Positions 1-64,000 of a stretch of DNA of 64,000 nt are shown here, piece after piece. Under the pieces are notes generated by a model that saw only the letters and a program-made list of their open reading frames with translations, did not search any database and was not told where the DNA came from. Position 1 is the first letter of the stretch. Each line of letters begins with the position of its first letter. The translations under genes and the position numbers were made by a program. Location: positions 1-64,000 of the forward strand of contig NZ_JACIDV010000003.1 in the NCBI RefSeq assembly GCF_014196515.1. Direction: 5' to 3'. The stretch comes from Rhizobium skierniewicense. Its GTDB lineage: Bacteria > Pseudomonadota > Alphaproteobacteria > Rhizobiales > Rhizobiaceae.

Positions 1-71
1 GCTACATGACACTTGAGACAATCGCTACAATGAGCGATGATCCACTCATTAGCCTGCAAGCCGCAAGCTGA
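1..71 (+). CDS. possible 3' end of an upstream gene (partial)
   Basis: One frame is open from the window edge and ends at a TGA at 69-71, giving a 22-residue tail that ends LISLQAAS. It could be the C-terminus of a gene lying mostly before the window. The remaining bases up to 161 hold nothing I can assign. There is too little sequence to name a family, and the open frame could be chance. Confidence 0.25.
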   Translation, partial: YMTLETIATMSDDPLISLQAAS

Positions 72-161
72 TTCATTCCCGGCTCCGTCCGGAAGGCACG
101 GCGATGGCCGAAGCTACACCACGCCCTGGGAAACGATCCAAGACAGGAAACCAACCCCATT

Positions 162-1187
162 TTACCTTTGCTCAGCATCAATGAATATGGGCGGGATTTC
201 TATCAGTCCGTCAGCCGTGGTGCCGTGGTCTATTACGTTGAACACCGCGTCCAACATGCCCTGGACGTCTTGTCGTACCATCTCGATCTCATCTCCCAAC
301 AACGCTGCGAAGGGGTCCCAGTCGAAGCAGCCTATGACGGGCGTCCGGTCTTTGTAGTGGCCGGATCGTTTGATCCAATGCATGACACCTTCCAGAGAGA
401 TGGTCGAGTTCACGAACATGCCAACTGGGAGCGCATCACCGGAAGCGGCCAGTGCGCGAAGAGAATGTTCGGCCTTTTCGGGTGCGTAGCCGCTGGCTAG
501 AATATGGCTGTCATCGACGGGAATGCCAATATCGTCGTGTGCGGCGCGAAATCCTCGCACGCGCTCGGCCGTGTTGTGATCGCTGCCGCGGCCCCCTATG
601 AAGAGAAGGGGTTGCGCAGCACCCAGCCTGCGTTTGCTGTTGGCGAGAATGCGCCGCGTCAGTTCCCGCGCGCCTGAAAAATTATCGGAAATGATCGACG
701 GCGCCTTCTTTCCCGGCAAGTCGAGATTGAGGCTGCGCGCGCCAGCGGCAGTGCACAGATCACTGATGCGATCCGGGTCAGTTGCGCCGGTCGAGATCAA
801 CCATTCAACCTGATAGGAGAGCATCGTCCGTGCCGCCTCGACTTCAAGTTCTGGGTCGCGTCGCGTGCAGGTAATGATTGGGAAAAGCCCCCTTTCGCGG
901 GCCATGCTCTCGAATGTCTCAACAATCGATCCGAAATAGCGATTGTCGTATTTCGGCACGATCATGCCGATGATCTTCGACGTTTCCCTGCGCAGCAGGC
1001 TGGCCTGCATGTTGAGGGCGTAACCCTGCTCTTCAGCTATCTGCGTGATCTTTTCCGCCAGTTGGCTGCTGATCCGCCGCTTTTTCCAGTTTCCGTTGAG
1101 CACCGCACTCACAGCACTGGCTGACGTGTCCGCCAGTGCTGCCAAATCGTAGATCGTGGTCTTCTTGGGTGGTCTACGCTGATTCAC
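162..1187 (-). CDS. LacI-family transcriptional repressor (ribitol operon)
   Basis: DNA-binding regulator of about 341 residues. The N-terminus carries a LacI helix-turn-helix (TIYDLAALADTSASAVSAVLNG, written here in two parts: TIYDLAALADT then SASAVSAVLNG). A periplasmic-binding-protein-like sugar sensor domain follows (IIGMIVPKYDNRYFGSIVE). I chose the GTG at 1187 because GGAG lies 7 bases before it; an in-frame GTG at 1208 has no such site. It is divergent from the ribitol transport and catabolism operon, so I infer it represses that operon and is released by ribitol or an intermediate. The inducer is inferred only from the neighbours. Confidence 0.85.
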   Translation of the reverse strand: MNQRRPPKKTTIYDLAALADTSASAVSAVLNGNWKKRRISSQLAEKITQIAEEQGYALNMQASLLRRETSKIIGMIVPKYDNRYFGSIVETFESMARERGLFPIITCTRRDPELEVEAARTMLSYQVEWLISTGATDPDRISDLCTAAGARSLNLDLPGKKAPSIISDNFSGARELTRRILANSKRRLGAAQPLLFIGGRGSDHNTAERVRGFRAAHDDIGIPVDDSHILASGYAPEKAEHSLRALAASGDALPVGMFVNSTISLEGVMHWIKRSGHYKDRTPVIGCFDWDPFAALLGDEIEMVRQDVQGMLDAVFNVIDHGTTADGLIEIPPIFIDAEQR

Positions 1188-1211
1188 AAATGACTCCACT
1201 TCAAACACAGC

Positions 1212-1274
1212 TTGACATCAAACCGAGAACGGAGCAATCTGCTTCATCGATTGAGCATGGTTGCGCAATCGATG
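1212..1274 (+). promoter_or_regulatory. putative promoter and LacI-type operator of the ribitol operon
   Basis: TTGACA at 1212-1217 is followed after 17 bases by a weak -10 (CAATCT, 1235-1240). Overlapping the expected start is an inverted repeat, CATCGATTG (1245-1253) and CAATCGATG (1266-1274), with a 12-base spacer. A repressor bound there would block the promoter. The repeat is plain in the sequence; its role as the operator for the adjacent LacI protein is inference. Confidence 0.45.
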
Positions 1275-1458
1275 TTATTGGGTTGACTGTGGAGGGTCGG
1301 CCGGGAGGCATTCAAGTCAGTTTCCACGAAGATTGTCGCGCAAGTGCTGCTTTGGCCGTGGCAAGTAAGCCGTGCGTCATGATCAATGAAGAGGGAAAAG
1401 GCTTGGCGTGAAACCGGAACGCGTCTCGGCACGAATTTTGAATTCTAAGGAGGAGACT

Positions 1459-2511
1459 ATGAAACTTCGTTCAATGATGATGGTGTCGGTTGCGGCCGCT
1501 GCCGCTGCCCTTTTTTCTGGTTCGGCGCAAGCTCAGGAGGCCGCGACGGTTGCGTTTCTGATGCCGGATCAGGCATCGACACGCTATGAAAATCACGACT
1601 ACCCGGGCTTCAAGGCCGAGATGGCAAAGCTTTGCGAAAAATGCACGCTGATCTACCAGAACGCCAACGGCGATGCAGCTCTTCAGCAGCAGCAGTTCAA
1701 CTCCGTCATTGCCCAGGGCGCCAAGGTCGTCGTGTTGGACCCGGTCGATTCAGCGGCTGCCGCGGCTCTCGTTGAAATTGCACAGTCGCAGGAGGTCAAG
1801 GTCATTGCCTATGACCGTCCGATCCCGGCTAAGCCAGCGGATTATTATGTTTCCTTCGACAATCAGGGTATCGGCGAGGCAATCGCCAAGTCGCTGGTTG
1901 CGCATCTGAAGGCAAGTGGGGTTCCTGCGGGCGCAGGCGTTCTCCAGATCAATGGCTCACCCACCGATGCGGCGGCTGGCCTGATCCGCGATGGCGTGCA
2001 TCTCGGTCTGAAGGATTCGGGCTACAAGACGCTTGCCGAATATGACACGCCGGAATGGGCTCCCCCCAAGGCTCAGGAATGGGCAGCTGGCCAGATCACC
2101 CGCTTCGGTGCTGACATCAAGGGCGTCGTTGCCGCCAATGACGGCACGGGTGGCGGTGCGATTGCCGCTTTCAAGGCCGCTGGTGTCAATCCGGTGCCGC
2201 CGGTGACAGGCAATGATGCGACCATCGCCGCGTTGCAGCTCGTCATTTCCGGCGACCAGTACAATACGATTTCCAAGCCTTCCGAAATCGTGGCTGCGGC
2301 GGCGGCCAAAGTGGCGGTGCAGTTTCTGAAAGGTGAGAAGCCAGAGCCCAAAACCTCGCTTTACGATACGCCTTCCGAACTTTTCATTCCCGCCGTTGTC
2401 ACAGCCGACAACATCAAGGCTGAAATCTTCGACAAGAAGATACAAACCGTCGAGGAGGTTTGCACCGGTGAATACCTCGCCGGGTGCAAGAAGCTCGGCA
2501 TCACACAGTAA
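1459..2511 (+). CDS. sugar ABC transporter substrate-binding protein (probable ribitol)
   Basis: Periplasmic binding protein of 350 residues, type-1 (ribose/xylose-binding) fold. A signal peptide (MKLRSMMMVS, an alanine-rich core, SAQA cleavage site) precedes a mature chain with the expected repeats (VVLDPVDSAAA, VVAANDGTGGGAIAAFK). The ATG at 1459 has a strong AAGGAGGA ribosome site; an upstream in-frame start at 1408 does not. It heads an operon with an ATPase, a permease, ribitol dehydrogenase and pentulokinase. It resembles XylF-type proteins, but the downstream ribitol dehydrogenase makes ribitol or another pentitol the better substrate guess. Confidence 0.88.
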   Translation: MKLRSMMMVSVAAAAAALFSGSAQAQEAATVAFLMPDQASTRYENHDYPGFKAEMAKLCEKCTLIYQNANGDAALQQQQFNSVIAQGAKVVVLDPVDSAAAAALVEIAQSQEVKVIAYDRPIPAKPADYYVSFDNQGIGEAIAKSLVAHLKASGVPAGAGVLQINGSPTDAAAGLIRDGVHLGLKDSGYKTLAEYDTPEWAPPKAQEWAAGQITRFGADIKGVVAANDGTGGGAIAAFKAAGVNPVPPVTGNDATIAALQLVISGDQYNTISKPSEIVAAAAAKVAVQFLKGEKPEPKTSLYDTPSELFIPAVVTADNIKAEIFDKKIQTVEEVCTGEYLAGCKKLGITQ

Positions 2512-2525
2512 ACCTGTTTGACGTT

Positions 2526-2555
2526 GCCCGATCGGATCTCGGTATCCGATCGGGC
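2526..2555 (+). other. intercistronic hairpin between binding protein and ATPase genes
   Basis: GCCCGATCGGAT (2526-2537) and its exact complement (2544-2555) form a perfect 12-bp stem with a 6-base loop, just after the binding-protein stop. No T-tract follows. Such hairpins commonly stabilise the binding-protein message or cut expression of downstream genes, giving more binding protein than membrane subunits. Confidence 0.6.
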
Positions 2556-2585
2556 ATATCCGGAACCAGAAAAGAGCCTGATCTC

Positions 2586-3404
2586 ATGGTGCAATCGGAC
2601 ACAATCGTCCCGAAGAAGGGAAGTACCCTTCTCAGACTGAGCAAAATTTCGAAAAAATTTGGTGCGGTGTCGGCACTGACCGATATCGACCTGGATGTGC
2701 GGGCCGGCGAGGTGGTTGCGCTTGTGGGGGATAATGGCGCGGGAAAATCAACTCTGGTCAAGGTCCTTGCTGGTGTTCACCAGCCGACCTCCGGGACAAT
2801 CGAATTTTGTGGTGAGCAGGTCTCGCTCGATAGCCCAAGCCGCGCACTCGAACTCGGTATCGCCACGGTCTTTCAGGATCTGGCGCTCTGCGAAAATCTC
2901 GATGTGGTGGCCAATCTCTTTCTCGGCCATGAAATATCGACGTGGAACCTTGACGAAGTTGCCATGGAAGTTCGTGCATGGACACTTCTGAAAGAGCTGG
3001 CCGCGCGTATTCCGTCGGTTCGCGAACCGATCGCCTCACTTTCGGGCGGCCAGCGTCAGACGGTCGCGATCGCGCGTTCGCTCCTGCTCGACCCGAAAAT
3101 CATCATGCTGGACGAGCCGACCGCGGCTTTGGGTGTTGCCCAGACTGCCGAGGTGCTGAACCTGATCGAACGTGTGCGCGATCGCGGTCTGGGCGTGATC
3201 ATCATCAGTCACAACATGGAAGACGTCCGCGCCGTCGCCGACCGTATCGTCGTGCTGCGGCTTGGGCGCAACAATGGCGTCTTTGAACCGGATGCCTCCA
3301 ACCAGGAACTCGTCGCATCCATCACCGGAGCGACCGAAAACTCGGTTTCACGCCGCAATGAGCGCAAAGCCGAGCAAACGGAAACGACCGGGAGCACCCT
3401 ATGA
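2586..3404 (+). CDS. sugar ABC transporter ATP-binding protein
   Basis: Cytoplasmic ATPase of 272 residues with a single nucleotide-binding domain: Walker A GDNGAGKST near residues 48-56, signature SLSGGQRQ, Walker B IIMLDEPTAAL and the switch histidine in IIISHNMEDV. Most ribose-type importers use a roughly 500-residue duplicated ATPase; this is the short form, which presumably homodimerises. The ATG at 2586 is preferred over an upstream in-frame start at 2484, which lies inside the preceding gene. It overlaps the permease gene by ATGA, implying translational coupling. Confidence 0.9.
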   Translation: MVQSDTIVPKKGSTLLRLSKISKKFGAVSALTDIDLDVRAGEVVALVGDNGAGKSTLVKVLAGVHQPTSGTIEFCGEQVSLDSPSRALELGIATVFQDLALCENLDVVANLFLGHEISTWNLDEVAMEVRAWTLLKELAARIPSVREPIASLSGGQRQTVAIARSLLLDPKIIMLDEPTAALGVAQTAEVLNLIERVRDRGLGVIIISHNMEDVRAVADRIVVLRLGRNNGVFEPDASNQELVASITGATENSVSRRNERKAEQTETTGSTL

Positions 3405-4663
3405 ACCAGAACATCTCCAATGATAAACCAAACGAGGCATCTGCGCTCGACCGCAGTGATATCCGCGTCCGGCACGACGACGGTATTTCGGGAATGGTGC
3501 GCGGTTTCTTCACGCGGGTCAGATCGGGGGATCTCGGAATGCTCCCGGTTGCCATAGGCCTGATCGTCATCTCGACGGTTTTCAGCCTTCTCAATCCGGT
3601 GTTTCTGGCGCCGAACAACCTCGTAAACCTGCTGTTCGACTGCGCCACTGTCGGGATTATCTCACTTGGCATCGTCTGTGTGCTGTTGCTTGGAGAGATC
3701 GATCTGTCTGTCGGCTCGATGAGCGGCCTGTCGTCCGCCATCATAGGCGTGCTCTGGGTGAATACCGGTTTGCCGATCGCGGTGGCGATTTTCGCAGCTC
3801 TGGTGTTCGGTGCACTGGTCGGTGCCTTGTATTCGGTCATGTACAACCGGCTGGGCATGCCGAGTTTCGTGGCAACGCTTGCCGGTCTGCTCGCCTTGCT
3901 TGGTTTGCAACTCTACATCCTCGGGCCGACTGGCAGCATCAATCTGCCCTATGCCTCGCCACTCGTGCGCTTCGGTCAGATCCTCGTCATGCCGGATTGG
4001 CTGTCCTATCTGCTGGCATTGATCCCCGGTCTGGTCCTGGTGATCTCGGGTTATCTCGTTCGCCAGCGTCGCCTGTCGGTCAATCTGTCCGCCAAACCGT
4101 TGAGCAGCCTCTTCGTCCAGGCGGTCGTGCTGACGTTGATCTTTGAATTCGCCGTCTATTATCTGAACCGGGGTCGCGGCGTGCCTTACATGTTCGGCCT
4201 TTTCGTCGCATTGGTCGTCATTCTCAACTATGCCCTGACCAAGACACAGTGGGGTCGATCAATATTTGCCGTCGGCGGGAACAGAGAAGCGGCGCGCCGC
4301 TCGGGTATCAATGTCCGCCGGATTTATATGAGCGCCTTCATGCTATGCTCGACGCTCGGGGCGCTGGGCGGGGTGTTGTCGGCGTCGCGTCTGGCTTCGG
4401 CAAGCCAGCAAGCCGGAACCGGCGACGTCAATCTCAATGCGATCGCCGCGGCCGTGATCGGCGGTACCAGCCTGTTCGGTGGCCGTGGCAGCGCATATTC
4501 GGCTTTGCTTGGCATCATTGTCATCCAGGCAATCTCGAATGGTCTGACCCTTCTCAATCTCAATTCATCGCTGCGCTACATGATCACCGGCGCTGTGCTC
4601 GCCATCGCGGTCATCGTCGATTCGCTGGCGCGTCAATCCCGCGTCAGCCATGGCCGTGCCTAG
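3401..4663 (+). CDS. sugar ABC transporter permease
   Basis: Inner-membrane permease of 420 residues, BPD_transp_2 family (XylH/RbsC type). A hydrophilic N-terminal stretch of about 55 residues precedes multiple membrane segments. Family motifs are LLGEIDLSVGSMSGL, near the start of the membrane core, and AVGGNREAARRSGI before the last third. It overlaps the ATPase gene by 4 bases and is followed 21 bases later by the dehydrogenase. Length and motifs match XylH, but the operon points to pentitol uptake. Confidence 0.9.
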   Translation: MNQNISNDKPNEASALDRSDIRVRHDDGISGMVRGFFTRVRSGDLGMLPVAIGLIVISTVFSLLNPVFLAPNNLVNLLFDCATVGIISLGIVCVLLLGEIDLSVGSMSGLSSAIIGVLWVNTGLPIAVAIFAALVFGALVGALYSVMYNRLGMPSFVATLAGLLALLGLQLYILGPTGSINLPYASPLVRFGQILVMPDWLSYLLALIPGLVLVISGYLVRQRRLSVNLSAKPLSSLFVQAVVLTLIFEFAVYYLNRGRGVPYMFGLFVALVVILNYALTKTQWGRSIFAVGGNREAARRSGINVRRIYMSAFMLCSTLGALGGVLSASRLASASQQAGTGDVNLNAIAAAVIGGTSLFGGRGSAYSALLGIIVIQAISNGLTLLNLNSSLRYMITGAVLAIAVIVDSLARQSRVSHGRA

Positions 4664-4684
4664 GACCATCTTGGAGGAAAACTG

Positions 4685-5413
4685 ATGACTGAACTCATGA
4701 AGGGCAAGATTGCCGCTATAACAGGTGCCGCATCGGGCATCGGCCTGGAATGCGCCCGCACGCTGCTGGCCGAAGGTGCAACCGTCGTGTTGATCGACCG
4801 CGCCAAGGACAAACTGGAGGCTCTGTGTGCCGAACTCGGAGAAAATGCCAAGCCTTTGGTCGTCGACCTGCTGAACGGACCTGAGGTCTCTGGCATGTTG
4901 CCGCGTATTCTGGAAGTCGCTGGTGGACTCGACATTTTCCACGCCAACGCCGGTGCGTATGTCGGCGGGGCGGTGGCTGAAGGAGACCCGGATGCCTGGG
5001 ACCGGATGCTGAACCTCAACATCAACGCTGCTTTCCGCTCCGTGCACGCCGTGCTTGCGCATATGATTGCCCAGAAGTCGGGCGATATTCTGTTCACCAG
5101 TTCGATCGCCGGAGTGGTTCCGGTCGTCTGGGAGCCCATCTACACGGCATCGAAGTTCGCAGTTCAGGCTTTCGTGCACTCCACCCGTCGCCAGGTCGCA
5201 CCCCATGGCGTGCGCGTTGGCGCGGTGCTGCCCGGACCGGTGGTGACGGCGCTGATTGATGATTGGCCGAAAGCCAAGCTGGACGATGCACTTGCCAATG
5301 GCAGCTTGATGCAGCCGAAGGAAGTGGCAGACGCTGTTCTCTTCATGTTGTCACGACCGCGTAACATAACCATCCGCGATCTCGTCATCCTGCCCAACAG
5401 TGTCGATCTCTGA
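4685..5413 (+). CDS. rbtD: ribitol 2-dehydrogenase (SDR)
   Basis: Oxidises ribitol to D-ribulose with NAD. The 242-residue short-chain dehydrogenase has the TGAASGIG cofactor loop (13-20), the NAG motif (HANAGAY, about 87-92), a serine near 140 and the YTASK catalytic pair (Y153, K157). The chain agrees almost throughout with my recollection of Klebsiella ribitol dehydrogenase, including [19 protein letters not shown] and the PNSVDL terminus. GGAGG lies upstream of the ATG. It sits between the transporter and the pentulokinase. Confidence 0.88.
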
Positions 5414-5463
5414 TCGATGTCAGCGGCCATTTTTGACCCCAAGACTTTCAAGAGCCAAGTACA

Positions 5464-7089
5464 ATGAACAAAGCAGCGAACACGACCGTGTCGGGCTACC
5501 TCATCGGTATCGATGTCGGTACTGGAAGCGCGCGGGCTGGCCTTTTCGATCTGGATGGCCATCTGCTGGCATCGGTCAAGCAGGATATCTCGCTGTTTCG
5601 TGAGACCGGCGCGATCGTCGAGCAGTCCAGCACGGAGATATGGGATGCCGTCTGTACCGTCGTGCGGGCGGTGGTCAGCAAGAGTGGCGTCGATCCGGCG
5701 AAGATTATTGGCCTTGGCTTCGATGCAACCTGCTCGTTGGTGGTGCTTGGCGAGGGAGGGCGGCCGCTGCCAGTGGGGTCGTCGGGCGATAACAGCCGCG
5801 ATATTATCGTGTGGATGGATCATCGTGCCGTTTCGCAAGCAGAGCGGATCAACGATCTGGGGCATGAGGTGTTGCGGTATGTTGGCGGGCGCATTTCGCC
5901 GGAAATGGAAACGCCGAAAATTCTTTGGCTGAAGGAAAACCACCCGAAGACATTTGAGGCTGCATGGCAGTTCTTCGATCTCGCTGACTTCCTGACCTGG
6001 AAGGCGACTGGCGATCTCGCGCGCTCGACCTGCACCGTAACCTGCAAGTGGACCTATCTGGCGCATGAGGGGAAATGGGACCCGAGCTATTTTCAAAAGA
6101 TCGGTCTTGGCGTCCTGGCGGATGAAGGGTTTTCCCGGATCGGCACCACGATCGTGGAGCCGGGCACGCCGCTCGGGACAGGTTTGACGCCGGAGGCGGC
6201 GAACGCCATGGGGCTAAAACCAAACACTGCTGTTGCCGCCGGCATGATCGATGCCCATGCCGGTGGTATTGGGACGGCCGGTGTTGGCAGCGGCCCGCAG
6301 TCCAATCTTGCCTATGTCTTCGGCACGTCTTCCTGCACCATGACATCCACAATCGAGCCGGTCTTCGTGCCAGGAGTATGGGGGCCGTATTTCTCCGCCA
6401 TGGTCCCCGGCATGTGGCTCAACGAAGGCGGTCAGAGTGCTGCGGGTGCCGCAATCGACCAATTGCTGTCCTTCCATCCGGCAGCGGCAGATGCCCAGGC
6501 ACGGGCTTTCGCCCAAGGTGTGCCATTGCCGGTGCTGATTGCCGATGCTGCTGCAACCTATGGCAACGCCTCCGAAGTCATTCGCCTTGCCACGGGTCTG
6601 CACGTCGTTCCCGAGTTTCTCGGCAACCGTGCGCCCTTTGCCGATCCCCATGCGCGGGCCGTCATCGTTGGCCTTGGGATGGAGCGTGACTTCGACAGTC
6701 TCGTTGCGCTTTATGTCGCCGGTCTCTGCGGCATCGGCTATGGCCTGCGGCAAATCATAGACGTCCAGAAGAATGCCGGGGCTGATATCGAGCGAGTGGT
6801 CGTCAGCGGTGGTGCCGGTCAGCATGATCTCGTTCGCCAAATTCTGGCCGATGCCTGTGGTAAGCCGGTGGTGGCGACGGTTTCGGACGAGCCGGTCCTG
6901 CTCGGTTCCGCCATTCTTGGCGCTGTTGCCAGCGGTGCCTTCACCGATATGCGTTCGGCGATGACGAATCTCTGCCGTGTGGCACGTGTCTACACACCTG
7001 TCGAAGGGGCTTTGGCCGACATCCATGACAAGCGTTATGCCGCGTTTACGGCATTTCAGGATTTAGCCCGAGCGTCTCGGGAAGCCTGA
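5464..7089 (+). CDS. FGGY-family pentulose kinase (probable D-ribulokinase)
   Basis: Predicted to phosphorylate D-ribulose to ribulose 5-phosphate for the pentose phosphate pathway. The 541-residue protein has the FGGY phosphate-binding start (GIDVGTGSARAG, about 17-28), a central MIDAHAGGIGTAG motif and the C-terminal VVVSGGAGQHDLVRQ. Length and motifs fit the long FGGY pentulose kinases better than xylulokinase. It is the last gene of the operon and follows the ribitol dehydrogenase, which would supply D-ribulose. L-ribulose or another ketopentose cannot be excluded. Confidence 0.87.
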   Translation: MNKAANTTVSGYLIGIDVGTGSARAGLFDLDGHLLASVKQDISLFRETGAIVEQSSTEIWDAVCTVVRAVVSKSGVDPAKIIGLGFDATCSLVVLGEGGRPLPVGSSGDNSRDIIVWMDHRAVSQAERINDLGHEVLRYVGGRISPEMETPKILWLKENHPKTFEAAWQFFDLADFLTWKATGDLARSTCTVTCKWTYLAHEGKWDPSYFQKIGLGVLADEGFSRIGTTIVEPGTPLGTGLTPEAANAMGLKPNTAVAAGMIDAHAGGIGTAGVGSGPQSNLAYVFGTSSCTMTSTIEPVFVPGVWGPYFSAMVPGMWLNEGGQSAAGAAIDQLLSFHPAAADAQARAFAQGVPLPVLIADAAATYGNASEVIRLATGLHVVPEFLGNRAPFADPHARAVIVGLGMERDFDSLVALYVAGLCGIGYGLRQIIDVQKNAGADIERVVVSGGAGQHDLVRQILADACGKPVVATVSDEPVLLGSAILGAVASGAFTDMRSAMTNLCRVARVYTPVEGALADIHDKRYAAFTAFQDLARASREA

Positions 7090-7144
7090 ACTGACGCTGG
7101 TCGACATGATGTCGTGCATAGTTTGCGTGTGGATGTTCGTCCTG

Positions 7145-7174
7145 AAGACAATCCGATCGAAACACGCTTATAAT
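7145..7174 (+). promoter_or_regulatory. putative promoter for a leaderless small gene
   Basis: A perfect TATAAT (7169-7174) stands 18 bases after AAGACA (7145-7150). The usual start point 6-7 bases downstream would fall on or next to the ATG at 7180, so the transcript would have almost no leader. No ribosome site precedes that ATG. Confidence 0.45.
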
Positions 7175-7179
7175 CCGGC

Positions 7180-7404
7180 ATGAGCAGATTTTCAGAAACC
7201 GAAGAAGTCCTGATTGGCCGCCTGCGTAATCTAAAGGCCGCCCCTGAGGTGTCGATCAATCTAAACGATATCAGCGCGCCAATGAAAGCGGTGGGTTTCT
7301 CGCAGTCCGAGATCATCGGCGTCCTGAATGCGCTGGAGCAGGACAAGGTGATTGCCTACACGCCTGGAAACCGTGTGTTGATGCTCAAAGACCTCCCCGA
7401 TTAG
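7180..7404 (+). CDS. small conserved-looking protein, winged-helix-like
   Basis: A 74-residue cytoplasmic protein I cannot assign to a named family. Its second half (GFSQSEIIGVLNALEQDKV, then IAYTPGNRVLML) has the helix-turn-helix plus beta-wing spacing of a winged-helix domain; the first half is charged and helical. It is bracketed by the ribitol operon and the ArsR/OYE pair and converges on arsR. Codon use is like its neighbours, and a good -10 lies just upstream, which supports a real gene. It could be a small DNA-binding or protein-interaction module. Confidence 0.6.
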   Translation: MSRFSETEEVLIGRLRNLKAAPEVSINLNDISAPMKAVGFSQSEIIGVLNALEQDKVIAYTPGNRVLMLKDLPD

Positions 7405-7426
7405 AAGGAATGTTTTGTGTCTTGTC

Positions 7427-7738
7427 TCAGTCCTGCTGACGTGCTGCATCCAGCACGGCGTCCAGCAGACCCGGAAACCGCTCGTTGATTTCGTCGCGAC
7501 GCAGTTCATTCAGATGCGCTGGTCCATCCGTGCGCGTAAAGACGAGACCTCCCTCTCGCAAGACTTTGAAGTGGTGAGACATGCTGGATTTCGGTCGGCC
7601 ACCATCCAGTGCCGAGCAAGTGGCTTGTCCCTCACGGGAAAGCTGGCGCACCACGCCCAATCTAACGGGATCACTGAGGGCGTAGAGCACTTGGGCAAGC
7701 GTGACGTCTTTAAGGGCGGGATGTGGTATGGCGCGCAT
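7427..7738 (-). CDS. ArsR-family transcriptional regulator
   Basis: A 103-residue winged-helix repressor: ALSDPVRLGVVRQL, recognition helix KSSMSHHFKVLREGGLV, then wing TRTDGPAHLNELR. It lacks the paired-cysteine metal site (ELCVCDL) of arsenic or zinc sensors, so it probably senses an organic electrophile or thiol state. It is divergent from the flavin oxidoreductase gene with a 20-bp inverted repeat between, which argues that it represses that gene and itself. Confidence 0.87.
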   Translation of the reverse strand: MRAIPHPALKDVTLAQVLYALSDPVRLGVVRQLSREGQATCSALDGGRPKSSMSHHFKVLREGGLVFTRTDGPAHLNELRRDEINERFPGLLDAVLDAARQQD

Positions 7739-7772
7739 GAGAAAACCCTAGCACGACAAAATCTTATTTGAA

Positions 7773-7792
7773 AGTTCGATTGTATTCGAACT
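7773..7792. promoter_or_regulatory. inverted-repeat operator between arsR and the OYE gene
   Basis: AGTTCGA (7773-7779) and TCGAACT (7786-7792) form a perfect 7-bp inverted repeat with a 6-base spacer; a further CTATCGAAG follows. It lies in the 99-base divergent intergenic region, where a dimeric ArsR repressor would cover promoters in both directions. Confidence 0.6.
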
Positions 7793-7837
7793 ATCGAAGC
7801 TCTATAGGATGATGTCTCGTTAACAGTCGGAGCTACC

Positions 7838-8929
7838 ATGTCATCCTTGTTTACCCCTTTCACACTCAAAGACGTGACGTTGAGAAATCGCATCGTGGTG
7901 TCGCCAATGTGCCAGTATTCGGCCGAAGACGGCGTCGTCAATGATTGGCATCATGTTCATCTCGCCGGACTTGCGCGTGGCGGAGCAGGCTTGGTGGTTG
8001 CCGAGGCGACAGCCGTATCGCCTGAAGGCCGTATCACACCCGGATGCGCTGGCATCTGGAGCGATGAGCAGATCGAGCCTTGGAAGAAGGCGGTGGGCTT
8101 GATGAAGGCTGCAGGTGCCGTACCCGGCATCCAGATCGGACACGCTGGCCGCAAGGCTAGCGCCAATCGCCCGTGGGAAGGTGATGACCATATTGCTGCG
8201 TCTGATCCGCGCGGCTGGGAAACGTTGGCGCCTTCAGACATTGAGTTTGGAGCAAATCTTCCCAAAGTGCCAAAGGCCATGACGATTGCCGATATCGAGC
8301 GCATCAAGGCAGACTTCGTGGCTGCTGCCAAGCGGGCGCTAGCGGCCGGCTTTGAATGGCTAGAGCTTCACTTTGCGCATGGCTATCTCGGACAGAACTT
8401 CTTTTCGACCTGGTCCAACAAGCGGACCGACAATTACGGCGGTAACTTTGATGGGCGGGCCAGATTCCTGCTCGAAACGCTTGCTGCCGTTCGCGATGTC
8501 TGGCCCGAGCACCTCCCGCTCGCCGCCCGCTTCGGCGTCACGGAATTCGATGGAACAGATGACCTGGAAGAAGGCATCGAGATGGTTCGCCGCTTCAAGG
8601 ACGGTGGCCTGGACATAATCGATGTCAGCATCGGGTTCTCGACGCCGACTGCGAATATTCCCTGGGGACCTGCCTTCATGGCACCGATTGCCCAACGGGT
8701 CCGGCGCGAAGTTGGACTTCCAGCCACCACCAGTTGGTTCATCAGCCAGCCAAAGCAGGCCGACGCACTGATCGCGGATGATATGGTCGATATGGTGTCG
8801 CTTGGCCGCCCGCTTCTTGCCAACAGCCACTGGCCGTACCAAGCGGCGCTTGAACTGGGTGTCGACAAGCCGTCCTGGACACTTCCCGCACAATACGCTC
8901 ATTGGCTGGAACGCTACAGAACAGCCTGA
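7838..8929 (+). CDS. NADH:flavin oxidoreductase, Old Yellow Enzyme family (YqjM/XenA type)
   Basis: FMN enzyme of 363 residues that reduces activated C=C bonds with NAD(P)H. It has the redox-tuning cysteine of the YqjM subclass (SPMCQYSA, C25), the HAGRKAS motif, the HFAHGYLGQNF motif with the substrate-binding histidines, and SLGRPLLANSHW near the C-terminus. It is divergent from an ArsR repressor, a common arrangement for electrophile-induced ene-reductases. Physiological substrate unknown; detoxification of quinones or enals is likely. Confidence 0.9.
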   Translation: MSSLFTPFTLKDVTLRNRIVVSPMCQYSAEDGVVNDWHHVHLAGLARGGAGLVVAEATAVSPEGRITPGCAGIWSDEQIEPWKKAVGLMKAAGAVPGIQIGHAGRKASANRPWEGDDHIAASDPRGWETLAPSDIEFGANLPKVPKAMTIADIERIKADFVAAAKRALAAGFEWLELHFAHGYLGQNFFSTWSNKRTDNYGGNFDGRARFLLETLAAVRDVWPEHLPLAARFGVTEFDGTDDLEEGIEMVRRFKDGGLDIIDVSIGFSTPTANIPWGPAFMAPIAQRVRREVGLPATTSWFISQPKQADALIADDMVDMVSLGRPLLANSHWPYQAALELGVDKPSWTLPAQYAHWLERYRTA

Positions 8930-8953
8930 TACTCGAGAGCCCTTTACATCAGC

Positions 8954-8988
8954 TCAGCCACCGCCGTCAGCGAAACCGCGGTGGCTGA
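8954..8988. terminator. hairpin after the OYE gene, probable terminator
   Basis: TCAGCCACCGC (8954-8964) pairs perfectly with GCGGTGGCTGA (8978-8988) across a 13-base loop, between two convergent genes. The downstream ATTTGCT is only weakly T-rich, so this may end transcription inefficiently or in both directions. Confidence 0.5.
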
Positions 8989-9037
8989 ATTTGCTGACCC
9001 CGCTCTGCCCTAAAAGCTTGGCTTCTTGCCTGCCAGA

Positions 9038-9640
9038 CTACGCTTTGGACGCTCCTCGGCGGGGCGGAAAAATAGGTTCTTGACCCCACCATTTGCGTAG
9101 GGCCGAGGCGAACTCCACCGCCTCTGCATCATCGAACAGACGTTTGGGCAAGACGTGCGTTTGTGTTTTCGATGTCCAGAAATAATAACGTTCTCCATCT
9201 TCCTCAACACTCTGAAGGCTTTGCCAAGGGCAGAACCAACTTTGTTGCCGGATGACAACCAGAACACCACCAGCGTCGATCGTCATCTCCAGCGGGATGT
9301 CAATCGCTTCGCGAGAACCGAGAAAGCCTTTCCAGAAACCTCGAAAGAGATCGCGGAAAAACCCATAAAGAAGCCAGGCGAGCGCCGGTCCAGCGGCAAT
9401 AGCGCCTGCAACAATCGTCACCGCCAGCCATCGCTCTCCGCTTTTCCACCAGTTGAATGCCATCGTCAGTCCTGCAAAAAGTGTACACAGTGTCAAAAAC
9501 GCGGCAAAGCGGCCAAAAGGCAATGGCTCCTTTCGTGCATAGCGGACTGCAAGGTGGTCTTCCAAGCTCAGTTCGAAGTGCTTCTTAAAATATCGGTCAA
9601 TCGGTGTTCGCCAGATGGAAGGAACTGTTGGCTTGGTCAT
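9038..9640 (-). CDS. YcxB-like membrane protein of unknown function
   Basis: A 200-residue protein with two adjacent membrane segments near residues 48-65 and 72-92 (FAAFLTLCTLFAGLTMAF and LAVTIVAGAIAAGPALAWLL), then a cytoplasmic domain of the YcxB type: VIRQQSWFCPWQSLQSVEE, YYFW and VLPKRLF. The family has no established role. It is separated by 127 bases from rsgA on the same strand and converges with the OYE gene. Confidence 0.65.
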   Translation of the reverse strand: MTKPTVPSIWRTPIDRYFKKHFELSLEDHLAVRYARKEPLPFGRFAAFLTLCTLFAGLTMAFNWWKSGERWLAVTIVAGAIAAGPALAWLLYGFFRDLFRGFWKGFLGSREAIDIPLEMTIDAGGVLVVIRQQSWFCPWQSLQSVEEDGERYYFWTSKTQTHVLPKRLFDDAEAVEFASALRKWWGQEPIFPPRRGASKA

Positions 9641-9766
9641 CTGATCTTCCTCTGCCGAACCGTTTACAGCGTCTTCTGAAGCGCAAGGTTACAAACGTTG
9701 TTGGTGTCTGGGGCATGGTTCTGTGGCCTGATATTTTGATGTTTGCCAACTGTTCACGCTGCGTTA

Positions 9767-10831
9767 TCAGTATTTCTTCTTCTTAAACGTCTTGTTGCCC
9801 TTCGGCCCGCTGGCAACAGGCGTTCTCTCGCGGTTTTCGGTAAGCAGGCTGCGCCAGCGCGCCACGCGCGCGCTGTCCAGCACGCCGCTTTTGACCGCTG
9901 CCTGAACGGCACATCCGGGTTCGTGGGCGTGGGTGCAATCACGAAATCGGCAGAGCGGTGCGAGTTCGGTGATCTCGGCAAACAGCGTGTGGATCCCGTC
10001 GCTCGCATCACTGACAAAGAGTGTTCTGATGCCAGGGGTATCGATGATCCAGCCGCCTCCGGACATGGCATGAAGAGACCGTGCCGTCGTCGTATGCCGG
10101 CCTTTTGCGTCCTGTTCGCGGATGGTGCCGGTTTTTTGCGCCGCCTCGGGACCAAGGCCGGAGAGAGTGTTGACCAGCGTTGATTTTCCAACGCCTGACG
10201 AGCCGACCAGTGCCACGGTCTGGCCAGCGCCACACCATGGTTGCAACAGAGAAACCGCATCGGCTGAACGTGCATTCAAGACCACGACGGGCAGGTCACG
10301 CTGAAGCGTCTTCGCCTGCTGTTCGAATGCGCTTGCCTCATCCGTCGTGTCGGCCTTGGTCAGAACGATCACAGGGTTTGTTTCGGCCTGATTGGCCATG
10401 ATGAGATAGCGCTCCAGCCTTGAGAGGTTGAAGTCGGCGTTACATGATGTGACAATCAGCAGAGTATCGACATTGGCCGCAGCAAGCTGGTGCCCGTGCC
10501 CACCTTCCAGACGTCGTTGAAATACGGTTTTTCGCTCCAGGCGGACGGTGAGGATGCCCGTGACGGGATCGGCGAGCACCCAGTCGCCAACCGCAAAGTC
10601 CGCAGTGTTGGAATTGGGAGGAAGCTCAAGGTCGACGGGGCCTTCGACATTGATCGCGTCGATACGCGCGCGGTGCACCGACGCCACACGCGCAGGCACG
10701 AGATGCGTCTCGCCCGGCTTGACCTGATCCGCAAAAAAATCGGACCAGCCCAGCATGTTGAGCGATAATGTCGGGCTCGAAGGGGCCAAATGGTGATCCT
10801 CGGTCGCGGACACGCGATAGCGCGCCGCCAT
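9767..10831 (-). CDS. rsgA: small ribosomal subunit biogenesis GTPase RsgA
   Basis: Circularly permuted GTPase that acts on late 30S assembly. The 354-residue chain shows an OB-fold (VPARVASVHRARID), then the permuted order G4 (LTKAD), G1/P-loop (GSSGVGKST) and G3 (DTPGIR). A zinc site with C-x4-C-x-H-x5-C spacing (CRFRDCTHAHEPGC) and a lysine-rich C-terminal tail follow. Length is normal for the YjeQ/RsgA family. It is the one clearly housekeeping gene here. Confidence 0.93.
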   Translation of the reverse strand: MAARYRVSATEDHHLAPSSPTLSLNMLGWSDFFADQVKPGETHLVPARVASVHRARIDAINVEGPVDLELPPNSNTADFAVGDWVLADPVTGILTVRLERKTVFQRRLEGGHGHQLAAANVDTLLIVTSCNADFNLSRLERYLIMANQAETNPVIVLTKADTTDEASAFEQQAKTLQRDLPVVVLNARSADAVSLLQPWCGAGQTVALVGSSGVGKSTLVNTLSGLGPEAAQKTGTIREQDAKGRHTTTARSLHAMSGGGWIIDTPGIRTLFVSDASDGIHTLFAEITELAPLCRFRDCTHAHEPGCAVQAAVKSGVLDSARVARWRSLLTENRERTPVASGPKGNKTFKKKKY

Positions 10832-10891
10832 TCTGTGGTTTGAGACTGCGTTCTATACTGAAACCAGCGTCATCGCCACAGACTGTTGCCG

Positions 10892-12085
10892 TTACCGGAT
10901 GACCTGGTTGCCCTCGGCAACCAGCTTGCCAGCCTTGAACACTTTGCGGCCCCTCGGAAAGGAAACGACCGCTTCCGGGATATTTCCAGCCGCGAGCGTG
11001 ACGAAATCGGCCTTCGCGCCAACGTAGATACCGTATTCCTCTATCCGGAGAGCTTTTGCGCTTTCGCTGGTAACGATCTCGAATGCCGCTTTCAATTCTT
11101 CATCCGTGTAGAAGCCAGAGCGGTAACCGATGATTTCGGCGCGATGCAACATATCGCCATCACCATAGGGCCACCATGAATCGCGAATATTGTCATTGCC
11201 ACTGAAAACCGTGACACCTTCCTGGCGCAACAACGCGACCGGCGGAAAACTGTGATTGCCGGGCGCGTTCGTCATGATCGATACACCGCTTTTCGCAATC
11301 GTAGCGGCAATCTTGCGGGCAGCGTCCTGTTGCAGATCGCCCAGCCCGTAGGCATGGCTGATGGCCACATGTCCCTGCATGCCAAGGACCACCGTCCGGG
11401 CGCAAATTTCCTCGATCGTGAAAGCACCCATACTTCCGGCATCATGCAGATGGATATCGATATCCACGCCATGTTTTTCGGCAACGCCGAAGACGACATC
11501 GAGATGGCCATTCACGTCCCGGTCGAAACTTGCCGGGTCGAGACCGCCGACGAGGTCCGCACCGAGGGTAATTGCCTCATCCAGCAATGCCGGTGTGCCC
11601 AGGCTTTTCAGAATTCCGCTTTGGGGAAAGGCAACGATCTGGATATCGATAAGATTTTTATAGTCGTCACGAACTGCCAGAATGGTTTCCAGCGATTTCA
11701 GCCCGACCGAGCCATCCACCATGACATGGCTGCGCATATGAAGCGTCCCGTTGCCGATGCAAAGATCAAGCTGATCACGGGCGCGTCTGTCCATCGGCGC
11801 CGCCACGGCCATATTCTGTGCCTGGAAGGCGACCCGCTCATGGACGTCAAAACCATTGGTACAGGGACGATGCGGTATCCAGGTGTCGCCGTAAAAGCTG
11901 GTGTCGAGATGAATATGCCCTTCCACAAAACCGGGAACCAGCAGTTCTCCCGCGAGATCGACGGTCGGCTCCAATGCTGCCTTCAATCCGGCAGGATCGA
12001 TCGAGACGATTCGTCCGTTATCGACGCCGATGTCGTATGACATGCCATCGGCCAGTCTGGCGTTGGTAAAGACTGTTTTCGTCAT
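10892..12085 (-). CDS. cytosine deaminase/AtzC-type amidohydrolase
   Basis: Metal-dependent hydrolase of 397 residues, amidohydrolase superfamily. Metal ligands are in GHIHLDTS, DIHLHDAG and SHAYG; the catalytic aspartate is in SGNDNIRDSWWPYGDGDM, which closely matches the SDNIRDFWVPFGNGDM of AtzC as I recall it. The ATG at 12085 is used because the upstream extension is low-complexity and unlike the family. It is divergent from a FadR-type GntR regulator. Deamination or amide hydrolysis of a small N-heterocycle or N-substituted amide is likely; the substrate is not readable from sequence. Confidence 0.85.
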   Translation of the reverse strand: MTKTVFTNARLADGMSYDIGVDNGRIVSIDPAGLKAALEPTVDLAGELLVPGFVEGHIHLDTSFYGDTWIPHRPCTNGFDVHERVAFQAQNMAVAAPMDRRARDQLDLCIGNGTLHMRSHVMVDGSVGLKSLETILAVRDDYKNLIDIQIVAFPQSGILKSLGTPALLDEAITLGADLVGGLDPASFDRDVNGHLDVVFGVAEKHGVDIDIHLHDAGSMGAFTIEEICARTVVLGMQGHVAISHAYGLGDLQQDAARKIAATIAKSGVSIMTNAPGNHSFPPVALLRQEGVTVFSGNDNIRDSWWPYGDGDMLHRAEIIGYRSGFYTDEELKAAFEIVTSESAKALRIEEYGIYVGAKADFVTLAAGNIPEAVVSFPRGRKVFKAGKLVAEGNQVIR

Positions 12086-12152
12086 CTGTATCGGCTCCGG
12101 AATTCTATTTCGCAGGAGCAGGCTAAATAGATATGCACGCAAGATCAATATA

Positions 12153-12166
12153 TATTGCATGCAATA
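12153..12166. promoter_or_regulatory. 14-bp palindrome, putative GntR operator
   Basis: TATTGCATGCAATA is a perfect palindrome in the 151-base divergent region. Related ATGC-containing elements lie on both sides (ATGCACGCAA near 12133, ATGCGATA near 12182). FadR-subfamily GntR dimers usually bind short palindromes in exactly this position. Confidence 0.5.
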
Positions 12167-12236
12167 ATTTTCGTGGATTACATGCGATATCTGTGTCAAA
12201 CAGCAATTTGTTGCAATGATGCGCTGGACCGGATGG

Positions 12237-12926
12237 ATGTCGATAAACCTCAGCAGAAGCGATGCGATCTATGTGTCTCTGCGTCGCGCCATTCTTGAGC
12301 AGGCTTTGAAGCCAGGAACGAAGCTGCCTGAGGATTCCATCGGCGACACGTTTGGTGTCAGCCGGACAAGTGCTCGTAATGCACTTCTGCGTCTCGCTTC
12401 CGATGGTCTGGTTGAGATCAAGCCCAATCGAGGCGCGGCGGTTGCGATGCCCGCCCTGGAAGAGGCGCAAGAGGTTTTTGCCCTGAGGCGCTGTCTTGAG
12501 CGTGAGGTTATCAGCCGCCTGTGCATGCGCATGCCGAGAGATGGGATTGATGCCCTCGTCAGCCACGTGCGTGAGGAAGAGCGCGCGCTACAGGCATCAT
12601 CTCCACGGTCTATCCGTTTGGCAGGCGAGTTTCACATTCTTCTTGCCGAGTTGACGGGCTCCAAGCTGCTGATTGATTTCATCAGCCAGGTCGTTTCGCG
12701 CTCCTCATTGATTCTCGCCCGTTTTGGTCGTCCACATTCTGCCGAATGCGGCATTGATGAGCATATCCAGTTGATCGAGGCATTGAAAAACCAAGATCCG
12801 GAAGCTGCTGTCAGCATCATGGATCATCACCTGCATGCGGTTGAGGATAGAGCCACGGTGGACGACAAGGATCATGGTTTGGACATAACCGCAATTCTCA
12901 GCCGCTATATGTCGCTGGCCGATTAG
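12237..12926 (+). CDS. GntR-family regulator, FadR subfamily
   Basis: A 229-residue regulator: N-terminal winged helix (PEDSIGDTFGVSRTSARNAL, then LRLASDGLVEI and wing NRGAAVA) and a helical FCD ligand domain (AQEVFALRRCLEREVI, EFHILLAELTGS, DEHIQLIEAL) with metal-ligand histidines. ATGs at 12216 and 12219 are also possible; 12237 places the helix-turn-helix at the usual distance. It is divergent from the AtzC-type amidohydrolase and 8 bases upstream of the GGT homologue, so it probably controls both directions. Confidence 0.88.
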   Translation: MSINLSRSDAIYVSLRRAILEQALKPGTKLPEDSIGDTFGVSRTSARNALLRLASDGLVEIKPNRGAAVAMPALEEAQEVFALRRCLEREVISRLCMRMPRDGIDALVSHVREEERALQASSPRSIRLAGEFHILLAELTGSKLLIDFISQVVSRSSLILARFGRPHSAECGIDEHIQLIEALKNQDPEAAVSIMDHHLHAVEDRATVDDKDHGLDITAILSRYMSLAD

Positions 12927-12934
12927 GAGCATCC

Positions 12935-14500
12935 ATGCGTCAGTCTGGACATTCCGTGGCCCGCTCGAACAACGGCATGGTCACGTCTCCGCACGACGTG
13001 GCGAGTGAAGCGGGTGCGAAGGTCTTGCGTCGGGGCGGCACGGCGATCGAGGCGGTGATTGCGGCGGGGGCGGCGCTCACCGTTCTCTATCCGCATTTTT
13101 GCGGGCTGGGCGGCGACGCGATATGGATCGTGGCGGACAGGACCGGTCGGCGAAAGACGATCATGGGGGTAGGTCAGGCGGCGCAGCATCTCCCTGTCTT
13201 AGACGCGATACCGCAACGCGGACCGTTATCTGCACTGACAACGGCGGCCTTGGTCGACAGTTGGGGAAAAGCCTTGCAGTATTCTTGCGAGAATTGGCAA
13301 GGATTGGAGAGTTTGGCGACGCTGCTGGCCGACGCGATTGAGCTGGCTGAGGATGGTTTTCCGGTCAGCCGGTCGCAGAAGCATTGGCATGAATTTCGGG
13401 CCAATGAAATTACCGGCTGGCCGGGTTTCGAGGCTCATTTTGTCACCGAAGGCATTCAGCGTCAGCCACAATTGGCATCGACCTTGCAACGGATCGCCCT
13501 TTACGGGCACCGCGAATTTTACGATGGCAAGCTCGCCCGACGCATTGCAAACGGTCTGGAGGCCGCGGGCAGCCCGATCCGTTTGCACGACCTGCAAAGG
13601 ACGACCGCGCAGATGGTCGATCCCGTGTCTACGGTCTATCGCGGCATCGAACTTCTGGCGCCACCGCCACCATCTCAAGGGGTAACGACGCTTTGCATCA
13701 TGGGCGTCCTGTCGAATTTCGATATGGCCGATATCGATCCGTCATCTGCGCAGTTCTATCATCTTTGCATCGAAGCGGTGAAGCAGGCCTTTCTTGAACG
13801 AGGCGCGATTGCCGACCCGGATTTCGTGGCGCAGGCTTGCTGTGACTGGTTGAGCGAAGCCGTTCTTTCGCGCAAGGCCGCAGCAATCGACCGTGGAATT
13901 GCCCAGCCCTGGCCTGCTGTTCATCAAACCGGCGATACGGTTTACCTTGCGGCTGTCGATAACGAAGGACGATGCGCCAGTGTCTTGCAAAGCACCTATT
14001 ATGATTGGGGAAGTGGCGTATTGCTGGAGGACACGGGCATCCTTTGGCAAAATCGCGGCGCAGCGTTCAGTGTCGATCCTGTGAGCCCGAACGGTCTGGC
14101 ACCGGGGAAAAGGCCGTTCTATACGCTCAACCCCGGCATCGGCTTGAAAGACGGCAAGCCGCATCTTCTGTATGGCACCCAAGGCGCGGATGGACAGCCG
14201 CAGACATTGGCGTTGCTGTTGAGCCGGTTGATCGACCATGGTTTCGATCCGCTTTCTGCACTCTCCACACCCCGGTTTTTGCTCGGGCGAACCTTTTCCG
14301 ATGTCAGAGACAATCTCAAAATAGAGGCGTCCGTGGGCGCCGATATCATCGCGACATTGCATGCGATGGGCCATGAAACCATCGCCATACCTGCGCTCAA
14401 TGCGCTGGCCGGGCAGGCGGGAGCGATCCGAATGGACGGTGATGGCAGGATCGATGGCGCGCATGATCCCCGCAGCGACGGCTGTGCAATCGGTATTTGA
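12935..14500 (+). CDS. gamma-glutamyltransferase-family protein
   Basis: Ntn-hydrolase of 521 residues. N-terminal GGT motifs (MVTSPHDVASEAGAKVLRRG, GLGGDAIWIV) are followed by the processing/catalytic threonine in GDTVYLAAVDNEG (T335) and the TLNPGIGLKDGKPHLLYG stretch. The family self-cleaves before that threonine and hydrolyses or transfers gamma-glutamyl groups. No signal peptide is visible, so this copy should be cytoplasmic, unlike classical periplasmic GGT. It has an AGGAG ribosome site and is 7 bases from the next amidohydrolase, suggesting removal of a glutamyl group from an imported conjugate. Confidence 0.85.
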   Translation: MRQSGHSVARSNNGMVTSPHDVASEAGAKVLRRGGTAIEAVIAAGAALTVLYPHFCGLGGDAIWIVADRTGRRKTIMGVGQAAQHLPVLDAIPQRGPLSALTTAALVDSWGKALQYSCENWQGLESLATLLADAIELAEDGFPVSRSQKHWHEFRANEITGWPGFEAHFVTEGIQRQPQLASTLQRIALYGHREFYDGKLARRIANGLEAAGSPIRLHDLQRTTAQMVDPVSTVYRGIELLAPPPPSQGVTTLCIMGVLSNFDMADIDPSSAQFYHLCIEAVKQAFLERGAIADPDFVAQACCDWLSEAVLSRKAAAIDRGIAQPWPAVHQTGDTVYLAAVDNEGRCASVLQSTYYDWGSGVLLEDTGILWQNRGAAFSVDPVSPNGLAPGKRPFYTLNPGIGLKDGKPHLLYGTQGADGQPQTLALLLSRLIDHGFDPLSALSTPRFLLGRTFSDVRDNLKIEASVGADIIATLHAMGHETIAIPALNALAGQAGAIRMDGDGRIDGAHDPRSDGCAIGI

Positions 14501-14507
14501 GGCTGAA

Positions 14508-15734
14508 ATGGTGTTTGATCTCGTTTTTCGAAATGCGCAACTGATCGACAAGCCGCGTCCCGTGGATATCGCGGTCAAGGGTGGCCGCATCGCGGCAATT
14601 GGCGCCCATATGAGGTGCGATGCCGTCGCTGAGGAACATGTAGAAGGACATGTTGCATTTCCCGGCTTCGTTGACGCGCATGTCCATCTCGACAAGGCTT
14701 GCATTCTGGAACGCTGCACAATCTGCGCCGGGACATTGGAAGAAGCTGTGCGCGAAACGGCAAAAGCCAAAAGCGGATTTTCCGAAGAAGATGTTTTCGA
14801 CCGCGCGTCGTCCGTCGTCCGCCAGGCCATCGTTCACGGCACGACGCGCATGCGGAGTTTTGTAGAGATCGACCCTCGCGCCGGCATGCGCTCATTCGAG
14901 GCTATAAAGCGCGTTCGAGAGCGGTTCTCGTTCGCGATTGATATCCAGATTTGTGCCTTTGCCCAGGAAGGCCTGACGCAGGAGCCTGAAACGGAGCAGA
15001 TGCTGGACGAGGCATTGCGCACCGGTGCCGATCTTATCGGCGGTTGTCCCTATACCGATCCGCGACCGGATGAGCACATAAGACGGATTTTTGCGCTGGC
15101 CAAAAAACATAACGTGGATGTGGATTTTCACCTGGATTTCAGCCTCGATCCGGCAAAGACCGACTTGCCAGCCGTTATCGAAGCGACACACGCGCACAAC
15201 TACGGTGGCCGCGTGACGGTCGGCCATGTCACCAACCTTTCTGCGCTCGATCCGGTGGCGCGTTCGGTCATCGCACGCAACATCGCCGCTGCCGGCATTG
15301 CCGTCACGGTTCTGCCCGCGACGGATCTTTTCTTGATGGGGCGAGATCGTCAGTCGAACATTCCGCGTGGCGTCACGCCCGCGCATCTGTTTCTGGCCGA
15401 CGGGGTACAGGCAGCCATCGCCACAAACAACATTCTCAACCCCTTCACCCCATTTGGTGACACGTCACTGGCACGCATGGCAAATCTTTACGCCAATATC
15501 GCACAGCTTTCCCGTGATCAGGATATCGACGATGTCTTTGCCATGGTGAGCGCACGCGCCTCGGCTCTCATGCGGGCTGATTACGGTTTGGTCGTGGGTG
15601 CCCCTGCCGATATCGTCATTCTTGACGCTCATGATCATCGAACCGCAATCCGATCTATCGCGCCGACGCTTGCCGGGTGGAAGGGGGGTAAAAAGACCTT
15701 CGTCCGCGCTCTTCCTGAGATCTTTGAAGTGTGA
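14508..15734 (+). CDS. amidohydrolase-family protein, cytosine-deaminase-like, altered active site
   Basis: A 408-residue TIM-barrel hydrolase. It keeps FVDAHVHLDKA, VDFHLDFS and the later VGHVTN histidine. At the position of the catalytic aspartate it reads TNNILNPFTPFGD, while CodA (as recalled) has HDDVFDPW and the upstream paralogue has GNDNIRD. Either the chemistry differs or the position is filled another way. The start at 14508 is the first ATG after the GGT stop. It ends convergently with the MocR gene. It shares 10.9-15.7 kb with a paralogue, so two related steps or substrates are likely. Confidence 0.82.
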   Translation: MVFDLVFRNAQLIDKPRPVDIAVKGGRIAAIGAHMRCDAVAEEHVEGHVAFPGFVDAHVHLDKACILERCTICAGTLEEAVRETAKAKSGFSEEDVFDRASSVVRQAIVHGTTRMRSFVEIDPRAGMRSFEAIKRVRERFSFAIDIQICAFAQEGLTQEPETEQMLDEALRTGADLIGGCPYTDPRPDEHIRRIFALAKKHNVDVDFHLDFSLDPAKTDLPAVIEATHAHNYGGRVTVGHVTNLSALDPVARSVIARNIAAAGIAVTVLPATDLFLMGRDRQSNIPRGVTPAHLFLADGVQAAIATNNILNPFTPFGDTSLARMANLYANIAQLSRDQDIDDVFAMVSARASALMRADYGLVVGAPADIVILDAHDHRTAIRSIAPTLAGWKGGKKTFVRALPEIFEV

Positions 15735-15760
15735 AGGCGCTGGGTTTGCGGTCTGTCGGC

Positions 15761-17086
15761 TTAAAGCTTGTGAGCCAAGGCAATCGCATCGGCAACAGCG
15801 TCACGCTGATCCGTTAACATGCTAGTCGCCACGCGTATATGGTGGCTGGGCAGGATTGAAAATTTCGAGCCTGGATTAACCGCGATCCGCCTGGCAGCCA
15901 ACGTCACCAGAGCAAAGGGCTCGGACTCAACGGGAATCCATAGTGCAAGGCCACTCCCATTCTCGACATTGACGCCCCGTGCTCGAAGGGCAGCTGCAAG
16001 CCCGGTGCAGCGCTCACGATAGTGCTCGCGGGCGCGCGCAATTGTCTCCCATGTCGATGGCTGGTTCAACAACCATGCGGTCGCGCCTTGCAAGATGCGG
16101 CTGGTCCAGCCCGAACTGAAGCTTCTGTATGACTGGATCTGCCCGATGATTTCGGCTGTGCTGGATAAAATCGCCAGCCGCAGATCTGGGCTCAGCGTTT
16201 TGGAATAGGATACGATGTGGATCGTCCTGTCAGGAAACCGCCCTCCCAGTGACCGTGGCGCGTCGGGCGAAAGATCGGCCGTTCCGTCATCCTCCACGAT
16301 CAACGTGCCGGACCCTTCCAGAATGTCGCCAAGAGCGCCGAAGCGTTCTACACTCACTGACCTGCCGGTGACGGAGTGAATTCTCGGCTGAAAGAGAAAG
16401 GCCGCTGGCCGGTGCGCCATCGCCTCCTGCAGCGACCATGGCAGGGGGCCTTGTTCATCGCATTGAACAGGCAGGATAACCACGCCGATATCCTCAAGGA
16501 TATCCAGCAGTCGCATCGCGGTAGGGTGTTCGATCGCCACCGCAGAGCCTGGTCGCACCAGTGCGTGCAAGAGGGTGTAAATCGCGTTGTATCCGCCGTT
16601 CGTGGCCAAAAATGCCTCGGCTGCATAGGGCCATGTTTTTTCGGCGGCTTCCCGTAATTCGGGCACGATCCGGCTGCGCTCATAACTGTTGGTTCCCGTT
16701 GCCGATGCCCCGTGCGCCATTGCCTGGGCCAGTTCAGGAAGGAGCGCAGGATCGGGAACCGCGAGTGTCAGGTCGATAGAGCCTGCTCCGTAGTTGCCGG
16801 AACTTGCGAGCCGTTCCGGCTTGGCAACAAAGCGCTCGCCGCATACCCACGTACCGTTTCGCCCCCGCCCGGTGATGATTTTCTGTTGACGCAGCTCACT
16901 CCATGCTTCTGAAACCGTGGCAGGACTTACGCCGAGTTCATAGGCAATATCGCGAATGGCCGGTAAGCGAACGCCCAAAGGAAGGACACCAGCGCGCACC
17001 AAGGCACTGGTTTCCATCGCTATTCCGCGTTTCGTGCGATTGGTTATTTTTTCAGCAAACCAAGCAGCAGAAATGATGTCGCTCAT
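15761..17086 (-). CDS. MocR-type regulator (GntR winged helix fused to PLP aminotransferase fold)
   Basis: A 441-residue fusion: residues about 1-80 are a GntR winged helix (RLPAIRDIAYELGVSPATVS), and the rest a class I aminotransferase fold. The PLP-binding lysine is in IVSYSKTLSPDLR, with VEDDGTAD upstream for the cofactor nitrogen. Such proteins use PLP to sense amino compounds. AAGGTGA precedes the ATG. It is divergent from an amino-acid ABC/amidohydrolase operon, with an inverted repeat between, so it should control that operon. Confidence 0.9.
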   Translation of the reverse strand: MSDIISAAWFAEKITNRTKRGIAMETSALVRAGVLPLGVRLPAIRDIAYELGVSPATVSEAWSELRQQKIITGRGRNGTWVCGERFVAKPERLASSGNYGAGSIDLTLAVPDPALLPELAQAMAHGASATGTNSYERSRIVPELREAAEKTWPYAAEAFLATNGGYNAIYTLLHALVRPGSAVAIEHPTAMRLLDILEDIGVVILPVQCDEQGPLPWSLQEAMAHRPAAFLFQPRIHSVTGRSVSVERFGALGDILEGSGTLIVEDDGTADLSPDAPRSLGGRFPDRTIHIVSYSKTLSPDLRLAILSSTAEIIGQIQSYRSFSSGWTSRILQGATAWLLNQPSTWETIARAREHYRERCTGLAAALRARGVNVENGSGLALWIPVESEPFALVTLAARRIAVNPGSKFSILPSHHIRVATSMLTDQRDAVADAIALAHKL

Positions 17087-17099
17087 TTTTCAGTCACCT

Positions 17100-17151
17100 T
17101 TAAATGTTCAATAACAAAATAACATTTGTGATCTATCAAATGAACATTTAA
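17100..17151. promoter_or_regulatory. widely spaced inverted repeat, putative MocR operator
   Basis: TTAAATGTTCA (17100-17110) and its exact complement TGAACATTTAA (17141-17151) flank a 30-base AT-rich spacer that contains a further AACATTTG (17121-17128). The arms fill the 75-base gap between the MocR gene and the operon. MocR proteins often bind separated half-sites, so the geometry fits. Confidence 0.6.
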
Positions 17152-17185
17152 TTTCGGTCTGGTGAAAGAAACCGTGAGCTTGAAA

Positions 17186-18139
17186 ATGCCGTTGAAAATT
17201 CGTCTCGCATTGCGTGACTGGGACTATATGACGCCGCTGGTTCTGGGCGATGTTTCGTCTTTCCGCCTTAAGGTCGAAGTGGACCGCGTTGGTACGCTGG
17301 TCTCCAACCTTGCGACCGACGAGCGCCACGATGCCGCCGAAATGTCGTTCAGCCGTTATGCGCAGATGCGCCATGATGGCGAGGATCATGTCATCGGCCT
17401 GCCGAATTTCATCATGCGGGGTTTTCGTCACCGCTGTATCATCACGACGAAAGAGAGTTCAGTTCACCGTTTGAGTGATCTGGCAGGTAAAAAAATCGGC
17501 GTTACGGGCTGGCGGGATTCTGGCAACACGTGGACGCGCGCGGCGGTTCGTCGCGAAGGTGTCGGCGTGGAAGACGCCATGTGGTATGCAGGTCGCCTGA
17601 CCGAAGCGCATCCGATTACCGACCGGCTCGATGGCTTTTGTCGACAAGGGCGGATTGAGGCTGTCCCCGCAGAGCGCCCGATGGTGGAGCTTCTTCGTGA
17701 GGGCGGCCTTGACGCGATTTTTACGCCCTTTATGCCAGAAGGTTTTTTTGACAAGGCATCGCCGTTCCGTCAGGTGCTGGCCGATTATCGCGCGTCCGAA
17801 ATCGCTTATCTAAACGATGTCGGTTATGTCCCGGGCATGCATCTGATCGGGATCAAGGCGGGCATCGTTGTGGACAATCCATGGGTCATGGATGAACTCA
17901 GCCATATGATCGACGAGTCCCAGCGTATCTGGTTGGCGAAACGTGAAAAATATGCCGATACGACGCCATGGATGATCGATGAATTGAGCCGCTGCGCTGC
18001 TGATCTGCCAACGGGCTGGAACAAGAGCGGGATGGCCGCGAATGAGGCAATGATTTCTGATTTCGCAGAAGAGCTATACGAGCAGAAAATTCTGCCTCGG
18101 CGCCTGTCGCCCGCCGATCTCTTTCCGAAATTTGCATAG
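17186..18139 (+). CDS. 4,5-dihydroxyphthalate-decarboxylase-like / NMT1-type binding-fold protein
   Basis: About 317 residues in the periplasmic-binding-protein fold but without a signal peptide. N-terminal MPLKIRLALRDWDYMTPLV, AAEMSFSRYAQ, a FRHRC segment and LAGKKIGVTGWRDSGNTW match the layout of Pht5-type 4,5-dihydroxyphthalate decarboxylases and NMT1/ABC-binding relatives. I use the ATG at 17186; a GTG at 17162 is possible, and neither has a clear ribosome site. It heads the amino-acid ABC operon, so it may be a cytoplasmic enzyme (decarboxylase-like) on the imported compound. The function is uncertain. Confidence 0.7.
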   Translation: MPLKIRLALRDWDYMTPLVLGDVSSFRLKVEVDRVGTLVSNLATDERHDAAEMSFSRYAQMRHDGEDHVIGLPNFIMRGFRHRCIITTKESSVHRLSDLAGKKIGVTGWRDSGNTWTRAAVRREGVGVEDAMWYAGRLTEAHPITDRLDGFCRQGRIEAVPAERPMVELLREGGLDAIFTPFMPEGFFDKASPFRQVLADYRASEIAYLNDVGYVPGMHLIGIKAGIVVDNPWVMDELSHMIDESQRIWLAKREKYADTTPWMIDELSRCAADLPTGWNKSGMAANEAMISDFAEELYEQKILPRRLSPADLFPKFA

Positions 18140-18166
18140 ATATCGATAAACAAGGGGAATGCCGAA

Positions 18167-19054
18167 ATGACAATCAAAATGGTGACATCGACTGTGCTTG
18201 CGGGTCTACTGTCTGTAACGATGAGCCTTGCTCAGGACGCAGCAATTCCGGCCCAGAAAAAGGATGAGGCGCTGCATGCGCGTCTGCCGGAAAAAATTCG
18301 GACCGCTGGCGAGATGATATCCGTCAACAATGGCTCGTTTCCGCCCTATGAAATCGTGACTGGTACGCAGATGACCGGCGCCAGCGCCGATCTGACAGAG
18401 GCGCTTGGCCAGATCCTCGGTGTCAAGATCCATCATGCGACAGTGGGCGGCCTGCCAGCCCTTCTTTCCGGCGTCAATTCAGGCCGGTACCAGTTTGCAT
18501 TCGGGCCAATCGGCGATTTCAAAAGTCGCGAGGAATCCAATGATTTTGTCGACTGGGTGCAGGAATTCGTCGTGTTCGCGGTTCAAAAGGGCAACCCCAA
18601 AGGCATCGTTTCGCTTGATACGGCATGTGGCCATCGCATCGCGGTGATGGCGGGCGGTTCAGCCGAACGGGTCATTCAGGAACAGAATAAAAAATGCAGC
18701 GCCGATGGCAAGCCTATCGAAGTGCAGTCCTTTACCGACCAGCCAAGCTCAATCCTTGCTGTCCGCTCCAAACGTTCCGATGCGTTTTTCTCGTCACAGG
18801 CACCGCTGACCTATTTTGTCAGCCAGGCGAACGGTCAGTTGGAACTCACAGGCGTCGGTGAGAAAAACGGCTTCGATAGCCTCTATCAGGGTGCAGTCGT
18901 TCCCAAGGGCTCGCCGCTCGCAGCCGTGCTGCGCGATGGTGTCAAAGTTCTCATGGACAACGGAACCTATGCCACGATCATGAAAAAGTGGGGTCTTGAA
19001 AACAATATGCTGAAAGAGCCCGGCATCAATCTCGGTGGGGCGCTGCCAAAATGA
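18167..19054 (+). CDS. polar amino-acid ABC transporter substrate-binding protein
   Basis: A 295-residue type-2 binding protein with a signal peptide (MTIKMVTSTVLAGLLSVTMS, cleaved near SLAQ). Family signatures include the ligand-pocket opening NNGSFPPYEIV, LTEALGQILGVK and the C-terminal LMDNGTYATIMKKWGL. AAGGGGA lies before the ATG. It overlaps the permease gene by ATGA. The ligand is probably an amino acid or an N-acyl/glutamyl amino acid, given the M20 hydrolase at the operon end. Confidence 0.88.
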   Translation: MTIKMVTSTVLAGLLSVTMSLAQDAAIPAQKKDEALHARLPEKIRTAGEMISVNNGSFPPYEIVTGTQMTGASADLTEALGQILGVKIHHATVGGLPALLSGVNSGRYQFAFGPIGDFKSREESNDFVDWVQEFVVFAVQKGNPKGIVSLDTACGHRIAVMAGGSAERVIQEQNKKCSADGKPIEVQSFTDQPSSILAVRSKRSDAFFSSQAPLTYFVSQANGQLELTGVGEKNGFDSLYQGAVVPKGSPLAAVLRDGVKVLMDNGTYATIMKKWGLENNMLKEPGINLGGALPK

Positions 19055-19983
19055 TCATGGACGCCAGAACCAGCGTGTCGTTATCCGGCGATGGGTCCGA
19101 GAGAGATGTGGCAAACGCTCACACTCCGTTTCGCTATGACCGCTTCGCGCTATGGGCCATCATTGCGCTCGTCGTGGTCAATTTTGTCTGGATCGTCGCC
19201 AACAACGAAAATTTCGGCTGGTCGATCGTCGCCGCCTATTTCTTCGACCCCACCGTTATTCAGGGCCTTTATGTAAGCCTCGGCTTGACCGTGGTTGCCA
19301 TGATCATCGGTGTTATGTTGGGACTGTTGCTGGCGATTGCGCGCATGTCCACCGATGGTCTGGCAAGCTCTTTTGCGTCGCTTTTCATCTGGTTTTTCCG
19401 GGGAACGCCGCTGCTCGTCCAGCTCATCTTCTGGTACAATATGTCGACCTTGTTTCCAGAACTTTCCATCGCAATCCCGTTCGGCCCAACCTTGGCGAGT
19501 TGGGATACCAATTCGGTGATCACACCGATGACGGCGGCCATCGTCGGCCTGGCGCTCAACGAAGCGGCCTATATGGCAGAAATCATTCGTGGTGGGCTGT
19601 TGTCCGTGGATCGTGGGCAGGCCGAGACAGCCGAAGCCTTCGGCATGACGCGGGCGCGCGCTCTTCGCCGCATCATCATCCCGCAAGCCATGCGCTCCAT
19701 CGTACCTCCCACCGGCAACCAGTTGATCAGCATGATCAAGGCGACGTCGCTGGTCAGCGTCATTGCCATGGCCGATCTGCTCTATTCGGTTCAGTCGATC
19801 TACAACCGGACCTTTGAAATCATCCCGATGCTGCTGGTTGCGGTCATCTGGTATCTGTTGATCACCTCCGTTCTCAATGTGGGACAAGCCTATATCGAGC
19901 GGTATTATAGCCGTGGTGACCGTCGCAGTGACCCCGCCGCCAAGCCCGCCGCACCGGCGATTATCGAGGAGGCCAGCCATTGA
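19051..19983 (+). CDS. polar amino-acid ABC transporter permease
   Basis: A 310-residue inner-membrane subunit, HisMQ family. After a cytoplasmic tail and a first membrane segment (WAIIALVVVNFVWIV) it has the GLYVSLGLTVVAMIIG region, the FFRGTPLLVQLIFWYN motif and the ATPase-coupling EAA loop (AETAEAFGMTRARALRRII). It is one subunit only, so it should homodimerise. It is translationally coupled to both neighbours. Confidence 0.9.
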   Translation: MIMDARTSVSLSGDGSERDVANAHTPFRYDRFALWAIIALVVVNFVWIVANNENFGWSIVAAYFFDPTVIQGLYVSLGLTVVAMIIGVMLGLLLAIARMSTDGLASSFASLFIWFFRGTPLLVQLIFWYNMSTLFPELSIAIPFGPTLASWDTNSVITPMTAAIVGLALNEAAYMAEIIRGGLLSVDRGQAETAEAFGMTRARALRRIIIPQAMRSIVPPTGNQLISMIKATSLVSVIAMADLLYSVQSIYNRTFEIIPMLLVAVIWYLLITSVLNVGQAYIERYYSRGDRRSDPAAKPAAPAIIEEASH

Positions 19984-20759
19984 TCGCAGCAGACACCAGA
20001 GAGCCGCTCGTCAGGGCGCGCAATGTTCACAAGTCCTATGACCAGCTGGAAGTGCTGAAAGGCATCGATCTCGATGTCGTGCCGGGCGAAGTCGTCGCCA
20101 TTCTCGGTCCTTCCGGTTCCGGGAAGTCGACTTTCCTGCGCTGCATCAATCACCTTGAATCCATCAATCAAGGATCGATCGATGTGGATGGTGACCAGAT
20201 CGGCTATCGCATGCAGCGCAACCGGTTGGTCAAGCTGTCGGCAAATGCCATTGCTGCACAGCGCCGCAAGATTGGAATGGTATTTCAGAGCTTCAACCTC
20301 TATCCGCATCTGACAGTGCTTGAAAATATCATCGAGGCGCCGGTGGGCGTACATGGCGAGACAAGGGCTGCTGCGATCCAACATGCCATGCAGCTTCTGG
20401 AACGGGTCGGACTTTCTGATAAGGCAGAAAACTATCCGCGCCAGCTTTCAGGTGGCCAGCAGCAGCGTGTTGCAATCGCTCGCGCACTTGCCATCAGACC
20501 CAAGCTGATGCTGTTTGACGAACCAACCTCGGCACTCGATCCCGAGCTGGTGGGTGAAGTGTTGAACACCATGCGTGATCTGGCCCGTCAGGGTCTCACG
20601 ATGATCGTGGTTACGCACGAAATCAGCTTCGCGCGCGAGGCGGCGGACCGGGTTGTTTTTATGGATGGCGGCCACATCGTGGAAATGGGCAGTCCGGAAG
20701 AGGTGATCGGCAACCCGCAACACGAGCGCACAAAGACTTTTCTATCCCGCTTCCTTTAG
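19980..20759 (+). CDS. amino-acid ABC transporter ATP-binding protein
   Basis: A 259-residue HisP/GlnQ-type ATPase: Walker [11 protein letters not shown]-loop [13 protein letters not shown], signature LSGGQQQR, Walker [15 protein letters not shown], switch VTHEISFA. It starts at TTG (19980), overlapping the permease stop as TTGA, with a GAGGAGG site 7 bases ahead. The rare start codon probably tunes its level by coupling. Confidence 0.92.
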
Positions 20760-20833
20760 GTTTGCGCCCCAATTCCCCGCAACTTCGTCGGTCTTTCGAC
20801 TGCCGCTCTTTTTCCAGATATTGGAGGAATGTC

Positions 20834-22015
20834 ATGCTCAACGATAACAGATATGCCCGTGTTTCCGATCTCGAACCGATGGAAGCGGACATGAAAGAAA
20901 CGCGCCAGTACCTTCACGCCCACCCTGAACTGTCGCGGGAGGAAACGGAAACCGCGCGCTTCGTTGCCGAAAAGCTGGAAGCCTGGGGTTATGAGGTCAC
21001 CCGCAATGTCGGTGGCCACGGCGTCGTTGCATGTCTGACGAACGGTAGCGGTAAAAAGAGCATTGGCATTCGCGCGGATATGGATGCGCTGCCGATTCTG
21101 GAAGAGACAGGATTGCCCTATGCCAGCAAGACACCCGGAAAGATGCATGCCTGCGGCCACGATGGCCACACGGCAGTGCTGCTGGGCGCCGCAGAGTACC
21201 TGGCCAAGACACGCCATTTCGACGGAACGGTCACGCTGATCTTTCAGCCCGCCGAGGAAAATGGAAAGCCGAGTGGCGCGCAGCAGATGATCGCCGACGG
21301 CCTGTTCGACCGGTTTCCCATCGACGCGATCTTCGGTCTGCACAATCACCCCGGTGCCGCGGAAGGAGCATTTCTGTTGCGGTCGGGCCCAATGATGGCC
21401 TCGTCCGATACGGTGAAGATGACGATTAAAGGCAAGGGAGGCCACGCGTCTCGACCGCATCTGACGATCGATCCTGTCGTCATCGCCTGCAATCTTGTCG
21501 TTGCGCTCCAGACCGTGGTGTCACGCAACATCGATCCGACGCAGACAGCCGTGGTGACGGTTGGCACCATTCACGCTGGAGAGGCCGTCAACGTCATTCC
21601 CGAATATGCCAAGCTCGCGCTGAGCGTGCGCTGCTTCAAGCCCGGCATCCGTGACGTGCTGCAAGCGCGGATCACAAAACTAGCGGACGCGATTGTGGAA
21701 GGGTTCGGGGCTACGATCGACATCGACTATGAACACGGCTACCCGGTCGTTGTGAATTCGGAAGCTGAAACCGTGTTCGCCCGTACCGTTGCCGAAGAAC
21801 TGGTCGGCGCCGAAAACGTTTCAACCTGCAATCTGATCCCGGGCAGCGAAGACTTCGCCTATTTTCTCGAACACAAGCCAGGGACATTCCTACGCCTCGG
21901 CAATGGCGTCAATTCGTCGACATTGCACAGTTCGAAATATGATTTTGCTGATGGTAGTCTGACTGTGGGCGCTGCGATGTGGGCAAGACTCGCGGAGCGG
22001 TTTCTCCAGGCTTGA
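20834..22015 (+). CDS. M20-family amidohydrolase (hippurate / N-acyl-amino-acid hydrolase type)
   Basis: A 393-residue zinc hydrolase. The metal ligands are in MHACGHDGHTA and in the following PAEEN and LHNHPG motifs. The lid domain has GKGGHASRPHLTIDP, and the last ligand is in GSEDFAYFL. The family removes acyl groups from N-acyl amino acids. TTGGAGGAA precedes the ATG. As last gene of the MocR-linked operon it probably cleaves the imported conjugate to a free amino acid. Confidence 0.9.
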   Translation: MLNDNRYARVSDLEPMEADMKETRQYLHAHPELSREETETARFVAEKLEAWGYEVTRNVGGHGVVACLTNGSGKKSIGIRADMDALPILEETGLPYASKTPGKMHACGHDGHTAVLLGAAEYLAKTRHFDGTVTLIFQPAEENGKPSGAQQMIADGLFDRFPIDAIFGLHNHPGAAEGAFLLRSGPMMASSDTVKMTIKGKGGHASRPHLTIDPVVIACNLVVALQTVVSRNIDPTQTAVVTVGTIHAGEAVNVIPEYAKLALSVRCFKPGIRDVLQARITKLADAIVEGFGATIDIDYEHGYPVVVNSEAETVFARTVAEELVGAENVSTCNLIPGSEDFAYFLEHKPGTFLRLGNGVNSSTLHSSKYDFADGSLTVGAAMWARLAERFLQA

Positions 22016-22052
22016 TTGTCTGGCTGAGGTGCCGGCGCGCTGCTTACAAGAC

Positions 22053-22081
22053 AAAAAGCGCACCGATTGCCATCGGTGCGC
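22053..22081 (-). terminator. Rho-independent terminator for the alpha/beta hydrolase gene
   Basis: On the minus strand GCGCACCGAT, loop GGCA and ATCGGTGCGC form a perfect 10-bp stem followed by TTTTT. It lies just beyond the stop of the minus-strand hydrolase; on the plus strand the stem has no T-tract. Confidence 0.85.
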
Positions 22082-22089
22082 CTTGAACA

Positions 22090-22908
22090 TCATCTCAGAA
22101 AGTCGATGAGATCCTGGTTGAGTCTGTCGGGAACGGTAGCGAACAGGCCATGGGGTTCGCCTTCATATTCGATGAGTTTTGCGCCTGAAATGCCGTTGGC
22201 GGCTGCGCGCCCAGATGGCTCGATTGGCACCGTCTTGTCGCCAGTGCCGTGGATCACCAGTGTTGGTACGGTAAACGCCGAAAAATCAGGTCTGAAGTCG
22301 GTTTTTCCGAAGGCATCCACGCACTCTACCGTCGCCTTGGGACTTGCCATGACACCCAGAACGAAGGACCAGTCAAGAATGCCCTGGCTCACAGGGCTGG
22401 TCACGAAGCCAACACCATAGAATGTCTTTGCGAAGCTCTGAAGGAACGCAAAGCGGTCCTTTCGGATGTCTTTTTTCATATCCTCGAAGACGCTGCCGTC
22501 CACGCCATAGGGGTTTGTCTCATCTTTCAGCAGGTAACCGGCGACGGACGCCACGAGAACGGCTTTGGAGACTTTGGACGCACCGTGTCTGGACAGATAC
22601 CGCGCGATTTCGCCACCACCCATGGAAAATCCGACGAGTGAAACGTTTTGCACGTCCAGACTGTCGATAACAGCCGAGAGGTCATCAGCGAAGGTGTCAT
22701 AATCGTAACCGCTTGCCGGATGGCCGGACTGGCCAAATCCGCGCCTGTCATAGGTGATGACACGGAACCCCGCTTCAAGGAGCGCCACGGTCTGGTACTC
22801 GAACATATCGCCTGTCAGCGGCCAGCCGTGGATGAGAATAACGGGGTTACCGTGACCCATGTCCTTGACGTGTAACTGCGTACCGTCTTTTGCTTCTACA
22901 TATGCCAT
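22090..22908 (-). CDS. alpha/beta hydrolase (non-heme chloroperoxidase/esterase type)
   Basis: A 272-residue serine hydrolase: oxyanion segment ILIHGWPLTGDMF, nucleophile elbow GFSMGGGE, acid in VIHGTGDKTVP and histidine in GEPHGLF. This is the pattern of cofactor-free haloperoxidase/esterase proteins common in soil bacteria. GGGAG precedes the ATG and a good terminator follows, so it is probably transcribed alone. Substrate unknown. Confidence 0.87.
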   Translation of the reverse strand: MAYVEAKDGTQLHVKDMGHGNPVILIHGWPLTGDMFEYQTVALLEAGFRVITYDRRGFGQSGHPASGYDYDTFADDLSAVIDSLDVQNVSLVGFSMGGGEIARYLSRHGASKVSKAVLVASVAGYLLKDETNPYGVDGSVFEDMKKDIRKDRFAFLQSFAKTFYGVGFVTSPVSQGILDWSFVLGVMASPKATVECVDAFGKTDFRPDFSAFTVPTLVIHGTGDKTVPIEPSGRAAANGISGAKLIEYEGEPHGLFATVPDRLNQDLIDFLR

Positions 22909-23012
22909 CTTGTCAAACTCCCGTTGTCGATGCTGGGCGGTAAAGGTGTTTGCGACGCGACAGGTTCCTACGGAGAACCAAATATCTTTGAATACAATGA
23001 TAAATGGATCAA

Positions 23013-23255
23013 TCAGTCTTGATCGCCGTCGCGCGTTTCCATCGCGAGGTCATGCAATGCTTGCGTATCTTCGGGGTCATATTCTGCAGTCAGAATGACG
23101 CTGAGAAACGCCGCGCGCGCGATTTCCTTCTTTGTCGCCTGCGGGTGTTGGTTTTTCACCGCATCGATCAGAGCTTTTGGTTTCATGCCGGGCTCCGCCA
23201 GACCCTTGATGGTCTCGGCTATTTTTTCGATTTCTCGCAGTTTGCCTTCGCGCAT
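23013..23255 (-). CDS. small hypothetical protein, helical
   Basis: An 80-residue cytoplasmic protein that I do not recognise. It is rich in charged helical sequence (REIEKIAETIKGLAE, TKKEIARAAFLSVIL) and acidic at the C-terminus (METRDGDQD). GGAG lies 8 bases before the ATG at 23255; a longer reading from 23285 has no site. The second half, PKALIDAVKNQHPQATKKEI, resembles a helix-turn-helix-like repeat but lacks a clear family motif. Confidence 0.6.
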   Translation of the reverse strand: MREGKLREIEKIAETIKGLAEPGMKPKALIDAVKNQHPQATKKEIARAAFLSVILTAEYDPEDTQALHDLAMETRDGDQD

Positions 23256-23338
23256 TTCGTGTCTCCGCTCGTTGTGCGGCGGCAAGGTCGCATTGTTTCA
23301 TGAGCGTTATGTGAAATGCGCGACGATGATCGGGTGAA

Positions 23339-23767
23339 TCACGTCTTGCGGTGCGGGTCGTCCCGATCAACGCCGAAATGATCGAAAATCATATCGACAT
23401 TGCGACGGTGGGACTTGAAATAGAGGTCGAAGATGTCGCCCAGCAGCGGGACGCTGCCAACCATGGAATCTAGAGCAACGTTACCAACCATGCGGGCCAG
23501 TTTTTCTGGCGGAATACCAAGGCGGCGTGCTTCGTTTACGATGTAAAGGCCGACCAGCGCGCCTGCGCCGTCTCCAACGAGAGGCACGAGGCCCAAGATG
23601 GAATCTGCACCAAAGCGAAGGCGGGTTCCAGGAATGCCGATGGCTGTGTCCATCAGACGGGCAACGCCCGAGAGTCGCCGCAGCCGACGCAGTCGTACTG
23701 CAGTGTCAACGAACTCATGTGCGTTATCACCACCGGCGTGGCTGGCATTCCATGTTTTTTCGGCCAT
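23339..23767 (-). CDS. DUF4112-domain small membrane-associated protein
   Basis: A 142-residue protein with the DUF4112 core: LMDTAIGIPGTRLRFGADSI, then LGLVPLVGDGAGALVGLYIV and SMVGSVPLLGDIFDLYFKSH, with two paired-helix hydrophobic stretches and the GD...F pattern repeated. GGAG with 7-base spacing supports the ATG at 23767 over longer readings. The function of this domain is unknown. It is divergent from the sensor kinase gene. Confidence 0.78.
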   Translation of the reverse strand: MAEKTWNASHAGGDNAHEFVDTAVRLRRLRRLSGVARLMDTAIGIPGTRLRFGADSILGLVPLVGDGAGALVGLYIVNEARRLGIPPEKLARMVGNVALDSMVGSVPLLGDIFDLYFKSHRRNVDMIFDHFGVDRDDPHRKT

Positions 23768-24011
23768 GATGTGCTCCATCAGCAAACGGTAAAATATCCC
23801 TCTACATGAATGGGGACGCCGATGCCGCTGTTCAAGTCTTGGTGTTGACGATTGTCCCTGTCGCATCACTGATCGCGTTGGCAAACATGCAGTGTGCCCT
23901 TTTGTATTGTGTGCCAAGTTTATCGCGCAGCGCGCAACTTCTCTTTCCCGAATGCATTTCATAGACTACATGTATCAATGAGGGGATCGCCGCCGCGGCA
24001 ATCCAGAGCGG

Positions 24012-26660
24012 ATGCCGAATTTGACACGTCACGAAACGAACGATCCGCGCCTCGCTGAGCTGCAATCCTACGGCATACTGGATACGCCGCCCGAAGCTGG
24101 CTTCGACGATATCGTTGGCCTTGCCACGCTGTTGTGTGATGCGCCAGTAGCCCTCGTGAGTTTCGTCGACAGCGACCGGCAATGGTTCAAGGCACGCAAG
24201 GGTTTCGATCCCTGCCAGACGAACCTTGAAAGCTCCGTGTGTCGTCATGTGTTGGGCATGACCCAAATCCTCGAAGTGCCTGATCTGACCAAAGACCCGC
24301 GTACGGCAAACAACCCTTTGGTCGTGGATGCGCCGCACATTCGATTCTACGCAGGCGCACCGCTCATCACATCGAACGGGCATACGCTGGGCACTTTGTG
24401 CGTGCTGGATCACATACCGCGACCTCAGGGCCTGACGGAACCGCAGCGAGGCGGACTTGAAGCGCTTGCGCGTCAGGTCATCATGCAGCTGGAACTGCGC
24501 AAGTTGGCCACGGACCGCACGCGCATGCTTGCCGAGCGGATAGAGAACCAGGCGCAGTATCAGGAAGTCTCTGAAAAGCTAGCCGCGGCCCAGAGAGCTG
24601 GCGGCGTGGGCCTTTTCACGCTCGATATCGCGACCAACATGGTCAAGGGAACGCAGGAATTTTCGCGCACATTCGGCCTTGAACATCTGGATGAGCGCCC
24701 GGCACAGGAGCTGGAAAGCCTTGTGATCCCCATGGATGACATGCTGGTCTCTCACGAGGAGAACCGACGGACAGGTGAAGCTCCGACCGATGTGGAATAT
24801 CGAATTCGAAAAGCCGACACGGGGGAAATCCGCTGGATCGCACGAAAAGGCGATTTTCAATTCGATGATAGTGGTCGCCCGGTCGGGTTCATAGGCGTTA
24901 CGCGTGACATCACCGCGCGCAGGCAAGTCGAAGAGAAGTTGCGTAAAGCGCAGGAAACGCTGGAGCTTGCTCTTGACGTGACGGAGATGGGGACATTCGA
25001 TTACGACCTCGTCGCAGACACTCTGGTGTGGGATGATCGGTGCCGCACATTGTTTGGGTTGCCGCCAGATGCCGACGTCGACTATCAGACTTTTTTGACG
25101 GGCCTGCACCCGGATGACCAGGAGCGGACGCATGAAGCCGTCAAGGCTGCGATAGACCCGCAGGGCGACGGCATTTTCGATGTGGAATATCGTACGATCG
25201 GATTGGTCGATGGTGTGGAGCGATGGGTCGCCGCAAAGGGCAAAACCTTCTTCCACGGTACGAACGCGCTTCGCTTCATCGGTACTGTCAGAGATATTAC
25301 GCGGGCAGGGGAGGCGCAACGCCGCCTGCGCGAGGCGGAAGAGCGTTACCGCTTCGCCAGTCGCGCGACCAACGACGCAATTTGGGACTGGGATTTCGAA
25401 ACCAATTTCGTCCTTTGGAACGAGGCTTTGACCACCGCCTACGGCCATGAACCGGATAGGGTCGAGCCGACGGGTGCATGGTGGATCGATCATATCCACC
25501 CAGATGACCGTCAGAGGATCGATCACTCGATACACGCCGTCATCGACGGGACTGCCACTGAATGGACCGATGGCTATCGCTTCAAGCGGGCTGATGGCAC
25601 CTATGCGCCGGTCTTTGATCGGGGCCACGTTATTCGAGACGAACAGGGTCGCCCACGCCGGATGATTGGCGCGATGCTGGACCTGACCCGGCTACAAAAG
25701 GCAGAAGCGGAACTGCTTGAAAGCCAGAAACAGCTTCATGTCGAGCGCGGTCTTCTCGAGGCCGTCGTCCAGCAGGCGCCTATCGGAATATCCATCATTT
25801 ACGCCGATGGTCACGAGACGTTCAACACCCGGCTTGAACAGATGTTCGGTCAACAGGTAACGACAAAAGGCGGAGTTCTTTCGCTCGGAGTGCTCGTTCC
25901 TGATGCAGCGGAGGCCGAGCGCCTCATCGAACATCAGAACGAGCGGGGCGAAAACCGCAGATACGAAGTGACGACCACGCCTGTTCGAGACCACAGCGGT
26001 GGCATTCTGGCGACGCTGGCTCTGGTCATTGATGTCGAGGATCGCAAGCAGGCAGAAGAACGACGCGCCCTGCTCAACCGCGAGCTTTCTCACCGGCTCA
26101 AAAATTCACTGGCCATCGTCCAGTCCATCGTGAGTCAGACGTTGCGGTCGGCACCCGATGTGAAGTCGGCGCAGAGGACGCTCGCGCCGCGCATCAATGC
26201 ACTGGCAACGGCCCATGAAACATTGTTGACGGGTCATCGCGATGCTGCCCTTGTGGCGGAACTCGTGAGATCTGCCACATCCATCCATGCCGGTAGCGAC
26301 CGTATCAGCGCAAAAGGCCCAGATGTTCTGCTTGGTCCGCAAGCCTCGCTTGCGCTATCCCTTGTCCTTCACGAGCTCTCTACCAATGCCTTGAAATATG
26401 GCGCCCTTTCTGTTGCGGAGGGACGCGTGGACATAAGCTGGAGCGTCGAAGGGGCGTCTCCGGACACCCCGAAAACACTGAGGTTCACGTGGACCGAAGA
26501 GGGTGGTCCGCTCGTGACCGCGCCGCAGCAACGCGGGTTCGGTACCCGGTTGATCGAAATCGGCCTTGGTGCCGGCCAACGGGCGTCGCAGATTGATTAC
26601 CGCCCTGAAGGGCTGCACTACGAGGCGGAAGCGGAATTATCTGCGCTGGAGGCCAAGTGA
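24012..26660 (+). CDS. GAF-PAS multidomain sensor histidine kinase, HWE family
   Basis: An 882-residue cytoplasmic sensor without membrane segments. The order is GAF (about 20-160), PAS (about 190-305), PAS (about 315-435), PAS (about 445-565), a fourth degenerate PAS (about 580-680), and an HWE dimerisation domain with phosphoaccepting H694 in ELSHRLKNSLAIVQS. The catalytic domain follows (LHELSTNALKYGAL, then WTEEGGP and GFGTRLIE). No response regulator is nearby, so it probably feeds a distant one. HWE kinases in alphaproteobacteria often act in light, redox or general-stress signalling. Confidence 0.9.
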   Translation: MPNLTRHETNDPRLAELQSYGILDTPPEAGFDDIVGLATLLCDAPVALVSFVDSDRQWFKARKGFDPCQTNLESSVCRHVLGMTQILEVPDLTKDPRTANNPLVVDAPHIRFYAGAPLITSNGHTLGTLCVLDHIPRPQGLTEPQRGGLEALARQVIMQLELRKLATDRTRMLAERIENQAQYQEVSEKLAAAQRAGGVGLFTLDIATNMVKGTQEFSRTFGLEHLDERPAQELESLVIPMDDMLVSHEENRRTGEAPTDVEYRIRKADTGEIRWIARKGDFQFDDSGRPVGFIGVTRDITARRQVEEKLRKAQETLELALDVTEMGTFDYDLVADTLVWDDRCRTLFGLPPDADVDYQTFLTGLHPDDQERTHEAVKAAIDPQGDGIFDVEYRTIGLVDGVERWVAAKGKTFFHGTNALRFIGTVRDITRAGEAQRRLREAEERYRFASRATNDAIWDWDFETNFVLWNEALTTAYGHEPDRVEPTGAWWIDHIHPDDRQRIDHSIHAVIDGTATEWTDGYRFKRADGTYAPVFDRGHVIRDEQGRPRRMIGAMLDLTRLQKAEAELLESQKQLHVERGLLEAVVQQAPIGISIIYADGHETFNTRLEQMFGQQVTTKGGVLSLGVLVPDAAEAERLIEHQNERGENRRYEVTTTPVRDHSGGILATLALVIDVEDRKQAEERRALLNRELSHRLKNSLAIVQSIVSQTLRSAPDVKSAQRTLAPRINALATAHETLLTGHRDAALVAELVRSATSIHAGSDRISAKGPDVLLGPQASLALSLVLHELSTNALKYGALSVAEGRVDISWSVEGASPDTPKTLRFTWTEEGGPLVTAPQQRGFGTRLIEIGLGAGQRASQIDYRPEGLHYEAEAELSALEAK

Positions 26661-26772
26661 GTCTCAAGATGTCGGTGCGTCCCTGAAGTGCTTGTTTCCT
26701 CAAAGAGCCGCAGCTCGCGACACATGGACGATCAAGTTGGTTTGAGTACCGCAAATGGCAAGGCGCTGTTGT

Positions 26773-26800
26773 TTGACAAAGCAAACGAGCGCCGTATCGT
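26773..26800 (+). promoter_or_regulatory. putative sigma-70-type promoter
   Basis: TTGACA at 26773-26778 and TATCGT at 26795-26800 are 16 bases apart, about 40 bases before the SMP-30 gene, in an otherwise featureless 179-base gap after the kinase gene. Confidence 0.4.
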
Positions 26801-26839
26801 AACTTTGTGGCAACACAAGCAAGATCAGGCTGAAAACAT

Positions 26840-27730
26840 ATGGCAAGCAGGAATAGACCGGTTTTTGTCGCCGAGAGGGTCGCTCGACCGGGCTGTATTA
26901 CGGGTGAAACGCCCGTCTGGGAGCCGGATCGGTCGCGGGTGACGTGGGTCGATGCACCCGGTCTTGCCCTATATCGTATGACCTATCCGAATGGTGTCAT
27001 GCAGCGGTTCGATCTTCCGGTCAAAATCGGCGCTCTCGCCATCCGGGCAGGTGGCGGTTTCATTGCATCTACCGAACGCGGGTTTGCAACGTTGACTTTG
27101 GAAGATGACGCCGTTCAGCTCGATTATGCCGGTGGCCCGAACCTCGAACCCGGCTGGCGCATGAATGATGGGGCCTGCGATCGACAAGGGCGTTTCTGGT
27201 CCGGCTCCATGGCGCCGGATACGTCCGCACCGGGTGCATTCGGCACGCTTTTCAGCATTGGGCAAAGGGCTGAAATTGTTGAAAAAGGCGGGCGTTTTCG
27301 CACTCAAAACGGTCTCGCCTGGAGCCCGGACGGCTCTTCCATGTATGTTTCGGACTCCAACCCGCTCAATCCGCATGTCATGCGGCATGACTTCGATACA
27401 GAGACGGGAGAGATCGGTGCAGGGCACCTGTTTGCCGATCATGCTACGCTCGGAGGACGCCCGGATGGCGCGGCCATGGATATCGATGGCTGCTATTGGA
27501 TTGCCGCGAGCGACAGCGGGCGCATCCTTCGTATGACGCCGGCCGGTGTCATCGATGCGGAAATCCGCGTCGATGTGCCAAACGCCACCAATATGTGCTT
27601 TATCGGTAAGGATCTCAAAACGGCATTTATCACGTCCTTGCGGGCTGGCGGCAGCGGCCCCGGCGGTGATGTCTATGCCGTTGATCTTCCTTTCCAGGGG
27701 TTGGCCGAGCCTCTCTTTCAACCCGAATAG
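26840..27730 (+). CDS. SMP-30/gluconolactonase/LRE-family protein
   Basis: A 296-residue six-bladed beta-propeller, predicted to hydrolyse a sugar lactone using a divalent metal. Recognisable parts are GETPVWEPDRSRVTWVD (entry glutamate), MNDGACDRQGRFWSGSM, QNGLAWSPDGSSMYVSDS (metal asparagine and aspartate) and RPDGAAMDIDGCYWIA. No signal peptide is present. It is convergent with the racemase gene; no sugar dehydrogenase adjoins it, so its lactone substrate is unknown. Confidence 0.87.
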   Translation: MASRNRPVFVAERVARPGCITGETPVWEPDRSRVTWVDAPGLALYRMTYPNGVMQRFDLPVKIGALAIRAGGGFIASTERGFATLTLEDDAVQLDYAGGPNLEPGWRMNDGACDRQGRFWSGSMAPDTSAPGAFGTLFSIGQRAEIVEKGGRFRTQNGLAWSPDGSSMYVSDSNPLNPHVMRHDFDTETGEIGAGHLFADHATLGGRPDGAAMDIDGCYWIAASDSGRILRMTPAGVIDAEIRVDVPNATNMCFIGKDLKTAFITSLRAGGSGPGGDVYAVDLPFQGLAEPLFQPE

Positions 27731-27825
27731 CTTCGCGCCAAAGCCTCAAATCCGATCTGATCGCGGACTTGGCATCTTTTCTCGTGATGGTGGATTGTTG
27801 AACTGGTGGAGAATATCCGCAGCGA

Positions 27826-28572
27826 TCAATTGCCGCCCATGTGCTGTGGCTCAAACATCTCAAGCAGTCCCGTATATCGCTTGGAGACAGGTGACGCGTA
27901 GGCGCCACTTTTTGCGGTGGTGAGGCCAAGCGTTATCAAGGCTTCTGCCTGTTTGACGGCACAGGCGACACCATCGATCACGGGAACGTCGAATTCGTTG
28001 CGTAACTCTGCGGTCAGATCTGCCATGCCAGCGCAACCAAGAACGATCGCCTCGGCTCGATCCTCAGTAAGCGCAGCTCTGATCTCTAGGCGCAGCTTGT
28101 CGCGGGCGTGAGAGCTGGGGTGTTCCAGCGAGAGCACCGGAATATCTGCCGCACGAACATTGCAGCGGCCCGACATTCCGTAACGATGGACGAGGTGTTC
28201 CAGTGGTTGGCGCGACCGCTCCATCGTCGTGACGATGGTGAACCTCTGGGCAATAAACGAGGTTGTGGCAAGGGCTGCCTCGCAGATGCCGACGACTGGA
28301 ATATTGGCCAAAGCGCGGGCGGCATCCAAGCCGGTATCGTCGAAGCACGCTATGATCGCGGCCTGCGCACCTGCCTTCTCGCCCTTTGCTATTTCCATCA
28401 GCAGGCCAGGTACTGCGAAGACTTCGTCGTAATAGCCCTCGATCGATACCGGTCCCATCGAGGATGTGACAGCGCTGATTGTGGTGTCGGTACTCGCCAC
28501 CCTCACAGCCGAATCCGCGATGGTTGCGGTCATGGTGGCCGTCGTGTTTGGATTGACGATGAGAATGCGCAT
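27826..28572 (-). CDS. Asp/Glu/hydantoin racemase-family protein
   Basis: A 248-residue cofactor-independent racemase. Both catalytic cysteines are present (IIACFDDTGLDAAR and VLGCAGMADL), and the N-terminal MRILIVNPNTTATMT is typical of hydantoin/allantoin racemases. The start at 28572 fits the family; an extended reading from 28638 overlaps the upstream permease gene. It lies 10 bases after that gene and ends the spermidine/putrescine-type ABC operon, suggesting that the imported compound is a chiral hydantoin, ureide or similar. Confidence 0.87.
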   Translation of the reverse strand: MRILIVNPNTTATMTATIADSAVRVASTDTTISAVTSSMGPVSIEGYYDEVFAVPGLLMEIAKGEKAGAQAAIIACFDDTGLDAARALANIPVVGICEAALATTSFIAQRFTIVTTMERSRQPLEHLVHRYGMSGRCNVRAADIPVLSLEHPSSHARDKLRLEIRAALTEDRAEAIVLGCAGMADLTAELRNEFDVPVIDGVACAVKQAEALITLGLTTAKSGAYASPVSKRYTGLLEMFEPQHMGGN

Positions 28573-28582
28573 GGATTTCACT

Positions 28583-29401
28583 TTATGACCGCAAACGGCG
28601 ACGGTTGAGGTGGACGATGAGCCCGAGGGTGGCGGCAATAACGAGGAAAGAGAAAACCGTTGTCACTGTGCCCAAGGCGTAAAGCACCGGCGTTGTCACA
28701 TTCGTCGTCATACCGTAGATTTCGAGTGGGAGCGTGTTGAAGGTGCCTGCCGTCATCAATGTGCGGGCAAATTCGTCATAGGACAGTGTAAAGCCGAAGA
28801 GACCGACGCCAATAAGGCTTGGCGCGATCATCGGCAACACGACATGGGCGAAGGTCTGCCATGAACTCGCACCCAGATCGCGGGCAGCTTCCTCGTAGGC
28901 CGGGGAAAAGCGGTTGAAAACGGCAAACATGATGAGGACTCCAAAGGGCAGGGTCCAGGTCAGATGCGCGCCAAAAGCGGATGTGTACCAGGAGGGCTCC
29001 AACCCCAATTGCTGGAAGACGACGCCGATGCCGAGCGAAATGATGATGGACGGCACCACGAGGCTTGCGACCGCCAGATAGAAAAGCGCAGTTGCGCCGA
29101 TGAACCGGCGGCGGAAGGCGAGACCCGCAAGGAGGGACACGCCGACCGTTACCAGCATCACCATGATCCCAAGCGTGGCAGAGCGCTTGAAGGAGCCACC
29201 GAAGTCTCCCACCGCCTGGGTTTCAAAGAGGTTGGCAAACCAGCGCAGCGATACGCCGTTCAACGGGAATGTGAGACCCCCGTTCGGCCCTTGGAACGAA
29301 AGGATGAGGATTGCTGACAACGGGCCGTAAAGAAACAGCACGAAGATGGCAAAGAAGATCGCCAGAATATAAAACTCGCGGCCGCGTTTATCGCTGTGCA
29401 T
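28583..29401 (-). CDS. ABC transporter permease, spermidine/putrescine type (PotC-like)
   Basis: A 272-residue inner-membrane subunit with about six membrane segments and the EAA coupling loop (AYEEAARDLGASSWQTFAHV). It starts 1 base after the previous permease stop. An in-frame start at 29446 would overlap that gene by 44 bases and is not preferred. Together with the 303-residue subunit it forms the hetero-dimeric pore. Confidence 0.9.
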   Translation of the reverse strand: MHSDKRGREFYILAIFFAIFVLFLYGPLSAILILSFQGPNGGLTFPLNGVSLRWFANLFETQAVGDFGGSFKRSATLGIMVMLVTVGVSLLAGLAFRRRFIGATALFYLAVASLVVPSIIISLGIGVVFQQLGLEPSWYTSAFGAHLTWTLPFGVLIMFAVFNRFSPAYEEAARDLGASSWQTFAHVVLPMIAPSLIGVGLFGFTLSYDEFARTLMTAGTFNTLPLEIYGMTTNVTTPVLYALGTVTTVFSFLVIAATLGLIVHLNRRRLRS

Positions 29402-29402
29402 C

Positions 29403-30314
29403 TCAAAGCTCCTTGCGGATATCGACGATGCGCAGAATGCCGGCAACCATCATCAAGACGAGAACGAGCAGCACCACGGCGTTGGCGGCTGCGGCGGGGT
29501 ATTGCAAAAGCGACATCTGGTTCTTCATCATCAGCGCAACCGATGCGCTCTGCCCGCCGGACATGACCTGCACCGTCGAGAAATCAGCCATGACAAGTGT
29601 GACGACGAAGATAGTACCGATCGCCATGCCGGGCTTTGCCAGGGGGAAAATGACATTGGTCAGTGTCTGCCAGCTGGTGGCTCCCGCATCCCGCGCGGCC
29701 TCGACCAGGGATTTGTCGATGCGCATCAGCGTGTTGAAAATCGGCGTGACCATGAAAAGCGTGTAAAGATGAACCATGGCAAGCACCACCGCAAAGTCCG
29801 AGTAGAGAAGCCATTCCACGGGTTGCGACGTGACGCCCGTGCTCATCAGCGTTGAGTTGACCAGCCCGTTGCGACCCAGCACTGGTATCCACGATATCAT
29901 GCGGATGATGTTCGACGTCAGAAACGGCACTGTGCAGACCAGAAAGAGCACCATTTGCATCGCACTGGTGCGGATGTGAAACGCCAGGAAATAGGCCACC
30001 CAAAAGCCGATGACGAGCGTAATGGTCCAGACCAGAAATGCATATTTCAGCGTGTTGAGATAGGTTTTCCACGTCACCCACGAGCCCAGCGTTTCCGCGT
30101 AATTCATCGTCAGAAAATCGGGATACATCTGGGCGAAGTCGTAATCCCAGAAGCTGACGACGGTGATCATGAGGATCGGCAGGAGCAGAAAGGCACCGAG
30201 AATGACAGCAAGAGGTGTGGCCTGCAGATAAGACACGAGCACCGGCGACAGGCGAAAGTTTCTGGCGTTGGTTTCGCCGATCTTTTCGGTTTCAGGGGAC
30301 GTTACAGTCGCCAT
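29403..30314 (-). CDS. ABC transporter permease, spermidine/putrescine type (PotB-like)
   Basis: A 303-residue inner-membrane subunit. A short cytoplasmic start is followed by about six membrane segments and the EAA loop (LVEAARDAGATSWQTLTNVI). A GAGGAAAAGATC stretch precedes the ATG. It sits 88 bases after the binding-protein gene within the same operon. Confidence 0.9.
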   Translation of the reverse strand: MATVTSPETEKIGETNARNFRLSPVLVSYLQATPLAVILGAFLLLPILMITVVSFWDYDFAQMYPDFLTMNYAETLGSWVTWKTYLNTLKYAFLVWTITLVIGFWVAYFLAFHIRTSAMQMVLFLVCTVPFLTSNIIRMISWIPVLGRNGLVNSTLMSTGVTSQPVEWLLYSDFAVVLAMVHLYTLFMVTPIFNTLMRIDKSLVEAARDAGATSWQTLTNVIFPLAKPGMAIGTIFVVTLVMADFSTVQVMSGGQSASVALMMKNQMSLLQYPAAAANAVVLLVLVLMMVAGILRIVDIRKEL

Positions 30315-30402
30315 GATCTTTTCCTCTTAGCGCGCGATGCGTCGATGTCTGGAGAGGAGGGGCCGGTCGTCCGCGACAGGCTCCTCCCATGCTTTCAGTG
30401 GA

Positions 30403-31689
30403 TTACGCCGCGATGAACTCGTTCCAGCGACGGACCATATAGCGGTCTTCCTCCATCACCGAGTTCCAGCAAGCAACATGACCCATCCGCTCTTCGAATG
30501 AACCGCCATCGCGCACTGCACCGGCCTTTTCCATGACCTTGCCATCGGGAGCGACGATATCGCCCTGTGCTGGCTTGCCTTCGATCCAGTATCCCCACTC
30601 GTCAGCTGACATGTGTTCCTTGGCCGTCTCCATGGCTGCCGAATAGTAGCCCTGACGGTTCAGATAGGCGCCGACCCAACCGGATGTGTACCAGTTGATG
30701 TATTCATAGGCGGCATCCAGCTTCGCGCCGGTGAGATGCTTGGCCAGACCAAGCCCGCCGCCCCATGAGCGATAGCCTTCCTTCAGAGGCTGGTATTTGC
30801 AGGCAATGCCTTTCGAGCGGACGGCAGCAACAGCCGGTGACCACATGGACTGGATAACCACCTCGCCCGATGCCATCAGATTGACGCTCTCATCGAACGA
30901 CTTCCAGAACGCGCGGAACTGGCCTGCCTGTTTCGCTTCGATCAGGAATTCGATTGTCTTGTCGATCTCTTCCTTGGTCATGTTGCCCTTGTCGGCATAT
31001 TTGATCTTGCCCATGGCTTCCATGATCATTGCCGCATCCATGATGCCGATGGACGGAATGTTCAAAATAGAGGTTTTTCCCTTAAACTTGGGATCCATGA
31101 TATCAGCCCATGTCGATATCTCACGGCCCACCAGGTCAGGCCGGATGCCGAGCGTATCGGCATTGTAGATCGTCGGCATCATCGTGAACCATTCCGTTTC
31201 GCTCTTTGCGAACGTTTTGGTGCCGGGCTTTTCGACGAAGCCCACAGTGTGCGGTGCCGTGCCCTGGGCAATCACGCTATCCGGCTTCAGCTTGCCGTTT
31301 TTAAACAGCGGCACAACCTTGTCGTAATATTTGAGTTTCTTGACATCCATCGGCTGGATGACGCCTGCCGGGTAGACCTTCTTGAGAATCCAGTATTCGA
31401 TATCGGCAATATCGTAGGAATTGGGCTGGGTTACTGCACGTTGGGCCGCCGCGTCGGAATCTGTCGCCGTCATCTCCAGCGTGATACCGAGGTCTGCCTT
31501 GCACTTTTCGGCAATGGCGTTGAGGTTGGATACACCGGTTCCGAACTGGCGGAGCGTGATGGGGTTTTGTGCCCAGATCGTCGGGAAGCCGGTGATGGCG
31601 CCGGAGCCCGCGGCAAGGCCCGCGGCGGCGGATGCCGTCTTCAAGAGCGTGCGTCTTGAAATGCTCGTTGTTTTCTTGGTTTCAGTCAT
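30403..31689 (-). CDS. ABC transporter substrate-binding protein, PotD-like, Tat-exported
   Basis: A 428-residue periplasmic protein. The N-terminus has a twin-arginine signal (SISRRTLLKTASAAAGLAAG) ending near WAQ, so it is exported folded. The body is PotD-like extracellular solute-binding (family 1 type): YDIADIEYWILKKVYP, YNADTLGIRPDL, a C-terminal RRWNEFIAA. The ATG at 31689 has GGAGAAC ahead of it. The ligand is probably not a simple polyamine, given the racemase. Confidence 0.88.
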   Translation of the reverse strand: MTETKKTTSISRRTLLKTASAAAGLAAGSGAITGFPTIWAQNPITLRQFGTGVSNLNAIAEKCKADLGITLEMTATDSDAAAQRAVTQPNSYDIADIEYWILKKVYPAGVIQPMDVKKLKYYDKVVPLFKNGKLKPDSVIAQGTAPHTVGFVEKPGTKTFAKSETEWFTMMPTIYNADTLGIRPDLVGREISTWADIMDPKFKGKTSILNIPSIGIMDAAMIMEAMGKIKYADKGNMTKEEIDKTIEFLIEAKQAGQFRAFWKSFDESVNLMASGEVVIQSMWSPAVAAVRSKGIACKYQPLKEGYRSWGGGLGLAKHLTGAKLDAAYEYINWYTSGWVGAYLNRQGYYSAAMETAKEHMSADEWGYWIEGKPAQGDIVAPDGKVMEKAGAVRDGGSFEERMGHVACWNSVMEEDRYMVRRWNEFIAA

Positions 31690-31724
31690 TGCCTGTTCTC
31701 CTCTGTTTGGTTTTATGGTGGGCA

Positions 31725-32813
31725 TCAGTTTTTCAGGCGCCCGAGAACGATTGCGTCCTCGCGTGCCCAGCAAAGCGGTATCGCTTCACCAACCTTGACG
31801 GGATTGGCGAAGAATTCGGTGTCCGTCAGAATGGCGGTAAAATCATCGATACCGGCGCCCGTGACAGACAGTTTGACGGACGAGCCCCGATATTCGATGT
31901 TGGTAATGGACCCGGTAAAGCCGAGTCCTTTTTCTGGAGGAGGGCCGATCCGGACATGATCGGTGCGCACGGCGATATCGGCTGTATCGGTCAACTCTCC
32001 CCGGTCGCCACTGGCTAGAAACTCTCCACCCGCAGGCACGGAAATCATCAAGGCATCTCCGACGATCTCGGTTATGCGCCCTGAGATGACATTGTGGTCG
32101 CCCATGAAGCGGGCAACAAAAGCAGTGGCAGGCTTTTCGAAGATGACGCGGGGATGTGCGGCCTGTTCGATGCGTCCGTCGTTCATGATGACCATGACAT
32201 CGGCAAGTGCCATGGCCTCTTCCTGGCTATGGGTCACGTGCACGAAGGTGATGCCGAGCGATGTCTGGAGTTTTTTCAGTTCCGCACGCATCCGGATCTT
32301 CAAGAACGGGTCGAGCGCCGAGAGTGGTTCGTCGAGCAGCAGCGCTTCGGGATCTGTGATGAGAGCACGCGCCAGCGCGACACGCTGTTGTTGCCCGCCG
32401 GACAGTTGGGCGGGGCGACGCGTTGCGTAGGCTTCGAGTTGCATCAATTGCAACATCTCCATCGCCTTTGCGCGACGTTCGTCCTTGGCCACACCTTTCA
32501 TTTTGAGGCTGAAGGCGACGTTGTCGATGAGATCGAGATGCGGAAACAGAGCGTAGGACTGGAACATCATGGCCGTGCCGCGTTTGGCGGGCGGCAGGTC
32601 GGTCACCACCGTATTACCAAGCCTAACATCGCCGGATGTAATGCTTTCGTGGCCAGCGATCATGCGAAGCGTGGATGTCTTGCCGCAGCCGGACGGGCCG
32701 AGCAGGCAGCAATAGGTGCCCGCCGGTATCTTCAGGCTTATAGGATGAACGGCGGTGGTCGTACCGTAGATCTTCGAGACGGATATGATATCGATTTCAG
32801 CAGCTTTGGTCAT
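31725..32813 (-). CDS. ABC transporter ATP-binding protein, PotA-like
   Basis: A 362-residue ATPase: Walker A GPSGCGKTS, MMFQSYALFPHLD, signature LSGGQQQR, Walker B LLLDEPLSALDP, switch VTHSQEEAM, then a C-terminal TOBE domain from about 275 on (DHVRIGPPPEKGLGF). It is the first gene of the five-gene operon, unusual in placing the ATPase ahead of the binding protein. It is divergent from the GntR regulator gene. Confidence 0.92.
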   Translation of the reverse strand: MTKAAEIDIISVSKIYGTTTAVHPISLKIPAGTYCCLLGPSGCGKTSTLRMIAGHESITSGDVRLGNTVVTDLPPAKRGTAMMFQSYALFPHLDLIDNVAFSLKMKGVAKDERRAKAMEMLQLMQLEAYATRRPAQLSGGQQQRVALARALITDPEALLLDEPLSALDPFLKIRMRAELKKLQTSLGITFVHVTHSQEEAMALADVMVIMNDGRIEQAAHPRVIFEKPATAFVARFMGDHNVISGRITEIVGDALMISVPAGGEFLASGDRGELTDTADIAVRTDHVRIGPPPEKGLGFTGSITNIEYRGSSVKLSVTGAGIDDFTAILTDTEFFANPVKVGEAIPLCWAREDAIVLGRLKN

Positions 32814-32937
32814 CCGGCGCTCCCTTGCGTCATGCAGTGGGAAGCATCAATCGTGCCAGTTTCGCTAAACCATTAAAAATACTTGATTAGTTTTGGTGGT
32901 GTCACATACGGTGTCGACGTCCGATTAAAAATGAAGC

Positions 32938-32973
32938 GATCGTTTTCGATCCATTGCGCAAATCGTATGCAAT
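32938..32973. promoter_or_regulatory. candidate operator elements before the PotA-like gene and GntR gene
   Basis: GATCG-TTTT-CGATC (32938-32951) is a perfect small inverted repeat, and ATTGC ... GCAAT (32953-32957 and 32969-32973) is another. Both lie in the 239-base divergent gap. The second shares ATGCAAT with the palindrome beside the other FadR-type regulator at 12.2 kb. Assignment to the regulator is tentative. Confidence 0.3.
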
Positions 32974-33052
32974 CCTGTAGTGAGATAAAAAACAATCTGC
33001 TTGGCATAGGGTGGCTTATCGCGGTAGAAAGACGAGGTGTTTGGACCAAGCG

Positions 33053-33766
33053 ATGGCTATCAGCGAAAAACTCTTTATCTCAGATACGTCCCAGGAGGAC
33101 CGGGCGCAGGCTATCCGCGAGTCCTTGCGCAATGCCATCATCGACCGACGGCTGACGCCGGGCACGAAGCTTTCTGAAAACGAAGTCGGTGCGCTGTTTG
33201 ATGTCAGCCGCACGGTTGCGCGTGCAGCCTTGCAGATGTTGACCTTCGAAGGACTGGTCAAGACCGAGCGAAACCGGGGCGCCTTCGTGTCAAACCCCTC
33301 ACCAGACGAAGCCCGGCAAATTTTTGCATCGCGTCGGCTGATTGAACCCGGGATCGTTGCCTGCGCTATCGAGCGGATCACGTCTACGGATATCGCGAAT
33401 TTCCGCCGCCAGCTGGATGAGGAGGCGCGCTACATGAACGAGCGAGGCCCCACCGCTCGGCGCGGCGAAATAAAGGCCTCAGGTGACTTTCACCTCATGC
33501 TGGCGACCGTAGCGGGCAACGTCATTCTCCAGAAGTTTATGGACGAGCTCGTGGCGCGCTCCTCGCTGGTCATTGCCCTATACGGTCGCTCGGGTATATC
33601 GAGCTGCGGGCACTCGGAACATTCGGCCATGCTGGACGCTTTGGAAAAAGGTGATGGAAACAGTGCCAGCGCCCTGATGATCCGTCATATCGATCACATC
33701 GAAGCGGATCTCGATCTGAACCCCCGGCAGGGCCTTGGGCTTAAAGATGCTCTTGCGTCCCCATAA
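33053..33766 (+). CDS. GntR-family regulator, FadR subfamily
   Basis: A 237-residue regulator with an N-terminal winged helix (LSENEVGALFDVSRTVARAA, then LQMLTFEGLVKTERNRGAFV) and an FCD domain (ARQIFASRRLIEPGIV, DFHLMLATVAGN, HSEHSAMLDAL). An in-frame GTG at 33011 would add 14 residues. It is divergent from the ABC/racemase operon and followed by an SDR gene 54 bases on, so it probably controls uptake and metabolism of the same compound. Confidence 0.88.
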   Translation: MAISEKLFISDTSQEDRAQAIRESLRNAIIDRRLTPGTKLSENEVGALFDVSRTVARAALQMLTFEGLVKTERNRGAFVSNPSPDEARQIFASRRLIEPGIVACAIERITSTDIANFRRQLDEEARYMNERGPTARRGEIKASGDFHLMLATVAGNVILQKFMDELVARSSLVIALYGRSGISSCGHSEHSAMLDALEKGDGNSASALMIRHIDHIEADLDLNPRQGLGLKDALASP

Positions 33767-33820
33767 GCTGATCGTTCAAGATGCTCAGCGAGTTTGCGAC
33801 GAACTGGGAGGGTTGATTGC

Positions 33821-34597
33821 ATGATGACGACATTGGAGACGGGGCAGGCAAAAATTGCGCTGGTTACGGGTGGCGGAACCGGCGTTGGCCGGGCTATCGC
33901 AAAGGCATTGGGCGCTGCGGGATATACGGTCGTCATCTCAGGTCGACGCGAAGAGGTTATCAGAAGTGCTGCTACAGAACTCGGTGCTGAAACCGGGGCA
34001 GACTTCCTTGCCATTTCAGCCGATGTCGGCAATCCATCTTCCGTGCGCGCCTTGTTCGATGCGATTTCGGACACGTATGGTCGGCTTGATCTCTTGGTGA
34101 ACAATGCCGGCATCAACGTGCCCAGTGTTGCAATCGAAGATCAGACTTTCGAGGATTGGAGTGCCATCGTGGCTGCCAATCTCACCGGCGCATTTCTGTG
34201 CAGTCAGCAAGCGTTCCGGCTGATGAAAAGTCAGAAGCCATACGGTGGCCGCATCATCAATAACGGTTCCATTTCTGCGACCACACCACGACCGAACACC
34301 GCGCCTTACACGGCGACCAAGCATGCCATTACCGGGCTAACAAAATCTCTGGCACTTGATGGACGCGATTTCGACATTGCCTGCGGCCAGATCGATATCG
34401 GCAACGCTTCGACCGATATGACCAAAAGGATGTCGAACGGCGTACGTCAGGCCAACGGTGAGGTGATGGTCGAACCGACCATAGATGCCACCCATGTTGC
34501 CAACGCCGTTGTCTATATGGCAAGCCTGCCGCTAGACGCCAATGTGCTGACGATGACGGTCATGGCGACAAAAATGCCGTTTGTCGGCCGGGGCTGA
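33821..34597 (+). CDS. short-chain dehydrogenase/reductase (SDR)
   Basis: A 258-residue NAD(P)-dependent oxidoreductase: cofactor loop [16 protein letters not shown], catalytic serine in NGSISAT and YTATKHA for the Tyr-Lys pair. A GGGAGGG site stands 8 bases before the ATG at 33821. It is likely co-transcribed with the GntR gene. It converges 19 bases from the dehydroshikimate dehydratase gene. Substrate unknown; link to the racemase operon is by position only. Confidence 0.87.
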
Positions 34598-34616
34598 TCC
34601 GCCAGCAATCGGTTCC

Positions 34617-36551
34617 TTAATCGCTTGGAATACCTGCCGGACGCAGTAAACGTCGCTGCGCACCGATACGGAACGGTGCGTTCATGGCGCCATATCCGAC
34701 ATATTGACCGCGCCGCTCGACAATCTCGAAGAAAAATCCTTCGCCAAAGGTCTGACTATAGATCTGGAAATACTCGCCATTGTCGTCGCGGTCGTAAAGA
34801 ATGCTGGAGGCACGCAGCGCATCCGACAGTTCTGGTTCCAGGCCGAACCGTGCTTCGAGATCGTCGTAATAATTGCGCGAGATCGGCAGGGCGCGAAAGC
34901 CGCGTTGCTGGAGCGCCTTGGCGGTGGCAAAAATGTCGTTGGACGAGAATGCGATATGCTGGATGCTGGTGCCGAAGCCTTCCGCCAGAAACTTGCCTGC
35001 AAATGTCTTGCGGTTGTCGGCACCGTTCATGGTCAGTCGGAAGTCTGCCTTTGGCAGGCTCTCAATGGCCTGACTGCGCACAAGCCCGCCTGGCTCGACA
35101 ACATCCACCATCGGTGTACGCCGCATGGAAAATATCGAGGTATAGAACAATAGCCAGGTGAGCATCTCGTCGTAGCGTGTTGTCTGCGCCAGATGGTCGA
35201 TCCGCGTCAAACCCGCATCGCCCGGGCTTTCCGGTTCCAGAGGTGTAAATTCCTGTTTCCAGATCGATGCAAGGGCAGGAGAGTCGTCGAGGAAATAGAT
35301 AACGCCGTTGCCGACACCCTGAATGGCGGGAATGGTGATCTCTCCGCTCTGTCTGGGTTCGATGAAGGTCTGTGCACCCATGGCGGCTGCGCGCTCCAGC
35401 GCAGCGTTCGCATCGGCAACTTTCATGCCAAAGGCATACGCGTTGGTGCCGTGCACGGAATAGGACGATCCTGCAAAGCTTTCGCCGGTGCTGTCGGTGT
35501 TGATGACGATGCGGATGTCGCCTTGCGTGTAGAGTTCGACCTCACGGTTGAGATGTCGCGCCGATTTTGAAAAACCAAGTGTCGCAAGCAGTGTTTCGAG
35601 CTCGGCCTTTTCGGTTGCTCCCGTGGTGAACTCCACGAACTCGACGCCTTCAGTCTCCACCGGGCTCGGCATGTCCGGCATGGATATGCGGATGTCCGGC
35701 TCCAACCGGCGCACCTGGTCCATGAGATAAATGAGGGACCGGTGTCCGTCTTCCGCGAGTAGGCGCGCAGACCCCCCACGAAATTGATCGTTGAAAATCT
35801 CCAGCGACAGTGGGCCGGAGTAGCCGGTCGCGGCAACAGCGCGCATGAAATCCACCACCGGCAGATCGCCTTCCCCCGGCATGTTGCGGAAATGGCGGCT
35901 CCAATAGAGAAGATCCATGTCGAACAAAGGCGCATCCGCCAGTTGCACGATGAAGATTTTATCGCCGGGTATCGAGCGGATTGAATTCGGATCGATTTTA
36001 CGGGAAAGCGTATGGAAGCTGTCAAGAATGATACCGACATTGGCGTGGTCGGCGCGGCGCACCACCTCCCAGGCGTCGCGATGGTCGCTGATGTGGCGTC
36101 CCCAGGCCAAAGCCTCATAACCGACACGCAGACCGTGCTTTGCGGCACGCTCGCCCAGTTCGTTGAAATCGCCGGCAGCGCGGTCGATGCCGCCCAACGA
36201 AATCGGCGAGACGTTGGAGCAGATCAGCATCAGGTCGGTGCCGAGTTCTCCCATAATGTCGAATTTGCGCTCGGCACGCTCGAACGCACGCTGCCTGTGC
36301 TGGTCTGGCATGCCCTCGAAATCGCGGAAGGGCTGGAAAAGCGTGATTTCAAGGCCGTGGTCGAGAACCATTTTACGGACTTCGCGCGGGGAGGCATCGT
36401 AAGTGAGGAAGTCGTTTTCGAAGATCTCGACGCCTGAGAAACCTGCCTTTGCGATGGCCGCCAGTTTTTCGGGAAACTCCCCGCTGATGGAAACTGTTGC
36501 GATGGAGGTCCGCATGGGCAGCTTTTGCTGCTGAGTGCCGGGGATGACCAT
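34617..36551 (-). CDS. quiC: 3-dehydroshikimate dehydratase, two-domain (QuiC type)
   Basis: Converts 3-dehydroshikimate to protocatechuate. The 644-residue chain has an N-terminal sugar-phosphate-isomerase TIM barrel (about 1-300: GFSGVEIFENDFL, RVGYEALAWG, GIILDSFHTLS, SLEIFNDQF supplying metal residues). A C-terminal 4-hydroxyphenylpyruvate-dioxygenase-like domain keeps IDHLAQTT, SIQHIAFSS and FFFEIVER, its usual metal triad. This fusion is typical of bacterial QuiC1. AAGG before 36551 favours that start; 36515 is an alternative. It is divergent from a TetR gene. Confidence 0.9.
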   Translation of the reverse strand: MVIPGTQQQKLPMRTSIATVSISGEFPEKLAAIAKAGFSGVEIFENDFLTYDASPREVRKMVLDHGLEITLFQPFRDFEGMPDQHRQRAFERAERKFDIMGELGTDLMLICSNVSPISLGGIDRAAGDFNELGERAAKHGLRVGYEALAWGRHISDHRDAWEVVRRADHANVGIILDSFHTLSRKIDPNSIRSIPGDKIFIVQLADAPLFDMDLLYWSRHFRNMPGEGDLPVVDFMRAVAATGYSGPLSLEIFNDQFRGGSARLLAEDGHRSLIYLMDQVRRLEPDIRISMPDMPSPVETEGVEFVEFTTGATEKAELETLLATLGFSKSARHLNREVELYTQGDIRIVINTDSTGESFAGSSYSVHGTNAYAFGMKVADANAALERAAAMGAQTFIEPRQSGEITIPAIQGVGNGVIYFLDDSPALASIWKQEFTPLEPESPGDAGLTRIDHLAQTTRYDEMLTWLLFYTSIFSMRRTPMVDVVEPGGLVRSQAIESLPKADFRLTMNGADNRKTFAGKFLAEGFGTSIQHIAFSSNDIFATAKALQQRGFRALPISRNYYDDLEARFGLEPELSDALRASSILYDRDDNGEYFQIYSQTFGEGFFFEIVERRGQYVGYGAMNAPFRIGAQRRLLRPAGIPSD

Positions 36552-36569
36552 ATTGCCTTCCTTTCCAGT

Positions 36570-36593
36570 GTTATGTACTATTTGGTTAATAAC
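36570..36593. promoter_or_regulatory. imperfect inverted repeat between quiC and the TetR gene
   Basis: The 24-base element starts GTTAT and ends ATAAC; 8 of 12 position pairs are complementary. It contains GTACTATTTGGTTAATAAC (36575-36593), which agrees at 13 of 19 positions with an element upstream of the shikimate transporter operon (41447-41465). It is the likely TetR operator. Confidence 0.5.
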
Positions 36594-36636
36594 GGTGGTA
36601 ATGGCTGGGGACGGGCCAACCGTGGATGGGTGGACA

Positions 36637-37329
36637 ATGACCAAAGCCGCGACTTCTATCAACGCGAGTGTGACGCGGCAGGCAAAGCGGGATCCCGAGG
36701 GCGTGCGCCGCGATATTCTGTCGGTGGCGATGGAAGAGTTTTCCCAAAACGGTCTGTCCGGAGCGCGCATTGATGAGATTGCTGCGCGCACCCGCACGTC
36801 CAAACGCATGATCTACTACTATTACGGCGACAAGGAGGGCCTGTATCAGCAGGCTCTTGAAGAAGCCTATGCCAAGGTACGCGGTGGCGAAAGCGACCTT
36901 GAGCTTGACGACATGGAGCCGCGTGCGGCTCTCGACAAGCTCTGTCGTTTCACCTTTGAACACCATCGCCGCCATCCGTCGTTCATCCGTATGGTCATGA
37001 TCGAAAATGTTCACCACGGACGGCATATGCAGGGTTCCGAGACGATCCGCCAGCTGAACCGTCCGGCTATCGAGGCTTTGGAAAGCGTGCTGGCCCGGGG
37101 CCAGAAGCAGGGCGTTTTTCGCACCGGGATAGAAGCGCTGGAACTGCACTGGCAGATCAGCGCACTGTCTTTTTTCAACGTCTCGAATGTCGCCACTTTC
37201 TCGTTCATCTTCGGCAACAGCCTGTTTACAGAAGACGGTCAGGAAGCCTTGTCGAAGCATGTCGCTGATATGGTGCTGCGCTATGTGCTTCGGGTCGATC
37301 ATATCGGTGCTACAGAAAACGGCGGCTAG
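36637..37329 (+). CDS. TetR-family regulator of quinate/shikimate catabolism
   Basis: About 230 residues: N-terminal TetR helix-turn-helix (RRDILSVAMEEFSQNGLSGA, then IDEIAARTRTSKRMIYYYYG) and a helical ligand domain containing EHHRRHPSFIRMVMIEN. Starts at 36601 (M) and 36637 both have G-rich sequence ahead; I use 36637. Position between quiC and the shikimate dehydrogenase/ABC operon makes it the likely local repressor, with quinate, shikimate or a product as inducer (inference). Confidence 0.85.
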   Translation: MTKAATSINASVTRQAKRDPEGVRRDILSVAMEEFSQNGLSGARIDEIAARTRTSKRMIYYYYGDKEGLYQQALEEAYAKVRGGESDLELDDMEPRAALDKLCRFTFEHHRRHPSFIRMVMIENVHHGRHMQGSETIRQLNRPAIEALESVLARGQKQGVFRTGIEALELHWQISALSFFNVSNVATFSFIFGNSLFTEDGQEALSKHVADMVLRYVLRVDHIGATENGG

Positions 37330-37399
37330 GGTTTTTGATCCCCTCGACGGTGATGCCCGGGACGTTGATATCGGACCAAACGACCTCAAAACCGCTCAT
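37310..37399 (-). CDS. possible translationally coupled 29-residue ORF or gene remnant
   Basis: An ATG overlaps the shikimate dehydrogenase stop as ATGA, and 29 sense codons follow (starting MSGFEVVWSDINVPGITVEG) before TAG. The reading overlaps the 3' end of the TetR gene on the other strand. It may be the coupled start of a gene since lost, or chance. I recognise no family. Confidence 0.25.
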   Translation of the reverse strand: MSGFEVVWSDINVPGITVEGIKNPSRRFL

Positions 37400-38265
37400 G
37401 CCGCAGCCTCGATTTCACAGAGTTCTCTGAAGTGTGCACTCATGCGGGCAGGGTCCGGTTCCCGGCCAGAAAACAGCCGGAATGCCCCAACGGCCTGAAA
37501 CACGGCCATGCCGCCGCCCGGAAGGGTCTTGCAGCCTTTTAGAGCCGCAGCAGCGAGCAATGCTGTCATCAGCGGCATGTAGACAATGTCGGCAACCCAG
37601 TGGCGGCTCTCGAGCAATGTCTCTGGCACCGGTATTCCGGGATGCGCTGGCATGCCCACAGGCGTTGCGTGGATCAGGCCATCGGCATGAGGAAGCGACT
37701 GCGAAGGGTCATCAACAGCGAAGGCCCTGATATCACCAAATCGCTCGTTGAGCTTTTCCGCAAGTTGTTTTGCGCGGTTAAGATCCTGATCGAATATGTC
37801 GAGATGCGCAATGTCGAGTTTCAACGCCGCATGGGCAACGGCCACGCCCGCGCCACCGGCGCCGATCAGCAAAGCACGGTCGCGCTTGGCGTTGGGCAGT
37901 CCGCGCTTGAAACTCTCGTAAAAACCGTACCAGTCCGTGTTGTGCCCGGTCCGTTTTCCATCGCGAAAAACGACGGTGTTGACCGCACCCAGCATGTGCG
38001 CATCGTCGGACAGTGTATGGAGGTGCGGAATGACCAGCTGTTTGAAGGGGTGGGTGATATTCACACCCGCAAAGCCACGCTTTTCCGCTTCATCCAGCAG
38101 CGCGGGCAAAGCGCTTTCAGGCAGTTCGCGGGCATGGATGTCGAGCAACTCGTAGGAATAGTCGATTCCATGGGCCGCCCCCTCGCGCATATGCATGGGC
38201 GGCGTTTTGGAAAGCTGGATATCGGCACCGATCAGGGCGACTTTCAAGGATGGTCTGTCTGTCAT
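37396..38265 (-). CDS. shikimate/quinate dehydrogenase (AroE superfamily)
   Basis: A 289-residue NAD(P)-dependent dehydrogenase. The N-terminal substrate domain has GADIQLSKTPPMHM, catalytic lysine in GVNITHPFKQ and aspartate in HNTDWYGF; the cofactor domain has GAGGAGVAVAHA and the C-terminal LPGGGMAVFQAVGAF. The departures from biosynthetic AroE and the setting (ABC importer, dehydroshikimate dehydratase) suggest a catabolic quinate/shikimate dehydrogenase yielding 3-dehydroshikimate or 3-dehydroquinate. It is the last gene of the operon, 60 bases after the ATPase gene. Confidence 0.87.
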   Translation of the reverse strand: MTDRPSLKVALIGADIQLSKTPPMHMREGAAHGIDYSYELLDIHARELPESALPALLDEAEKRGFAGVNITHPFKQLVIPHLHTLSDDAHMLGAVNTVVFRDGKRTGHNTDWYGFYESFKRGLPNAKRDRALLIGAGGAGVAVAHAALKLDIAHLDIFDQDLNRAKQLAEKLNERFGDIRAFAVDDPSQSLPHADGLIHATPVGMPAHPGIPVPETLLESRHWVADIVYMPLMTALLAAAALKGCKTLPGGGMAVFQAVGAFRLFSGREPDPARMSAHFRELCEIEAAA

Positions 38266-38325
38266 GGCGGAGCATTACTCATCGAATAAGGTGATGGGAC
38301 AGGCACAGGGCAAGAAAGGCGCCCA

Positions 38326-39087
38326 TCAGTGATGGGCGAGAATCTCACCCAGAAAGGTGCGCGTCCGCTGATGTTTGGGGTCGCGGAAGAACTCTTCGGG
38401 AGGAGCTTCCTCGATGATTTCGCCGGAGGCCATGAAGACGACCCGGTCGGCAACCTGACGCGCAAAGCCCATTTCGTGGGTAACGCAAATCATCGTCATG
38501 CCATCGCGGGCCAGACCGATCATGGTGTCGAGCACTTCCTTGACCATTTCCGGGTCGAGTGCCGACGTCGGCTCGTCGAACAGCATGGCCTTGGGTTCCA
38601 TGCACAATGCACGGGCAATTGCCGCGCGTTGCTGCTGTCCGCCAGAAAGTTGCGCCGGGTATTTGTCCGCCTGGTCCAGAATGCGCACACGCTCGAGATA
38701 TTTGCGTGCCGTCTTCTCGGCGTCGGCCTTCGCCAGACCTTTTGCCCGCATGGGCGCCAGCGTACAGTTTTCCAGAATAGTCTTGTGCGGGAACAGGTTG
38801 AAATTCTGGAACACCATGCCGACTTCCCGGCGCACCGTGTCGATGGCGCTGGCAGAACTCGTCAGCTTGGTTCCTTCGACCGTGATCGTACCCTCCTGGA
38901 TCTCCTCCAGATGGTTGATGCAGCGGATCAGCGTCGACTTGCCGGAGCCGGACGGCCCGCAAAGAACGATTTTCTCGCCTTTGCGGACTGTCAGATTGAT
39001 GTTTTTCAGCGCATGAAAGGCTCCATACCACTTTTCGACGCCTTCAAGGGCGATCAGCGGATCCTGAGCGGCGTTGGTTTGCGGCAT
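38326..39087 (-). CDS. ABC transporter ATP-binding protein, polar amino-acid type
   Basis: A 253-residue ATPase: Walker [23 protein letters not shown], signature LSGGQQQR, Walker [14 protein letters not shown], switch VTHEMGFA. By sequence it would be called GlnQ/HisP-like. Operon membership with shikimate dehydrogenase suggests that the complex imports quinate or shikimate. A GGAGGTCACC site precedes the ATG. Confidence 0.9.
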
Positions 39088-39100
39088 GGTGACCTCCTGC

Positions 39101-39937
39101 TTACTTTACGGTGAAGGGAACGTCAGGCATTGATTCCGGGAAGGCCGGAACGTCGCGCTTCATCCACTTGGTGTAGATCTTTGCCAGTTCGCCATCGCCC
39201 TTGATCTGTACCAGGAAGGCATTGATGGTTTCGTTCCAGTCCTTTTCACCGGGACGCGTGGCAGCGCCGTTGTAAAGTGTCGTCAGGTCGAACTTCGTCT
39301 CATACTTGTCGGGCGCGGCGGCATTCAGACGATCGCCGTAGAACTGGTTGCCACCGACAACTTCGACCTGGCCGGAGATGAGGGCCTGAATGTTTGCGGC
39401 GTCGTCATCGAAGCGCAGGATGTTTGCACTTTTGGCACCTGCCGTGATTGCGGTGTCCATCGCGCTGGACTTCGGCACGCCGACGGCAACGCCAGAGAGG
39501 TCGTCGTAACCGGAGATATTCTTGTCCTTCGGACCATAGACGGACAGGACGTTACCGGCGTAAGGCTGCGAATACTGGATCGTCTTAGCGCGCTCTGCCG
39601 TCATGCCCATCGTGGCGAACAGGACGTCGACCTTTCCGGTCATCAATGCAGGAATGCGGTTGGCAACGGCCAGCGGGACGAACTCTACCTTCACGCCGAG
39701 GTAATCGGCAAAAGCCTTGCCGATATCGGCATCGAGACCGTCCTGAACGCCAGTGGAATTGACGAAGCCCCATGGGGAATTGTCACCCTGAATGCCGATG
39801 ACGACCTTGCCCTTGGCTTTCGCGTCTTCGACCGAAGCCGCGGACGCATCGACCGGTGCCACGAATGGCAGGGCGACGGTTGCTGCGGCGAGTGCTAGCA
39901 GCATACGGCGGTTGAGTGTCATGCTCTTGGATTTCAT
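39101..39937 (-). CDS. ABC transporter substrate-binding protein (probable quinate/shikimate)
   Basis: A 278-residue type-2 binding protein. A signal sequence ([20 protein letters not shown], after a short basic start) ends near ASAA. It has [16 protein letters not shown] at the ligand mouth, [21 protein letters not shown] and the C-terminal IYTKWMKRD. In amino-acid binders the mouth usually reads PPFEF/PPYEF; here it is SPWGF, as in some carboxylate binders. GGAGGAG precedes the ATG at 39937. The ligand is inferred from the operon. Confidence 0.87.
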
Positions 39938-39969
39938 CTTTTGCTCCTCCTTACAAAGCTGATGATAAA

Positions 39970-40620
39970 TTAACGAGATGCGGTTTGAAGCCGCTTCTCG
40001 ACACCGGCGCCCCACAGCGAAAGCGGCCAGCAGATGAGAAAATAGATGAGCCCGACGATCGCAAAGACCGTCAGCGGCTTGTATGTCTGGTTGGAAACGA
40101 TCTGCCCCGCGCGGGATAGCTCCACGAAACCGACGATGGCGGCAAGCGATGTGCCCTTGATGAGCTGAACGAGAAAGCCGATGGTCGCAGGCAGGGAAAT
40201 CCTCAGGGCCTGCGGCAAAACCACGTCCTTCATGCGCGAGACGTAATGAAGACCGAGTGCTTTGGCAGCTTCCGTCTGTCCCTTGGAGACGGCCTGAATA
40301 CCACCGCGCCAGATTTCACCGAGAAACGCGCTGGCATGGAGTGTAAAGGCGATGGCCACGGCGATCCATGCGTCGATATCCAGGCCTACCAGCGCCACGC
40401 CGTAATAGACGACGAAGAGTTGCATCAAGAGCGGCGTGCCTTGAAATACGGTGATGTAGCCGGCCGTCACCCGCTGGCTGACCTTGCTCTCGGCAGTTCT
40501 GGCCAGTGCCACGCACAGACCGAAAACGCCGCCGCCGATGAAGCCGATGACCGTGAGCGCAAGGGTCCATTTCAGACCCTGCATCAGGAAAAACAATTCG
40601 TTGGGACCGATTAAGAACAT
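39970..40620 (-). CDS. ABC transporter permease, HisMQ type
   Basis: A 216-residue inner-membrane subunit with VFQGTPLLMQLFVVYYG and the coupling loop (QTEAAKALGLHYVSRMKDVV). It pairs with the adjacent 222-residue permease, 10 bases upstream, to make a hetero-dimer. GAGGCG precedes the ATG. Confidence 0.9.
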   Translation of the reverse strand: MFLIGPNELFFLMQGLKWTLALTVIGFIGGGVFGLCVALARTAESKVSQRVTAGYITVFQGTPLLMQLFVVYYGVALVGLDIDAWIAVAIAFTLHASAFLGEIWRGGIQAVSKGQTEAAKALGLHYVSRMKDVVLPQALRISLPATIGFLVQLIKGTSLAAIVGFVELSRAGQIVSNQTYKPLTVFAIVGLIYFLICWPLSLWGAGVEKRLQTASR

Positions 40621-40630
40621 TGTTTTCGCC

Positions 40631-41299
40631 TCACTTGACCGGATAGCTGAAGGAAAGGCGCGAAATCAACGCGAACACGCCCATCATCAGGGAGGAAATG
40701 ACAAGGTAAAGCAGTGTGATGGAGAAGTAGACCTCGAAGGAACGGAAGGTCTCGGCTTCGATCCGTTGCGCCACCGACGTCAACTCATAAGCCGCAATCG
40801 ATGTGCAGACCGATGTCGTCAAGGTCAGCATGATAAACTGGCTGGTCAGCGAGGGATAAACGGCGCGCAAAGCAGGTCTGAGAATGATGTGACGGAAGAT
40901 TTGTGCGCGACGCAGACCAAGTGCTAGCCCGGCTTCGATTTGCCCTTTCGGCACGGCATCCACACCGCCACGAATGATTTCGATGGCGTAGGCCCCACCA
41001 TTCAATGCCAGCGCGACGATGGCCGTCGTCGTTGGGTTCAATCGCAGACCAAGTTGCGGAAGCGCGAAGAAGATGAAGAAGATCTGTACGAGAAACGGTG
41101 TGTTTCGGATGAGCTCGACGAAGCTGATGACCAACACACGAAGAGGCTTGACGTTGGAGCCGCGGGCAATGACGCCTAAAACACCGATGATCGTTGCAAA
41201 GAACATCCCGGCGATTGCGAGGCCGATCGTCGCCAGGCACGCCAGAAAAAGCTCGGGCAGGCGGTCATAGACTGCGGAAAAATCAAGCGCGTAAGACAT
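40631..41299 (-). CDS. ABC transporter permease, HisMQ type
   Basis: A 222-residue inner-membrane subunit: IRNTPFLVQIFFIFFALP and the coupling loop (QIEAGLALGLRRAQIFRHII). The ATG at 41299 has GGGGAGGATGG ahead. It is the first gene of a five-gene minus-strand operon (two permeases, binding protein, ATPase, shikimate dehydrogenase). Confidence 0.9.
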   Translation of the reverse strand: MSYALDFSAVYDRLPELFLACLATIGLAIAGMFFATIIGVLGVIARGSNVKPLRVLVISFVELIRNTPFLVQIFFIFFALPQLGLRLNPTTTAIVALALNGGAYAIEIIRGGVDAVPKGQIEAGLALGLRRAQIFRHIILRPALRAVYPSLTSQFIMLTLTTSVCTSIAAYELTSVAQRIEAETFRSFEVYFSITLLYLVISSLMMGVFALISRLSFSYPVK

Positions 41300-41645
41300 C
41301 CATCCTCCCCAATTCGACCAAAGCGGTTTTGCCGCTCTCCTCAGGCCGCTACCGTCAAAATCCGACGGTAGAACTGTTTTTACTTTTGACCTTCGCTCTG
41401 TCGGCTTCAACGCCTCCCGCGTTTTGATGGTCGCAATGTAATGTTTGTACCAGTTAGTTCATACGTGTCAAGCGCAGGTCGGTGGAGATTTTTGCTGTTA
41501 CCTGCAGCGTATTTTTGGCTTCAACGGAAGCTGTTTCGGGTCGGACTGAAAAACTCTGGCACCTTTTCGTCTGCCGGTTCTTATTCCTGTAATCCGCTGG
41601 TCGTCGCCCTGCGTACTCCATTAAAAACATCTGGATAGTCGAACG
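41300..41645. other. divergent intergenic region between the shikimate transporter operon and phrB
   Basis: About 346 bases with promoters expected in both directions. I see the TetR-like element at 41442-41465 and a short CTCAGG-rich stretch near 41340 before the transporter genes. Open frames here are short and do not look coding. No terminator or RNA gene is evident. Confidence 0.5.
41442..41465. promoter_or_regulatory. putative second TetR operator upstream of the shikimate transporter operon
   Basis: GTACCAGTTAGTTCATACG (41447-41465) matches the quiC/TetR intergenic element (36575-36593) at 13 of 19 positions, keeping GTAC, TT, GTT and ATA in register. It lies about 145 bases upstream of the first permease ATG. 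Shared control of the transporter operon and quiC follows if the match is functional. Confidence 0.45.
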
Positions 41646-43193
41646 ATGCCTGAATGCCGGAACCTCATTTTCATCCTCGGTGACCAGCTCTCCACGGCGA
41701 TTTCGTCGTTGAGGGACGCGCAGCCAGAACATGACGTCATCTTGATTTGCGAGGTCGCGGAGGAGACGACCTATGTGCGTCATCACCGCAAAAAGATCAT
41801 CTTCGTTTTGTCCGCCATGCGCCATTTCTGTACGGAGCTTTCTGAGCGAGGTTTTAATGTCCGCTACATCAAGCTGGATGATGCCGATAACACCGGGTCT
41901 TTCACGAAAGAACTGAAAAGGGCAGTGGAGGCGCTGCGCCCGCAAAACATCGTTGTGACGGAGCCCGGTGAGTGGCGCGTGAGGCAAGCGATGGACGGTT
42001 GGGACAGGGAGACAGGTCTCTCGGTGGACATCCGGCCAGACACCCGGTTTCTCTGCTCCCACGAAGACTTCCGCCTTTGGGCCGAGGGGCGCCGTCAATT
42101 GACGATGGAGTTCTTCTATCGCGAGATGCGCCGCAAGACGGGCCTTTTGATGGAGGGTGATGCGCCGACGTCGGGCCGCTGGAATTTCGATAGCGAAAAC
42201 CGCGCGCCCGCAAAACCGGATCTGTTTCGTCCCCGTCATCCCACCTTCTCGCCGGATGAAACCACGCGCGAGGTCATGGGTCTCGTCGATTGCCGGTTTG
42301 CCGATCACATGGGTTCATCGGAGGGTTTCTCGCTGGCCGTGACGCGGTCCGAGGCTGAGAAGACAGCAGATACCTTCATTGCAGATTTCCTGCCGAAATT
42401 CGGAGAAACCCAGGATGCCATGGTGAAAGGCGATCCCTATCTCAATCATTCGCTCCTGTCCTTCTACATCAACATCGGTCTTCTTGATCCCCTTGCCGTG
42501 TGTCAGGCCGCAGAACGCGCCTACCTGCAGGGTCACGCCCCCATCAATGCCGTGGAAGGCTTTATTCGTCAGATCATCGGCTGGCGGGAATATATTCGCG
42601 GCGTCTACTGGATGTTCATGCCGGATTACGCACACCGCAATTTCTTTGGCGCAACGCGTCCGCTGCCGGATTTCTTCTGGACCGGAAAGACGGATATGGC
42701 CTGTCTCTCGACCGTTATCGGCGAAACCATCGACAACGCCTATGCCCATCACATTCAACGCCTCATGATCACCGGCAACTTCGCCATGCTGGCCGGGCTC
42801 GATCCCCATGCTGTGCATGAGTGGTATCTCGAGGTCTACGCGGACGCCTATGAGTGGGTAGAATTGCCCAACGTCATCGGCATGAGCCAGTTTGCCGATG
42901 GCGGGTTGCTGGGCTCCAAGCCTTACGCGGCCAGCGGCGCCTATATTTCCCGAATGTCGGATTATTGCGAAGGCTGTCGCTATGATGTGAACCGCAAGAC
43001 CGGTGAGGGCGCGTGTCCGTTCAACGCACTCTACTGGGATTTTCTGGACAGAAACGCCGAGAAACTGTCATCCAATCGCAGGCTGGCGCAGCCCTATGCA
43101 AATTGGCGCCGGATGAGCGATGAGAAACGCAATGATTACACGCAAAGCGCTCGCGTTTTTTTGAAGAAGCTCGATGACGGTACCTTGGTCTAA
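41646..43193 (+). CDS. phrB: iron-sulfur bacterial cryptochrome / (6-4) photolyase (PhrB family)
   Basis: Light-driven repair of (6-4) pyrimidine photoproducts with FAD. The 515-residue chain follows Agrobacterium PhrB as I recall it nearly end to end: N-terminal LIFILGDQLS antenna domain, EGFIRQIIGWREYIRG, AYAHHIQRLMITGNFAMLAG and WVELPNVIGMSQFADGG for FAD. All four cluster ligands of the FeS-BCP class are present (C353, C441, C444 and C457, in YCEGCRYD and ACPFN). It is divergent from the shikimate transporter operon, apparently by chance. Confidence 0.93.
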   Translation: MPECRNLIFILGDQLSTAISSLRDAQPEHDVILICEVAEETTYVRHHRKKIIFVLSAMRHFCTELSERGFNVRYIKLDDADNTGSFTKELKRAVEALRPQNIVVTEPGEWRVRQAMDGWDRETGLSVDIRPDTRFLCSHEDFRLWAEGRRQLTMEFFYREMRRKTGLLMEGDAPTSGRWNFDSENRAPAKPDLFRPRHPTFSPDETTREVMGLVDCRFADHMGSSEGFSLAVTRSEAEKTADTFIADFLPKFGETQDAMVKGDPYLNHSLLSFYINIGLLDPLAVCQAAERAYLQGHAPINAVEGFIRQIIGWREYIRGVYWMFMPDYAHRNFFGATRPLPDFFWTGKTDMACLSTVIGETIDNAYAHHIQRLMITGNFAMLAGLDPHAVHEWYLEVYADAYEWVELPNVIGMSQFADGGLLGSKPYAASGAYISRMSDYCEGCRYDVNRKTGEGACPFNALYWDFLDRNAEKLSSNRRLAQPYANWRRMSDEKRNDYTQSARVFLKKLDDGTLV

Positions 43194-43291
43194 AGCCAAC
43201 CCGTGCAAATCGGCCACAGCGCCTCGGATAATTTCCTCCTCCTCCGCAACCATAGATCTTTGATCTGGAACTGAGACTGCAAGCTTTATAA

Positions 43292-43312
43292 ACATGACAA
43301 ATTATATCATGT
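43292..43312. promoter_or_regulatory. iron-responsive operator (RirA-type IRO) upstream of the ECF sigma gene
   Basis: TGA (43295-43297), nine bases and TCA (43307-43309) fit the TGA-N9-TCA rhizobial IRO, within a longer inverted repeat ACATGA ... TCATGT. It lies 70-90 bases before the sigma-factor ATG in AT-rich sequence. It is therefore the probable iron-repression site of the signalling pair. Confidence 0.6.
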
Positions 43313-43380
43313 TAAATCGATGTCGCCTCACACGGCCAGGGTGGGGATCGACGAAAAAAGCTGTTGGATGTTGTCGGTCG

Positions 43381-43890
43381 ATGAGTACAGCGTTGTTACA
43401 CCTTTTGAAAACGGACGAGAGCAATCGTCTTATGCGGTTTTTCCGCCACCGCCTTCGGGATCGTGAAGATGCCGCCGATGCCATGCAGGAAACGGCTTTG
43501 CGCGTTTTGCAGGTCTCTCAGACAACATCGATAGAAAATCCGCAGGCCTATCTCTTTCAGATCGCGAAATCGGTTGCGCGACTGACCATCATCAAACAGT
43601 CCCGCGAACGTCCGCTGCTGGTTTCGTTGGAAGACGAGCTCGGTGTGGCCTGCGACAGGCCGGATCAGGAACAGATCGTCAACGGGCGCCAGCATCTGGT
43701 AGCCATGACGCGCGAAATAGAGGCTTTGCCGAAGCGTTGCCAGCAGGTTTTTGTGCTCAGCCGCATTAACGGCCTGCCCAATGGCGAGATCGCGACGCGG
43801 CTCGGAATCTCTCGCAACATGGTTGAGAAGCACATCATAAAAGCCCTGCTCCACTGCCGTCAGGCACGGGCAAAAATAAACAGCCGGTAG
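43381..43890 (+). CDS. ECF sigma factor, FecI-like
   Basis: A 169-residue extracytoplasmic-function sigma factor. Region 2 is LMRFFRHRLRDREDAADAMQ with ENPQAYLFQIAKSVA; region 4 is LPKRCQQVFVLSRINGLPNG followed by the recognition helix IATRLGISRNMVEKHIIKAL. The ATG at 43381 fits FecI length; an earlier in-frame start at 43294 begins inside the iron box. The gene for a FecR-like partner follows after 64 bases, then a receptor with a signalling domain, so it should transcribe the receptor gene. Confidence 0.9.
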   Translation: MSTALLHLLKTDESNRLMRFFRHRLRDREDAADAMQETALRVLQVSQTTSIENPQAYLFQIAKSVARLTIIKQSRERPLLVSLEDELGVACDRPDQEQIVNGRQHLVAMTREIEALPKRCQQVFVLSRINGLPNGEIATRLGISRNMVEKHIIKALLHCRQARAKINSR

Positions 43891-43954
43891 AACGTCAGGC
43901 GCTCGCATGTTTTTCACTCAATATATAAGGATGCTAAACGTAACCTGATTGAGA

Positions 43955-44917
43955 ATGGCGATCTCTATGCATGACCATTACAGCGACCCGAACGATGAGG
44001 GTCTTGCTGAACAGGCAGCACTTTGGGTGGCGCGGATGCAGTCGGCCGATGCATCGCCATCAGATCGCGAGGCGTTCGGGGTGTGGCTGGCGTCAGATCC
44101 ATCCCATAGAGATGCCTATGAGGACATGGCGGCCCTGTGGGGCGATATGCGTGCGGTTACTCTTGCCTCGGCATCAGATCAAAAGGCACGCTCAGCCAAG
44201 AAAGTGCTGACCGCGCTCTGTCTCCTTTGTCTTCTCGGGGCAGCGGTCCTGCTGTCTCGCCAAACCGGGCTTATCGACCGACTTCAGGCCGATCACTATA
44301 CCTCGGTTGGTGAAACCCGCATGATCATGCTGGAGGATGGCACCAGGGTCAGCCTCAACTCCGATACGGCGATCGAAACGCGCTATTCCGACCGCGAACG
44401 GCGCATCGTTCTGTTGCGGGGTGAAGCATTTTTCGACGTGGCCAAAAATCCGCAACGCCCCTTCATTGTCGATAACGATGGTTTGACGGCGCAGGCGGTG
44501 GGAACCCATTATGCGGTGCGCGCGGGAAATGGCTCTTTGCCGCAGGAGGTGCAGGTTGAAGAAGGCGAAGTCGAGGTTGAAACGATTTCCGGCCGTGCAA
44601 GACTGAGGGCCGGGGAGGCGGTAACGCTGGACAGCGATGGCGCCACCGTCCGTTCGCGGCAGGATATCAGCAACAACACGGCCTGGCGTGAGGGCAAACT
44701 TGTTTTTTCCGGCCAGTCGCTGCGACAGGTTCTTCAGGTCTTGGCGCAATATCGCCATGGCCGGATTGTCGTCCTTGACGACACGGCGGCGCGCTTGAGC
44801 GTCTCGGGCATTTTCGATCTTCATGACACCAATCAAGCGCTGCGTATCCTGGAAAGCAGTCTGCCCGTGACGGTGACGAAGCTGTCCGACATGATGGTCC
44901 TTGTCCGCTCCCGATAA
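43955..44917 (+). CDS. FecR-family anti-sigma / transmembrane signal protein
   Basis: About 320 residues: an N-terminal cytoplasmic DUF4880 domain (EQAALWVARMQS, PSHRDAYEDMAALW), one membrane segment (LTALCLLCLLGAAVLLS, about 88-105), a periplasmic FecR domain (TRMIMLEDGTRVSLNSDTAI, then GEAFFDVAKN) and a C-terminal STN-like DUF4974 (ITKLSD region after LRILESSLPVTV). ATGs at 43955 and 43967 are both plausible. It holds the sigma factor and passes on the receptor signal. Confidence 0.9.
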   Translation: MAISMHDHYSDPNDEGLAEQAALWVARMQSADASPSDREAFGVWLASDPSHRDAYEDMAALWGDMRAVTLASASDQKARSAKKVLTALCLLCLLGAAVLLSRQTGLIDRLQADHYTSVGETRMIMLEDGTRVSLNSDTAIETRYSDRERRIVLLRGEAFFDVAKNPQRPFIVDNDGLTAQAVGTHYAVRAGNGSLPQEVQVEEGEVEVETISGRARLRAGEAVTLDSDGATVRSRQDISNNTAWREGKLVFSGQSLRQVLQVLAQYRHGRIVVLDDTAARLSVSGIFDLHDTNQALRILESSLPVTVTKLSDMMVLVRSR

Positions 44918-45026
44918 TTTTCTCTTGGAGCACGTCAGGAGGTCGGTGTCCTTTTCACTCTAGGTCAACAGAATGCATTGCGTGCTTGCGCAGTGCGTTG
45001 CTGTTCAGGCGTAAAGGGGCACTAGG

Positions 45027-47414
45027 ATGATTTTAGCGAAGCGGGTACATACAAAACTGTGGCTGGCGACAACGGCGATGATGGGGCTATCGCTGGTAAC
45101 CGTTGTGGGGGCCGCGCGTGCGCAGGCGCAGACCACCGCTGCCACGCCTGCTTCCGCCACGTTGTCGGTGCCTGCGGGTCCCCTGGAAAGCGCTATCCTC
45201 ACGCTGGGTCGTCAAGCCAATTTGCGCATGCTCTACCCGTCGGCGATCACAAGAGGAAAAACCACGGCTGGTGTTCGTGGACCTCTGAGTGTCTCGGCGG
45301 CAGTCACACAGCTTCTGGCAGGCTCAGGCCTCAATTTCACCATTACAGGCTCCAACACGGTTCGAATTTTCGATCCTTCGACGGCAACGCCACAGGCGGC
45401 CGTCAGCAATGATGGCTCGACGGTTCTAGAAACAATCGTCGTTGAAGGCTCTGGCACGGGAGGCGTGGCCGGCATCATCGAAACGAATGGCTATCTCGCA
45501 AAATCCGGCCGCTCGGCAACGAAAACAGACACTCCGGTGGCGGAGACCGCACAGTCGGTATCGGTGGTGAGCCGGAAACAACTGGATGACCGGCAGCCGC
45601 AGAATCTGAAAGAAGCGATCGATTACACCCCGGGCGCCAGAAGCGGTGCCTATGGCACGGAGCCACGCTTCGACACGTTCAAGCTTCGCGGGATAGACCT
45701 GACATATTCCGGTGTCTTCCGCGATGGTCTGCGCCAGATCAGCAGTCCAAATGGGCTTTTCCGGTTGGAGCCTTACGGCTTGGAAGCGCTGACCATTCTA
45801 CGTGGGCCGGCGGCCTCTGTCTACGGTGCCAGCAGTTCCGGCGGCATTGTCGACATGATTTCAAAGCGCCCGACGGAAGAACAGATCCGAGAAGTAGAGC
45901 TTCAATATGGCTCCTATGGGCGCGTTCAAGGCGCCTTCGATCTGTCCGGCCCCGTTACGGATGACGGCTCGGTCCTGTATCGTTTGACAGGTGTTGCGCG
46001 TGATGGTCGCAACGAGATCAAAGCGATCAAGGATGACCGCGTGATGATCGCTCCGGCGGTAACTTGGAAGCCGGACGAAGGCACCAAGTTCACGATCCTC
46101 GGTGAATATATGGATTCGACCACGGGCGGAACCTGGGGCTACGTCAACACCTTCGACAGCAATAATGTGTCCACGGGTGCGCAGCCCATCTACAGTGGCG
46201 ACAGCCGTTTCAACGACTTTGAGCAAAAGCAGTGGCGGATCGGCTATGAGCTTGAACATGAGATCAACGATACTCTGACGCTGCATCACAAGCTGCGCTA
46301 CTCCGATCTCTCGACCCGTCAGGAATACGTCGACAGCAACTTTCCAGGCATTGTCTATGAAGACAACAGAGGGTTGGCGACCGACACATATCTTGAGGCG
46401 GATTTCCAGACAGGAGCTGCCCAGCATAAACTGATCGGCGGCATTGATTACAGCTTCATGGAATATGAATCGCGGCAAGGCTCCGGGCCAAACCTGTTCA
46501 CCCCAACCTTCACCTACATCCCTGCCGTCAACTACGTGGAGACGCAGAAGCAGAACTCGATTGGTCTTTACGTTCAGGATCAAATCGAACTTGATGCCTG
46601 GCGTATCGGACTTGGTCTGAGGCATGACTGGCACGATAGCGACTACACGAGTGCCGGCGCAGGGGGATCGCGAAAGGACAGCGTGACCACAGGACGGGCG
46701 TCGATCGGTTATGTGACGTCATGGAACGTCATGCCCTATATCAGTTATGGCACCTCATACCTCGCCAACACAGGCGTGGTCTTGACCGGTGCGACTAACC
46801 AGGCCAATCCGACCCGCGGCAAGCAGTACGAGATTGGCGTCAAATATGAGATACCGGACCAGAATATTCTTCTCTCTGCGGCCTATTTTGACATCAGGCA
46901 AAAGGATTCCTCTCTTTTTGATACCAACACGATGTCCCTGAGGCAACTTGACCTTCGTTCACGTGGCGTTGAGCTCGAAGTGACAGCATCCCTCGACAAC
47001 GGTTTGAGCTTTACCGGTGGCTATTCCTACAACGACGCCGAAATCACTAGGCAGAGCCCTGCAACGGTTGGCAATCAGCTCAATTCCTCACCCTATCACA
47101 TGTTTTCGCTCTGGGCAGATTACGAAGTCCAGAGTGGAGCACTCGAAGGTCTTGGCCTGGGCGCTGGCGTGCGATATGTCGGCTCGAGTTTCGGGGATGA
47201 TGCCCATACAAAAGTCATAACCAATGAGGCCCGGACATTCGTTGACGCGGCGTTGCGTTATGATCTCGGCAAGCTCAATGACGCGATGGAAGGCGTGAAG
47301 CTGCAAGTTAATGCCAGCAACCTTCTCGATGAGGTCAAACAGGTTTGCACGACCGGTTACTGCCTCTACGATGAGGGCAGAAAATTTGTTGCCAGCGTCA
47401 AGTACAGCTTCTGA
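45027..47414 (+). CDS. TonB-dependent siderophore receptor with N-terminal signalling domain
   Basis: A 795-residue outer-membrane receptor. Signal peptide about 1-35 (ends ARAQA), then STN signalling domain (LSVPAGPLESAILTLGRQAN, then LRMLYPSAI, about 45-110), plug with VVSRKQLDDRQPQNLKEAID and TILRGPAASVYGASSSGG, and a 22-strand barrel ending in the export-signal phenylalanine (VKYSF). FhuE/FoxA-type length and motifs fit a hydroxamate ligand. The STN domain matches the FecI/FecR pair upstream. Its stop overlaps the MFS start (TGATG). Confidence 0.93.
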   Translation: MILAKRVHTKLWLATTAMMGLSLVTVVGAARAQAQTTAATPASATLSVPAGPLESAILTLGRQANLRMLYPSAITRGKTTAGVRGPLSVSAAVTQLLAGSGLNFTITGSNTVRIFDPSTATPQAAVSNDGSTVLETIVVEGSGTGGVAGIIETNGYLAKSGRSATKTDTPVAETAQSVSVVSRKQLDDRQPQNLKEAIDYTPGARSGAYGTEPRFDTFKLRGIDLTYSGVFRDGLRQISSPNGLFRLEPYGLEALTILRGPAASVYGASSSGGIVDMISKRPTEEQIREVELQYGSYGRVQGAFDLSGPVTDDGSVLYRLTGVARDGRNEIKAIKDDRVMIAPAVTWKPDEGTKFTILGEYMDSTTGGTWGYVNTFDSNNVSTGAQPIYSGDSRFNDFEQKQWRIGYELEHEINDTLTLHHKLRYSDLSTRQEYVDSNFPGIVYEDNRGLATDTYLEADFQTGAAQHKLIGGIDYSFMEYESRQGSGPNLFTPTFTYIPAVNYVETQKQNSIGLYVQDQIELDAWRIGLGLRHDWHDSDYTSAGAGGSRKDSVTTGRASIGYVTSWNVMPYISYGTSYLANTGVVLTGATNQANPTRGKQYEIGVKYEIPDQNILLSAAYFDIRQKDSSLFDTNTMSLRQLDLRSRGVELEVTASLDNGLSFTGGYSYNDAEITRQSPATVGNQLNSSPYHMFSLWADYEVQSGALEGLGLGAGVRYVGSSFGDDAHTKVITNEARTFVDAALRYDLGKLNDAMEGVKLQVNASNLLDEVKQVCTTGYCLYDEGRKFVASVKYSF

Positions 47415-48652
47415 TGATACGTCGCACGCCCATTGATACAAGGCCGTCCCCTTTTGCCGTCTTCGCGGCGGTCAGCGGTCTTTATGTCGGACAAAGCGTC
47501 ATCGGCGGGCTGACATTTCTCGGTCTTCCGGCGGTTTTGAGAACCGCCGGGCTTCCGCTGGATCAGATCGGTCTTCTGTATCTGATCGTTTTGCCGTGGG
47601 CATTGAAGTTTCTCTGGGCACCCCTCATCGAGCGCTACCGGCTGCCGCGTGTGGGGAAAAACAGATCACGGCTCATCGTCGGCGCGGGGGTGGCGATCTG
47701 CGCATGCGGTCTGGTCGTCCTGGCATTTACCGGGCCATCCCCTGTCAGCACGGCCATCGCCATTCTGTTCGTTATTGCGGTGGTGACTGCGACCGTCGAT
47801 ATCGCCTGCGATGGATACGCTGTCGAAACACTGGCGGTCAAGCACCACGGATGGGCAAATGCCGCACAGGTCGGTGGCGCCTATCTTGGCTCTGCCATAG
47901 GAGCAGGCCTGTTCCTTGTTCTTGTCGATTGGTACGGATGGAAAAGCGCGACACTGGTCATGGCAGGCCTCGTGCTTGTGCTTGCCGTGCCGTTTGTCTT
48001 CGGACCCGCCGCGAAAGCCAAGGTCGAGACCCGCGACCAGAGACCATCCATCCTGCGCGCGCTGAAGCGTCCCCACATACAAATCGGTCTCATCATCGCC
48101 GCGATCTATGTTGCGGCTCAAAAATGGGGGCTGGCGATGCTGGGGCCCTTCCTGATCGATTACGGGTTCGATCTGGCAACATTGGGACTTTTCAACGGCG
48201 TCGGAAGCATGGTCGTCGGCTTCGGCGGCGCGCTTTTGGGCGGGTTTTTGGTGCGTCTTTATGGTTCGTCGCGGGTCCTTGTCTTATCGATCGTGGTCCA
48301 GGCGATTTTGCTCTGCGCCTTCGCTGCCTTCAGCCTTCACCGCGACATTGCCGACTGGGTCGTCATGACGATTGCGATCACCAGTTCATCCGGTGTCATG
48401 TCGATTGGGTTTGTCGCCCTTTATGCAAGTTTCATGGGCTGGTGCGATCCAAAACAGGCGGGTGTGGATTTCACCCTATTCCAATGTATGGATGGCATTG
48501 TCAGCATGGCCGGAGGCGTCGGTGCAGGCGCAATTGCTGAGCGTTTCGGCTACCACACATCTTTCCTGGTTGCTGCCGGCATATCTGCACTCGCTGCTCC
48601 CGCCATCCTGCTGCTTTCAAGGCGGAGTGCGGCTCTGGCAGCTGCATCCTGA
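47414..48652 (+). CDS. MFS siderophore permease, RhtX/FptX family
   Basis: A 412-residue inner-membrane transporter with about 12 segments. It has LLYLIVLPWALKFLWAPLIE near the start and VDFTLFQCMDGIVSMAGGVG near the end, the hallmark of the RhtX/FptX (AmpG-like) group that imports whole ferri-siderophores without an ABC system. Overlap with the receptor stop indicates coupled expression. No siderophore ABC importer lies nearby, so this is presumably the only local route into the cytoplasm. Confidence 0.88.
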   Translation: MIRRTPIDTRPSPFAVFAAVSGLYVGQSVIGGLTFLGLPAVLRTAGLPLDQIGLLYLIVLPWALKFLWAPLIERYRLPRVGKNRSRLIVGAGVAICACGLVVLAFTGPSPVSTAIAILFVIAVVTATVDIACDGYAVETLAVKHHGWANAAQVGGAYLGSAIGAGLFLVLVDWYGWKSATLVMAGLVLVLAVPFVFGPAAKAKVETRDQRPSILRALKRPHIQIGLIIAAIYVAAQKWGLAMLGPFLIDYGFDLATLGLFNGVGSMVVGFGGALLGGFLVRLYGSSRVLVLSIVVQAILLCAFAAFSLHRDIADWVVMTIAITSSSGVMSIGFVALYASFMGWCDPKQAGVDFTLFQCMDGIVSMAGGVGAGAIAERFGYHTSFLVAAGISALAAPAILLLSRRSAALAAAS

Positions 48653-48802
48653 TTAACTTATAAATTGTATTTTTCGATATCTGTCGACCACTTAGAAATG
48701 GTGGCGATAAAATCAAATAGCTAGAGACGGCCATTGTCACCATCATCGCGGAACACGACCGCGGATGGGCGAGTTAATCTGCTCAAGATCACTGATATAA
48801 CA

Positions 48803-48821
48803 GAATTTTTGGTAAAAATTC
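48803..48821. repeat. perfect AT-rich hairpin/inverted repeat
   Basis: GAATTTTT (48803-48810), GGT, AAAAATTC (48814-48821). It is 150 bases past the permease stop. It could end that transcript or be a protein-binding site; there is no evidence to choose. Confidence 0.4.
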
Positions 48822-48905
48822 GGGGCCAAATTATGCCCTTACCATCCTATTTTTCATTCCGTACCTATCTATTTTTTACCCCCAAAAAATTAGCAAAATA
48901 ATACT

Positions 48906-48920
48906 TGATTTATTTTGTCA
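48906..48920. promoter_or_regulatory. iron-responsive operator (RirA-type IRO) of the siderophore operon
   Basis: TGA, nine bases (TTTATTTTG) and TCA fit TGA-N9-TCA exactly. It is followed by TATTTATAAA, a likely -10 region, 36 bases before the hydroxylase ATG. A repressor bound under iron-replete conditions would cover the promoter. Confidence 0.55.
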
Positions 48921-48955
48921 TATTTATAAAAACGAGCGCAACGTCGGAGGCGCCA

Positions 48956-50278
48956 ATGGAAAATACAATTTATGATTTCACCGGTGTCGGGCTTGGCCCG
49001 TTCAATCTCGGTCTGGCTTGCCTTGCCAGCCCGGTCCCTGAATTACGGTCTGTCTTCCTCGACCGGAACCATGGATTCAACTGGCATCCGGGAATGCTCC
49101 TGGAGAATGCGACCTTGCAGACCCCGTTCATGGGCGATCTCGTCACCCTGGCGGATCCGACCAGCCCCTTCACTTTCCTTAATTATGCGAAGGAGCAAGG
49201 CAAGATTTACGCGTTCTACACGCGAGAAGACTTCTTCCTTCTGCGCAGCGAGTACAATCTTTACTGCCAGTGGGCGGCTGCCAAACTGGACAATCTGAAA
49301 TTCGGTCACACGGTGAAGGATGTCAGATACGACAGGGGAGCCAGCCTCTACAAGCTGACAGTCGCGGATCGTCTCGGCGGGATCAAAAAGATAGAAACCC
49401 GTCGATTGGTCGTGGGAACGGGAACATCGCCATCGGTACCCGCCTGCTGCAAAAAGCTGGCGCAGCATATGACCCATTCGTCACAATATCTGGCGAACAA
49501 GAAGCAGCTTCAAGCCCGCAAATCGATTGTGATCGTCGGCAGTGGGCAGAGTGCAGCCGAAATTTATCACGACCTCTTATCTGATATCGATAACCACGAT
49601 TACAGCATCGACTGGGTCACGCGGTCGCAACGGTTCTTTCCTCTGGACTTGACGAAGCTCAATCTGGAAATGACATCGCCTGATTACGCCCATTATTTCC
49701 ATAATCTGCCGGACGACACCCGGGACCGGGTTCTGCAGGAGCAGTCAGCCCTTTTCAAGGGCATCAATGCCAGTCTGCTGAAGGACATTTACGACCTTCT
49801 CTATCGCAAAAGCCTGAAGGGACCTGTCGCGACCCATCTCATTCCCAACAGTGAGCTTGTGGATGTGCGCCACTCGCCCGGACGGCAGGAATTTTCGCTG
49901 GAGTTTCGGCAGCGGGAACAGGACATCACATTCACGCGACAGGCAGATGCCGTCATTCTGGCCACTGGCTACGACTACAAGGAGCCGGAGTTCCTGAGCG
50001 GTATCGCCGAGCGCTTGAAGCGTGACGGCAAAGGCAGGCTTGATGTTGGCGCCAATTATGCGGTGGACCATGCGGGAGGTGAAGTCTTCGTTCAAAACCT
50101 CGATATCCACACGCACGGATTTGTCGCACCCGACCTTGGCATGGCATGCTTGCGAAACGCCACGATTTTGCGTGAAATTGCAGGATACGAGGTCTACGCA
50201 ATCGAACAGGAAACCGCGTTCCAGACCTTCGATGTCCGCGGTCTGAGCGAAGTCACGTCAGCCCGCGTGGTGGCATGA
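48956..50278 (+). CDS. siderophore amine N-hydroxylase (IucD/AlcA/RhbE family)
   Basis: Flavin monooxygenase of 440 residues that hydroxylates the terminal amine of lysine, ornithine or a diamine. FAD motif GVGLGPFNLGLA at the N-terminus, NADPH motif IVGSGQSAAEIYHDL in the middle and the family ATGYDY (VILATGYDYKEP) near the end. The 18-residue longer reading from 48905 begins in the promoter. As the synthetase is AlcC/DesD-like, the substrate is more likely a free diamine (putrescine, cadaverine) than lysine; sequence alone does not decide. Confidence 0.88.
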   Translation: MENTIYDFTGVGLGPFNLGLACLASPVPELRSVFLDRNHGFNWHPGMLLENATLQTPFMGDLVTLADPTSPFTFLNYAKEQGKIYAFYTREDFFLLRSEYNLYCQWAAAKLDNLKFGHTVKDVRYDRGASLYKLTVADRLGGIKKIETRRLVVGTGTSPSVPACCKKLAQHMTHSSQYLANKKQLQARKSIVIVGSGQSAAEIYHDLLSDIDNHDYSIDWVTRSQRFFPLDLTKLNLEMTSPDYAHYFHNLPDDTRDRVLQEQSALFKGINASLLKDIYDLLYRKSLKGPVATHLIPNSELVDVRHSPGRQEFSLEFRQREQDITFTRQADAVILATGYDYKEPEFLSGIAERLKRDGKGRLDVGANYAVDHAGGEVFVQNLDIHTHGFVAPDLGMACLRNATILREIAGYEVYAIEQETAFQTFDVRGLSEVTSARVVA

Positions 50279-51465
50279 TGCTGAGAACAGCTCTGCTGGC
50301 GATGACCGCCATCGCCGTTGTCAGTGACACGATGCTTCTGCCTTACTATCCGCAGCTGTTTGTCGCGCGGTTCGACATTTCATCACCGTTTACCGTCGGC
50401 GCCTATCTGGCGTCGATATCGCTCGCGGTCATGCTGGCGTTTCCGGCATGGGTTGCCATTGCCAGGCGACATGACACGATTGGTGTGCTGATCTGGACAC
50501 AACTGGCTGCTGCCGGGTTCAGCCTCGCCTGCTACATGGCAACAGACATTGCCAGCTTCTGGGTCTCATCCCTCGTGATGGTGTGCTTCAAGGCGAGCTA
50601 TCTGCTGATGTATCCCTACGTCATTGCCATGCAGCCCGTGGAAAAGCATGCGGCGACAATCGGTGCGCTGGCCGTTATCGTCCATTTCGGCGGCATTGTC
50701 GGTGCCGTATCCGGTGGCCATGTCGTGGGTTCCTGGGGCTATGCGTTGCCCTACGTCATCATGGGTCTGGGCGATATCATACAGGCCGGTATTTGTGCCA
50801 TCCTGCTCAAGACAGCTTCCGTGGCAAGGGCCCGGCAATCCAGCGCCGAGGACACAAAAAGCATCGTTGCCGTGATGCCGGAAGACAAGAAGAGTTTTAC
50901 GTCCCTCCTGATCGTGATGTTCTTCTTCTACTTCGGTTTTTACATGTCGATGCCGTTCATGACCGTGTGGTGGCAGTCGGTTGCTATCGGCGCCTCACCG
51001 GATCTGGCCGGCATCGTCTATGCCATACCGGGTTTCGTAGCCCTTGCCATATTGGCGCATGGGTTTTGGCGCGGTGGTGGCAGCCAGGTCTGGCGCCGAA
51101 ACGAAATCGGCCTCGTCCTCACGGGCCTAGGTCTGGCGGTCCAAGCTGTTCCGGATCAGGCCTGCATCATCATAGGCCGCATCATTTACGGAATCGGGCT
51201 CTATCGCGTCACCATCGGTCTTGATGCGCTGTTTTTCGAACGGGCCCAAAAGGCTCACTATGCATCAGGCTTCAGCCTTCTCAACATTGCCCGCAACAGC
51301 GGCGTGATGCTCGCTGCCCTGGTGAGCGGCGTGCTGAGCCAGCGTTTCGGTGCAGGGCTCTCTTTTGCCGTTGCAGCCATCGTCGTGCTTGCCACGCTGT
51401 TTCTGTACCGCGTGACCTTGAGACCGAACCTCGGGTCAGCCGACCCCGGCCCACAACTTGCCTGA
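50275..51465 (+). CDS. MFS transporter, probable siderophore exporter
   Basis: A 396-residue inner-membrane protein with about 12 segments and a central cytoplasmic loop near residues 180-200. It overlaps the hydroxylase stop (ATGA) and precedes the acyltransferase, so it is in the biosynthetic operon, as AlcS is in the alcaligin locus. It is distinct from the RhtX/FptX-like importer at 47.4 kb. Export is inferred from position. Confidence 0.82.
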   Translation: MMLRTALLAMTAIAVVSDTMLLPYYPQLFVARFDISSPFTVGAYLASISLAVMLAFPAWVAIARRHDTIGVLIWTQLAAAGFSLACYMATDIASFWVSSLVMVCFKASYLLMYPYVIAMQPVEKHAATIGALAVIVHFGGIVGAVSGGHVVGSWGYALPYVIMGLGDIIQAGICAILLKTASVARARQSSAEDTKSIVAVMPEDKKSFTSLLIVMFFFYFGFYMSMPFMTVWWQSVAIGASPDLAGIVYAIPGFVALAILAHGFWRGGGSQVWRRNEIGLVLTGLGLAVQAVPDQACIIIGRIIYGIGLYRVTIGLDALFFERAQKAHYASGFSLLNIARNSGVMLAALVSGVLSQRFGAGLSFAVAAIVVLATLFLYRVTLRPNLGSADPGPQLA

Positions 51466-51478
51466 CAAGGGGATGATC

Positions 51479-52084
51479 ATGCTCAACACCAAACTCTCAA
51501 CCGCAACAGAACGTCCGATAGTCTTTGCGCAAGACCATGCAAATGTCGGGGAACTGTCTCTATGCCCGCTTGAACCGCACGCCGACAGCGCAAAGCTGCA
51601 TGACTGGTTCACACGAGACTATGCGCGTTTCTGGAACATGGGACATTATTCGCAAAACGAGATTGCGACCTTTTATGCACAGCTCAATGCCAGTGGTCAT
51701 GCGGCAAGCTACATGGGCTTTTTCGAGGGCCATCCCGCCTTCATCGTCGAATCCTACGATCCCAAACATGATCAGGTGGGCAAGCATTACGAGGTAGAGG
51801 CGGGAGATTGGGGCATGCATTTTCTCGTCGCCCCCCCGCGCCGGACAATTTCCGGCTTTACGCTGGCCATCATCCGCACGGTCTTGAGCTTCCACTTCGA
51901 CAATCCGCTCGTCAAACGCCTCGTGGTCGAGCCGGATGTTCGAAACGAAAAGGTTCATGAACTCAACCGCAAGGTCGGCTTCGTCAGCGCCCGTACCATT
52001 GAGCTGGAAGAAAAGACGGCGCTTTTGTCTTTCGTCACCCGAGACGCGTTTTATAAAACTCTTGAACAGGACATAAACGAATGA
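51479..52084 (+). CDS. siderophore N-acyltransferase (GNAT; IucB/AlcB/RhbD family)
   Basis: A 201-residue acyl-CoA transferase that acylates the hydroxylamine. It has CPLEPHADSAKLHDWF, HPAFIVESYDP and the family GDWGMHFLVAPP, with the CoA-binding VVEPDVRNEKVHELNRKVGF. AAGGGG supports the ATG at 51479. Expected donors are succinyl-CoA (alcaligin, desferrioxamine pathways) or acetyl-CoA. It is coupled to the synthetase by ATGA. Confidence 0.88.
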   Translation: MLNTKLSTATERPIVFAQDHANVGELSLCPLEPHADSAKLHDWFTRDYARFWNMGHYSQNEIATFYAQLNASGHAASYMGFFEGHPAFIVESYDPKHDQVGKHYEVEAGDWGMHFLVAPPRRTISGFTLAIIRTVLSFHFDNPLVKRLVVEPDVRNEKVHELNRKVGFVSARTIELEEKTALLSFVTRDAFYKTLEQDINE

Positions 52085-53901
52085 ATATCTCCGCGTTCCC
52101 AACACCCTCCTTTTCGCCTGAAAAGGCATCCGCACATCTTGGCCCGCTGGTTTGGGAGGATGTCAACCGACACCTCGTGCACAAGGCGCTGGCAGAGTTT
52201 TCCCATGAACTGCTTCTCGCTCCGAAACGTCTTTCAAGCGAAGGCGATTGGGGACTTTATGAGGTGTGCTCGGAAGAGCAGAGTGCGACCGTCTATCGCT
52301 TCAAGGCAAGACGATTGGCGCTGGACCATTGGTCCATAGACCCTGAAACAATCGAAAAGACTGTCGCGGGCCATGACGCGCCGCTGGATGCACTTTCGCT
52401 CATCCTCGAATTTGCGCCTGTATTGGGAATCAAGGACGCCATGCTGCCCACCTATCTGGAAGAGGTGTCCACGACACTTTATGGCGCGTCATACAAACGC
52501 GAGGAGCGCCATATCTCATCCAAGCAGCTGGCTCTGGCTGATTATCAGACGATCGAGGCGGGCATGACGGAGGGGCATCCGACCTTCATAGCCAATAATG
52601 GGCGCATCGGTTTCGACGCCATCGACTACCGACTTTACACACCTGAAGCCGCGCACCCCGTCCAGATTGTCTGGCTGGCGGTCAGCAAGGAGCGGGCGAC
52701 CTTCACCTCGATCACGGAACTCGACTATCACAGCCTGATTGCAGAGGAACTTGATGAAGCCAGTCTGGATGGCTTCGAGACACGCTTGACACGGCTTGGC
52801 TTGAACCCGGATGATTACTGGTTGATGCCGGCGCATCCCTGGCAATGGTTCAACAAGCTGGCGATAACCTTTGCCGCAGACGTAGCGCGCCGCTACATCG
52901 TGTGCCTTGGCTATGGAAACGACAGCTACACGGCGCAGCAATCGATCAGAACGTTTTTCAACGCGACCGACAATCGCAAGCACTATGTCAAAACCGGGAT
53001 TTCCGTTCTGAATATGGGCTTCATGCGCGGCCTGTCACCCAAATATATGCTGGCGACACCCGCTATCAACGAATGGCTGGATGACCTCATATCGACCGAC
53101 GCGTATCTGCGCCCGAACGGCTTCAGTATTTTGCGCGAAGTCGCCGCCATTGGCTACCGTTATCCCTACTACGATCAGGGACTGAAGCTCGATTCGCCCT
53201 ATAAGAAAATGCTTTCGGCGCTCTGGCGCGAAAGTCCTCTGCCGCGCCTGCGCGCAAACGAGCGGATCATGACGATGGCAGCGCTGCTGCATAAGGATAA
53301 GGATGGCGTATCCCTGGTGGCGGAATTGATTGCCGCCTCAAAGCTGGATGCGCAAGACTGGATAGCGGCCTACCTGAAAGCCTATCTGGCGCCCCTTATC
53401 CATTGCTTCTATCGCTATGATCTGGCTTTTATGCCCCACGGCGAAAATCTCATTCTCGTGCTGGAAGACAATGTTCCGGTTCGCGCCATCATGAAGGATA
53501 TCGGAGAGGAAATCGGTATTCTGAACGGCTCGATCGAGGTGCCAGAAGAGATATCGCGGATATCCTATACGCTGGACGAAAAGATGAAGCCGAACTGCAT
53601 CTTCACCGATGTGTTCGATTGCTTCTTCCGGTACCTCTCTGCAACGCTGCATGAAACGGACACCCTGCATGAGGACCGCTTCTGGAGCCTGGTCGCGGAA
53701 TGCTTCCGCACCTATCAGGCCGAACATCCTGAGCATGCGGACAAATACCAGCGCTACGACTTTTTCGCAGAGCGCTTTGTGCGCAATTGCCTGAACAGGC
53801 TGCAACTCAACAACAACCAGCAGATGCTGGATTTGCTGAATCCCGAGGACAGCCTTCAATATATCGGCGAACTGGAAAACCCGCTGGCCCGCTTCCGCTA
53901 G
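52081..53901 (+). CDS. NIS siderophore synthetase, IucA/IucC superfamily (AlcC/DesD/PubC-like)
   Basis: ATP-dependent condensing enzyme of 606 residues. Motifs: VNRHLVHKALAEFSHE at the N-terminus, MPAHPWQWFNKL, AQQSIRTFFNATDN with HYVKTGISVLNMGFMRGLSP, LLHKDKDGVSLV, and FMPHGENLILVLEDN. The KTGISVLNMGFMRG region and overall layout agree with type C synthetases (AlcC, DesD, PubC as I recall) that join N-hydroxy-N-succinyl diamines into oligomers or rings, not with the citrate-using type A. Only one synthetase is in the locus, which also suits a self-condensing substrate. Confidence 0.9.
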   Translation: MNISAFPTPSFSPEKASAHLGPLVWEDVNRHLVHKALAEFSHELLLAPKRLSSEGDWGLYEVCSEEQSATVYRFKARRLALDHWSIDPETIEKTVAGHDAPLDALSLILEFAPVLGIKDAMLPTYLEEVSTTLYGASYKREERHISSKQLALADYQTIEAGMTEGHPTFIANNGRIGFDAIDYRLYTPEAAHPVQIVWLAVSKERATFTSITELDYHSLIAEELDEASLDGFETRLTRLGLNPDDYWLMPAHPWQWFNKLAITFAADVARRYIVCLGYGNDSYTAQQSIRTFFNATDNRKHYVKTGISVLNMGFMRGLSPKYMLATPAINEWLDDLISTDAYLRPNGFSILREVAAIGYRYPYYDQGLKLDSPYKKMLSALWRESPLPRLRANERIMTMAALLHKDKDGVSLVAELIAASKLDAQDWIAAYLKAYLAPLIHCFYRYDLAFMPHGENLILVLEDNVPVRAIMKDIGEEIGILNGSIEVPEEISRISYTLDEKMKPNCIFTDVFDCFFRYLSATLHETDTLHEDRFWSLVAECFRTYQAEHPEHADKYQRYDFFAERFVRNCLNRLQLNNNQQMLDLLNPEDSLQYIGELENPLARFR

Positions 53902-54521
53902 GCGTCATCAGAGTCGCTGGTAAAATGCGCGACGAGGGCTGCCGTGTTTTTTAGCCCGGCAGTCTTCATCAGTCTTGCGCGATGGGACTCGATGGTTCGC
54001 GGTGATAGACCAAGTTCGGCGGCAATGGCCGCGTTGGTTTTGCCTTGCGAAACCAGCGTCACGATTTGTCTCTGCCGGTCCGTCAGGCTCAGGCGTTGCT
54101 GAACAACGGGGCGGGTAATGGGTTGAAAACAATAAAGCGCCTGTGCAAAAGGGTCTGTCGCGTGGCGTGTCCTGCCATGGACCTGGCACCAGAACCGCCT
54201 GCCATCACTCGTCGTCATGATGCGTTCATCGTAATAGACCTTCCCGCCGGGAAGATGCGCTTTCCACATGCGTCCCGTCTGCACAAAGTCGGCATGTTTG
54301 GGGTAGAGACGGGCAAAGCTCTGGTCGACCAGCTCTGCGCGTTCATAGCCGAAAAGTCCGGCGAATTCCTCGTTGCAATCCCGGATGATCCGATGCGTGG
54401 CATACACCATCGGCACCGGTATCTCGCTCAAAAGAACACGCGTTTCGTCCTGATCGTCTTTCAACCTTTGCCCTCTTCCATGCCGTATAAATACGGCTAA
54501 CCTGCCCCGATAATCAAGCAT
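53898..54521 (-). CDS. PAS-LuxR transcriptional regulator
   Basis: About 207 residues: an N-terminal PAS domain (IPVPMVYATHRIIRDCNEEF, AGLFGYERAEL, MWKAHLPGGKVYYDERIM, FWCQVHGRTR) and a C-terminal LuxR helix-turn-helix (LTDRQRQIVTLVSQGKTNAA, IAAELGLSPRTIESHRARLM). A longer reading to 55217 would run over the CoA-transferase gene, so I take the ATG at 54521, though no ribosome site is clear. It is divergent from the CoA-transferase genes (likely target) and overlaps the synthetase stop by 3 bases, convergently. Confidence 0.83.
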   Translation of the reverse strand: MLDYRGRLAVFIRHGRGQRLKDDQDETRVLLSEIPVPMVYATHRIIRDCNEEFAGLFGYERAELVDQSFARLYPKHADFVQTGRMWKAHLPGGKVYYDERIMTTSDGRRFWCQVHGRTRHATDPFAQALYCFQPITRPVVQQRLSLTDRQRQIVTLVSQGKTNAAIAAELGLSPRTIESHRARLMKTAGLKNTAALVAHFTSDSDDA

Positions 54522-54569
54522 AGCTTTTAGGTCTCTGCCGCGCGGTTTTGCGGTGGAAAAGGAGGAGAG

Positions 54570-55283
54570 ATGCGCAAGGTAAAAACGACGGCCGTGGACG
54601 CGCTTGCGGGTGCATTGCACGACGGTATGACGATCATGTCGGGTGGCTTTGGTCTCTGCGGCATTCCAAACAGCCTCATCGAGGCCATTCGCCTGTCCGG
54701 TGTCAAAGACCTCACTGTCATTTCCAACAATGCTGGCGTCGATGGGTTTGGCCTCGGCATCCTTTTGGAAACAAAACAGATCCGGAGGATGATTTCGTCC
54801 TATGTGGGTGAAAACAAGCTGTTTGCCGAGCAGTTTCTGTCTGGTGCTCTGGAGCTTGAGTTTAACCCCCAAGGGACTTTGGCGGAGCGCATCCGTGCGG
54901 GTGGCGCAGGCATCCCCGCCTTTTACACCAAGACAGGTGTTGGTACACTTATCGCGGAGGGAAAAGAGGTTCGTCGGTTTGGCGACAGCGATTATGTCAT
55001 GGAAACCGGACTGGTTGCGGATCTGACGATTGTCCATGCCCATATCGGCGACACTGAAGGCAACCTCGTCTACCGAAAAACCGCGCGCAACTTCAACCCG
55101 GTCATGGCAACGGCTGCGAAACTGACAGTTGCCGAAGTCGAGCACCTCGTGACCGCGGGAGAGATCGATCCCGACCATGTCCATACGCCGGGCATTTTCG
55201 TTCAGCACGTGGTCCATGTTCCCGACCCTGAGAAACGGATCGAGCAGCGCACCGTTCGCAAGACGCAGCAGGAGAACGTCTAA
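54570..55283 (+). CDS. scoA: succinyl-CoA:3-ketoacid CoA-transferase subunit A
   Basis: A 237-residue alpha subunit that activates acetoacetate with succinyl-CoA. [53 protein letters not shown] and [17 protein letters not shown] match ScoA rather than PcaI, which reads KAARNFGPIMAMA as I recall. GGAGGAGAG precedes the ATG. Subunit B follows at once. Confidence 0.9.
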
Positions 55284-55284
55284 G

Positions 55285-55929
55285 ATGGCCTGGACCCGGG
55301 AACAAATGGCGGCCCGCGCCGCGACAGAACTACAGGATGGCTTCTACGTCAATCTGGGCATCGGCATCCCGACCCTCGTTGCGAATTACATTCCGCACGG
55401 CATAGAAGTGACGCTACAAAGTGAAAACGGAATGCTGGGCATGGGGCCTTTTCCATTCGAGGGAGAGGAAGACGCCGACCTGATCAATGCCGGAAAGCAG
55501 ACGATCACGGAGCTTGCCAAAACCAGCTATTTTTCATCGGCCGACAGTTTTGCGATGGTTCGCGGCGGCCATATTGATCTTTCGATCCTTGGCGCCATGC
55601 AGGTTTCCGAGAGCGGCGATCTCGCCAACTGGATGATCCCCGGCAAAATGGTCAAGGGTATGGGCGGCGCAATGGATCTGGTGGCGGGCGTCAAGCGCGT
55701 CGTCGTGGTCATGGAACACGAGGCGAAGGGCGAGCCGAAATTCCTGAGGGAATGCAGTCTTCCGCTCACGGGCAGGCGCGTCACCGATCTTCTCATCACC
55801 GACCTGGGTGTCTTTACCCTTGCGCGTCAAGGACATCCCACGGCGACGTTGATCGAGTTGGCCGACGGCGTGTCTGTCGATGAGATACGCTCGAAAACGG
55901 ATGCGGCGTTCGACATTGCCCTGGCTTGA
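55285..55929 (+). CDS. scoB: succinyl-CoA:3-ketoacid CoA-transferase subunit B
   Basis: A 214-residue beta subunit with the active-site glutamate in [12 protein letters not shown], the entry [19 protein letters not shown] and the [16 protein letters not shown] loop. The ATG at 55285 is 1 base after the subunit A stop; a longer reading from 55177 lies inside subunit A. Together they form the heterotetramer for acetoacetate use or ketone-body turnover. Confidence 0.92.
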
Positions 55930-55936
55930 GCATCAA

Positions 55937-56563
55937 TCAAAGCCCTTTAATAAACGCCGTAATCTCTGACTCTGAAACAACGTCGGCATATTTGGCATTC
56001 ATGTCGAACAGGTTGGCCTCGTGCGGCGCCGGGTGACGGTCACCACAGGCGTCGCGCACGACGGTGGTGATGAAGCCGTGCGACATGGCATCAACGCAGG
56101 ATGCGCGGACGCAGCCACTGGTCGTCAGGCCGGTGAGGATAACATTGTCGATTCCCATCGCGGTCAACAGAGACGCAAGCGATGTGCCGAAAAATGCGCT
56201 GGGATATTGTTTGGTCACCACAAATTCATCCGGATAGGGAGCCAGCCCCTCGGGCCACGCCCCCATTGGATTACCTGCTGTGAAGCATGACAGTGGTTTG
56301 GCTTTTTGAAAAAACCGGCCACCGTCGAGCCCGCTTGGATGGAGTGTCACACCGGTCAAAATAACGGGAATACTCTTTTCCCGTGCCAGCGTGCGTATTC
56401 TCAGCGCGCTTGCGAGAGCGGCGTCAACGCCAGCAAACAGCGGACTGTCCGGTTCGAAATAGGCCTGAACAAAATCGACCAGCACCAAAGCAGGCTTTTT
56501 GCCGAAGCCGATGCGATTGTTATAGGCGCTGGCGTAGTTCGCCATCAGTTCGGTGTCTGTCAC
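55937..56563 (-). CDS. isochorismatase-fold cysteine hydrolase (NicF / N-carbamoylsarcosine amidase-like)
   Basis: A 208-residue amidase. The triad is visible as D30 (LVLVDFVQAY), K118 (VVTKQYPSAFFG) and C151 (LTGLTTSGCVRASCVDAM). The motif around the cysteine is that of maleamate or N-carbamoylsarcosine amidases; RutB has TNVCV instead. Start is GTG at 56563 or ATG at 56545. It is the last gene in the RutA-like operon, 42 bases after the amidase gene, so it may hydrolyse a ring-opened amide. Confidence 0.86.
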   Translation of the reverse strand: MTDTELMANYASAYNNRIGFGKKPALVLVDFVQAYFEPDSPLFAGVDAALASALRIRTLAREKSIPVILTGVTLHPSGLDGGRFFQKAKPLSCFTAGNPMGAWPEGLAPYPDEFVVTKQYPSAFFGTSLASLLTAMGIDNVILTGLTTSGCVRASCVDAMSHGFITTVVRDACGDRHPAPHEANLFDMNAKYADVVSESEITAFIKGL

Positions 56564-56605
56564 GGACTATCATTCCCTCGTTTCATGTTTGTCCTTCAGC
56601 CATGA

Positions 56606-58162
56606 TCATGAAAGCAGGCCGGGCGGGCTCAACTGATGATGGGAGGTGCTTGCTTGAAAAGCCGCACCTGCACGCAGGCACAGCGCATCGGCATTGGGTC
56701 GCCCCACGATCTGGATTCCGGTCGGCAAGCCGGTGTGACCAAGGCCCGCTGGCAGCATCAGAGCAGGCAGTCCCGTCACATCAAAAATCATGGTGTTGCG
56801 GGAGATCAGCGACTGAAAGGATTGAGCCTCGCCGTTGACATCGACGGTCAGGCTATCGAGCCGACCGGCTTCGCCACCAACACCGGGTGTCATGACGAGA
56901 TCGACATCGGCCATGGCGCTGAGAAAACCCATCTGCGCCTCTGCCCGCACCTGAAGCGCCCGCGCATAGTCAACCGCAGAAAATGCAAGCCCATTCGTCA
57001 GCCGGTGCAATAGCCCGGGATCGAAGAGTTCCGCGCGGTCGAGCCTTTGCGAATGCAGGGTGGCCAATTCGCATTGAAGAATGATCCAACCGGCTTCATG
57101 CCAGGGCGCTAGATCGATCCTTGGCAAAGGCACGAGACTGCAGCCAAGGGCTTCCAGCGTTTTCAGCGCCAGTTCCCAATTGACCAGAACCGCGTCATCG
57201 ACCAGCTCTGTAAACCAGTTTGCGGGCACGCCGATCCGTAGTCCCTTGACCGCATGATCGGCCAGAACATCCCCACAGTGCGCATTGAGATCCGCTTCGG
57301 ATTGCGCCGTCATGAAAGGCAGGACACGGGCAATATCCCTGGCAGAACGCGCCATTGGGCCGATATGATCGAGCGTCCACGATAGGGGGGCGACGCCTGC
57401 GCGAGACACGCGCTCCCGACTGGGTTTCAGCCCGGTCGTGCCGCACCAGCAGGAGGGAACGCGGATGGAGCCGCCGGTGTCCGTCCCCAGCGCCAACGGC
57501 ATGAGCCGGGCGGCAAGCCCGGCACCGGACCCGGTGGACGAGCCCCCGGTCCAGCGGGTTTTATCCCACGGGTTGGTCACCGTGCCAAAACGCGGATTGT
57601 GCGGTGAACCGGTTGCAAATTCGGTGGTGGCCGTCATGGCAAAGGGTATGGCGCCAGCTGCGCGCAATCGCGCTACGACGGCGGCATCATCAGGTGCAAT
57701 GCGCTTGCCTGTAAAATGTGAGCCGGAGGTGACGCTTGCACCGGCGACGTCGATAATATCCTTCACGCCGAAGGGTATACCCTCCAGCGGCCTCGCCGTG
57801 CCGTTGCGCCAGCGTGTTTCGCTGTCTCGAGCCGCAGCCTCAAAGCCCGGTACAAAACGCAACACGGCCTCAGCACCAGCCGTGCTGGACCGGATCGCAT
57901 CGTTCAGTTCATCCAGAACGCCGGTGGGTGAGATGCGATTTTCCGCAAACGCCGAAAGGAGTTCTTCGACGCCAGCCGTGCGCCATGGCAGATCGGCAGA
58001 TAAGGACGGGACCGGCGCGGCGGCCAGTCCATTGTCCGGCGCTGGCGCCAAACGATAGGTTCGATCTGCCAGGCCGGGGTCGATAAGCTCGAGAGGATCG
58101 AACGCATGACCGATCTTGATCGCCGGGTCGGCGACCACCATTGCGGGAGGCGTCCGGTTCAT
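56606..58162 (-). CDS. amidase-signature family amidase
   Basis: A 518-residue Ser-cisSer-Lys hydrolase. K134 in GIPFGVKDIID, S209 in WTGGSSTGSGAG and nucleophile S232 in GTDTGGSIRVPSC are all present. About 80 N-terminal residues precede the first amidase motif. The ATG at 58162 is 1 base after the RutA-like stop, so it is translationally coupled. Substrate likely a small amide made or opened by the upstream oxygenase. Confidence 0.9.
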   Translation of the reverse strand: MNRTPPAMVVADPAIKIGHAFDPLELIDPGLADRTYRLAPAPDNGLAAAPVPSLSADLPWRTAGVEELLSAFAENRISPTGVLDELNDAIRSSTAGAEAVLRFVPGFEAAARDSETRWRNGTARPLEGIPFGVKDIIDVAGASVTSGSHFTGKRIAPDDAAVVARLRAAGAIPFAMTATTEFATGSPHNPRFGTVTNPWDKTRWTGGSSTGSGAGLAARLMPLALGTDTGGSIRVPSCWCGTTGLKPSRERVSRAGVAPLSWTLDHIGPMARSARDIARVLPFMTAQSEADLNAHCGDVLADHAVKGLRIGVPANWFTELVDDAVLVNWELALKTLEALGCSLVPLPRIDLAPWHEAGWIILQCELATLHSQRLDRAELFDPGLLHRLTNGLAFSAVDYARALQVRAEAQMGFLSAMADVDLVMTPGVGGEAGRLDSLTVDVNGEAQSFQSLISRNTMIFDVTGLPALMLPAGLGHTGLPTGIQIVGRPNADALCLRAGAAFQASTSHHQLSPPGLLS

Positions 58163-58163
58163 T

Positions 58164-59246
58164 TTATTCGGCTGCGATCTGCGTTGCATTTCGCGATGCC
58201 ATCAGGGGCTGGATGCGCTCTCCAAACTTGTCAAGGCCAACCAGAAAGTCATCGAATGTCAGCATGATGCCCTTTGTGCCGGGAACATTACCCGCTTCGT
58301 CCAGCATGCGCGCGACATTGGCGTAGGAGCCGACCAATGTCCCCATGTTGAAATTGACGGCACCTTCGGGCAGGTTGATGTGCTTGGCCGTCGAATTGGC
58401 GTCGGCGGTCGCGTCTTTGCTGCCCTGATCGGCCATCCATGCCAAGGCATCGACATCGGCACCCTCGCGGTAGCTTTCCCACTTTGCCTTGGCGAGTTCG
58501 TCCGTCTCTTCGGCAATCAGCATGAACAGCACGTAAGCGCCGACATCGCGACCGGTCTTTGCTGCGGCCTCGAGAAGTTTGGTGTTGTTGGGCGCGTAGG
58601 CTGTCGGCGTGTTGATACCGGCCCCCATGACGAAGTTGTAGTCGGCATATTGCGCGGCAAATTCCATTCCCCGCGGGCTTTGCCCGGCGGCAACGATCTC
58701 GATCTTGTTTTGCGGCGTAGGCTTCATCATGCAGTCCTTCATGGTGAAGTGCGTGCCTTCGAAACTGCATTCGCCGTTGGCCCAGAGCTCTTTCATGATA
58801 TGCACATATTCGGTCGAATAGTCATATCGGTAACCGAAATAGTCGTTGCCGGGCCACATACCCATCTGGTCATATTCAGCCATCTGCCAGCCGGAGACGA
58901 TGTTCACGCCAAAGCGGCCAGGCGCGACACTGTCGATGGTCGTGGCCATGCGTGCAACGATGGCAGGCGGCAATGTGAGAACCGCAGTCGATGCGAAGAG
59001 TTTGATCCGCTCGGTCACCGCTGCCAGACTGGCCATCAGCGTGAAGCTTTCCAGATTGTAGTCCCAGAACTCCGCCTTGCCACCGAAGCCGCGCAGCTTG
59101 ATCATCGACAGGGCAAATTCCAGCCCATATTTTTCGGCTTTCTGAACGATCTGTTTGTTGAGCTCGAAGCTGGGCATGTATTGCGGCGACGTGGTGGAGA
59201 TAAGCCAGCCATTGTTTCCGATGGGAATGAAAACACCGATATCCAT
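58164..59246 (-). CDS. RutA-like LLM-class flavin monooxygenase
   Basis: FMN-dependent oxygenase of 360 residues. Sequence follows E. coli RutA as I recall it through most of its length: [67 protein letters not shown] and [19 protein letters not shown]. RutA opens the uracil ring between N3 and C4. Here no RutB-G gene is present; the partners are an amidase and a maleamate-amidase-like hydrolase. It may therefore open a different N-heterocycle or imide. AAGGGGA precedes the ATG. A flavin reductase must be supplied from elsewhere. Confidence 0.88.
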
Positions 59247-59284
59247 GTGGTTCCCCTTTTTACCTGGTGGAAATTTGGAGCAGT

Positions 59285-59296
59285 ATGTACGAACTA
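59285..59296. promoter_or_regulatory. GTACGTAC-type operator, site 1 (RutA-like operon)
   Basis: ATGTACGAACTA agrees with the perfect palindrome at 61840-61851 at 9 of 12 positions and is 38 bases before the RutA-like ATG. Probable site for the adjacent GntR-UTRA regulator. Confidence 0.5.
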
Positions 59297-59482
59297 ATGC
59301 AAAAATATTTGGGGCTGTAAAGCCAAAAATGACGTAAGTTTAGGCTTGCCTATTTATTGATCATTTGGTGTTTTTGGGCGCAGACACGCTCTGCTGCCAA
59401 AATCGTCAAACAGCAGGCAGGAGGGCAGATCGCCAATCAATTCAGCAAATATGGGCTGTCTAATGCACCATCGGCGCGGGCT

Positions 59483-60310
59483 TCAGCTTTCGGCGCGAAG
59501 CGTCGTGGTAAAGGTGAAGCGCTCGGCAGGCAAAACCTGAAACGCATATTCCAGCAGTCGCCGACCAGACCCGTAATAGCGTCGTGTCACAACGAGTGCG
59601 AGATCTCCAGCCTTCACGCCAAGCTTGCCGGCGGTCACCTCATCCAGTGCAAGAGGCTTGATATCCTGTTGGATTTCCTGGATTTTTTCACCGGTAAACT
59701 GCTCTATGTAATGGAAGATGGCGCTGCGGGCGACAGTGATGTCTTTGACCGCAGCCGACAGTTTGGCGTCGACGTAGACTTCGTTCCAGGAAAAGGCTCT
59801 GTTGCCGCCGCCCGAGTACCGGATACCCGCCATATGGTAGAATTTGCGGCCCGGACGGCAGCCCAGCTCGACGGCCAGTTTGCCCTGCGCGGAAATTTCC
59901 TCTTTCGTGTCGATCACGAATTCCGTCTCGGCAGCAATCTCGAACAGCTCGGAGCGCGAATGGGCAATGAAACGTTTGTTTTCCGGATCAAACCCGGCCT
60001 CGACGCGGGTTCCCACGCCTTTGCGCGCCGAAAGGCGGCCTTTTGTCCGCAATGTGCCAATCGCCTGACGGACAGTCTGGCGGCTCACGCCAAGACTGAT
60101 CGCAATTTCGTTTTCGGTGGGAAGCAGGGAGCCGACGGGATAGTCGCCCTTGTTGATGCGGCTCTCGAGATGATGTGCGACCTGTAAGTAGAGAGGCGCG
60201 GTATCGATTTCCGGCTTCCAGTCAGTGCCTTTATGATCCAAGCCCGTCTCATCCCATCTCAGCGCGTGTGGCCGCATTCTTGTAGCAAGATGTTCAATCC
60301 TCTTTGCCAT
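59483..60310 (-). CDS. GntR-family regulator with UTRA sensor domain (HutC type)
   Basis: A 275-residue regulator: winged helix (LLPTENEIAISLGVSRQTVR, QAIGTLRTKGRLSARKGVGT) after an unusual 40-residue N-terminal tail, then a UTRA ligand domain (FYHMAGIRYSGGGNRAFSWN, YIEQFTGEKIQEIQQDIKPL, LVVTRRYYGSGRRLLEYA). A start at the internal ATG at 60277 would shorten the tail. It is divergent from the MFS gene and adjoins the RutA-like operon; the shared palindromes suggest it controls all three transcripts. Confidence 0.88.
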   Translation of the reverse strand: MAKRIEHLATRMRPHALRWDETGLDHKGTDWKPEIDTAPLYLQVAHHLESRINKGDYPVGSLLPTENEIAISLGVSRQTVRQAIGTLRTKGRLSARKGVGTRVEAGFDPENKRFIAHSRSELFEIAAETEFVIDTKEEISAQGKLAVELGCRPGRKFYHMAGIRYSGGGNRAFSWNEVYVDAKLSAAVKDITVARSAIFHYIEQFTGEKIQEIQQDIKPLALDEVTAGKLGVKAGDLALVVTRRYYGSGRRLLEYAFQVLPAERFTFTTTLRAES

Positions 60311-60381
60311 CCAAACGCAAACAAAATTCAGTTGGCGGTCTACCTGGCACGGGGATGCTTGCGAGGTGGCGTCAAATCAAT

Positions 60382-60408
60382 TAGTACGTACATATACCGG
60401 ATGTACAT
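60382..60408. promoter_or_regulatory. GTACGTAC-type operator, sites 2a/2b (GntR gene and MFS gene)
   Basis: TAGTACGTACAT (60382-60393) agrees with the site at 61840 at 10 of 12 positions, and a shorter ATGTACAT palindrome follows at 60401-60408. Both lie in the 118-base gap between the divergent regulator and MFS genes, fitting autoregulation plus control of the transporter. Confidence 0.55.
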
Positions 60409-60428
60409 TTCCCAGGATATTGATACGC

Positions 60429-61649
60429 ATGTCGGATTTAGTCGCCGAACAGGTCCCGCCAACGCACCCTGCATCTTCGCTCGCGCAGACATTGATTGCA
60501 GCCACGCTCATCCAGATTGTTGCCACGGCCAGCGTGCTCGCCTTGACGGCGATTGCGCCAACCGTGGCGGCGGACCTCGATATTGGCGCTTACTGGATCG
60601 GTTACCAGATCAGCCTCATCTACGCGTCCGGCATGTTCTCTTCGGCTGTTGCGGGAACGCTTGTACAGCGCTTCGGTCCTGTCAAGATCGAGCAGATCGC
60701 GCTTACTTGCTTCGTCATCGGCTTTGCCGGGATAGCGACTGCGAATATCCTGTTGATCATATTGGCATCTCTGTTGATCGGGATTGGCTATGGCCTAAAC
60801 AACCCGGCTTCGTCTGAGATGCTCAGCCGCGTCACACCGCAAAACAGGCGCAATATCGTCTTTTCCCTGAAGCAGTCAGGCGTGCCGCTGGGCGGTATCC
60901 TTGCCAGCTTCGCCTTTCCGTTTCTGTCGCGCTATGTCGATTGGCATGTGGCTCTGTTGATTGGCGCTGTCGCTCCGCTTCTCACGATGGGTTTGCTGGC
61001 GATGACCCATGCGGCGGAACCCAAGATGCAGAAGAAAGTGCCGTCCCTGTTGCGAGGGCTGATCGATGAGCAATCGACGATCTGGCGCAATCCGCGTCTA
61101 CGTGCGCTGAGTTGTCTCGGATTTGCCTACTCGGCCATGCAACTTTCCGTGTCCGCCTTCGCGGTCGTCACACTGGTGCATGATGCGGGGTGGTCGCTTC
61201 TGGCGGCTGGTTCTGTCGCTGCCGCGATGCAGTTTGCCGGGGCCTTCGGACGTATTTTCTGGGGTGTCGTCGCCGATCGCATTGGCGGTGGATATATCAC
61301 GCTCTCCCTGCTCGGCTTGCTGGGTGGGGTCGGTTATGTTCTGCTGTACTGGTTGCCGGAGCTGCCGGTCATGGCGCAGGTGGCGCTGTTCGTTGCGATG
61401 GGTGCGGTAACGATCGGCTGGAATGGCGTGCTTCTGGCCGAGGTTGCGCACAACGCGCCGGAGGGCAGGGTTGGTGCCATCACCGGCGGCGTCCTGGTCT
61501 ATACATTCATCGGCGTCATCGTTGGACCGTCCTCGTTCGCTAGCGTCTATGCGATCAGCGGACATTACGGGACGAGCTTTCTGATCTTCTCGCTGTTTGG
61601 TTTTGCGGGAATGATTATCGCATGGCATGCGAACGCAACTCGCCACTAA
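60429..61649 (+). CDS. MFS transporter (CynX/NimT-like)
   Basis: A 406-residue inner-membrane carrier with about 12 segments: LIAATLIQIVATASVLALTA at the start, the cytoplasmic loop with NRRNIVFSLKQSGVPLGGIL after segment 4-5, and WGVVADRIGGGYI in the second half. The ATG at 60429 is preferred over the reading from 60366, which begins before the operator. It is co-regulated with the RutA-like genes by shared boxes, so it may import the same compound or export a product. Confidence 0.86.
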   Translation: MSDLVAEQVPPTHPASSLAQTLIAATLIQIVATASVLALTAIAPTVAADLDIGAYWIGYQISLIYASGMFSSAVAGTLVQRFGPVKIEQIALTCFVIGFAGIATANILLIILASLLIGIGYGLNNPASSEMLSRVTPQNRRNIVFSLKQSGVPLGGILASFAFPFLSRYVDWHVALLIGAVAPLLTMGLLAMTHAAEPKMQKKVPSLLRGLIDEQSTIWRNPRLRALSCLGFAYSAMQLSVSAFAVVTLVHDAGWSLLAAGSVAAAMQFAGAFGRIFWGVVADRIGGGYITLSLLGLLGGVGYVLLYWLPELPVMAQVALFVAMGAVTIGWNGVLLAEVAHNAPEGRVGAITGGVLVYTFIGVIVGPSSFASVYAISGHYGTSFLIFSLFGFAGMIIAWHANATRH

Positions 61650-61822
61650 TCAACCTCCATATGTGCAGACATAAGAACCGTCGTCCCGGCGGTCGGGCAT
61701 CTTTATGCGCTCATCGCAAAGGGATTCCGGCGTCGGAATGATCACAATTGAAGCGATGTATTGTCGGGCTTTTCGGCATTCGCCGCTTTTGTGTGCAGTG
61801 CAAAAAAATAGGCAAAAAGCGA

Positions 61823-61852
61823 TTGACGGCAGTTTGAATATGTACGTACATT
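61823..61852 (+). promoter_or_regulatory. promoter with embedded GTACGTAC operator (site 3, ABC operon)
   Basis: TTGACG (61823-61828) is followed after 18 bases by TACATT (61847-61852). The perfect 12-bp palindrome ATGTACGTACAT (61840-61851) overlaps the -10, so a bound regulator would exclude RNA polymerase. Confidence 0.6.
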
Positions 61853-61861
61853 ACCCGTAAA

Positions 61862-61877
61862 GCCGCTCATTAGCGGC
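61862..61877 (+). repeat. small hairpin in the 5' leader of the ABC operon
   Basis: GCCGCT (61862-61867) and AGCGGC (61872-61877) enclose CATT, near the expected start of the transcript. It may shield the 5' end. Too short for a riboswitch. Confidence 0.4.
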
Positions 61878-61924
61878 CTTGAAAACACCGGGATGGACCG
61901 GGATCAAAGAGGGGAATGTTGTTC

Positions 61925-63025
61925 ATGCGCCTGCTTGCCGTCAGTTCAGTGTTGGCTGTTTCCGCTCTCGCGGCCATGTCGTGCCCAGCCTCCGCAGACC
62001 CCATGGCGGATGCCAAAGCCATCGTCGAGCAACACCGCGCCATGCCGGTTTTCACGCCTCCGGGCGAAGCCTTCGATGCCAAGTCCTGCATGGCGGGCAA
62101 GAAGGTTCTCTCCATTCCCATTTCCATGACGATTCCGTTTAATGTCGAGCTACAAAAAGCGATGTCTGAGGCGGCCAAGGAAGTCGGCTTCACCTATACG
62201 ACGTGGGATAACCAACTGAAAATAGACCAGTGGGTTCAAGGTGTTTCCCAGGCCATCAGCCAGAAATATGACGCTCTTGATCTGGCTGGTGGTCTGAACC
62301 CCGAAGTGCTTGGGCCCCAACTGGGCGAGGCCCGCGCTGCCGGTTTGAAAATCTCCACCACCCATTTTTATGACGTGACCCAAAAGGCGGTCCCGAGCGT
62401 CGACTATTCCGGCAAGGTTGATTTCACCGGCGCCGGAAAGCTGCTGGCAGCCTGGGCCTATGCCCAGACGGAAGGCAAGCCCAATGTGCTGGTCATCGGC
62501 TCATCCGATGTCCTGCCCTCCATCCCGTTCGTCCAGGCCATCAAGGATCAACTGGCGGCGCTTTGCCCGGATTGCAAGGTAAAACATCTCGACGTTCCCG
62601 TCTCCGAATGGGCGACGAAGATACAATCGGGCACCCAGTCCGCTTTGCTGGCTGATCCGTCGATCAACTATATTCTGCCGATCTACGACTCCATGTCGCA
62701 GTTCGTTATCCCCGCCATGCGCATCACCGGTGCGGAGGGCAGCGTCAAGCTTGCCAGTTTCAACGGAACTCCTTTCGTGCTGGATATGGTCCGGGCAGGT
62801 CAGGTGGAGATGGATGTCGGCGAAAGCCTCGGCTGGGCAGGTTATGCGGCCATCGACAACATCATGCGCATGCTGTGCGGCAAGCCTGAGGTGGCGAAGC
62901 TGAATGTCCCCTTGCTGGTGTTTGACGAAAGCAATATCGCGACCGCAGGGACGCCCGCCAACTTCAACGATGGCTACGGCGATGCCCATCTGGACGGGTT
63001 CCGCAAGCTCTGGAAACTGAAGTAA
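61925..63025 (+). CDS. sugar-type ABC transporter substrate-binding protein
   Basis: A 366-residue periplasmic type-1 binding protein. Signal sequence MRLLAVSSVLAVSALAAMS ends near PASA. Mature part has VLSIPISMTIPFNVELQKAM, DALDLAGGLNPEVLGPQL and YILPIYDSMSQFVIPAM, in the ribose-binding pattern but with few sugar-stacking aromatics visible. AGAGGGG is 10 bases before the ATG at 61925 and too close to one at 61916. It should import the compound sensed by the GntR-UTRA regulator. Confidence 0.87.
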   Translation: MRLLAVSSVLAVSALAAMSCPASADPMADAKAIVEQHRAMPVFTPPGEAFDAKSCMAGKKVLSIPISMTIPFNVELQKAMSEAAKEVGFTYTTWDNQLKIDQWVQGVSQAISQKYDALDLAGGLNPEVLGPQLGEARAAGLKISTTHFYDVTQKAVPSVDYSGKVDFTGAGKLLAAWAYAQTEGKPNVLVIGSSDVLPSIPFVQAIKDQLAALCPDCKVKHLDVPVSEWATKIQSGTQSALLADPSINYILPIYDSMSQFVIPAMRITGAEGSVKLASFNGTPFVLDMVRAGQVEMDVGESLGWAGYAAIDNIMRMLCGKPEVAKLNVPLLVFDESNIATAGTPANFNDGYGDAHLDGFRKLWKLK

Positions 63026-63051
63026 TCAGCCGTTGAAGCGGGAGCAGCATC

Positions 63052-64000
63052 ATGACAGATAATGCCGTGCTCACCATGAAAAACATCCGCATGCGCTTTG
63101 GCAGTTACGATGCGCTGAAGGGCGTGTCGCTGTCGATCCGGCGCGGCGAGGTGTTCGGACTTCTCGGTCAGAACGGCTCGGGGAAATCCACCATGATCAA
63201 GGTTCTGGCGGGTTTCCACCAGCCGGAGCCAGGCAGCGAGGTCATTCTCTGGGGGCAGAAAATGCCTTTGCCGCTCGATCCCATGGAGATTAAGAAGCGC
63301 GGTGTGGCGTTTGTCCACCAGCATCTCGGTCTCGTGTCATCGCTGACCGTGCTGGAGAATATGCGGGTCACCGCCCTTGGTCAGAAATCACCCTGGTTCG
63401 TCAATTGGAGACGTGAAGCGTCGGCGATATCGAAACTGTTTGCGCAGTTCGACCTGTTTATCGATCCGTTTCAAACTGTGGCGTCGCTGTCACCGGTGGA
63501 GCGTGCCTTCGTTGCCATTATCAGGGCCTTCGAGGATCTGAAAGCGTCGGATGCAGGCTATGGCGGGGAAGGTATATTGGTGCTGGATGAGCCAACGCCG
63601 TTTCTGCCGGCCGAAGATGTCAAAAGGCTGTTTGCTCTCATCCGTTCCATCGTGAAAACCGGCGCTTCCGTTGTTATCGTCACCCATGACATCGATGAAG
63701 TGCGTGACATTACCGACCGTGTTGCAGTGCTGCGGGACGGCGAACTCGTCGGCATTATGGATACACACAGTTCGGAGCGCCAATCCATCCTGGATACCAT
63801 CGTCGGATCACGTGTCGATGCGTTCGAGAAAAGGCGTATGGCGCCCAGCGGGGTTGCGGCGGCAGTGCGCGTGAGAGGATTGTCGGATGGTACCACCGCA
63901 CCGTTTGATTTCGACATTCGCGAGGGCGAAACACTGGGCGTCACGGGCTTGATCGGCTCCGGCTTTGCCCGAGTTCCCTACCTGCTTTATGGCGCAAGGC
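63052..64000 (+). CDS. sugar-type ABC transporter ATP-binding protein (partial, runs off the window)
   Basis: At least 316 codons. Walker A GQNGSGKST (39-47), Walker B ILVLDEPTPFLP and switch VVIVTHDIDEV are normal. The first domain's signature is degenerate: LSPVERAFVA in place of LSGGQ. A second domain begins (GVAAAVRVRGLSDGTTAPFD) at the window end, so this is the duplicated RbsA/XylG form. The start is 26 bases after the binding-protein stop with a GGGAGC site. The permease gene should follow outside the window. Confidence 0.87.
   Translation, partial: MTDNAVLTMKNIRMRFGSYDALKGVSLSIRRGEVFGLLGQNGSGKSTMIKVLAGFHQPEPGSEVILWGQKMPLPLDPMEIKKRGVAFVHQHLGLVSSLTVLENMRVTALGQKSPWFVNWRREASAISKLFAQFDLFIDPFQTVASLSPVERAFVAIIRAFEDLKASDAGYGGEGILVLDEPTPFLPAEDVKRLFALIRSIVKTGASVVIVTHDIDEVRDITDRVAVLRDGELVGIMDTHSSERQSILDTIVGSRVDAFEKRRMAPSGVAAAVRVRGLSDGTTAPFDFDIREGETLGVTGLIGSGFARVPYLLYGAR

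Follow-up and report, generated by a model that had tools for sequence, protein, structure and literature searches.

Does the run of eight genes at 43381-53901 in Rhizobium skierniewicense encode both the making and the uptake of one hydroxamate siderophore, and how does it relate to known systems? The window, that is, the whole 64,000-nucleotide stretch of DNA analysed here, was originally predicted to hold a self-contained hydroxamate locus with a single AlcC/DesD-type synthetase, FecIR signalling and ABC-independent import by RhtX. Judged from sequence, it is probably a two-module hydroxamate siderophore locus, with putative uptake genes at 43381-48652 and putative biosynthesis genes at 48956-53901. 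This reading draws on gene content, families, conserved order, operator- and promoter-like sequences, a RirA gene and a stand-alone cassette in relatives.

Organization of the locus

All eight genes are intact and share one orientation (window DNA, ORF check), in the order sigma factor, FecR, STN receptor, MFS, N-hydroxylase, MFS, GNAT and synthetase, and profile searches place each in the broad family originally named. The predicted array is thus real, and a chance array is excluded because gene order is identical in three named Agrobacterium genomes (L012-L014). The earlier gene calls stood as to genes and broad families, but two starts had been placed too early. The sigma gene begins at ATG 43381 (169 aa) and the hydroxylase gene at ATG 48956 (440 aa), relatives aligning from both positions; the ATG at 43294 sits within a conserved palindrome. 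The features are as follows.

43291-43313, no strand: palindrome preceding the sigma gene and containing, at 43295-43309, a TGA-N9-TCA box of the RirA (IRO) type
43381-43890, plus: ECF sigma factor of the FecI kind, start corrected
43949-44917, plus: FecR-like anti-sigma/signal protein, listed start codon TTG
44934-44966, plus: candidate sigma-dependent receptor promoter, TCAGGA-N17-CTCT, function predicted
45027-47414, plus: TonB-dependent receptor with STN domain, by profile match
47414-48652, plus: MFS permease, predicted inner-membrane importer, RhtX/FptX-like but of a distinct subfamily
48906-48920, no strand: second TGA-N9-TCA box of the RirA (IRO) type, preceding the hydroxylase gene
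48956-50278, plus: diamine N-hydroxylase of the Lys/Orn monooxygenase family, start corrected
50275-51465, plus: second MFS, predicted exporter, direction of transport presumed
51458-52084, plus: GNAT acyltransferase, listed with a TTG start and predicted to succinylate an N-hydroxydiamine
52081-53901, plus: AlcC/DesD/DfoC-type NIS synthetase, by scores and tree

Photolyase-related and CoA-transferase genes flank the locus in its own genome and in A. rubi, and are absent around it in the other three Agrobacterium carriers. Since the flanks differ between carriers, no single empty insertion site can be defined. Megablast of the locus against plasmids gave no match, and the synthetase found nothing closer than about 55% among them.

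Biosynthetic genes

The synthetase scored 705 bits with AlcC, 695 with DfoC and 690 with DesD, against 254 with IucC and 31 with IucA. In the tree it is split from the RhbC/RhbF side at 99% SH-aLRT and separated by a supported branch from Agrobacterium relatives of RhbF. By these measures the predicted enzyme is of the AlcC/DfoC/DesD type, not the RhbC/RhbF type, which bears out the original call; the clustering with citrate-type enzymes that had been named as its refutation was not seen. Bordetella AlcC was compared by score and is not a row of the tree, where AlcE-bearing loci stood in for it. The synthetase, hydroxylase and receptor/permease trees are of a quick kind without bootstrap, in which the RhbC branch is very long and rows L094 and L015 are long.

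A diamine N-hydroxylase and a GNAT acyltransferase are both present in the operon by homology, and both scored best against chains of the desferrioxamine pathway. Chains 5o8p and 6xbb are taken by us to be DfoA and DesB, and the query genes used for comparison to be DfoJ and AlcE. The hydroxylase tree disagrees with that of the synthetase: in it the enzymes from Agrobacterium group next to Pantoea (support 87) and away from other alphaproteobacteria, a discordance that counts against the two-module model. Catalytic steps, transport directions, regulator binding, product and expression are predictions of that model. The hydroxylase would oxidise a diamine, the GNAT enzyme would add succinate, and the single synthetase would join two or three of the resulting units, probably giving a ring. 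The second MFS would then export the product; among 80 named loci, 61 have a homologue of this MFS positioned between the hydroxylase and synthetase genes.

Less clear is the supply of the amine. A dedicated decarboxylase was rejected: none lies in the locus, group II lysine decarboxylase PF00282 has a single match in the genome, under its cut-off, and PF01276 has none. Three genome matches exceed the PF02784 cut-off, and we take them to be LysA-like, ODC-like and carboxynorspermidine-decarboxylase-like. The NCBIfam matches of the ODC-like gene are all under their cut-offs. The only amine source found is an ornithine-decarboxylase homologue, while the hydroxylase resembles enzymes of cadaverine loci. 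Both the missing dedicated decarboxylase and the lack of a FhuF-type reductase in the locus count against the model.

Receptor and permease

The best NCBIfam model for the receptor is that of the ferrioxamine B receptor, matched under its cut-off (714 vs 904). For the permease it is TIGR02718 (RhtX/FptX family), at 186.8 bits vs a cut-off of 356. The name RhtX, used in the original prediction, proved too specific for what is a separate MFS subfamily, and orthology was rejected: the permease is 31% identical to S. meliloti RhtX, and two other agrobacteria (L184, L185) have nearer RhtX relatives in loci resembling rhb. Function like that of an RhtX/FptX member is possible. A receptor gene sits immediately upstream of the permease in all 38 fetched Rhizobiaceae loci that have the permease without the synthetase, and the permease is the predicted partner of a FoxA-like receptor. 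The receptor would import the iron-loaded product and the permease would move the iron complex across the inner membrane.

The claim that uptake is independent of ABC transport is unproven because the genome encodes FhuB elsewhere (679 bits vs a cut-off of 554). It also has a binding protein and a FhuC-like gene, the latter short of its cut-off (398 vs 433 bits). This FhuB counts against the model, as does a Phyllobacterium relative in which an ABC permease replaces the MFS permease.

Regulation

The adjacent ECF sigma factor, FecR and STN receptor genes confirm that genes for surface signalling are present. The sigma protein passes the general ECF model TIGR02937 alone (56.5 vs 42.9), the FecI- and FecR-specific models matching beneath their cut-offs. 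STN was found in the receptors of all seven receiver-only loci with sigma-FecR (in L153 below cut-off) and in 0/7 tested receptors without sigma-FecR. A candidate sigma-promoter motif precedes the receptor gene with a spacing of 16-17 in 11/11 sigma-FecR loci, has one match in the whole genome, and is absent before the hydroxylase gene in the five Agrobacterium loci.

The genome also carries a RirA gene (294 bits, cut-off 193), and TGA-N9-TCA boxes accompany it at putative promoters. The IRO box before the sigma gene occupies the same place in L012, L013 and L014 and was found in all 11 sigma-FecR loci, including 7/7 that are receiver-only; that before the hydroxylase gene was found in 5/5 Agrobacterium loci. 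The best reading of these sites is that RirA may gate both modules, with surface signalling boosting uptake alone. A signal from the STN domain would reach the sigma factor by way of FecR, and the sigma factor would then raise transcription of receptor and permease. Under iron-replete conditions RirA would repress both sigma-FecR and the biosynthesis operon.

Distribution among relatives

In the family draw, the permease was found in 6/8 genomes with the synthetase vs 38/386 others, four of the six being Agrobacterium, with kinship uncorrected. The genome belongs to the genus Agrobacterium, in which the synthetase occurs in 5 of 39 genomes, the present one included. Four Agrobacterium loci combine the cassette with the biosynthesis operon, and two other genera have the same pair of receptor and permease next to a fused acyltransferase-synthetase. 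Sigma-FecR is also present in 7 of the 38 receiver-only loci. Because many relatives carry the uptake cassette alone, production and uptake of the carrier appear, as gene content suggests, to be separable modules. In A. larrymoorei, the biosynthesis genes and a permease are present and the receptor is of another group and on the opposite strand. That genome gave no match to sigma-FecR, which counts against the model, and its receptor lacks STN (strict E-value limit, rechecked with a lax limit).

A joint reading is offered tentatively, with somewhat less than an even chance of being right. A hydroxamate receiver cassette, consisting of a FoxA-like receptor and its own MFS importer, would be spread across the Rhizobiaceae, and in one branch it would be joined by sigma and FecR genes that serve just one promoter. 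Producer operons of differing architecture, the split form of Agrobacterium and the fused acyltransferase-synthetase form of two other genera, would have become neighbours of the cassette more than once. Agrobacterium includes both producers and relatives that are receiver-only, so that sensing and uptake would be commoner than making, and signalling would control uptake, not synthesis. Siderophore piracy thereby becomes testable within one genus, as does the way in which siderophore genes, once acquired, are connected to RirA and a FecI-type sigma factor. The MFS subfamily tied to FoxA-like receptors provides candidate ferri-hydroxamate importers.

Alternative readings

A citrate-type role for the synthetase, in an aerobactin or rhizobactin pathway, is hardly credible. 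The enzyme belongs to the same IucA_IucC superfamily and rhb-like loci exist in other agrobacteria, but the genome holds a single IucA_IucC gene, and the far higher AlcC/DfoC/DesD scores argue otherwise, as does the supported branch that parts the enzyme from RhbF and the Agrobacterium relatives of RhbF. The nature of the product is more finely balanced. A product built on putrescine (putrebactin class) instead of cadaverine (bisucaberin/desferrioxamine E class), or a mixture whose make-up follows amine supply, has slightly under an even chance; the two-module model accommodates either diamine. The ODC-like gene as sole amine source found favours putrescine. According to PMC10385936, S. meliloti Odc2 is ten-fold more active on ornithine than on lysine and has homologues in A. 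tumefaciens, and PMC8891985 indicates that related systems track precursor supply. The resemblance of the receptor to ferrioxamine receptors speaks for cadaverine, as do 11 sites separating decarboxylase-linked from AlcE-linked hydroxylases, at which the window has eight decarboxylase-linked states and one AlcE-linked (confounded by descent).

It is also conceivable, though unlikely, that biosynthesis proceeds as proposed while the receptor-permease cassette serves foreign ferrioxamine-type siderophores, the own product entering by another receptor and the Fhu ABC system. The synthetase is absent from 38 of the 44 permease-bearing genomes, which counts against the two-module model in that the ligand may be foreign. 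The FhuB encoded elsewhere and the ferrioxamine B model as top receptor match point the same way, as does the closeness of the receptor (89%) to that of a receiver-only relative; Sinorhizobium FoxA is termed a xenosiderophore receptor in PMC12815270. Against this stand the adjoining of cassette and operon in the four Agrobacterium loci and the pairing with the fused acyltransferase-synthetase in two other genera, and the two-module locus remains the preferred reading.

Comparison with known systems

The dfo, des, bib, pub and avb loci likewise contain a hydroxylase, an acyltransferase and one AlcC/DesD-type synthetase, many relatives having an MFS within the operon, and in des and pub the acyltransferase and synthetase are also separate. 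Unlike them, the present locus lacks a decarboxylase gene and has a signalling and uptake cassette attached. The alcaligin locus (alcABC) of Burkholderiales shares the core order, and eight alcaligin-type loci also have sigma-FecR-receptor upstream. Many Burkholderiales loci contain an AlcE-like ring-hydroxylating oxygenase and a FhuF reductase, whereas neither is found here. The alcaligin type was rejected on the lack of AlcE and FhuF matches in the window and on trees in which hydroxylase and synthetase both fall outside the AlcE-linked clades.

The rhizobactin 1021 locus (rhb/rhtX) of S. meliloti is likewise a Rhizobiaceae siderophore locus, and its MFS permease falls in the same broad family, but it has two synthetases of another clade, and the permeases share the low identity given above. 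The S. meliloti records used are unannotated, and RhbC, RhbE, RhbF and RhtX are names that we assume there from matches and gene order. With a single IucA_IucC gene in the genome and the split in the synthetase tree, the rhizobactin type was rejected, in agreement with the earlier view that the locus is not rhb. Agrobacteria of the rubi/larrymoorei kind would have a predicted siderophore system unlike the rhizobial ones named in the literature consulted, those of vicibactin, rhizobactin and petrobactin.

The original prediction knew of no described rhizobial locus with this combination. A literature search, with most subscription journals outside its coverage, found no published description of the locus, but the core hydroxylase-MFS-GNAT-synthetase operon is common and sigma-FecR-receptor lies upstream of it in eight betaproteobacterial loci. 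The biosynthetic genes belong to a familiar type; what appears new is the RirA-type boxes before the sigma and hydroxylase genes and a sigma motif before the receptor only. The nearest rhizobial precedent is the RirA-FecI-FecR-fprA-asb-fat petrobactin circuit of Sinorhizobium fredii, in which a RirA box and sigma-FecR also control a siderophore receptor (PMC8822346). That circuit differs in its siderophore class and in ABC import, and its sigma factor drives biosynthesis too (PMC8822346), whereas in the present locus the motif precedes the receptor gene alone.

Gene content of the locus

The locus is a real and probably working siderophore locus of the AlcC/DesD type, and its point of interest is modularity: the receiver cassette (receptor and permease) occurs far more often than the producer operon. 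It is assembled from known parts, and no prior description of such a locus for Agrobacterium was found in the literature searched.

The window opens contig C3 in a genome of 4.8 Mb. The eight genes of the original prediction are all intact and in the same orientation. By domain search they encode, in order, an ECF sigma factor, FecR, a receptor with STN (signalling), plug and barrel domains, an MFS protein, a lysine/ornithine monooxygenase (the hydroxylase), a second MFS protein, an Acetyltransf_8 acyltransferase and an IucA_IucC synthetase with a FhuF-like domain; the predicted FecIR-type signalling set of sigma factor, FecR and STN-bearing receptor is thus present. The sigma and hydroxylase starts were moved to 43381 and 48956, because relatives align from those codons and the sigma ATG first proposed, at 43294, falls within a conserved palindrome. 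The flanking genes look unrelated to the locus:

41646-43190, deoxyribodipyrimidine photolyase-related protein (PF04244)
53898-55929, PAS-LuxR regulator, facing two CoA-transferase-subunit-like genes

The PF04244 gene was found in 19 of the 39 Agrobacterium genomes, and the CoA-transferase name comes from reading the sequence. The true start of the PAS-LuxR regulator is probably downstream of the listed frame, as this overlaps the next gene.

Synthetase, hydroxylase and acyltransferase

Comparison with solved chains confirmed the AlcC/DesD-type synthetase (AlcC 705 bits, DfoC 695, DesD 690, IucC 254, IucA 31). In a 51-row tree a branch of support 99 separates it from three rhb-type rows of Agrobacterium as well as from RhbF and RhbC; it groups with Phyllobacterium, Mesorhizobium, Hansschlegelia, Methylopila and Chelatococcus (support 100) and lies outside the group linked to the alcaligin marker AlcE (support 98). 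The hydroxylase scores 529 bits with the desferrioxamine lysine-6-monooxygenase chain 5o8p, 494 with 6xbb and 437 with putrescine N-hydroxylase, and the acyltransferase scores highest with the N-terminal part of DfoC. In its own tree the hydroxylase is likewise outside the AlcE-linked group (support 100), and it stands beside Pantoea (support 87), apart from other alphaproteobacteria, so that the two genes may have different histories.

In a Mesorhizobium locus (L025, 5924-14761), the fetched flanks of a same-clade synthetase (58%) gave no match to a hydroxylase or acyltransferase. Its neighbors are a WelO5-like oxygenase, a GMC oxidoreductase and two class-III aminotransferases, and such a locus possibly makes a different, non-hydroxamate product. 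The same synthetase match was seen in L024 and L026-L029. Two synthetases of the window type occur per locus in L040, L069, L077 and L085 (Bacteroidota) and L033 (Shewanella).

Choice of diamine

A DfoJ-like decarboxylase (at least 400 bits) is present in 26 of 80 named relatives and an AlcE-like gene in 32, never both; 20, including the four named Agrobacterium loci, have neither at 100 bits, although a contig end truncates some of these 20. Neither gene was found in the window. At 11 discriminating sites the window hydroxylase has eight decarboxylase-linked states, one AlcE-linked and two of neither kind, a count confounded by descent. The genome encodes an ODC-like gene. Odc2 of S. meliloti is described as decarboxylating both lysine and ornithine, the latter with ten-fold higher activity, and as having homologues in A. 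tumefaciens (PMC10385936), and amine supply is reported to set PubABC/AvbBCD products (PMC8891985). Given these mixed signs, the product could have either chain length, being of the putrescine or the cadaverine type.

The receptor-permease cassette

The first MFS protein was predicted to be of the RhtX/FptX type, but the name RhtX proved too specific: it shares 31% identity with what we take to be RhtX of S. meliloti and scores under the RhtX/FptX cut-off. Of 394 Rhizobiaceae genomes, 75 contain a match to it at E up to 1e-30, and 44 contain a relative scoring at least 379 bits. The synthetase has a match (E up to 1e-150) in eight of the 394. The permease is present in six of these eight, four of them Agrobacterium, versus 38 of the other 386 (Fisher p 3e-5, kinship ignored); the two without it are G376 (Phyllobacterium-like, synthetase 64%) and G305 (Mesorhizobium-like, 58%), labels taken from these synthetase identities. 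Thus six of 44 permease-bearing genomes have the synthetase and 38 lack it at this threshold.

All 38 receiver-only loci were retrieved (9-12 kb each). A receptor gene lies immediately 5' of the permease on the same strand in every one (as two frames in L161), and hydroxylase or synthetase matches occur in none. Sigma and FecR genes accompany the pair in seven, including two from Agrobacterium (L146 in G021, L147 in G028). The receptors of all seven have an STN match (in L153 at 25.5 bits, below the cut-off of 28.4) versus none of seven tested receptors without sigma-FecR (L015, L114, L148, L149, L151, L156, L171); therefore, STN and sigma-FecR travel together as signalling parts.

G206 and G194 belong to two further Rhizobiaceae genera; in both, the same receptor-permease pair adjoins a hydroxylase and a fused gene (a single internal stop interrupts the permease match of G194):

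L114, 9350-11770, fused acyltransferase-synthetase
L115, 6590-9013, fused acyltransferase-synthetase

In Phyllobacterium a binding protein and FecCD permease take that place. In A. larrymoorei the biosynthesis genes and a permease are accompanied by a receptor from a different group, encoded on the opposite strand, and there is no sigma-FecR match. On the permease and receptor trees, standing beside a synthetase requires four changes (shuffles average 6.6-6.7) and having sigma-FecR two, counts in which gain and loss are not separable. The nearest relative of the window receptor is that of receiver-only G028 (89%). The genome also encodes FhuB, a FhuC-like gene and a binding protein, so that the siderophore may enter by an ABC route.

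Regulation

RirA is encoded in the genome (294 bits, cut-off 193). Its motif is given as TGA-N9-TCA (PMC8822346); a single match carries little weight, because 27 occur in the window. Candidate boxes accompany the sigma start in all 11 sigma-FecR loci (four of the Agrobacterium set, seven receiver-only) and precede the hydroxylase in each of five Agrobacterium loci. Among 32 sigma-less loci (L161 omitted), 23 have a box close to the receptor start (L114 and L115 are among the nine that do not), versus 12% of random 300-base stretches. None was found at the window's receptor promoter. At that position, 5' of the receptor, all 11 sigma-FecR loci keep a TCAGGA-N16-17-CTCT block, which is missing 5' of the hydroxylase in each of five Agrobacterium loci. 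The window has one match to the shorter form of this block (0.13 expected; at least one in 13 of 100 shuffles), and the longer form matches once in the whole genome, the reversed control not at all. As the motif derives from an alignment containing the window, its presence there is no test, whereas genome uniqueness and absence before the hydroxylase are. RirA would gate sigma-FecR and the biosynthesis genes, and sigma would drive receptor and permease.

A precedent is described from S. fredii, where RirA together with an RseP-FecR-FecI cascade controls receptor, petrobactin biosynthesis and ABC genes, a cluster called naturally 'synthetic' and foreign (PMC8822346). The window locus follows the same idea with a different siderophore class, an MFS protein replacing the ABC genes and, as it appears, a biosynthesis operon that lacks a sigma site. 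In alcaligin-type betaproteobacterial loci, sigma-FecR-receptor lies immediately upstream of the hydroxylase (L034, L035, L038, L047, L049, L051, L075, L076).

Distribution among relatives

The closest named relatives are A. rubi (94%), strain MEJ076 (92%), A. bohemicum (89%) and A. larrymoorei (81%), followed by Phyllobacterium (63%); these relatives place the genome in Agrobacterium. Some synthetase match exists in 15 of 39 Agrobacterium genomes: the window type at 81% or more in five (own genome counted), a different pair with its better member 32-34% identical in seven, and a lone distant match in three. Both loci read from the seven pair-bearing genomes (L184, L185) are rhb-like, and these carry a close RhtX relative. 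G028 holds an rhb-like locus plus the receiver-only cassette.
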